A stretch of DNA of 34,580 nt from Bacteroidota bacterium (GCA_027485465.1 JAIXRA010000156.1:1-34580), one strand, 5' to 3'. Shown: positions 1 through 34,580, numbered from the stretch's first letter. The notes: generated by a model not told the origin, from the sequence alone. A program made the numbers and translations.

Positions 1-334
1 TATTGCGCAATTCAAAGACCTTGCCATCGTGCATGGTCAGGGATTCTCTTTGTTCAACGACCTGCAGGCCCCTTTCCCGGAGGGCGGCGACCATCCAATC
101 CCCGCAACGCCGATGAGAAGCCGACCCGGGAATGCGGGGGCCAAAGCCAACCTGGGCACGAACCAAGGCCAAAGCCGAATCGCCCTCAAAACGAGGGGTC
201 GCCACCGTGTTCGGGGGTGGAGTATCCGCAGGTTCATCGGAACCCCCATCCTGCGAAGGACGATCGCAGGCCCCCAGCGCCAACATCAAGAAAACCATCG
301 CCCACAGCGAAGCGCTTCGAATTAGCGTGACCAT
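1..334 (-). CDS. M28 family peptidase / glutaminyl-cyclase-like lipoprotein, N-terminal part, truncated by window edge
   Basis: Minus strand from ATG at 334 reads [28 protein letters not shown]...ALALVRAQVGFGPRIPGSASHRRCGDWMVAALRERGLQVVEQRESLTMHDGKVFELRN with no stop before position 1. Lipobox-like LGAC and the 'QVxFGPRIPGSxxHxxC' signature typical of Bacteroidota M28 proteins. Missing from ORF track because no stop is in the window. Confidence 0.75.
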   Translation of the reverse strand, partial: MVTLIRSASLWAMVFLMLALGACDRPSQDGGSDEPADTPPPNTVATPRFEGDSALALVRAQVGFGPRIPGSASHRRCGDWMVAALRERGLQVVEQRESLTMHDGKVFELRN

Positions 335-1854
335 CGGCTCCCTTCTTTGTCGTCCATGATTTTGAATCCGGCATGGGTCAAGTGGTCTCTAATTCGATCA
401 CTCAAGGCCCAATCTTTGGAGGCCTTGGCCTCTTGACGCAAGGACATAAGAACTTCCATGGCAGCATCCAGCGCTTGAAGGGTACCGGAATCCTCTTCGC
501 TTGTCAAAGTGGTTAACGGAAAACCCAACACATCCTCCACATAGGTTTGAACCGTTTGGCGTAAGCGGTTCCAAGCCTCCGGAGTGATTTGCGTTTTTCC
601 ATTCCGAAGTTCCTGAAAGTCTGCTAACAATTCATAAAGCGTCGCAATCAAAACAGGGCTGTTCAAGTCATCGTTGAGGGCCGCTCGTGCTTTGGCATCC
701 AAAACATCGGGGTCCAAAAGACCTCCGGGTCCGGTCGTGTTTGGTCCAGGGGTCGCCTCAAAAACAGCAGGCTCGTAGGACATCAACGCGCGTAGTCCCT
801 GAATCCAGCGCTTGTAGCCTTTGCTAGAGGCCGAAAGGGCCGCATCGCTGAAATCCAATGTGCTACGGTATTGGGCCTGTAACACAAAAAAACGTATACT
901 CATGGGGTCGTAGGCCTGGGATAAGCCCTCGTGAGTTCCCGCAAACAAGTCCTCGAGTGTAATAAAATTCCCCAAGGACTTGCCCATTTTTTGGCCGTTG
1001 ATGGTCACCATATTGTTATGAATCCAGGTCTTGGCAGGGGCACAACCGTGGCATCCCGTCGTCTGAGCAATCTCGCTTTCGTGATGCGGGAACAACAAGT
1101 CCATACCGCCACCGTGGATATCAAAGGGTGTGTCGAGGTATTTAGCCGACATCGCAGAGCATTCAATATGCCAGCCAGGAAACCCGGAACCCCAGGGAGA
1201 ATTCCAACGCATAATGTGTTCGGGTTCCGCTTTCTTCCAAAGGGCAAAGTCTTCGGGTTTGCGTTTCTCGGACTGAGAGGCCAAGGCCCGGCGTTCGTTG
1301 CCAGCACCTGCCACCAAATCATCCACCACCCGACCCGACAACTGACCGTAGGGGTAGTGAGCGCGGTAGGATTCCAAGTCAAAATAAACCGATCCGTTCA
1401 CTTCGTAGGCAAAACCCCGCTCTATCAGGGTCTGAATCATTTCGATTTGTTCAGGAATATGCCCCGAAGCCCTGGGCTCAATGGAAGGCGGAAGGTTCCC
1501 GAGCTGATCCATGGCCCGATGAAATGCCAAGGTGTAGCGCTGAACCAATTCCATGGGTTCCACCCGCTCAAGCCGGGCTCGGCGGGCAATTTTGTCCTCG
1601 CCCTCGTCGGCATCGTCCACCAAGTGCCCAACATCGGTGATATTGCGAACGTAGCGGACCTTGTAATCCAACAAAGTCAAATACCGTAACAACAAATCAA
1701 AGGTGATGTAAGGCCGTGCGTGACCCAGATGCGGCGGCCCATAGACCGTTGGACCGCAGACATAGAGGCCAACATGCGGTGAACGTAAGGGCGCAAAGGA
1801 TTCTTTGGTCCGCGTCAGGGTATTGTAAAGCAAAAGTTCGGTGGCCATAAACAA
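322..1854 (-). CDS. cysS: cysteinyl-tRNA synthetase
   Basis: [27 protein letters not shown]-region, [15 protein letters not shown]-like motif, [21 protein letters not shown]. Start may be the ATG at 1848. Confidence 0.97.
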
Positions 1855-1873
1855 CGGCTGGGGTTCAAACCTT

Positions 1874-1881
1874 CAAAAATA
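1874..1881 (-). promoter_or_regulatory. candidate Bacteroidota -7 element TATTTTTG upstream of cysS
   Basis: Plus strand CAAAAATA; about 20 bp upstream of the cysS start. No clear -33 TTG seen. Confidence 0.4.
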
Positions 1882-1886
1882 CACCA

Positions 1887-3122
1887 TCAACGGCCGAGCA
1901 CCGCTACCACCGGGTAGTGATCCGAATGACGCCCCGGCAAAACACGGTGACCCTGTACGGGCAGTTCAGGATCGGCCATGATATGATCAATACGAAAGCT
2001 GGGAAATCCCCCGGCATAGGTGTGACCCAGGCCCCGGCCTTTGGCCACATAGCTGTCGTTGAGACCTTGCCCTGCCAAGCAGACCGCAAAGGAATGTGGG
2101 AGGTCGTTAAAGTCACCCAGCAAGACCACCCGGTACGGTGACGCTTTTACTTTGTTTTGGACGGTTTCGGCCTGTGTCGCCCGCAATCGGGCATTGCCTG
2201 CAATTTTTCGAAAGATCCTAAAAATACTTTGCTTGGCAGTATCGCTCTGTAAATCCAGGGATCGCACCGGTTGCAAATCCCGTGTTGAAATTCGATTGCT
2301 TGCCAAATGCACATTCATGGCGCGAAGGGTGTCTCCCTTGAGAACCACATCGGCCCATAACAAACCCGTGGGCGAATCTCCTTCCCCAAGGTTATAATAA
2401 CCAAAATCCAAAACCCGACCCCGGACCCACAAACCCAGCCCACTAAACCAATCCGGTTTGGTGGAGGATCCATGATTTTGCTTTTGAACAAAACAGACCG
2501 CTTGGCGCTCCCGATTCAAACCCACAAAGGAAAAGCCTCGGATTCTGGAGTCCCGTTTCATTTGGCGAAGAACATCAAAATGTTGAGGATCCCAACTTAC
2601 AAAATCTTGAAAACCAGCTAGATCAGGCTGTATTGAACCCAACAAATGCACCAAATAATCGCGCGATGATGCGAATTCGTCTTTTTCTTCGGGTCCGGCA
2701 TCCGATGGCAAACGAAAATTACCCACATTGTAGGTCATAACCACGAAGGGATCGGTTTGCTTGCGCCCAGTATCCGATGATGAACCAAGATTCATCGCAT
2801 CCGACTCCCCCATGGATGGCCATTGCCAAAAACGAGGATGCACCGTCCAACCAACGAGCAGAACCAATAAGGACAAAAGAAAACGTGGATTACGACGCAA
2901 AACCCACCAGATTCCACAGGCAACCAAGCCCATCAGCAGAGGGTAATACCCAAAGCCCAACAAGGCCAAAGGGGCAAACCACCGCGGATCCAAAAAAGGA
3001 ACGGCGTACACCGCCAACATACCGCCTGCAAGGGCCAGATTGATGCCCATTAAGGCATGGCCCAACCACCGTAACAACGAATACTTGGCGCTATTTAACC
3101 GCGATGCTGCCGGTCGAGCCAT
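1887..3122 (-). CDS. endonuclease/exonuclease/phosphatase family protein with N-terminal membrane segments
   Basis: N-terminal hydrophobic helices, then VMTYNVGNF, LLGDFNDLP, RIDHIMADPEL, HSDHYPVVAVL motifs of the EEP fold. Confidence 0.88.
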   Translation of the reverse strand: MARPAASRLNSAKYSLLRWLGHALMGINLALAGGMLAVYAVPFLDPRWFAPLALLGFGYYPLLMGLVACGIWWVLRRNPRFLLSLLVLLVGWTVHPRFWQWPSMGESDAMNLGSSSDTGRKQTDPFVVMTYNVGNFRLPSDAGPEEKDEFASSRDYLVHLLGSIQPDLAGFQDFVSWDPQHFDVLRQMKRDSRIRGFSFVGLNRERQAVCFVQKQNHGSSTKPDWFSGLGLWVRGRVLDFGYYNLGEGDSPTGLLWADVVLKGDTLRAMNVHLASNRISTRDLQPVRSLDLQSDTAKQSIFRIFRKIAGNARLRATQAETVQNKVKASPYRVVLLGDFNDLPHSFAVCLAGQGLNDSYVAKGRGLGHTYAGGFPSFRIDHIMADPELPVQGHRVLPGRHSDHYPVVAVLGR

Positions 3123-3871
3123 TCTTTTTCGTTTGCCTTGAGAGAAGAATAACCACTCCTTGAAATCTTGTCCAACAAGCGATCGGTTTCAGTCTGAACA
3201 TCGTTGGAGCGGGGACGGACCGTCGCCACAGCGCTGGACCTCGCCTTGCCCCAAAAAGCAAAGACCCACCGGCCCTGTAAATAGCGAAGGCCGATGATAC
3301 CAGCTAAAGCCCCACCGATATGCGCCCAATGCCCTCCGGCATTGGCACCCATCAAGCCTACCACATCGTAGAGCGCCAGGCCCAAGGCCAGCCATCGCAA
3401 ACGAAGGGGAAGGATCCCAAACAACATCAAGGGCTGGTCCGGGGTGAGTAGAACCAAGGCCCAAAAAAAGGCCATCGCCGAGGCCGAGGCACCGATCAAA
3501 CCAGGGACCCCAGGATTTGAATTCCCAGAAATCCATGGAATCAGGCCCATGCCCAATTCAAAAAAAGCAGCCCCGGCCAGACCACCGGCCAGGTACATGG
3601 GGTAAATAATGCGAGTCCCCAACAAATCCACCAACGAGCGGCCCGCCCATACCAACATGACCATGTTCCATAACAAATGCCAAAAGCTCTGATGTGAAAA
3701 CATATAGGTCACCAAAGTCCATGGGCGCTGCAGCAAGGCCTGCCATCCCCAAGGAAGGACCAACCAGGAGGCCAAAGACCTCATCCCTGGCAGGAATAGC
3801 AAAACAAAAAAGATCCCGTTGATCGCAACGAGTCGATGGAGCCTGTTATTCCAATCGATGCCCCAACCCAT
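3095..3871 (-). CDS. rhomboid family intramembrane serine protease
   Basis: Polytopic; FSHQSFWHLLWNM, GLIGASASAMAFF (Ser), HWAHIGGALAG (His). Confidence 0.9.
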   Translation of the reverse strand: MGWGIDWNNRLHRLVAINGIFFVLLFLPGMRSLASWLVLPWGWQALLQRPWTLVTYMFSHQSFWHLLWNMVMLVWAGRSLVDLLGTRIIYPMYLAGGLAGAAFFELGMGLIPWISGNSNPGVPGLIGASASAMAFFWALVLLTPDQPLMLFGILPLRLRWLALGLALYDVVGLMGANAGGHWAHIGGALAGIIGLRYLQGRWVFAFWGKARSSAVATVRPRSNDVQTETDRLLDKISRSGYSSLKANEKEWLDRQHRG

Positions 3872-3874
3872 GAC

Positions 3875-4588
3875 CTAAACCCCTTTTTGGTAAAACCAAC
3901 GAACCATGATAAAACCAAAGAGCATCCCACCCAAATGGGCGTAATGAGCGATGTTATCGTTGGGGTTAGCCTGCAGGGCCGCCCACAGTTCAATCACCAC
4001 ATAAATCCCCGCCAAATACTTGGCCTTGACCGGCACAAAAAAGAAAAGGTAGAGGTAACTGTTGGGAAAAAGGGTGGCAAAAGCGATCCATATCGCTGCC
4101 ACTGCACCACTCGCCCCGATGATATTGGGGGCGCTCAGGAGTGCAGCTTTTTGTTGTTCAAGTGCCACCAAACCAAGAGCATCTGCATTGGCCATCTGAT
4201 TTTCGATCGTCTGTAAAACCGGCCGAATATCTACCAAAAAAACAATCAGATAATGCAAAAAAGCTGCGCCAAGGCCCGCCATAACATAAAACGACAAAAA
4301 TCGAGTGGATCCCCATACATTTTCAAGAATACTCCCAAACATCCAAAACGAAAACATATTAAAAATCAAATGCTCCAAACTACCATGCATAAACAAATGC
4401 GTGATGGGCTGCCAGAAACCGTAGGCCTCCGAGCCTGGCAAATGCATACCAAGCAATTCAATAAAATCCAAACCAAAACTGGTTTGAAAAACATAGGTCC
4501 CCAGGAAAAACAACCCGTTGATGATGACCATGTTTTTGACCACCGGAGGCAGAAACTCAAAACGACCGGGACTAATAGGTGTGTTCAT
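3875..4588 (-). CDS. rhomboid family intramembrane serine protease
   Basis: Polytopic; HLFMHGSLEHLIFNM, IIGASGAVAAIW (Ser), YAHLGGMLFG (His). Confidence 0.93.
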   Translation of the reverse strand: MNTPISPGRFEFLPPVVKNMVIINGLFFLGTYVFQTSFGLDFIELLGMHLPGSEAYGFWQPITHLFMHGSLEHLIFNMFSFWMFGSILENVWGSTRFLSFYVMAGLGAAFLHYLIVFLVDIRPVLQTIENQMANADALGLVALEQQKAALLSAPNIIGASGAVAAIWIAFATLFPNSYLYLFFFVPVKAKYLAGIYVVIELWAALQANPNDNIAHYAHLGGMLFGFIMVRWFYQKGV

Positions 4589-6389
4589 ACAAATTTGTTA
4601 ATGCAATCAAAGCACGCTTCGGTTCCCCACACCAACCCCAAGGTCGGCCTTCGGGGTCCAAAAAAGTTCGTTCGCCGCTCACCCAAGGCTTTAAGGCTCG
4701 CATCACCTGGGCCGGATTGGTCGGGTCAAATGGCCTTTCTTCTCCGTTCAAACCCCGAGTCCTGGCCAAATAACCAAGGGCTTCGGATCGAACGGGCTGG
4801 CCTCCTTCATGTAATCGGGCCCATATCCAGTCCAAAAGGTCCAGGACTTCGGCCATGGGGGTATGGGCGGGATGGGTTTCTACCTGATAGGTGTCTTTCT
4901 CCTCCAGTCGTCGAAGCTCAATACCCAAGCTGGCGGCCAAAGGCAGGCCATTGTCGGCTTGGTCAAGGCTCCCACCCTGCCACAAAACCGGCTCCAATGG
5001 CAGCACTCCGTGCCCTGGGCGGTAAACCTGGTCCAGGTTTTGGATGAGACGGTCCATCATGATTTCCCGGAGCAAAACCCGAACTTCAACCACCACCATT
5101 CGCTGACCCGTCCTAAACAAACCCGTTCCGTCCGGGTAAATCCATCCGTCCTGAAGATGATCGTCTTGAGTCAAGGGAGTTGCTGCGCTGTATGCGGGTT
5201 CCATCAAACCTTCCAAAAGCCGATGATACCCGGACGTTGGGGCCGATGACCCTACTTCGGACGTTGGATTTCCGAACGGATTGTAATCGGGATTCACGCG
5301 TACCGAAGGCACGCGAAGGCGATCCGGGGGCGTGCTCTGAATGCCCCAGGAACCGGGCAAAGGCTCCCATTCAAAATCCAACGAAGGCTGCAATTGATAC
5401 TGACCGAGAGACCGCCGAACGGCCGCCTTGAGGATCGCATAGATACCTTGGTCCTCTTCAAATTTGACTTCGATTTTGGAGGGATGAACATTGACATCCA
5501 TCTTGGAGGGATCCACCCTAAAATTCAAGACATAGGCTGGATAATGTTGGGCGGGTAACAAACCCTCCATGGCCGAACTCACGGCATGCTGCAGGTAAGC
5601 GTCCTTGAAATAACGCCCGTTCACAAAGAGATACTGCGCATACCGCGTTTTGCGACAAAGGGCTGGTTTGGCCACAAAACCACTCAAACCAACCAGTTGG
5701 GTATCTTCCTCCACCGGAACCAATCCATCCGCAAAATTTTTGCCCAACACAGCCTGTATCCTTTGCCGGAGATTTCCCGGCTTGAGACTGTAGACCATTT
5801 GACCCTGCGATTTCAATTCAAGGGCCAAGTCCGGACGAGCCAAGGCCAATCGGATAAACTCTTCTTCGAGGTTCTTGGATTCCGTGCTGTCTTTTTTGAG
5901 AAAATTACGCCGGGCCGGGACATTAAAAAACAACGAACGCACCGAAACCCGGGTGCCCAAAGGGAGGGCCGAGGGCTGGTTTTGGGTGATGGCACCCCCT
6001 TGGGCCTCGACCAGCACCCCCAGTTCTTGATCCGCCACCCGGCTGGCCACCTCGATATGAGAAACCGAGGCAATAGAGGCCAAGGCCTCGCCCCGAAACC
6101 CGTAGGTATTCAAACGATACAGGTCTTCCCAATCCACAATTTTGGAGGTGGCATGTCTTTGCAAGGCCAGCGGAATCTGGTCCGATGGGATACCCTTGCC
6201 GTTATCCATGACCTCTATCAAGGATCGACCAGCGTCCTTGAGGCTGACTTGGATCAGGTTGGCCCCGGAATCCACAGCGTTCTCTAGCAATTCCTTCAAA
6301 ACCGACGAGGGCCGCTGAACCACCTCGCCAGCCGCAATTTGATTAATAACACGGTCGGGTAGGACCTGAATTCGATGAGATTCCGACAC
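4572..6389 (-). CDS. mutL: DNA mismatch repair protein MutL
   Basis: IAAGEVVQRPSSVLKELLENAVDSGA, DNGKGI, YGFRGEALASIASVSH, VNVHPSKIEVKF GHKL-ATPase motifs. Confidence 0.97.
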   Translation of the reverse strand: MSESHRIQVLPDRVINQIAAGEVVQRPSSVLKELLENAVDSGANLIQVSLKDAGRSLIEVMDNGKGIPSDQIPLALQRHATSKIVDWEDLYRLNTYGFRGEALASIASVSHIEVASRVADQELGVLVEAQGGAITQNQPSALPLGTRVSVRSLFFNVPARRNFLKKDSTESKNLEEEFIRLALARPDLALELKSQGQMVYSLKPGNLRQRIQAVLGKNFADGLVPVEEDTQLVGLSGFVAKPALCRKTRYAQYLFVNGRYFKDAYLQHAVSSAMEGLLPAQHYPAYVLNFRVDPSKMDVNVHPSKIEVKFEEDQGIYAILKAAVRRSLGQYQLQPSLDFEWEPLPGSWGIQSTPPDRLRVPSVRVNPDYNPFGNPTSEVGSSAPTSGYHRLLEGLMEPAYSAATPLTQDDHLQDGWIYPDGTGLFRTGQRMVVVEVRVLLREIMMDRLIQNLDQVYRPGHGVLPLEPVLWQGGSLDQADNGLPLAASLGIELRRLEEKDTYQVETHPAHTPMAEVLDLLDWIWARLHEGGQPVRSEALGYLARTRGLNGEERPFDPTNPAQVMRALKPWVSGERTFLDPEGRPWGWCGEPKRALIALTNLYEHTY

Positions 6390-6393
6390 CTGA

Positions 6394-6729
6394 CTAGGTT
6401 AAAGGCTGGGCGGATTTGCGTCGACTGCGCCAACGAAAAAAGACCAGGACAGGCAGGGCCAGTCCCAGCCATCGCAGGTTGCCATCCCCAAACAAGGCCC
6501 AACTCAAACCCCAAACAACCCCCATAACCCAGATCATGCGCTGAATGCCGGCATAACGGTTGGTTCGGTTTAGGTTGGAGTTTCGGCGGTTAAAACGGAT
6601 GGTTTTGATTGGGGCTGCCGGATCAACCGGTGCTGCCTGGGAACCAAAAACGGGATCCGTATCCTTGGCATAGAGGGGACGATAGGTAAAGCGCTTATGG
6701 GGTGGCGTCTTAAAAAAGGAAACCAACAT
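6394..6729 (-). CDS. small membrane protein of unknown function upstream of mutL
   Basis: 111 aa with FFKTPPHKRFTYRPLYA N-terminus and two C-terminal hydrophobic segments; same strand and 4 bp from mutL. Confidence 0.6.
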   Translation of the reverse strand: MLVSFFKTPPHKRFTYRPLYAKDTDPVFGSQAAPVDPAAPIKTIRFNRRNSNLNRTNRYAGIQRMIWVMGVVWGLSWALFGDGNLRWLGLALPVLVFFRWRSRRKSAQPLT

Positions 6730-6759
6730 GGTTTCAAAGGTACGGCCTGCCGGGGATTG

Positions 6760-6767
6760 TAATTTTG
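6760..6767 (+). promoter_or_regulatory. candidate Bacteroidota -7 element TAATTTTG upstream of the TlpA-like gene
   Basis: TAnnTTTG match about 50 bp before the ATG. Confidence 0.4.
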
Positions 6768-6816
6768 ACCTAAATTAGCGTTTCTCAATCATCCAGATTC
6801 AACAACCCCTCCAACC

Positions 6817-7359
6817 ATGACAAGCTTCGCTCCCCTCCGTTCCTTCTTCGTCACCGGCCTGGCCGTCGTACTCACCTTGGGTATCGCGCCCCTCGCCGCT
6901 TGGTCCCAACCCGGCGGCCTCAAAATCGGTGAAAAAGCCCCCGAAATCTCTCAAAGCGGGGTCGATGGCAAAGACCTCAAACTCTCTTCCCTCAAAGGAA
7001 AAATGGTTCTCATTGATTTTTGGGCTTCTTGGTGCCGGCCCTGCCGCTACGAAAACCCCAATGTTGTCAAGGCCTACGAAGCGTTCAAAGATTCACAATT
7101 CAAAACCGGCAAGGGTTTTACCGTTTTTTCGGTTTCACTGGATAACCAAAAAGACCCCTGGCTCAAGGCCATTGTGGACGACAAATTGGTTTGGAAAGAG
7201 CATGTCTCCGACCTCAAGGGTTGGGGGAATGCCGCCGGACAGATGTACGGTGTTACCGGGATCCCTATGAGCTACCTGATTGACGGCAAGGGCGTCATCA
7301 TCGCCAAAAACCTGCGCGGTCCAGCCCTCGAAGAAACCCTCAAGCAGCACCTGAAGTAA
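6817..7359 (+). CDS. TlpA-like thioredoxin-family protein, secreted
   Basis: Signal peptide, LKGKMVLIDFWASWCRPCRYENPNVVKAY, GIPMSYLIDGKGVI. Confidence 0.93.
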   Translation: MTSFAPLRSFFVTGLAVVLTLGIAPLAAWSQPGGLKIGEKAPEISQSGVDGKDLKLSSLKGKMVLIDFWASWCRPCRYENPNVVKAYEAFKDSQFKTGKGFTVFSVSLDNQKDPWLKAIVDDKLVWKEHVSDLKGWGNAAGQMYGVTGIPMSYLIDGKGVIIAKNLRGPALEETLKQHLK

Positions 7360-7365
7360 TTACTT
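7354..7365. other. 12-bp perfect palindrome spanning abutting convergent stop codons
   Basis: AAGTAATTACTT contains the tlpA-like TAA (7357-7359) and the glnN stop (7360-7362). Confidence 0.9.
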
Positions 7366-9546
7366 GAGGAAGAGCAGCTCCCTGTATTTGGGGAGGGGCC
7401 ACAACTCGTTGTCTACCAGGATTTCCAGTCGATCGGCGTGGTCGCGGATGCTTTCCAGGTAAGGCTTGACTTGATCGCAATAAGCCTGGGCCATAGCGCG
7501 GGTTGAATCAATTTCGTTGGCTTTTTTGCGAGCCAGGCGCATCTTTTCGGTTTGTTCCACCATGGCCGAAATATGTTGGGCGATGGTTTCGGCCAGTACC
7601 TTGAGGGAAGCCGAACTCTTGGCGTTCATGCCCAGTTCTTTTTGCAATCGCAGGTTTTCCATGCAACGTTGCTGGTAAGCCATGGCAGCAGGAACAATTT
7701 GGGTCAAACTCAGCTCCCCAACCAAACGGGATTCAATCTGGATTTTTTTGATGTAATTCTCCAACATGATTTCATGGCGGGCTTCGATTTCCCGATGGCT
7801 GTAGACCCCTGTTTTTTCAAAAAGCTGGATGGTGGACTTGGAAACCATGGCATCCAAGGCATCCGGGGTTGTCCGAAAATTGGATAAGCCCCTTTTGGCG
7901 GCTTCTTTTTGCCATTCATCGCCGTAGCCATTCCCCTCGAATCGAATTTTTTTGGTTGCTTTGATGTATTTCTGCAAAACTTTGAGAATCGCCCCTTCGC
8001 GGCTTTCTCCGTCCCCAATGGCCTTGTCCACCTCGGCCTTGAAGGCCGTTAGGCTTTGGGCCATCGCTGAATTGAGAACTGTCATGGCCGCAGCGCAATT
8101 GGACGCAGAACCAACGGCCCTTAATTCAAATTTGTTGCCGGTAAACGCAAAGGGCGAAGTGCGGTTGCGGTCGGTATTGTCGAGCAATATTTCGGGAATC
8201 GCTTTGATATGGTGCATGAGGGAACGTACCTCGACCTGATCCTTGTCCAGTTTGCCTTTTTCGATTTCATCCAATACCCTGGACAATTGCTCGCCAAGAA
8301 AAGCTGACATAATAGCCGGAGGGGCCTCGTTGGCGCCCAGTCGGTGATCGTTACCGGCCGAAGCAATCGAAGCCCGAATCAAGTCGGCATGGTCATGAAA
8401 GGCCTTGATGGCATTCACAAAAAAGGTCAAGAACATGAGATTGCTCTTGGGGGTCTTGCCTGGGGACAAAAGATTTTTGCCGGTATTGGTAGCCAACGAC
8501 CAATTGTTATGCTTTCCCGATCCGTTAACACCCGCAAAGGGCTTTTCGTGCAATAACACACTGAGCCCGTGGCGCTTCGCGATTTTCTCCATCAGGTCCA
8601 TTAGGAGTTGGTTATGGTCCACCGCCAAGTTGATTTCTTCAAATAGCGGCGCACACTCAAACTGTCCTGGAGCCACCTCGTTGTGCCGGGTCTTGAGGGG
8701 AATACCCAGACGATACGCCTCGTTTTCAAAGTCCACCATAAAGGCATGAACGCGTTCCGGTATGGTCCCAAAATAATGGTCCTCCAATTGCTGACCGCGG
8801 GCGGCACCGTGTCCAAAAAGGGTGCGGCCCGACAAAACCAAATCAGGACGTGCATCAAACAAGGCCGAGTCCACCAAGAAATATTCCTGTTCTACGCCCA
8901 ATGTGGGATAAACCCGGGTGATGTTCTTATCAAAGTATTGGCAAACCGCAACGCCGGCTTTTTCGACAGCCGCCAGCGATTTGAGCAAGGGGGATTTATA
9001 ATCCAAGGACTCCCCGGTATAGGAGACAAAGATGGTTGGAATGCAAAGCGTTTTGCCGGCTGGGCTCTCCAAAACAAAGGCTGGGGAACTGGGGTCCCAA
9101 GCGGTGTACCCCCGGGCCTCAAAGGTGTTACGAATGCCGCCATTGGGAAAAGAGGAGGCATCCGGTTCTTGTTGGACCAAAGCCCCACCGCTAAAGGCCT
9201 CGATGGCTTCCCCATCGTTGTTGAGCGAAAAGAAGCTGTCATGCTTTTCGGCCGTGGACCCTGTCAGCGGCTGAAACCAGTGGGTATAATGGGTAGCACC
9301 TTTGGCCAGGGCCCAATTCTTCATGCCATTGGCGACCTGCCGCGCTACATCGGGCGTAATACCGTGCCCCAAATCAATGGCCTCCAAAAGAGATTCGTAA
9401 ATTTCTGGGGATAGAAATTCCCGCATGGCCTTTTTGTTAAACACACTCTCACCAAAGCGGTCGGAACTTTTGAAAACCGATTCCGGAAGCGTTGAGCCCT
9501 GATTTTGACGAATATTGGCAAGGGATTGCATGCGGAGGCTGCTCAT
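7360..9546 (-). CDS. glnN: glutamine synthetase type III
   Basis: 728 aa; THYTHWFQPLTGSTAEKHDSF, EQEYFLVD, KTRHNEVAPGQFECAPLFEEIN, VNGSGKHNNWSL. Confidence 0.96.
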   Translation of the reverse strand: MSSLRMQSLANIRQNQGSTLPESVFKSSDRFGESVFNKKAMREFLSPEIYESLLEAIDLGHGITPDVARQVANGMKNWALAKGATHYTHWFQPLTGSTAEKHDSFFSLNNDGEAIEAFSGGALVQQEPDASSFPNGGIRNTFEARGYTAWDPSSPAFVLESPAGKTLCIPTIFVSYTGESLDYKSPLLKSLAAVEKAGVAVCQYFDKNITRVYPTLGVEQEYFLVDSALFDARPDLVLSGRTLFGHGAARGQQLEDHYFGTIPERVHAFMVDFENEAYRLGIPLKTRHNEVAPGQFECAPLFEEINLAVDHNQLLMDLMEKIAKRHGLSVLLHEKPFAGVNGSGKHNNWSLATNTGKNLLSPGKTPKSNLMFLTFFVNAIKAFHDHADLIRASIASAGNDHRLGANEAPPAIMSAFLGEQLSRVLDEIEKGKLDKDQVEVRSLMHHIKAIPEILLDNTDRNRTSPFAFTGNKFELRAVGSASNCAAAMTVLNSAMAQSLTAFKAEVDKAIGDGESREGAILKVLQKYIKATKKIRFEGNGYGDEWQKEAAKRGLSNFRTTPDALDAMVSKSTIQLFEKTGVYSHREIEARHEIMLENYIKKIQIESRLVGELSLTQIVPAAMAYQQRCMENLRLQKELGMNAKSSASLKVLAETIAQHISAMVEQTEKMRLARKKANEIDSTRAMAQAYCDQVKPYLESIRDHADRLEILVDNELWPLPKYRELLFLK

Positions 9547-9595
9547 AGTAGGATTGGATTAAAGTGAATGGGGAATGCTTTGGGGGAATTTTGGA

Positions 9596-9603
9596 CAAAA
9601 ATA
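9596..9603 (-). promoter_or_regulatory. candidate Bacteroidota -7 element TATTTTTG upstream of glnN
   Basis: Plus strand CAAAAATA; matches TAnnTTTG on minus strand, about 50 bp upstream of glnN. No clear -33 TTG seen. Confidence 0.4.
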
Positions 9604-9840
9604 CGACTTTCGAAATTTTTTTTGCTCTGTTTCCTGTTATTTGGGACATTTTTCGAAAAAAACAGATTATTTAGGATTGATTACTTGATTTTTTCGTGAA
9701 TTTTTGAAATTAAATAGATGTTTGGGGGGAATTACTATCAAAAAAAATCGATTTACCCGCAAAAAACATATTATGATTTAATTAAATAAATTGCCGATTC
9801 GCAGCGCCCATCTCGGGGGAGAAAACATGTATTTTTGGGC

Positions 9841-10518
9841 ATGAAATGCCTACTCGGGCCCTGTTTAGGGCTCAAAACCTGCTTGCTCACCTTTCTCTTC
9901 ACCGCGGCCATCCATCAGCGCGGCGAGTCCATGGGCCCGGGTTCCAAGATTCGCATCCAGTCAAACGTCCCCGAAAGCTCTGTTTACCGCAAAACGCAGG
10001 GTAAAGGCCTGCCCATCTCGCTTTTGGAACGCTTTCGTAACGAATTTCCTGCGGCCGTTGAGGTCCACTGGGAGCAAAAGAAAGTCCCTAGCTCTGCGGC
10101 CGTTCAGGCTGAAACCCAAACCACCCTCACCCACCGGGTCCGCGGTTGGAACCTGGGACAATCCTTTGCCGCCGAGTACCCGACCGGAGCCCAAGCGGCC
10201 ACCATGGTGCATACCCTCGAACGCCCGGAGGACCTGGCCGTTGATCAACGGAGTGAAATCCTGAGACGTTGGCCGAACCAAACTTGTGTTGCGGTTTTGA
10301 GTAGCCGGCCCCGCAACGGCGTCCCCACCTACAAAGTATTGTTACAAAACAGCAGCTCCCGGCGATACGTTGTTGAGTCTTTGGAATCAAACGATACCAA
10401 AACCGCTTCACCCTGCCCCGATCGGTCCAAACCGGCCCGTCGTCCACGCCTCAGCTCCGATCAACAACGGTTGGTCTACTTGCTTCAAACTTGCCCAGCC
10501 AATTCTCCTCAACCCTAA
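9841..10518 (+). CDS. secreted protein with possible PepSY-like (BLIP-like) repeats
   Basis: Track ORF starts at a TTG (9835); ATG at 9841 gives [48 protein letters not shown]...[19 protein letters not shown] resembles the 'FxxxFPxAxxVxWE' pattern of PepSY-like domains. Confidence 0.5.
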
Positions 10519-10520
10519 GC

Positions 10521-12818
10521 ATGGATTCTCTACCATCCTCCGCCAACCCAAACGGGTCTCCCAATTCCTCTCCCCTGCCCAACGATGGTTTGGCCCAACC
10601 CACGGTGGAGACCGCCGTTCAATTGGGCCTTTTGCCGGAAGAATTTGAACACATACGGGAAATTCTGGGACGCGTTCCCAATTTTACCGAACTCAGCATT
10701 TACTCCGTCATGTGGAGCGAACATTGTTCCTACAAAAACTCCATCAAATGGCTCAAAACCCTGCCCAAGGACGGTGAAGGCATGTTGGCCAAGGCGGGGG
10801 AAGAAAATGCGGGGCTGGTGGATATCGGAGATGGATTGGCCTGCGCTTTCAAAATCGAATCACACAATCACCCCTCGGCCATCGAGCCCTACCAAGGGGC
10901 CGCAACCGGCGTGGGTGGTATCAACCGGGATATTTTCACCATGGGAGCCCGACCCATTGCCCAACTAAACAGCCTGCGCTTTGGGAACCCAAACCACCCC
11001 AAAACCCGCTGGCTCATGCGCGGTGTTGTTAAAGGAATCGGTGATTATGGAAATGCCTTCGGAATTCCTACCGTGGGCGGTGAAGTTTTTTTTGACGATA
11101 GTTTTCAAATCAATCCCCTGGTCAATGCCATGAGCGCCGGCATTGTCAAACATGGGCAGACGGTGAAGGCTTTGGCCGAAGGGCCCGGCAACCCCGTCTT
11201 TATTGTTGGTTCACGCACCGGCAAAGACGGGATTCACGGCGCGGCATTTGCGTCCAAAGATTTGGGCGAAAACGCGGCAGAAGACCTTCCATCGGTGCAG
11301 GTTGGGGATCCTTTTCAAGAAAAATTACTGCTCGAAGCGACGTTGGAGCTGATCCAAACCGGTCATGTCGTGGGCATGCAGGATATGGGCGCTGCTGGCA
11401 TTGCCTGTTCAACCTCCGAAATGTCCGCCAAGGGATCCTGCGGAATGCGGATTGATCTGGACAAAGTCCCGACCCGCCAGGCCCGTATGCAGCCTTGGGA
11501 ATTGTTGTTATCGGAATCCCAGGAACGCATGTTGGTGGTCGGTCACAAGGGGTACGAAAAGCAAATTGCCGAGGTTTTTGCACGCTGGGATTTACCCTGC
11601 GAACAAATCGGCGAAGTCACCGAAGGGCCGCTGCTTTCTTATTACGACCAAGGACGCTTGGTGGCGGCCGTTCCGGCCGAAAGCCTGGTTCTGGGCGGTG
11701 GGGCGCCGGTTTACGAAAGAGCCTACCAGGAACCGGTCTACCAAGCCACCATCAAAGCCTTTGATCCAACCTCTGTCCCGGTCCCCGGTCCGAATCGCGA
11801 TGCGATGTTACCGATCATGGAACACCTGGCTTCCCATCCCAACCTCTGCTCCAAAGGCTGGGTCGCCCAACAATACGACGATACCATCGGTACGGCGTAC
11901 ATGGGCACCCGTCAGCCTTCGGATGCGGCCCTGGTTTTGGTCCGCGATACCCAAAAATCCCTGGCCCTCACGGTGGATTGCAATTCCCGTTATGTCTACG
12001 CCGATCCCCATCGAGGAACCGCGATCGCGGTGGCCGAAGCTGCTCGTAACATTGTTTGTTCGGGGGCAAGACCCATGGCGGTGACCAATTGCCTCAATTT
12101 TGGAAACCCCTACAATCCCGAAGTTTACTGGCAATTTGTGGGCGCCATTCAAGGAATGAGCGAAGCCTGTATCGCGCTGGGGACCCCGGTAACGGGGGGC
12201 AATGTTAGCTTTTACAACCAATCATCGTACGAGGGTCCGGTTATGCCCTCCCCGGTGATTGGGATGCTGGGTATCCTGGAGGATCCCACCCATCAACAAA
12301 CCCTGGACTTCAAACAAGAAGGGGATCTCCTCTACCTGCTGGGGCCTGTCACGGATGACCTTGGGTCGTCCCAATACCTCTACACCTACCGCGGTCTATC
12401 GCACAGTCCCTGTCCTCGGTTGGATTTGCAAGAAGAAAAATTATTGCACCAAACGCTTCAGGATTTAACCCGTCGTCAATTGGTGTTATCCATGCACGAT
12501 GTCTCGGACGGCGGATTGTTCTTGGCCCTCCTCGAAGGGGCCTTGCATCGCGGTTTGGGTTTTGATGTTCAATCCAGTTCCGGTATCCGGCGGGACGCCT
12601 TTTGGTTTGGAGAAGGCCAAAGCCGGGCTGTGATTAGTGTGGATCCCAGCGAACAGTACGCCTTGGAGCAATGCTTGAGCAACAGCGGTTTGGCCTACCA
12701 ATCCCTGGGCCGTGTGACCGCGGGCTCCGTGCATCTGGATGGCGTTGAATTCCCTGGCATTCAACATTGGACGGATCTGTACCAAAACTCCTTGGGGCGT
12801 CTCATGAACAACGCCTAG
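10521..12818 (+). CDS. purL: phosphoribosylformylglycinamidine synthase subunit PurL (small type)
   Basis: [79 protein letters not shown]. Track start 10491 overlaps the upstream CDS; ATG at 10521 follows its stop. Confidence 0.96.
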
Positions 12819-12823
12819 GCAAG

Positions 12824-12857
12824 GGGTTCAACGAGCCAAAGGGTTCAACGAGCCAAA
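12824..12857. repeat. 17-bp perfect tandem duplication (GGGTTCAACGAGCCAAA x2)
   Basis: Two identical copies, 12824-12840 and 12841-12857, between convergent purL and nadC. Confidence 0.95.
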
Positions 12858-12872
12858 GGTCGCCCCACGGGG

Positions 12873-13745
12873 CTAGGAAGTAACGGAGCGAATTTTGAGG
12901 CTTAGGTCCAGGGCCTCCACGCTATGGGTCAAAGCCCCAATGGACAAGAAGTGAACGCCTGTTTCGGCGTAAGCCACCAAATTATTCCATCGAATGTTAC
13001 CGCTGGCCTCGGTGGCTGTATCGGGACCCAACCAGGTCACTGCTTCACGCAAAGCCTCGACGCTAAAATTATCCAACAAAATTCGATCAACCCGGCCGGC
13101 AGAACACAACACCTGAAGTTCCTCCATCGATCGGACTTCAAAAATGACCGGCAAGTCCAAAACATGGCGCTCCAGGTAGGAACGAACGGCCGCCAGGGCA
13201 GGTGCCACACCGCCGCAGGCATCGACGTGGTTGTCCTTGACCAGTATGGCATCGTACAAACCAAATCGATGGTTGACACCCCCGCCCCAACGCACCGCTT
13301 CCTTCTCGATCAACCTGTTCAAAGGCGTGGTTTTGCGGGTATCCAGCAAACGGCAAGGCGTATGTTCAATGGCCTTGGACCAAAGCCGGGTCCGGGTGGC
13401 GATGCCACTCATTCGCTGCATGATGTTCAGCAAAAGGCGCTCGGCCTGTAGAATGGAAGCGATGCGGCCCCTGACCTCCATGGCCGCAGTCCCGGCCTGG
13501 ACTTCCTGACCATCCACGCAATGCATTTGGAGTTCTAACTCAGGATCGACGGTGTGCAAGACCCAACGAGCGTATTCCAAACCGGCCAAGACACCGTCCG
13601 CCTTGACCCAAAGGACCGCTTGCCCCCGCTGTTCAGGAGGAATACAGGCCAAGGTGGTATGATCCCCGCTGCCCAAATCCTCTTCCAAGGCCAAGCGGAT
13701 GTACTCAAGAGGACTCAGCGAAGGACGATGCGAAAAATTTTCCAT
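12873..13745 (-). CDS. nadC: nicotinate-nucleotide diphosphorylase (carboxylating)
   Basis: ALEEDLGSGDHTTLACIP, ERLLLNIMQRMSGIATRT, LDTRKTTPLNR, VKDNHVDACGG, IEFEVRS-like IFEVRSMEEL. Start placed at MENFSHRPSLSPLEYI (13745); the longer track start is unlikely. Confidence 0.95.
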   Translation of the reverse strand: MENFSHRPSLSPLEYIRLALEEDLGSGDHTTLACIPPEQRGQAVLWVKADGVLAGLEYARWVLHTVDPELELQMHCVDGQEVQAGTAAMEVRGRIASILQAERLLLNIMQRMSGIATRTRLWSKAIEHTPCRLLDTRKTTPLNRLIEKEAVRWGGGVNHRFGLYDAILVKDNHVDACGGVAPALAAVRSYLERHVLDLPVIFEVRSMEELQVLCSAGRVDRILLDNFSVEALREAVTWLGPDTATEASGNIRWNNLVAYAETGVHFLSIGALTHSVEALDLSLKIRSVTS

Positions 13746-14281
13746 TGGTTGTTTTGTAGTTCCCAAAATAGACGGACTTTGAAAACCTGACCATTCTGGT
13801 CGCGGTATTCGCCCAAAAGGTAGGCCGCCCCTGCGCCTTGCTCGCAACGGGCATGCAATGTGCGATAAGACCGAAGCGGGTGTTTGTTCATGAAATTTCG
13901 AAGTACCGCGTAGGCAGCCTTGTTGGGGTAGGTGCTTTGGCGTTCGCCCCACTCCACTTGGACGGAAGGTCCTGCCATCGCCAAGAGACTATCGGCGTAA
14001 GCCCCTTTCCAATAACGAGCGACCCGCTGAAAATCACCGGAGGGTAGGCACCCTGCCCCTTGCTGAGCCATGGTCGGTCCCCCCAACCCCAACCAGACCA
14101 ACCCGATCAACCCGATCGATAGGCCTTGGCGTAGGTTCTTGAGGGACCCAAGGCCTTTAAGCTTCCGCCGAAAGCCGCGCAAAATGATGAAAAAAGGCCG
14201 GTATCGTTTCGATGCCTTTAAGGTAATTGAAGACACCGTAATGCTCGTTGGGAGAATGCAAGGCGTCTGAATCCAAGCCAA
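13715..14281 (-). CDS. DUF4783-like secreted protein (start codon uncertain)
   Basis: SVQVEWGERQSTYPNKAAYAVLRNFMNKHPLRSYRTLHARCEQGAGAAYLLGEYRDQNGQVFKVRLFWELQNNQWKIFRIVLR; Bacteroidota DUF4783 proteins commonly neighbour nadC. The track ATG (14281) lies deep in the upstream gene; the real start is probably near 14150-14070. Confidence 0.65.
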   Translation of the reverse strand: MAWIQTPCILPTSITVSSITLKASKRYRPFFIILRGFRRKLKGLGSLKNLRQGLSIGLIGLVWLGLGGPTMAQQGAGCLPSGDFQRVARYWKGAYADSLLAMAGPSVQVEWGERQSTYPNKAAYAVLRNFMNKHPLRSYRTLHARCEQGAGAAYLLGEYRDQNGQVFKVRLFWELQNNQWKIFRIVLR

Positions 14282-15536
14282 AGCCCATCAAAACGGATTT
14301 GAGGCCCAGTTCTTTTTCGAAAAGCGCGACAATAGGAATGCTCCCCCCACCCCGGGTCGGAATGGGCATCACCCCAAAAGTGTCTTGCATGGCTTGGGAA
14401 GCCGCCCGGTAAGCGATGCTATCGGTAGGGGTCACCACCGGTTCTCCGCCGTGATGCGGACGGACCTCGACCCGAACCCCAGCGGGGGCCAAGCTTTTGA
14501 AATACGAGGCAAACAATTCCGTCGCGCTGTGAGAATTTTGGTTGGGAACCAATCGCATCGAAATCTTGGCAAAAGCCTTGGATGGCAACACCGTTTTGGA
14601 TCCTTCGCCGGTATAGCCTCCCCAGATACCGTTCACATCCAGGGTAGGCCGAATACCGGTGCGCTCCAAGGTCGTGTAACCTTCTTCGCCATGGAGGGCA
14701 TCGATGCCCAAATCTTGCCTATACGCTTTTTCATCCAAAGGAGCCCGGTTCAGTTCCTTTCTTTCGGTATCACTCAGGTTCTGGACATCGTCGTAAAACC
14801 CTGGAATGGTAATTCGACCCTGTTCATCGTGTAAACGGGCAATCATCGAGCAAAGCGCATTGACCGGGTTGGTAACCGCTCCTCCGTAAACCCCGGAATG
14901 CAAATCCCGGTTGGGTCCGGTCACCTCCACTTCGACATACGAAAGCCCCCGCAATCCCGAATCAATACTGGGTACATCGTTGGCAATCATGCTCGTATCG
15001 GAGATCAGCACCACATCCGCGCTCAGTTTGGAACGGTTGTTACGGACAAAAGTCCCCAGGTTAGCGGAACCCACTTCTTCTTCGCCCTCGATCATGAACT
15101 TGACATTGCAAGCCAAGGCTTGGTGGGTCATCATGTATTCAAAGGCCTTGACATGCATGTAGACCTGGCCCTTGTCATCGCAGGCACCTCTTGCATAAAT
15201 TTTTCCATCCCGAATTTCGGGCTCAAAGGGCGGGCTATGCCAGAGTTCGTAGGGGTCGGCCGGCTGCACATCGTAGTGTCCGTAAACCAAAACCGTTGGC
15301 AAAGAAGGGTCGATGATTTTTTGGCCGTAAACAATGGGGTAACCATCGGTGGGGCAGATTTCGACCTCGTCCAAACCAGCTTCGCTCAGTCGTTCCGCCA
15401 AGTATTGGGCGGCTTCAAAGACATCATCGTGAAAATCCGGATTCGCCGAAACCGACGGAATTCGTAACAAATCAAATAATTCGTCCAACAGCCGTTGCTG
15501 GTTGGTTTCGATATAGGTCTTTACTTGGCTCATCAT
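14157..15536 (-). CDS. M20 family dipeptidase
   Basis: TVLVYGHYDVQPADPYELWHSPPFEPEIRDGKIYARGACDDKGQ, EGEEEVGS, GGSIPIVALFEKELG. Track start 15542 is TTG; ATG at 15536 or 15533 likely. Confidence 0.95.
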   Translation of the reverse strand: MMSQVKTYIETNQQRLLDELFDLLRIPSVSANPDFHDDVFEAAQYLAERLSEAGLDEVEICPTDGYPIVYGQKIIDPSLPTVLVYGHYDVQPADPYELWHSPPFEPEIRDGKIYARGACDDKGQVYMHVKAFEYMMTHQALACNVKFMIEGEEEVGSANLGTFVRNNRSKLSADVVLISDTSMIANDVPSIDSGLRGLSYVEVEVTGPNRDLHSGVYGGAVTNPVNALCSMIARLHDEQGRITIPGFYDDVQNLSDTERKELNRAPLDEKAYRQDLGIDALHGEEGYTTLERTGIRPTLDVNGIWGGYTGEGSKTVLPSKAFAKISMRLVPNQNSHSATELFASYFKSLAPAGVRVEVRPHHGGEPVVTPTDSIAYRAASQAMQDTFGVMPIPTRGGGSIPIVALFEKELGLKSVLMGFGLDSDALHSPNEHYGVFNYLKGIETIPAFFHHFARLSAEA

Positions 15537-15574
15537 CGTCAATTTGAATTCAAAACTAAGTCCAAAACTCCTTC

Positions 15575-16393
15575 TCAGACCCCGTGGGTCGAATCTGCTG
15601 ACCGCAACAACGCCTCCAAGGCCGGGTAGAGTTCAGCGGGTGCTGCCAGCACTTCGCGACCGTCCAAAGGATGGTGCGCAGGCCGAACGCTGCCCACCAT
15701 GCCACCCGCTTCTTGGACCAGGAGCAGTCCGGCGGCCACATCCCAGGGCTGCAGATTGTATTCGAAATAACCGTCAAAACGACCCGAGGCCACATAAGCC
15801 AAGTCGATGGCTGCTGATCCCATCCGACGGAGGCCCCGGCACTGACGCATCAAGGTTTGGAGGACCTCCATGTAGGCCTGGATGCGATCAAAGCGTTGAA
15901 AGGGGAAACCGGTCGCCAACAAGGCATCTTCCAACCCCCCTGGCCTGGATACCTTCAGGCGTTGGCCGTTGCAAAAAGCCCCAGAACCCCGGGTGGCGGT
16001 GAACATTTCATCCTGAAAAGGAGCGTACACCACACCCAAGTCCACTTGCTGATCGGTCACCAAGGCAATGCTGACCGAAACAATGGGCAAACCATGGACA
16101 AAATTGGTGGTACCATCCAAGGGATCCACCACCCAACGCAGGCCCCGAACGGTTCCTGGAACCAGCCCTTCCTCGGTTTGAAAGTTGGCCTCGGGGAGCA
16201 GGTCCCGTAGCCCCTCCACCAAAAGAGCTTCGCATGCCAAGTCCACCTCGGTCACGAGATTCCTTCGGTCCTTGAAGTGAATTTCGTTGGCCTGAAGGTC
16301 CCCGCTTCGACGAAGCATGAGATCTCCGCATTGCTTGGCCAGGATCTCGACCCCCGCTTGGATTTGAGCCTCCCGGCCTTTGAGATATTCCAT
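15575..16393 (-). CDS. inositol monophosphatase family protein
   Basis: FQTEEG, WVVDPLDGTTNFVHGLPIVSVSIAL, QPWDVAAGLLLVQEAGG. Start set at MEYLKGREAQ (16393). Confidence 0.93.
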   Translation of the reverse strand: MEYLKGREAQIQAGVEILAKQCGDLMLRRSGDLQANEIHFKDRRNLVTEVDLACEALLVEGLRDLLPEANFQTEEGLVPGTVRGLRWVVDPLDGTTNFVHGLPIVSVSIALVTDQQVDLGVVYAPFQDEMFTATRGSGAFCNGQRLKVSRPGGLEDALLATGFPFQRFDRIQAYMEVLQTLMRQCRGLRRMGSAAIDLAYVASGRFDGYFEYNLQPWDVAAGLLLVQEAGGMVGSVRPAHHPLDGREVLAAPAELYPALEALLRSADSTHGV

Positions 16394-16407
16394 GAATGTT
16401 GGACGAT

Positions 16408-18102
16408 TTAAGCTCGATTTTTCATGAGGGCACGAACCCCGTAAAGCAATCCAAAAAGCACCGTAAAAACACAAGACAAACGGCCCAGAACATCCCCGTA
16501 TTTTGCGTAAAGGGTGGGTTCGTTTCGCAATTGCAAGCGTCCCTGAACCACGCCCCGACGTCCCCAGCCCAGGGTATCCACGAATTCGCCCCGGTGATCG
16601 ATCAGGGCCGATATCCCGGTGTTGGCGGAGCGTATCATGGACCTTCGTTGTTCAATGCAGCGCAAACGGGCGTAGGCCAAATGCTGGCGATGACCGTCGG
16701 TTTCCCCCCACCATCCATCGTTGGTCATCACGGCCAATAGGTTGGCTCCATTGTTCACAAAGCCCCCGCAATAAGCCCCAAAAATAGATTCGTAACAAAT
16801 CATCGGCGCTACCTTGAGGGGGATGCGTTCGGAGCGACCCTGGACGATTGGATCTTTGGAAATCCAGCCCATCATCAAGGGGGTACGCTCCGCTTGGGTT
16901 CCGAGTTGTCCTGTCATCCCCCCCAAATCCACCGAAATCCAACGCGCTATGGCGTTAAAAACCATTGGGTAAGGTAGTTTCTCCACCCCAATAACCAATT
17001 TGGATTTGTGATAAAGAGCGGGCCATGTGTTGATATTGTGGGGCTCCGTTGAATCCACCGAACCCAAACCCAGCGCCGAATTGTAGAAGGTATAGGTGGG
17101 AGAACCGCTTCTTTGGCCATGCAATTGGACCACGCTGGCCCCTGTCATCAAGGCCAACCCCGGACGATTTCTAACATAATTCTGCAAAGTATCCAACCAC
17201 GGATTCTTAGGGGCCCCATCACCCAATACCCAATAATCCGGCAAGGCGGTTTCGGGCCATACGACCAGGCCGGTTCCCTCAAGCGAATCGGTGCATTTCA
17301 AGAAGATTCGCATTTGTTCGGCGTAAGTTGACGGCTCAAATTTGACCCGGTAAGGATCCAAATTGGGTTGAACGGCCAAGACCCGAATCGATGGCTCCTG
17401 GGTGTTTTCCCGGAACTTGGTGTTTTCCCGGAATTGGTAAAGGCCCACGGAAACCGCTGCTGGTATCAACAACCACAGCGCGGCCCATAACTTGGCTTGG
17501 CGCCTTTGCATCACCGTTTGGTAAAGCCAAAAATTAACCGACAAAATCCATAACGAACCTCCGGCGACCCCGGTCCACTCGTAATACTGAATCCACCAAG
17601 GATGATTGGCGGGGGCATGACCCAGGAGCATCCACGGGAAATCCAGATCGATGCGCTGATGCACATATTCCATCGCCAGCCAGGGACTCACCCAGGCCAG
17701 CCATTGCAACCAGACCTTCTTGTCGGTGGCCAAAGAACCCGCTTTTTGGAGCCATGCATAAAACATAACGGCCAAGGTGAGGTAGAGCGCATTGGCCACG
17801 ACTCCAGCCACTGCACCAATCAAAGCGGCCCGATAAACCCACCAAGTACTCAAACCAAAAGCCAAACAAGCAGCACCAAAAATCACCGGCAAAGGCCTGC
17901 GGGTATGATCCACCACCCACAACAAAGGGATCAAGGCTACCCAACTCAAGGGAAGGAAATCGTGGGGAGGGAAGGACAACCACCAAGCCAGGCCGGCTAG
18001 GCCCCCCAGAACCCAGGGAAAGAGACCAGGGGATATCCATCGGGCTATCATCGGATTCATACTGCAAAAAACGGAGGAAGTCGTTTCCAAACCAAAGAAC
18101 AT
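16408..18102 (-). CDS. lnt: apolipoprotein N-acyltransferase
   Basis: N-terminal polytopic domain then nitrilase-like domain: VVWPETALP, YHKSKLVIGVEKLPY, PMICYESIFG, NDGWWGETDGHRQHLAYARLRCIEQRRSMIRSANTG. Start may be the ATG at 18054. Confidence 0.93.
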   Translation of the reverse strand: MFFGLETTSSVFCSMNPMIARWISPGLFPWVLGGLAGLAWWLSFPPHDFLPLSWVALIPLLWVVDHTRRPLPVIFGAACLAFGLSTWWVYRAALIGAVAGVVANALYLTLAVMFYAWLQKAGSLATDKKVWLQWLAWVSPWLAMEYVHQRIDLDFPWMLLGHAPANHPWWIQYYEWTGVAGGSLWILSVNFWLYQTVMQRRQAKLWAALWLLIPAAVSVGLYQFRENTKFRENTQEPSIRVLAVQPNLDPYRVKFEPSTYAEQMRIFLKCTDSLEGTGLVVWPETALPDYWVLGDGAPKNPWLDTLQNYVRNRPGLALMTGASVVQLHGQRSGSPTYTFYNSALGLGSVDSTEPHNINTWPALYHKSKLVIGVEKLPYPMVFNAIARWISVDLGGMTGQLGTQAERTPLMMGWISKDPIVQGRSERIPLKVAPMICYESIFGAYCGGFVNNGANLLAVMTNDGWWGETDGHRQHLAYARLRCIEQRRSMIRSANTGISALIDHRGEFVDTLGWGRRGVVQGRLQLRNEPTLYAKYGDVLGRLSCVFTVLFGLLYGVRALMKNRA

Positions 18103-18140
18103 CGGGTTGGTTTAAATCTTTGTAATTTGCACGAGTTCTT

Positions 18141-21100
18141 ATGAAAAACAATCAAAAAAGCCGATTTGGGCAAGCCCTTAGCCCCTCCACGATGAATATA
18201 TTCCTCCGGGGGGTCCTTGTTTTGGTCATTTCCACCATCGCGGCCGCTTACCCGAATCGGGTGGCTGCGGCGGCTGTTTTCTCGGAATCCGGCCCCTCGG
18301 TCTTTCGACTACCGCACCAAGGGGGGGTCTTGGAAATACCCATCCTGCCCACCGGTATCGGTGAAATGCGCCAACAATCGAAAGGCTGGGCGTCTTGGGA
18401 TGGACGCGTTTACCTGCTCATGGGTTGCAAGCGCTTGCCAACGGCCACGGAATGGGAAGCGCTTAACCAGGAAGGGCTGCGTTTTGAGGGGTATCTCCCT
18501 CCGCTGGGTTACTTTGTTTCGGCACCCGCAGATTTTAGTCAATCATTGTTAAAACAACTAATTTTACCAAAATCATCCATCCTTGCCATCGCCCCCGTTG
18601 ATCCTCTGCTGAAGCTGAGTCTATTTCTAATGGAGAACGGGTTTCCACGTTTGACGGTTGACTCCGACGGACGCGCCCTCCTCCATGTCACACTGCATCC
18701 GAGCGCATCGGTTGAAAATTGGACCAGAGAATTCAGCCTTGTTCCAGGCATTGAACTTGCCAAATCACCCCAAGGGCAGGACGGTATCGCCCTGCGATTG
18801 ACACCCAATCTTTTGCCAACCCTCCTGCAACACCCGGCTGTTCAATTCATTGAACCTGGAAGCCAGCCCGGAGAACCCGAGGATCGGGAAGCCCGCAGTC
18901 TGCACCGGGGTCACGCCATTGATAACCTTGTGATAGGCGGTCGTCGCTTTGATGGGGATAGCGTCGTTGTAGCGATCGCAGATGATGGCGCCATCGGTCC
19001 GCATATTGATTTTGCGGGGCGTGTCACGCAATACACGACCAATACCGCAGCAGCCAACACCCACGGGGATATGGTCGCCGGCATCTCCGTTGGCAACGGC
19101 AACCTCAATCCAACCCGCATCGGTGCGGCCACCAAGGCCTATTTGCACATGTACGGAATCTCCAGTTACCCCCATGTGAGCAATGCCGTGACCAACTTGA
19201 GCACCCTGGGGACCACCCTGACCTCCACCTCCTATTCCGAAGTCAACGGGGGTCTCTACAACAGCAGCGCCGTCAGCATCGATGCCCAATTGAACAGCAA
19301 CCCCTTGCTTATGCACGTTTTTTCTGCTGGCAATGCCGGAACCTCGGACCACGGGTACGGTGCCGGTTCCGGATGGGGGAACATTACCGGTGGTTACAAA
19401 GCCGGCAAAAATGTGATCGCCGTCGGCAATCTTCGTAACACGGATTCGCTCGAAAATTCATCGAGCCGAGGCCCGGCCAGCGATGGACGCATCAAACCCG
19501 ATATCAGCGCCAATGGTTACAACCAAATGTCCACCGGTCCCAACAATACCTACCAGGTGGGGGGTGGAACATCCGCTGCCTCGCCCAGCGTCATGGGAAC
19601 CCTCGCTCAAATTAGCCATGCCTACCGCAGCTTAAATCAAATCCGCCCTCCTGCCGCGCTCCTCAAAGCCGCCATCCTCAATACAGCCGAGGATCTTGGG
19701 AACCCCGGGCCGGATTTTCGCTTTGGTTGGGGCCGAATCAACGCCCTAAGGGCGGTGGATTTATTGCAGGACAATCGATACCAAACCGGCACCCTCAACC
19801 AGGGAGATAGCCAGAGTCTGGTCTTGGATATTCCACCCCTTACCCGGCAATTAAGGGTGATGCTCTATTGGGCGGACCGGGCTGGAGTCGCGAACGCTAC
19901 CAAGGCCCTCGTCAACAACTTGGATCTCCGCGTTCTATCTCCCGTTGGGACCGCGGTCTTGCCATTGGTTCTCAACCCAACACCGACCGTTGCAGCCCTG
20001 AGTGCCCCAGCTACTCCCGGTATCGATACCCTGAACAATGCAGAGCAGGTTCGCATCCTGAATCCTGCACCGGGGAATTACACGGTGCGCGTTCATGGGA
20101 CCGGAATTGCCCAAGGACCTCAAACCTATTGGTTGGTCTATGAATGGCATACCGATCAAATTATAGTGACCTATCCCATGGGCGGAGAGAGTTTTGTTAG
20201 CGGAGAGACGGAATTGATTCGCTGGGATGCAACCGGCAATACCGGAACCTTTACCGTCCAATGGAGCAATAACAACGGGCAAACCTGGTCGAACATCGCT
20301 TCCAATTTGGGGCCGAATGTTCGCCATACCTCTTGGGTTGTTCCTTCGACCACCGGTGGTCAATACAAAATCCGTGTTGTATCAGGCAGTCTAACGGGGG
20401 AATCCACCCAAACCTTCAGCGTAAGTCCTGCTGTAACGGGACTGGCCTTTGGCTATATCTGCCCCACCGAGCTGGGCTTGGTTTGGGCACCGGTGAGTGG
20501 AGCGGGTCGCTACATCGTGCACCGACTGGGGGCACGCACCATGGATTCCATCGGAACCACCACAGGAAGCAATTTTACGGTTACCGGAACCAATTTAACC
20601 TCCGAAGATTGGTATGCTATTACAGCCGTTGGGAACGCCAGCGCGTGGAGGGGTCGCCGCAGTCTAGCCGTTTCCAAACCTTTGAATACCACGACCGGTT
20701 GCCAAACCGCCCCGGTTGCCAATTTTGGAGGGTCCTCCCAACAAGCCTGCCTGAACCAAACGCTCACCCTGCTGGACCAAAGCCAAAACAATCCAACCAA
20801 CTGGCAGTGGACGATTGCTCCGGCTTCCTTTGTTTTTGTGAACAATACCAACGCCAACTCCCCCAATCCTCAAGTTCAATTTACCGCCAACGGCACCTAC
20901 ACGGTCACCCTGGTGGCGGGAAATAGTTACGGCTCCGATACGTTGAGCAGGCTTCAGTTTATCAGTGTGGGGCAGGGTCAGTCGCTACCGATTTCGGTTA
21001 ATTTTTCGGGGCTGGGTCTGCCGTCGGGTTGGGCTCTCCAAAACCCTGATTCGTCAACAACCTGGGTTTACCGCAGCGGTACCGGCCCTGGAGGAAGCAC

Positions 21101-22004
21101 CACCACCATGGCTTGGATTAATTTTTTTGCGTACAATGCCAGGGGTCAAGAAGACGGCATGGTGAGTCCCATCCTGGATTTGACCAATGCCAATCCACAG
21201 AACACCTGGTTAACTTTTGATGTGGCCTATGCCCCCTACAACACAACCTATGTGGATGGATTGCGGATTGATGTATCATCCGACTGCGGAACCACCTATA
21301 CCAACGGCATTTACAACAAAAGCGGCAGCAGCCTCGGAACCGTTCCGGCCAGCACGACGACCTTTACGCCCACAACGGCCGCCCAATGGCGCAAAGACAG
21401 TGTCAATCTGGGAGCCTATGCCGGTCAACGAATCCGCGTGCGATGGACCGCCATCAATGATTACGGTAACAATTTGTATTTGACGAATCTGCAATTGAGC
21501 AGCAGCGGGCAACCATCGGGTTTACCGGTCAGCGGTCGATTGGTCTATGCCAACAATACCCAAACATCCCTTAGCAATTCCTTGGTGATCCTCAAACAAA
21601 ACAACCAAGTCTTGGCCACCGATACCACCGACGCTTTGGGTCAATTCAATTTAGGATTCCGAGCCCCGGGATCCTACACCCTGGAGTACCTCACCTTCAA
21701 GCCTTGGGGCGGGGTGAATGCGACCGATGCCTTGGGAATTAACAGGCATTTTGGGAACTTGGCTCCTTTGGCGGGGTTGCCCTTGGTCGCCGCCGACGCC
21801 AATGCGTCCAATGCGGTGAATTCGACCGATGCACTGATGGTTTCAAGGCGTTTCTCGAACCAAATCAATGCCTTCCCCTTGGGCGATTGGGTTTGGGGCA
21901 CCTTGAACCTCAACCTCGTGAACGGCGGGTCCTATACCAATCTTCTCTTGCAGGGCCTCTGCAGCGGAGATGTCAATGGATCCTACGTACCTACCGGTCC
22001 CTAA
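18141..22004 (+). CDS. secreted subtilisin-like (S8) serine peptidase with Ig/FnIII/PKD-like modules and dockerin-like C-terminus
   Basis: Catalytic regions VVVAIADDGAIG (Asp), THGDMVAGISVGNG (His), GGGTSAASPSVMGT (Ser); PKD-like PVANFGGSSQQACLNQTLTLLDQSQNNPTNWQWTI...GTYTVTLVAGNSYG; C-terminus VNATDALGINRHF...AADANASNAVNSTDALMVSRRF...GDVNGSYVPTGP. Confidence 0.9.
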   Translation: MKNNQKSRFGQALSPSTMNIFLRGVLVLVISTIAAAYPNRVAAAAVFSESGPSVFRLPHQGGVLEIPILPTGIGEMRQQSKGWASWDGRVYLLMGCKRLPTATEWEALNQEGLRFEGYLPPLGYFVSAPADFSQSLLKQLILPKSSILAIAPVDPLLKLSLFLMENGFPRLTVDSDGRALLHVTLHPSASVENWTREFSLVPGIELAKSPQGQDGIALRLTPNLLPTLLQHPAVQFIEPGSQPGEPEDREARSLHRGHAIDNLVIGGRRFDGDSVVVAIADDGAIGPHIDFAGRVTQYTTNTAAANTHGDMVAGISVGNGNLNPTRIGAATKAYLHMYGISSYPHVSNAVTNLSTLGTTLTSTSYSEVNGGLYNSSAVSIDAQLNSNPLLMHVFSAGNAGTSDHGYGAGSGWGNITGGYKAGKNVIAVGNLRNTDSLENSSSRGPASDGRIKPDISANGYNQMSTGPNNTYQVGGGTSAASPSVMGTLAQISHAYRSLNQIRPPAALLKAAILNTAEDLGNPGPDFRFGWGRINALRAVDLLQDNRYQTGTLNQGDSQSLVLDIPPLTRQLRVMLYWADRAGVANATKALVNNLDLRVLSPVGTAVLPLVLNPTPTVAALSAPATPGIDTLNNAEQVRILNPAPGNYTVRVHGTGIAQGPQTYWLVYEWHTDQIIVTYPMGGESFVSGETELIRWDATGNTGTFTVQWSNNNGQTWSNIASNLGPNVRHTSWVVPSTTGGQYKIRVVSGSLTGESTQTFSVSPAVTGLAFGYICPTELGLVWAPVSGAGRYIVHRLGARTMDSIGTTTGSNFTVTGTNLTSEDWYAITAVGNASAWRGRRSLAVSKPLNTTTGCQTAPVANFGGSSQQACLNQTLTLLDQSQNNPTNWQWTIAPASFVFVNNTNANSPNPQVQFTANGTYTVTLVAGNSYGSDTLSRLQFISVGQGQSLPISVNFSGLGLPSGWALQNPDSSTTWVYRSGTGPGGSTTTMAWINFFAYNARGQEDGMVSPILDLTNANPQNTWLTFDVAYAPYNTTYVDGLRIDVSSDCGTTYTNGIYNKSGSSLGTVPASTTTFTPTTAAQWRKDSVNLGAYAGQRIRVRWTAINDYGNNLYLTNLQLSSSGQPSGLPVSGRLVYANNTQTSLSNSLVILKQNNQVLATDTTDALGQFNLGFRAPGSYTLEYLTFKPWGGVNATDALGINRHFGNLAPLAGLPLVAADANASNAVNSTDALMVSRRFSNQINAFPLGDWVWGTLNLNLVNGGSYTNLLLQGLCSGDVNGSYVPTGP

Positions 22005-22023
22005 TTTAAACGCACCCGGTCAT

Positions 22024-22764
22024 TTAGGCGTCCTCTTCGTTTTCGCGGGATTCAAACGCGTCCGGTCGAGCCTTGGCGCCCTCGATGACCAGCACCATTT
22101 CGCCCTTGGGCGGTCGTTGGGTACAGGCCGCCTCCAATTCCCCCAAGGACAAACGCAGGGTTTCCTGATGCAGTTTGGTGAGTTCCCTCGCCAAGCAAGC
22201 ACGACGCTCGGGGCCCAGAGCGGTTTTGAGCTCCCCAAGGGTCCGAAGAATCCGGTGAGGAGATTCGTACAAAATAACGGTCCGGCTTTCGGAACGTAGG
22301 CTTTCGATTCGGGTTTTGCGACCCTTTTTGAGGGGCAAAAAGCCTTCAAAAACAAATCGATCGCAAGGAAAACCCGACAAAAGCAAGGCCGGGATGAGCG
22401 CCGTTGGGCCGGGCAGAACATCCACCTCCAATCCTTGTTCTAACAATGCACGCACCAAGAGAAATCCGGGGTCCGAAACCCCGGGTGTCCCTGCATCCGA
22501 AACCAATACGATCGTCCGCCCGTTGCGAATTTGTTCCACAACCCTCGTTAACACGGCATGTTCATTGTGCGCATGGTAGGGCTGCAAGGGGGCGTTGATT
22601 CCCAAGAGTTTGAACAACAAACCCGTCCGTCGAGTATCCTCACAGAGGACCGCATCCGCACTGCGCAGAGCTTCGAGGCTGCGAACGGTTATATCCCCCA
22701 AGTTGCCCAAAGGGGTGGCCACCAGCAACAAACGTCCGCTTGATGCGGCAGACCCGGAGGTCAT
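22024..22764 (-). CDS. rsmI: 16S rRNA (cytidine(1402)-2'-O)-methyltransferase
   Basis: LLLVATPLGNLGDITVRSLEALRSADAVLCEDTRRTGLLFKLLGI, LVSDAGTPGVSDPGFLLVR, LPGPTALIPALLLSGFP. Confidence 0.95.
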   Translation of the reverse strand: MTSGSAASSGRLLLVATPLGNLGDITVRSLEALRSADAVLCEDTRRTGLLFKLLGINAPLQPYHAHNEHAVLTRVVEQIRNGRTIVLVSDAGTPGVSDPGFLLVRALLEQGLEVDVLPGPTALIPALLLSGFPCDRFVFEGFLPLKKGRKTRIESLRSESRTVILYESPHRILRTLGELKTALGPERRACLARELTKLHQETLRLSLGELEAACTQRPPKGEMVLVIEGAKARPDAFESRENEEDA

Positions 22765-23018
22765 TGTTCTTCGTGAATCCGAAAGTCAAAGGATTCCATG
22801 ACCATATTGGCCAGGAGTTCTCGGCAAGCCTTGGTGGTGATGGCCTCGGCCTCGGCACGATCAGCCGCCTCGAGGCGAAGGCGCAAATGCTTGCCAACCC
22901 GTACATCCTGCACATGGTTCAGGTTCAGGGCCGCCAATCCAGTCAGTACGGCTTTTCCCTGGGGATCCAGCAAAGCATCGTGCGGCATGATGTCAATTTC
23001 TGCAATAAATCGGGTCAT
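22761..23018 (-). CDS. purS: phosphoribosylformylglycinamidine synthase subunit PurS
   Basis: MTRFIAEIDIMPHDALLDPQGKAVLTGLAALNLNHVQDVRVGKHLRLRLEAADRAEAEAITTKACRELLANMVMESFDFRI; classic PurS length and pattern. Start 23018, not the track start 23129. Confidence 0.92.
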   Translation of the reverse strand: MTRFIAEIDIMPHDALLDPQGKAVLTGLAALNLNHVQDVRVGKHLRLRLEAADRAEAEAITTKACRELLANMVMESFDFRIHEEQ

Positions 23019-23800
23019 AGATATCGGGCGATAAAAAAGGAATATGGAAAATAAAAAAGCATAACAAAAAACAGTCCGGCCAAGCCGCCGGCCATAATAG
23101 CCACAGCACCCACGCCCAACAGGACCCAACGTGCTGCATTGACACGGGGTGCTCCACTTTCAAATTTCATCGAAAGCAGGGGCCAAGGAGATACCAATAA
23201 CCATGAACCCATCAAAGCTGCGACGGCCAAGTGCCAGGCCTCCAATCGTAACAAATACAAGGCGGGCCAAGTATCCAAGGCGCCCAAAAAACTCATCCAC
23301 AAGATGGCATGGGCCGGTGTTGGCAAACCCCGAAAAAAGCGACTGGAACCTTCTTCCAAATTAAAGCGAGCCAAACGCCAAGCTGAAGCCAGGGGGATCG
23401 CGGCAAAGGCAAGCAACCACCAACCCTCGGCATGGGATGGCCAGGGGGCCATGGGCCAGTACATCGGCCCTGTTCCATCGGTTGGCCAAGGCGAAGCCCC
23501 GTAGGATGGCAACAAACTGCGGGCATGGACCATGGCCAGGCAGGCGGGCAGAACCCCAAAGGAAACCAAGTCGGCCAAGGAATCCAGCTCCTTGCCCATG
23601 AGGCTGGGGGCCCGCAGCCATCGGGCCGCTGCTCCATCCCCAAAATCAAGCAAAGCGGCCAGAATGATCATCATCCATGCCCAGTCGTAGCCCCCGTTGA
23701 GTGCACCTACAATCCCCAGGCAGCCGCAAAGCAGGTTGGCCAAGGTCAGGGCATTGGGGACCGCAAAGCGGATGGCGCGCGGTATACGTTCTGGATTCAC
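23015..23800 (-). CDS. pssA: CDP-diacylglycerol--serine O-phosphatidyltransferase family protein
   Basis: CDP-alcohol phosphotransferase motif DFGDGAAARWLRAPSLMGKELDSLADLVSFGVLPA; polytopic; GTG start at 23800. Confidence 0.92.
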   Translation of the reverse strand: MNPERIPRAIRFAVPNALTLANLLCGCLGIVGALNGGYDWAWMMIILAALLDFGDGAAARWLRAPSLMGKELDSLADLVSFGVLPACLAMVHARSLLPSYGASPWPTDGTGPMYWPMAPWPSHAEGWWLLAFAAIPLASAWRLARFNLEEGSSRFFRGLPTPAHAILWMSFLGALDTWPALYLLRLEAWHLAVAALMGSWLLVSPWPLLSMKFESGAPRVNAARWVLLGVGAVAIMAGGLAGLFFVMLFYFPYSFFIARYL

Positions 23801-23870
23801 TCCTCAAAATTAAGCCCACCCCCTGCATCAAGGGATGGGTCGTATTTTTGGCCTTCTTGATTTTTGGTAC

Positions 23871-24479
23871 GTGATACGATTTCTTTTGTGCTTGGTTTTT
23901 TTGAACCTGGGGACCTATGGCAATGGCTCCGGAGCCTCTTTGCCCTGGCCATCCAACCCTATGGACTCCCTTTCGAACAGGCCCTGTTACCTCACTTGGC
24001 CGGATTCCCTATGCGAACCGACCACCTTACGAGGACTCATGGGCAAGATCCCCATCGAAGTCAACCGGGTTCAACGACCTGAATTGTACGCTATGCTTGC
24101 CAAATGGTCCAAATACCCTTACCGCTACGCCGGCCGTACCTCCCAAGGCATCGACTGCAGTGGTTTGGTTTGCGAAATCCAACGGACGGTTTACGGAAGG
24201 TCGTACAGCGGAGGCTCCGCCGATATCTACCCCAAACTCACCAAGATTCCCAAAGAAGAGCTCCAAGAGGGGGACATGGTTTTTTTTAAAATTCGAAAAA
24301 ACAAAATCTCCCATGTAGGGCTTTATCTAGGTAACAACCTCTTTTTGCACGCCACCACCAAAGCCGGGGTCATCGTATCCGACCTTGACGAAGAATATTA
24401 CCGCCGCCGTTACTTTGGTGCTGGCCGAGACCCCAAAGCCCCGACCTGCACCCCCCTTTACCTCCCCACGACTCCATGA
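23871..24479 (+). CDS. C40 (NlpC/P60) family peptidase
   Basis: YRYAGRTSQGIDCSGLVCEIQRTVYG, LQEGDMVFFKIRKNKISHVGLYLGNNLFLHATTKAGV. Track start 23835; GTG at 23871 gives a cleaner signal peptide (VIRFLLCLVFLNLGTYG) and lies after a TATTTTTG promoter-like octamer. Confidence 0.88.
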   Translation: MIRFLLCLVFLNLGTYGNGSGASLPWPSNPMDSLSNRPCYLTWPDSLCEPTTLRGLMGKIPIEVNRVQRPELYAMLAKWSKYPYRYAGRTSQGIDCSGLVCEIQRTVYGRSYSGGSADIYPKLTKIPKEELQEGDMVFFKIRKNKISHVGLYLGNNLFLHATTKAGVIVSDLDEEYYRRRYFGAGRDPKAPTCTPLYLPTTP

Positions 24480-24889
24480 CACCCGAAGCCATTCTTGAAG
24501 CCGTCCGTGAATCCATGCGAGGAAATCTCTGCGAATCCCTGGGCATGGAAATCCTCCATGCCGAGATGGGCCAACTAAAGGCTCGAATGCCGGTCGACCA
24601 TCGAACGCGCCAACCATTTGGGCTGCTGCACGGCGGTGCCTCCGTTGCATTGGCCGAAACCCTGGGCAGCATTGGCGCCAATATGCTGGCCGGGAAAGGA
24701 CGTTATGCGGTAGGGATGGAAATTAATGCGAATCATTTGCGTGCCGTCCGAGATGGTTATGTTACAGGAACCGCCACCATTATCCACAACGGCCGCTCGA
24801 GCCAAGTTTGGGAAATTCGTGTTTGCGATGAACAAGATCAGCTTTGCTGCATCTCCCGCTTTACAGCCGCCCTACGCGACCAAGCATGA
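24476..24889 (+). CDS. menI: hotdog-fold acyl-CoA thioesterase, probably 1,4-dihydroxy-2-naphthoyl-CoA hydrolase
   Basis: PaaI/YdiI-like: RTRQPFGLLHGGASVALAETLGSIGA, GMEINANHLRAVRDGYVTGTATIIHNGRSSQVWEI; coupled to menF, menD and menB. Confidence 0.8.
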   Translation: MTPEAILEAVRESMRGNLCESLGMEILHAEMGQLKARMPVDHRTRQPFGLLHGGASVALAETLGSIGANMLAGKGRYAVGMEINANHLRAVRDGYVTGTATIIHNGRSSQVWEIRVCDEQDQLCCISRFTAALRDQA

Positions 24890-26112
24890 GCGTAGAAACC
24901 TCCGGCACAGTCTCCGCCGAGGCTTTGTTTGATTATTGTTACAATAGAGGCATTGGATGGGTCAGCAGTCGCCGACCCCATCGCAGCGGTTTGGCAAAGG
25001 ATGATTCGGAAAGGAAGGACCATGCCTCTGTTGCGTCCCATTTGAATCGGACTCAGCACTTGGTGGATCCCACCGCTCACCACAACCGGGTATGGACGCC
25101 TCAGGACCGAAATGGTTTTGTGGTGGCCCCCTTTGACTTGAAAAAACAAGCTGCGCTATGGATGGAGCCCGCCTTTGCCTGGACAGGTAACCAGGTTCCC
25201 CTTTCTTTGCTTGAGCCGGAATCTTGGTACAAGCAACCCTTGAGAGAATCCAAGGCGAGCGTTTGCCCCCAAAAGCATCATCAAAGTCAAGGTGAATTCT
25301 GCCAACACGTAGAGAAACTTATCGCCCGCCTGAAGAAGGGGTCCCTTGAGTCGAACGAACTCAGCAAAGTGGTCTGGTCCAGGACTTTGGAAGCTGAACA
25401 ACCCGAGGATCTTCGTCCCTATCCATTTTTTGAACAAATATGCCTGGCCTATCCAGAGGTTCATGCTGTTTTGTGTTATCACCCATCGATGGGATTGTGG
25501 ATTGGCGCCAGTCCTGAAATTTTGATTGAACGCCAAAAGGACCGGGTGTATAGCATGGCCCTGGCCGGGACAAGGGCGCTTCCGATCTTGGAGACCGACG
25601 AGGAACCCCGTCCTTGGAGACCCAAAGAGATTTTGGAACAGAGCTTGGTCCTACGTTACCTGCAACATCGGTTCCTGGGCCTGGGTCTGGCCCCCGAGAC
25701 GGGTCCAACCAACAACCTTCAATCTGGACCGGTTGAACACCTTCATACCGAGGTTCATGCGACGACTTCTTTGACGTGCTACCAGATAGCCATGGCGCTG
25801 CATCCCAGCCCAGCCATCGCAGGCGAGCCTTCGGAACAAGCGCTCGATTATCTATTGTTAAACGAACCCCATCAGCGTGAACTGTACGGGGGTTTTTGGG
25901 GTTTTTTGGACGCCGAAGGCTGTGGACGACTATCGGTCAATTTGCGATGCCTACGCTGGTACCCTGATCGGGTTGTTTTGTACGCTGGTGCCGGAATCCT
26001 GGCCGATTCGGATCCCGAAGCAGAATGGCAGGAAACCTGCCGCAAGGCATCGACCCTGCTCAATCTGCTAAAATCCAAGGAAGACTTCAACGAACTTCCC
26101 CTTCGTTCATGA
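24886..26112 (+). CDS. menF: isochorismate synthase
   Basis: LSKVVWSRTLE, WIGASPEILIERQ, MALAGTRALP, VEHLHTEVHA, ELYGGFWGFLD, LYAGAGILADSDPEAEW. ATGA overlap with the preceding stop. Confidence 0.92.
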   Translation: MSVETSGTVSAEALFDYCYNRGIGWVSSRRPHRSGLAKDDSERKDHASVASHLNRTQHLVDPTAHHNRVWTPQDRNGFVVAPFDLKKQAALWMEPAFAWTGNQVPLSLLEPESWYKQPLRESKASVCPQKHHQSQGEFCQHVEKLIARLKKGSLESNELSKVVWSRTLEAEQPEDLRPYPFFEQICLAYPEVHAVLCYHPSMGLWIGASPEILIERQKDRVYSMALAGTRALPILETDEEPRPWRPKEILEQSLVLRYLQHRFLGLGLAPETGPTNNLQSGPVEHLHTEVHATTSLTCYQIAMALHPSPAIAGEPSEQALDYLLLNEPHQRELYGGFWGFLDAEGCGRLSVNLRCLRWYPDRVVLYAGAGILADSDPEAEWQETCRKASTLLNLLKSKEDFNELPLRS

Positions 26113-27821
26113 AAAGCGACGCTTGGCTGCATCGTTCCCATTGGTCCATGCTGGCCACAAGCCTCCATCAAGCAGGGGTGCGTCGATTGGTCCTGTGCCC
26201 AGGCTCGCGCAGTGCACCCCTCACCTTGAGCCTGGTTCGAAGCGATCGGTTTGACTACGCGGTCAGCGTGGACGAGCGCTCGGCGGGTTTTGTAGCGCTT
26301 GGGATGGCCCTGCGACATCAAGAGCCAGTGGCCGTGGTTTGCACATCGGGTACCGCCTTGCTTAATCTGGGTCCTGCCGTCGCCGAAGCGTTTTTTCAAC
26401 GAATACCCTTGGTGGTTCTAAGTGCAGACCGACCCCTGGGTTCTGTGGGCCACCAAAGGGGGCAAGTCATCCATCAAAACGGAGTTTTTGGAGCGCATGT
26501 TCAGGGATCGCTCTGCTGGGTAAACCAGGATAACTCGACGGAGGCTCTTCAGGCATCCTGCGATGCCCTCCAAGCCATCCTCTATACGGCGTGTTACCAA
26601 AAGGGTCCGGTCCATATCAATGTTCCCTTTCAAGAACCCCTTTACGACCTACCTGCCGCTTTGCCCAAGCGGGCTTTGGAAAGCGATCTTTCATCGCAGG
26701 AACTTTTGACCATCCCAACCGAGTTCCGGAATCTTCCCAACGACCTCAAGGACGCTTGGAATAGCGCCTTGGTACGCCACCAAAAAATTTGGCTTTTGGC
26801 GGGAATGGGCACACCTGATTCCGAGTTGGACCGAATTCTTGAACAGCTTTTGGAACAGAACACCGCTTGCCAACTTTGGCGCGAAGACCTTTCCAACCTT
26901 CGCAGCGGCCGTCGCATCAACGAAATGGCATGGAATCTTGCCCTGCCGGAACCCCCGGATCTCTTGATTTCATGGGGCGGGCCCCTGGTTTCCAAAGCAT
27001 TGGGGCGTTGCCTGGCCCTGAATCCCCGCCTCTTGCACTGGCGAATCGACCCCAGAGGCGATCTCATTGATACCTACCACCGTTTGGACGGCGTTTGGGA
27101 CATGCAACCCTTGAGAGCCCTCCAAGCCCTTCTTGAGCTGCCACCCCCCTTTTCCTCCGACGATGTTCAAGGCGATGATGGGATGGATGATCAACCGCAA
27201 CATCATTTGTTGGAACAACAAATCCAAGAAAAATACAAGCAACTTCCCTACTCGGATTCTTGGGCGATGAACGCTTTGAAACCCCACCTGCAGGGCGCCC
27301 GTGTTCATTTGGGAAATTCAAGTTTGGTCCGAAAGTTTTTGGCCTTGCCATCCATCCCCGGTACTCCTGCCTTCGTTCATTGCAACCGGGGAACCAGCGG
27401 TATCGAGGGCAATGTGTCAACAGCCCTGGGGGATGCCTTGGTATCCAAGGGTTCCGAGGAGGTCTGGCTTTTGAACGGGGATTTGGCGACGGCTTACGAT
27501 GCCGGTGCTTGGCTGGTGGAGCCCCGGCCTTTGCTTCGGGTAGTCCTCTTTAACAACCAAGGCGGCGATATTTTTCGACAAATCCCCGGTTCCTCAACAC
27601 AGGCCGAATGCGAAACCTTGTTTGCTACTCCCAGGCCCATTCATTGGGAATCCTGGTGCACCGGCTATGGGCTCCCTTGGCGTCGGGTGGATTCCAAAGA
27701 AAGCTGGGAAGCCGGCTTGGCCTGGCTAAAGGCCCAAGAACAATCCGCCGTCTTGGAGGTTTCTACGTTGGTAGAAGCCAACCGAGAGGCGGAGAGGCAG
27801 CTGCGGCCCAACCAGCCTTAA
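26109..27821 (+). CDS. menD: 2-succinyl-5-enolpyruvyl-6-hydroxy-3-cyclohexene-1-carboxylic-acid synthase
   Basis: ThDP enzyme: VRRLVLCPGSRSAPLTLSL, SVDERSAGFVALGMA, CTSGTALLNLGPAVAEA, VVLSADRPLG, NRGTSGIEGNVSTALG, NNQGGDIFRQIPG. Start 26109 (ATGA overlap). Confidence 0.96.
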   Translation: MKSDAWLHRSHWSMLATSLHQAGVRRLVLCPGSRSAPLTLSLVRSDRFDYAVSVDERSAGFVALGMALRHQEPVAVVCTSGTALLNLGPAVAEAFFQRIPLVVLSADRPLGSVGHQRGQVIHQNGVFGAHVQGSLCWVNQDNSTEALQASCDALQAILYTACYQKGPVHINVPFQEPLYDLPAALPKRALESDLSSQELLTIPTEFRNLPNDLKDAWNSALVRHQKIWLLAGMGTPDSELDRILEQLLEQNTACQLWREDLSNLRSGRRINEMAWNLALPEPPDLLISWGGPLVSKALGRCLALNPRLLHWRIDPRGDLIDTYHRLDGVWDMQPLRALQALLELPPPFSSDDVQGDDGMDDQPQHHLLEQQIQEKYKQLPYSDSWAMNALKPHLQGARVHLGNSSLVRKFLALPSIPGTPAFVHCNRGTSGIEGNVSTALGDALVSKGSEEVWLLNGDLATAYDAGAWLVEPRPLLRVVLFNNQGGDIFRQIPGSSTQAECETLFATPRPIHWESWCTGYGLPWRRVDSKESWEAGLAWLKAQEQSAVLEVSTLVEANREAERQLRPNQP

Positions 27822-27881
27822 ACTTGCAGACCTGACCTTGAAACCTTTCAAAGACCTTTACAACCATCCTACCACCAAACC

Positions 27882-28709
27882 ATGAACCAACGCACCTACT
27901 CTTGGACTCCCTTGGCTGCCTTTGAAGAAATCAAATTTGAATTCTGCGAAGGGGTCGGCAAAATTTCGATTAACCGCCCTGAAAAGCACAATGCCTTTAC
28001 GCCGCTAACCGTTCAGGAAATGTCCCAGGCCATGGAAATGTGCCGGCAAGACGCCCGCATCGGCGTGGTCGTCCTGACGGGAGAGGGTGGCAAGGCCTTT
28101 TGCAGCGGAGGAGACCAAAGTGTGCGCGGTCACGGTGGCTATGTTGGCAAAGACCAAGTGCCCAGGCTCAATGTTTTGGATTTACAAATGCAAATTCGCC
28201 GCATCCCCAAACCGGTGATTGCGATGGTAGCGGGTTGGGCCATTGGCGGGGGCCATGTTCTGCATGTTGTTTGCGATTTGACGATTGCGGCCGAAAACGC
28301 TCGATTTGGTCAAACCGGCCCCAAGGTGGGCAGCTTCGACGGAGGATTTGGAGCCTCTTATTTGGCCCGCATTGTCGGGCAGAAAAAGGCCCGGGAAATT
28401 TGGTACCTCTGCGATCAATACAATGCAGCCGAAGCCTTGGAAATGGGCTTGGTCAACAAAGTAGTCCCCCTCGAAAGTCTTGAAGAGACCACCATGGAAT
28501 GGACCCGCAAAATCCTGACCAAAAGCCCCATCGCCCTGCGTATGCTCAAAGCCTCCTTCAATGCCGAATTGGATGGGCAGGCTGGTATCCAAGAACTGGC
28601 CGGGAATGCAACCCTTCTCTACTACCTGAGCGACGAAGCCAAGGAAGGCAAAAACGCCTTTATCGAAAAACGCGATCCCAACTTTGATTCTTTCCCCAAA
28701 TTCCCTTAA
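27882..28709 (+). CDS. menB: 1,4-dihydroxy-2-naphthoyl-CoA synthase
   Basis: [79 protein letters not shown]. Confidence 0.97.
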
Positions 28710-28718
28710 ATCCATCTT

Positions 28719-29351
28719 ATGTTACCAAAATTCCTTGGGGCAACCTTCCTGGGCATCACCTTGGCCTGCGCCTCCCCCTCCGATCCTACGGACCCTACCC
28801 GGTCCAATACCGTATCCCAACAAGCCCCTCAGAACACCATGCATTCAGCCGACCAACCCCTAGATTCCGGATTATCCGACCTTCGTTTCCACGACCTGAC
28901 TTTTGTGGACATTCACGGGAAGTCTCGCAATATGTCGGAATTTAAGGGTCGGTATGTTTTGATCGTTAACACGGCATCGGAATGCGGGTACACACCGCAA
29001 TACAAAGATCTGCAGGCGCTGCACCAACAATACGGTTCCAAAATCACAGTGATTGGCTTTCCCTGCAATGATTTTGGAGGCCAAGAACCCGGGGATGAAA
29101 AAGCGATTGAAGGTTTTTGTTCCAAAAATTACGGCGTTGATTTCCTGATGGCATCCAAGGTTAGCATCCAAGGCGAAAATCGGCATCCGGTTTATCGTTG
29201 GCTCATGAGTAAGTCCCTCAACGGCTTATCGGACGCTGTGGTGCGCTGGAATTTTACCAAATTTTTGGTAAACGGAGAGGGTCAATGGATCGCTACCTAC
29301 CCTTCATCGGTTTCGCCGATGGATGCCCAAATCACCAAGCAACTACCCTAA
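28719..29351 (+). CDS. glutathione peroxidase family lipoprotein (Cys type)
   Basis: LIVNTASECGYTPQYKDLQALHQQYGSKITVIGFPCNDFGGQEPG, VRWNFTKFLV; N-terminal lipobox-like GITLAC. Confidence 0.93.
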   Translation: MLPKFLGATFLGITLACASPSDPTDPTRSNTVSQQAPQNTMHSADQPLDSGLSDLRFHDLTFVDIHGKSRNMSEFKGRYVLIVNTASECGYTPQYKDLQALHQQYGSKITVIGFPCNDFGGQEPGDEKAIEGFCSKNYGVDFLMASKVSIQGENRHPVYRWLMSKSLNGLSDAVVRWNFTKFLVNGEGQWIATYPSSVSPMDAQITKQLP

Positions 29352-29375
29352 GGGGATAAACGTTTAATACCGACT

Positions 29376-29399
29376 GCAGGTTCGAAAACCTGCTTTTTT
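29376..29399 (+). terminator. Rho-independent terminator
   Basis: GCAGGTT-CGAA-AACCTGC followed by TTTTTT, 24 bp after the glutathione peroxidase stop. Confidence 0.85.
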
Positions 29400-29408
29400 G
29401 CAGGGGCC

Positions 29409-29771
29409 ATGAGAACCCTGCTCCTTTGTTACGGCGCCCTTTTCTTTGCCCAGATCGGGAATCCCCTAGGGGCCCAATCCCCATCGCCCGGCGTACAGGG
29501 AACCCTGAACGTTTCGGCCCAAGTTCGATCTCTGCGCCAATTTTATTGGGTCCGCGAATTACCGCGAAGAGACGAAGTCCCCGGCCAAGGACGGATCGGA
29601 TATTTTGGCGGTGAGGCGAACATAACCCTTCTGTGGGGGGACAAATCGGATTCCAAAACCAAGGCTTTGAGCCTTCGGCCTAATTGCTGGCACAACTTAT
29701 TGGAATTCCCTTCCATGGATTCGTTGATCCGAAATCCCGTGAATGTTACGATTCAAATGGAAATCGAATGA
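29409..29771 (+). CDS. small secreted protein, candidate minor fimbrial subunit
   Basis: Signal peptide MRTLLLCYGALFFAQIGNPLGAQ; ends in alternating hydrophobic VNVTIQMEIE; first gene of the putative fimbrial locus. Confidence 0.6.
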   Translation: MRTLLLCYGALFFAQIGNPLGAQSPSPGVQGTLNVSAQVRSLRQFYWVRELPRRDEVPGQGRIGYFGGEANITLLWGDKSDSKTKALSLRPNCWHNLLEFPSMDSLIRNPVNVTIQMEIE

Positions 29772-30322
29772 AGCACCCTGCATTCCTATTGGTTACTTGG
29801 TTGGCCGTCTTGCTGAGCTACCTAGATCTGCATGCCCAAGGTGGGTCGGTGCAGACCCGCTTAATGAACGCCTACCGTGGTTTGATTTTTGACCAACCCG
29901 GCCAGCCCATTGTAAGCGGTAACCAACAATCGTACAATATCCAAATTCTGGACCCAAGGACCCTGGTTCTGGAGATTGCAGCTCCCCCAAGAACGCCGCT
30001 CATGGTTCAAATTCAATCCGTCCAACAGCTATGGAACCACGCCGTATCGCCAGCTGAATCCATCCCATTTGCATGGGAGGCGGCCTTTTGCAATGCAGGG
30101 ATCAACGACGAGCGAATGGCTAGACGGCAAGCCATTCCGTTGGACGTAAATCAAAATCAATTTCAGTTTGAAATGAACGATTATCAGTCCATCCCCGGTA
30201 ATCCGGAACCGATTGATGACAGAGTCAAAGCCTATTTGTATGTGTACGGTCGGTTGGGTCCCGTAGGATTGGTTACCCCCGGTTTCTACACCAACCCCAT
30301 CAATATCCAAGTATGGTACTAA
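29768..30322 (+). CDS. small secreted protein, candidate minor fimbrial subunit
   Basis: Start at MKHPAFLLVTWLAVLLSYLDLHAQ (ATGA overlap with upstream gene, not track start 29684). C-terminal VYGRLGPVGLVTPGFYTNPINIQVWY resembles the last strands of pilin/spore-coat-U-like subunits. Confidence 0.6.
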   Translation: MKHPAFLLVTWLAVLLSYLDLHAQGGSVQTRLMNAYRGLIFDQPGQPIVSGNQQSYNIQILDPRTLVLEIAAPPRTPLMVQIQSVQQLWNHAVSPAESIPFAWEAAFCNAGINDERMARRQAIPLDVNQNQFQFEMNDYQSIPGNPEPIDDRVKAYLYVYGRLGPVGLVTPGFYTNPINIQVWY

Positions 30323-30424
30323 TCAAAACGAACCTTCCACCGCCACCCATCAAAGGCCCTCCAATCTGCCAAGACCCAACCAACCCTCTCCTATACAACC
30401 ACCCAAAAAACCAAACCAAAAAAA

Positions 30425-31012
30425 ATGAAAAAGCATTCTTCTCTCCAAATCCTTATGAGCCTGAGTATGGCTGCTATCCTGTTGACGGTCAACAACCTAT
30501 ACGCCCAAAATACAGGCGTTATCAATACCAACCTCAATGTTGGAGCCACGGTCCTTGCCCAGCTCAAATTAACCAACAACTCCGATGTTCAATTCGGCAA
30601 TCTTTCAGCCACCACACCGGGCCATGTTTTTCTTTCACCCACCGGTAGCGGTCACACCAATACCGGGGTTAGCACTTCGGTAGGCAAATTCACCGTAGAG
30701 GGATCGACCAGCGGATCCGTCAAGGTTACCTGGCCTGCCAACATTGTTCTTAACTCGTCGATTGGATCCAATACCTTGATTTATAACCTGCAGGTTAATG
30801 GAAACGGCAGCGATCTGGCTTCTGGTTCCACCATTCTTGGAACAGGTGGATTGGGCGTAGCCGCAACAGCCGATGTTACGCTGGTCGCTGGAAAATACTA
30901 CCTCTATGTGGGCGGAAAAGTAGGCGGAACAGCCGGCAGTGCCGCCAATCTGAACGCCCAAGCAACGGGCGTTTATGCGGGGATTGCCAATTTCCGTGTT
31001 GAGTATAATTGA
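30425..31012 (+). CDS. DUF4402-type secreted protein, candidate major pilin subunit
   Basis: Signal peptide; NTGVINTNLNVGATVLAQLKLTNNSDVQFGNLSA...YYLYVGGKVGG...TGVYAGIANFRVEYN matches the DUF4402 pattern (early 'xxFGxl', terminal 'GxYxxxxxxxVxYN'). Confidence 0.75.
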   Translation: MKKHSSLQILMSLSMAAILLTVNNLYAQNTGVINTNLNVGATVLAQLKLTNNSDVQFGNLSATTPGHVFLSPTGSGHTNTGVSTSVGKFTVEGSTSGSVKVTWPANIVLNSSIGSNTLIYNLQVNGNGSDLASGSTILGTGGLGVAATADVTLVAGKYYLYVGGKVGGTAGSAANLNAQATGVYAGIANFRVEYN

Positions 31013-31024
31013 CATAGCCATCAT

Positions 31025-31050
31025 CCCCCTCCTCGGTTGGGCGGAGGGGG
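31025..31050. promoter_or_regulatory. Intercistronic GC-rich hairpin between pilin-like and chaperone genes
   Basis: CCCCCTCC (31025-31032) and GGAGGGGG (31043-31050): perfect 8-bp stem, 10-nt loop, no strong U-tract after it. Confidence 0.65.
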
Positions 31051-31096
31051 ACTGATTTTGTTCAAAACCTCCATCTTCTTTCAAAAAATCCTATCA

Positions 31097-31963
31097 ATGA
31101 AAAAGAGCATAGGGATCCTTCTCTTCTACTCGGTGTCTCACTGTTGCCATGCCCAGGTTAGCATCGCGCCAACGGGACTTCTTTTGGACGGGCGAGGCCA
31201 AGGCGTCATGTACATTGGCAATACCGGCAGCCAACCCCAAGAGGTTCGGATCCAATTTCAATTTGGTTACCCCGGACAAGATTCGATGGGGGCCCTACAG
31301 ATGATCTACGGGGATACCATCCGTGAAAAATCGTACGGATTGGGTCCTTCGATAAAAGCCTATCCCTCCGCCTTTACCCTGCAACCCCAATCCCAACAAA
31401 TGGTGAGACTACTCCTCAAAGAACGCCTATTCCCTCAAGATGGGCTTTATTTCTCGAGGATAAAAATCAACTCCCAAACAGCCGTTCCAGATGCTGGAAC
31501 GGTCGATACCAGCTCCGTTGGAACCCAGGTTTCTTTTCGTTTTGAACAATTCCTTCCTGTATTTTACCAACAGGGGAAATTGGAATCTGCTCTCAAAATC
31601 GCTAACCGGACTCTTCAAGCGGATTCCGGAAACGGACTGCTGAATTTTGAATATCAGTGTTCAAGCCATACGCCCTATCTGGGCCGTCTTCGTTACCGTC
31701 TCTTCTCAGAATCGGTCGTGAAGACGCTCTCGATTGGAAAGGATAGGCCTGCCGTCAGCGAACAGGATACGTCATGGAGAGAAATGGAAATAGCCCTTTA
31801 TTTTGAAGGCAACCGTCGTTTCCATTTACCATGGCCTCAATCACTCAGCCCCGGTAAGCATTGCCTAGAATTGGAATTTAGCAAGGGCCGAAGTGATTAC
31901 CCCGCTTTAACTTATGGAATTTCTCCCGATTATCGGGAGAGGGTTTGCTTTGATCTGCCATGA
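31097..31963 (+). CDS. PapD-like periplasmic fimbrial chaperone
   Basis: Signal peptide from MKKSIGIL; VSIAPTGLLLDGRGQGVMYIGNTGSQPQEVRIQFQFGYP, AYPSAFTLQPQSQQMVRLLLKERLFPQDGLYFSRIKINSQ pattern of a chaperone N-terminal Ig domain. Confidence 0.75.
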   Translation: MKKSIGILLFYSVSHCCHAQVSIAPTGLLLDGRGQGVMYIGNTGSQPQEVRIQFQFGYPGQDSMGALQMIYGDTIREKSYGLGPSIKAYPSAFTLQPQSQQMVRLLLKERLFPQDGLYFSRIKINSQTAVPDAGTVDTSSVGTQVSFRFEQFLPVFYQQGKLESALKIANRTLQADSGNGLLNFEYQCSSHTPYLGRLRYRLFSESVVKTLSIGKDRPAVSEQDTSWREMEIALYFEGNRRFHLPWPQSLSPGKHCLELEFSKGRSDYPALTYGISPDYRERVCFDLP

Positions 31964-31973
31964 TTGAACCTTC

Positions 31974-34580
31974 ATGACCTTTCCTGAATGTTTAGCCTTG
32001 TGCTTTGCGACCATATCAAGTCAAAGCGACTCCTTGATCTCCTCGCCTTCCTTTCAGGATGCCGTGGAATACCAAGCCTTCACCCGTTACTCAGGGTACA
32101 GCGTAGGTTGGCTGACGATCCTCAAAGCAGGGAACCACTGTTGGTTTCCGCTCAAAGATTGGTTGGATCAGAGTGGGTTCACCTATCAAAAATTCATTAT
32201 CAATCGAGGCCCCAATGCCCTTGATACGATTCTTAAGGGGTATTCACCCCTACGATTCAGGCGATGGGAGGCCAAGCGTTTTGATTTTCAATCCGGCACC
32301 AAAATAAATGCGACGCAAAACCTGATCATCGATGATCGTTCATGCGTTTGGGTCAACGGTTTATGGATTGAAAAAGAGTACGGATTGACGGCTCGCTTTA
32401 GAGAACAGGCCTTGGAACTCGATTTTGAGGGAACGACCTTGGCGCCGGTACGTCAGTGGTTTGATTATACCTCCCGTTGGAGTAAATCGACCACGAAGAC
32501 CCCCGCGATGTCGAACCATAACATTGGAAAAACAGAACGCACGAGCCTTTCTAGCAAGTCCTTCGAAATTTCTACATGGACAGGGAGCTATCATATCAAC
32601 CTAGAAGATGCTTCTTTCCTAGCCGCCCTCCAATGGGAGGCTGTGGGCCATGCCGGATTCATTGGATTCAGGTTATTCGGATCGGTAACGACGGCCTTGA
32701 ACCGATTGGACCTTGCCTGGCCGGGCCTGGAGCTGCAATGGGCCTGGGGTCGCCAACAACAAATCAATTGCTTGATTTCTCCCTCCTCGGTCTCGGGTCC
32801 ATGGAAAATTTCGGGTAGCAACTCCCTTATGAACCGAACCATTGACTTTGATGCGCCTTCTGGAATCCATTCACGACGGTGGCATCCTCCGGATGGACTG
32901 GCCGAATGGTCCCTAAACCACGGAGCGACCGTCCCTGCCGCCTCCAAAAAACCAATCATCGTTCAACTTCTTCCTGGAAACAACCGAATAGACTACCGTC
33001 GTCTAAATCCATGGGGAGGGATTTCAAATCATCGATTGATGTGGAATATACCAATGGGTATGATTCCGCCAAAACGTTGGAATTACGGGTATGAAATTTC
33101 CGATAGGTTCAAGACGAGCGGATTCTTGGGTTACGGCCTCCATCCCTTCCTAAGTCTGCGTACAGAAATTATACTAGAGCCCAGGAGTGAAGCACCAAGG
33201 CAAGCTGACTGGATGTTAACATGGGCCGGAGCATGGACAGCGGGGCGATTCATGAATGGCCAAACAAGCTGGACCCTCACCAACACCCTGCAGCAGTTTC
33301 AACAACAAGTTCATCTCCATCTCAGCAACCATTTCCAAGGGACTCTGAGGTATCAAAGGAGGCACCTTCAGCGGGCTTACCGTACGAGCCCTGGGTTAGG
33401 ACCCGATTGGACTCCACGGGAGCATTTGGACTTCCTTGCTCAATGGAGCCTCCCAAAAGGATATGGGCTCAAAATGCTCCGCTTGGAAACCCCGCTTCTG
33501 GCGCCAAAGCGAGGATTGTTCGATCGAAAGAATGCGCATTGGCTCATGCAATTTGAAACATGGGGACAACTTTGGTTTTGGAGCTTACCTGAAGGAAGGC
33601 TATCCTGGCAGGGTCGAATTCAACCCAAGCGATCTCCCGCCTCCTTGGTGTACCAAATTACCGGTCAACGACAAGGCTGGCAGGCCTTCTTGCAATGTCA
33701 TTTGCGCTCGGGTCATCATTTCAATGTTACCTATTCAACTTCCAATCCCATAGCATCCCCCGGCCCTTATGCGAATACCATTCATTCAACCTGGTCCTTT
33801 GAGTGGAAATGGATAGGCCTTCAAGGAAGTAGAGCTCTCCGTGTCAGCCTCCATGATCAAAAGACACGCTGGGAGTGCAAAGGACAATTGATGGTACCGA
33901 ATCAACCAAACCAATACCCGCTCATGGCCGCCCATGGCTTGTCCTTCATACACCTTGAATGGTTTGAAGATCGAAATCATAACAAAGACAAAGACCCCGA
34001 TGAAGCCGTTTTGGATGCCACCGGGGGATTTGAGGTCCCTGCCGGCATCCCTTATCAAATGATGGACAATGGTTCAGCACTCCTCGGCCCCTTTCCGAAC
34101 CACAGCCGACTACGAATACGATTAACACCTCAAACCATGCTCAGTCCTGGTTGGGTAAGCGATCACAAGGAATTGGAATTGGTCTCGCTACCAAACTCCA
34201 CGGCCAAATACCGTATCGCCCTGTTGCGTAGCCGTCAAATCTCAGGGACCGTCCAATTTCAAATCCCCACCAAGGAACGACCCCCAAGACCCCCTGGCAG
34301 CGAAGCAGGCGGGATTCTGATTTATGCCCTTCGATTGGAAAAGGATGCCTTTCAATCCATCGATTCCATTCTCCGTAATAGGGCGTCGTTAGGCTTGTTG
34401 TATGATTCGAACAACGCCCAAAAAACACGAACCTTGAGCGATGGTTACTTTGAATTCAATGATTTGACCCCAGGCATTTATTTGGTAGGGCCCCTCCTAA
34501 AGCAGGATGGACTGCCTTATCAATGCCGCCCACAGATGATGGACCTCCGCCAGAAGGAAACGGGCGAAGCGGTGTTTCGA
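31974..34580 (+). CDS. large usher-like / outer-membrane assembly protein, C-terminus truncated by window edge
   Basis: ATG at 31974, 869 codons read without a stop to position 34580; MTFPECLALCFATISSQS signal-like N-terminus; LEWFEDRNHNKDKDPDEAVLDATGGFEVPAG (usher-like 'D.N.N...D.dE' strand) and a carboxypeptidase-regulatory/SdrD-B-like segment TRTLSDGYFEFNDLTPGIYLVGP. Directly follows the PapD-like gene. Confidence 0.65.
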   Translation, partial: MTFPECLALCFATISSQSDSLISSPSFQDAVEYQAFTRYSGYSVGWLTILKAGNHCWFPLKDWLDQSGFTYQKFIINRGPNALDTILKGYSPLRFRRWEAKRFDFQSGTKINATQNLIIDDRSCVWVNGLWIEKEYGLTARFREQALELDFEGTTLAPVRQWFDYTSRWSKSTTKTPAMSNHNIGKTERTSLSSKSFEISTWTGSYHINLEDASFLAALQWEAVGHAGFIGFRLFGSVTTALNRLDLAWPGLELQWAWGRQQQINCLISPSSVSGPWKISGSNSLMNRTIDFDAPSGIHSRRWHPPDGLAEWSLNHGATVPAASKKPIIVQLLPGNNRIDYRRLNPWGGISNHRLMWNIPMGMIPPKRWNYGYEISDRFKTSGFLGYGLHPFLSLRTEIILEPRSEAPRQADWMLTWAGAWTAGRFMNGQTSWTLTNTLQQFQQQVHLHLSNHFQGTLRYQRRHLQRAYRTSPGLGPDWTPREHLDFLAQWSLPKGYGLKMLRLETPLLAPKRGLFDRKNAHWLMQFETWGQLWFWSLPEGRLSWQGRIQPKRSPASLVYQITGQRQGWQAFLQCHLRSGHHFNVTYSTSNPIASPGPYANTIHSTWSFEWKWIGLQGSRALRVSLHDQKTRWECKGQLMVPNQPNQYPLMAAHGLSFIHLEWFEDRNHNKDKDPDEAVLDATGGFEVPAGIPYQMMDNGSALLGPFPNHSRLRIRLTPQTMLSPGWVSDHKELELVSLPNSTAKYRIALLRSRQISGTVQFQIPTKERPPRPPGSEAGGILIYALRLEKDAFQSIDSILRNRASLGLLYDSNNAQKTRTLSDGYFEFNDLTPGIYLVGPLLKQDGLPYQCRPQMMDLRQKETGEAVFR

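Follow-up and report, generated by a model that had tools for sequence, protein, structure and literature searches.

The window, the whole 34,580-nucleotide stretch of Bacteroidota DNA analyzed here, is contig C9 of a 1.70-Mb genome that is 98% complete. Five co-directional ORFs occupy positions 29409 to 34580 on the + strand, directly past an intrinsic terminator, which bears out the layout given in the initial annotation. The features are as follows.

29376 to 29393, + strand: intrinsic terminator with a 7-bp stem and a T6 tail, between a glutathione-peroxidase-like gene (upstream) and the operon.
29409 to 29771, + strand: gene 1 (p1), a small secreted subunit-like protein of 120 aa, with first-in-operon homologues across the family.
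29768 to 30322, + strand: gene 2 (p2), a small secreted pilin-like subunit of 184 aa, conserved in its operon position.
30425 to 31012, + strand: DUF4402 protein of 195 aa, a probable pilin subunit with PF14352 and the C-terminal motif described below.
31097 to 31963, + strand: PapD-like periplasmic chaperone of 288 aa, assigned by PapD_N (E = 0.037) and the family profile.
31974 to 34580, + strand: diverged outer-membrane usher, an ORF cut by the contig end after 869 of its 878 aa.

The p1 and p2 genes overlap by 4 bp (ATGA), and a gap of 10 bp separates the chaperone gene from the large ORF. Terminator-like sites in the region are no more numerous than in shuffled sequences; the hairpin at 29376 to 29393, however, is intergenic. 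Sequence reading of the upstream part (26025 to 29351) indicates MenD- and MenB-like genes of menaquinone synthesis and the glutathione-peroxidase-like gene, which have no relation to the operon. The large ORF is completed by 9 further residues on contig C155, which is joined through a 157-bp overlap with 1 mismatch. The next gene is purE on the opposite strand (convergent), as in genomes G003 and G004, and no further subunit or adhesin genes were found downstream of the usher on C155 or in these two genomes. Because the usher ends 9 residues on and is followed by the convergent purE, continuation of the operon past the contig end is ruled out, and the earlier expectation that an adhesin or extra subunits lie beyond the window had to be abandoned. 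Other genomes of the window's genus share this gene set, with the ORFs intact where contigs allow. In comparison with the nearest genome, dN/dS was 0.09–0.32 across all five genes, the usher showing the highest value among the genes tested (0.32). These values indicate purifying selection, and the five genes are therefore maintained.

The DUF4402 protein of the window matched Pfam PF14352 above the cut-off (E = 3.6e-6); to our knowledge, this is a family without known function. The protein ends in TGVYAGIANFRVEYN, in which Gly occupies −14, Tyr occupies −2, and hydrophobic residues alternate, and it passes the pilin motif, defined as Gly at −14, Tyr or Phe at −2, and hydrophobic residues at −4, −6, and −8. 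The motif was present in 36 of 59 DUF4402 proteins, which are related sequences and not a set of independent events, and in 0 of 275 control proteins from outside the clusters. The strict motif also ends 38 of the 45 p1 homologues. It is absent from the C-terminus of the window p1, which is shortened (120 aa versus about 170 aa in homologues), and in the window p2, which ends in PGFYTNPINIQVWY, it is shifted by one residue. When DUF4402 was compared with the E. coli pilins by hhalign, the probability was 50%, and mainly the signal peptide and the N-terminus were aligned; the pilin case for DUF4402 therefore rests on the C-terminal motif. An HMM search of the PDB with the DUF4402 profile gave no convincing chain match. 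The distribution of the motif favors the view, already taken from the sequence at the outset, that DUF4402 proteins are pilin-like and stand in place of classical pilins. The window operon carries one DUF4402 gene only, together with the diverged p1 and p2; most operons of relatives encode several motif-bearing subunits each.

PapD_N in the window chaperone fell below the Pfam cut-off (E = 0.037) and recurred in 9 of 18 chaperone homologues (best E = 0.0027). A profile of 51 family sequences, compared with seven E. coli K-12 chaperones by hhalign, matched the FimC-type proteins across the N-terminal domain (E = 1.7e-5), and the reading of 31097 to 31963 as a PapD-like chaperone is upheld by this homology. 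Arg8 and Lys112, the diagnostic pair of PapD that anchors the subunit C-terminus, are unconserved at the aligned positions of the family, and an HMM search of the PDB with the chaperone profile gave no convincing chain match.

The usher family as a whole was more readily placed. Its profile (35 sequences) matched the seven E. coli K-12 ushers with an hhalign E of 5.4e-12 over 513 columns, and PF00577 was matched by 2 of 12 members (E = 6e-4); an HMM search of the PDB with the usher profile gave no useful match. The AlphaFold2 model of a family member from a relative (L104, 1130 aa) has a pLDDT of 80.6 and shows an N-terminal domain (residues 28–147), 24 barrel strands (counted by hand from the DSSP list), a plug inserted after the sixth and before the seventh of them, as in FimD, a pair of C-terminal domains, and a helical TPR tail. 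FimD and PapC were the top Foldseek matches of this model in the PDB (E = 3.6e-27). Profile and model together place the wider family among the 24-strand ushers of the FimD/PapC type. In a sample of 397 genomes of the phylum, 90 carried the family, representing 44 of the 173 genera, and the order p1, p2, DUF4402, chaperone, usher is common to many genera. This neighborhood survey shows the predicted co-occurrence of the DUF4402, chaperone, and usher genes to be conserved across the phylum. Large proteins with type IX secretion system (T9SS) tails are encoded directly upstream of p1 in many operons of relatives (as in L031, L032, L033, L108, and L120; Por_Secre_tail E = 7e-8 in L108:506-6085), and such a protein is absent directly upstream of the window p1.

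Here, we propose that the locus is very probably a chaperone–usher pilus operon of a Bacteroidota type. The DUF4402 protein, p1, and p2 would be small Sec-exported subunits resembling incomplete Ig-like pilins, which the PapD-like chaperone would cap in the periplasm and deliver to the usher. The usher, with its 24-strand barrel, plug, and periplasmic end domains, would polymerize and export them by donor-strand exchange to form a thin fiber. Alternatively, the operon might export and display single surface proteins through an usher-like pore, as a secretion system that forms no polymeric fiber. The window has only one DUF4402 gene, its two other subunits are diverged, p1 lacks the motif, and a large T9SS-tailed protein is encoded beside the cluster in relatives, all of which would suit such a system. 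Most relatives, however, encode several subunits with the motif in each operon, and the usher architecture is complete with its plug. Both features point to polymerization, and we regard export without a fiber as quite unlikely.

In relatives, the pilus operon is extended by genes of a flagellar-type motor. A rotor gene was found in 8 of 17 genomes of the window's family, including two of the window's genus (G005 and G006). Where contigs allow, the operon consists of the subunits, the chaperone, a long usher, a protein of 610–690 aa, a TPR lipoprotein, MotA, and MotB, and the usher and motor genes lie on the same strand and often overlap. The 610–690-aa protein is a putative FliF–FliG fusion. 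As read off the alignment, its signal peptide is followed by a periplasmic part bearing the FliF motif RGDxIxVxxxxFP, and a single membrane span links this part to FliG in the cytoplasm. The region of the RGD-I-V-FP motif matched E. coli FliF 374–437 weakly (hhalign probability 42%, E = 2.6e-4), and the FliG part matched Pfam FliG_C, FliG_M, and FliG_N above their cut-offs and FliG in the PDB at E = 2.8e-27. The MotA and MotB domains were also above the Pfam cut-offs. Asp32 of MotB, Pro173, Pro222, and a basic residue at position 90 of MotA, and Arg281 of FliG are conserved. FlhA, the flagellar export gate, was absent from all 17 genomes of the window's family (0/17; four positive control genomes), so that the motor genes there do not belong to a flagellum. 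The arrangement of a TPR-tailed usher followed by the FliF–FliG rotor, TPR lipoprotein, MotA, and MotB occurs often in the window's family, Balneolaceae, Cyclobacteriaceae, Bacteroidales, and Ignavibacteriae, with examples in Balneola, Aliifodinibius, Algoriphagus marincola DSM 16067, and Bacteroidales and Ignavibacteriae genomes. The Algoriphagus strain, which is cultured, has both a motor-linked (L120) and a motor-less operon (L108).

Several variants of these operons were also observed. At five loci (L195, L196, L197, L198, and L199), the FliFG fusion belongs to a second kind of motor operon, which lacks both chaperone and usher and further encodes a secreted protein of 240–390 aa ending in an outer-membrane-like strand, a TPR protein, MotA, and MotB; the motor module therefore seems portable between two outer-membrane partners. 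In the second copy of the locus in genome G166 (L098), the TPR-tailed usher is followed by a shortened rotor protein of 343 aa matching the FliF-like part, and no MotA or MotB was found near this usher. Two ushers of about 1060 aa (L090 and L097) also match a MotB/OmpA-type model (E of about 1e-4 to 1e-5), and perhaps carry a fused peptidoglycan-binding anchor.

The presence of the TPR tail on the usher coincides with that of the motor. Every TPR-tailed usher for which downstream sequence is available is followed by a rotor gene (24 of 24; 19 distinct ones after removal of five loci present twice), whereas no rotor, MotA, or MotB gene was found downstream of 60 tail-less ushers, each with at least 3 kb of downstream sequence. 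The chaperone tree shows 9 changes of the tail/motor state, of which at least 7 fall on well-supported branches. That a tail at the outer membrane and a motor in the inner membrane were repeatedly gained or lost together is strong evidence that the two are coupled, as far as gene content can indicate it. The motor genes could instead be mere neighbors unrelated to the usher, as the FliFG–TPR–MotAB operons that exist without an usher, beside a different outer-membrane-like protein, might suggest. We consider this very unlikely in view of the association of tail and rotor (24/24 versus 0/60) in several classes, of the 7 or more changes seen on the tree, and of the co-directional, often overlapping genes. 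Because the motor is encoded in the same operon and is matched by the TPR tail, the usher of these relatives is probably physically coupled to an ion-driven rotor in the inner membrane.

A motor-driven chaperone–usher pilus is thus our leading hypothesis for the relatives, and functional coupling of the motor to the usher is likely. MotAB would turn the FliFG ring by ion flow, and the TPR lipoprotein and the TPR tail of the usher may pass motion or energy from the ring to the usher. The output could be rotation of the pilus, powered export, or movement of a surface protein. A broader version of this proposal is evenly poised in our judgment: in several classes of the Bacteroidota group, MotAB and FliF–FliG would rotate the pilus or power export via the TPR parts, and the window would have reverted to an unpowered pilus.

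The window locus itself lacks the motor genes, p2b, and the usher TPR tail. No motor was found elsewhere in its genome; the matches to the MotA/ExbB family lie in ExbB/ExbD operons, which rules them out as a detached motor. On the chaperone tree, the window clade is nested with motor-bearing members of the family (support 97/92). Most likely, the window lineage lost the motor and the tail, after which its usher diverged, leaving what would be an unpowered version of the pilus. Because the window clade sits on a long chaperone branch (2.08), loss is likely, but not proven, relative to separate ancestry. The copy in the window might also be a decaying, non-working remnant of a motor-linked pilus locus, given the missing motor, p2b, and usher tail, the shortened p1, the long branch of the lineage, and the usher dN/dS, the highest of the genes tested. 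The ORFs are nevertheless intact in genomes of the genus where contigs allow, and the dN/dS range of 0.09–0.32 makes decay highly improbable.

The usher of the window is the most diverged component. No Pfam domains were found in the large ORF, its clade is all but confined to the window's genus, and it is ~17% identical to the long ushers. It joins the wider usher family by profile in the C-terminal region only (hhalign E = 1e-8), and the profile of its clade alone did not match the E. coli ushers. The model was built on a distant alignment that left out whole-genome loci of the same genus, and has an overall pLDDT of 56 and a pTM of 0.36; the barrel is mostly below 60, and the N- and C-terminal domains are at about 70–86. 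The top ten Foldseek matches of this model were FimD and PapC, a result that the distant alignment may impose. On the basis of its position, length, end domains, and family, the large ORF is assigned as an usher, with a presumed barrel. The original description of a highly diverged usher at 31974 thus holds for the family match and the confidently modeled end domains, and its barrel is modeled with low confidence. That an unrelated outer-membrane protein came to occupy the place of the usher by chance would accord with the lack of a profile match to the E. coli ushers, the low-confidence barrel, and the narrow distribution of the clade, but is very unlikely in view of the usher position after the chaperone, the end domains at pLDDT of about 70–86, and the C-terminal homology (E = 1e-8).

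Taken as a whole, the locus is best explained, with high probability, as a Bacteroidota chaperone–usher pilus operon, probably coupled to a motor in relatives, with the motor most likely lost in the window lineage. The Bacteroidota-specific variant put forward initially is supported, and none of the results obtained here refutes it.

Like the Fim, Pap, CupE, and Csu pili (of the archaic, alternative, and classical kinds), the system has a chaperone, an usher, and several small, putatively Ig-like subunits with a pilin C-terminus, and the model of the relative's usher shares both the barrel of 24 strands and the position of the plug, between strands 6 and 7. It differs from them in its Bacteroidota and Balneolota hosts, its DUF4402 subunits, very low sequence identity, a chaperone without Arg8/Lys112, usher end domains of the CarboxypepD_reg/SdrD_B type, and, in many relatives, the TPR tail and the motor. 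Archaic pili have been recorded from proteobacteria, cyanobacteria, and Deinococcota (PMC10104325). The type V fimbriae of Bacteroidales (Mfa1/FimA of Porphyromonas) are likewise Bacteroidota surface fibers with a proposed strand-based polymerization, but are built from precursors matured step-wise, and in P. gingivalis neither chaperones nor ushers are known (PMC5789003). The chaperone–usher route is hardly documented in the window's phylum, and the window operon is a variant of it.

The motor of the relatives resembles the flagellar motor (FliF, FliG, MotA, and MotB) in its putative FliF–FliG fusion, in MotAB, and in the conserved MotB Asp32 and FliG Arg281. In contrast to a flagellum, the operons hold the motor core only, FlhA is missing from the window's family, and the TPR lipoprotein and TPR-tailed usher take the place of rod, hook, and filament. 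The T9SS and gliding machinery (GldLM and the SprB adhesin) is also an ion-driven motor of the 5:2 type in Bacteroidota tied to outer-membrane secretion, and large T9SS-tailed proteins adjoin many of the relatives' operons; here, however, MotAB and FliG homologues are found, not GldLM, and an usher pore, not the T9SS translocon. Comparative reviews have mentioned genes resembling those of the flagellar motor in gliding Bacteroidetes. In the open-access papers searched, no description of a motor-linked usher was found, and the motor genes in the operon of the closest relatives suggest a previously undescribed motor-linked pilus.

If confirmed, the motor-linked form would be a new kind of machine. 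Chaperone–usher secretion is generally considered to work at the outer membrane without an external energy source, and ushers and flagellar-type motors that appear and disappear together would break this rule. Algoriphagus marincola DSM 16067 has both forms, and the coupling is therefore testable in a cultured strain. The present analysis proposes a role for DUF4402 and extends chaperone–usher pili to a phylum one of whose members, P. gingivalis, has been noted to lack them (PMC5789003). The role of rotor proteins in non-flagellated species (about 11% of them) has been raised as a question (PMC12199754), for which a motor-linked usher would offer a candidate function. A motor-linked pilus would also be a possible addition to the known modes of bacterial movement.
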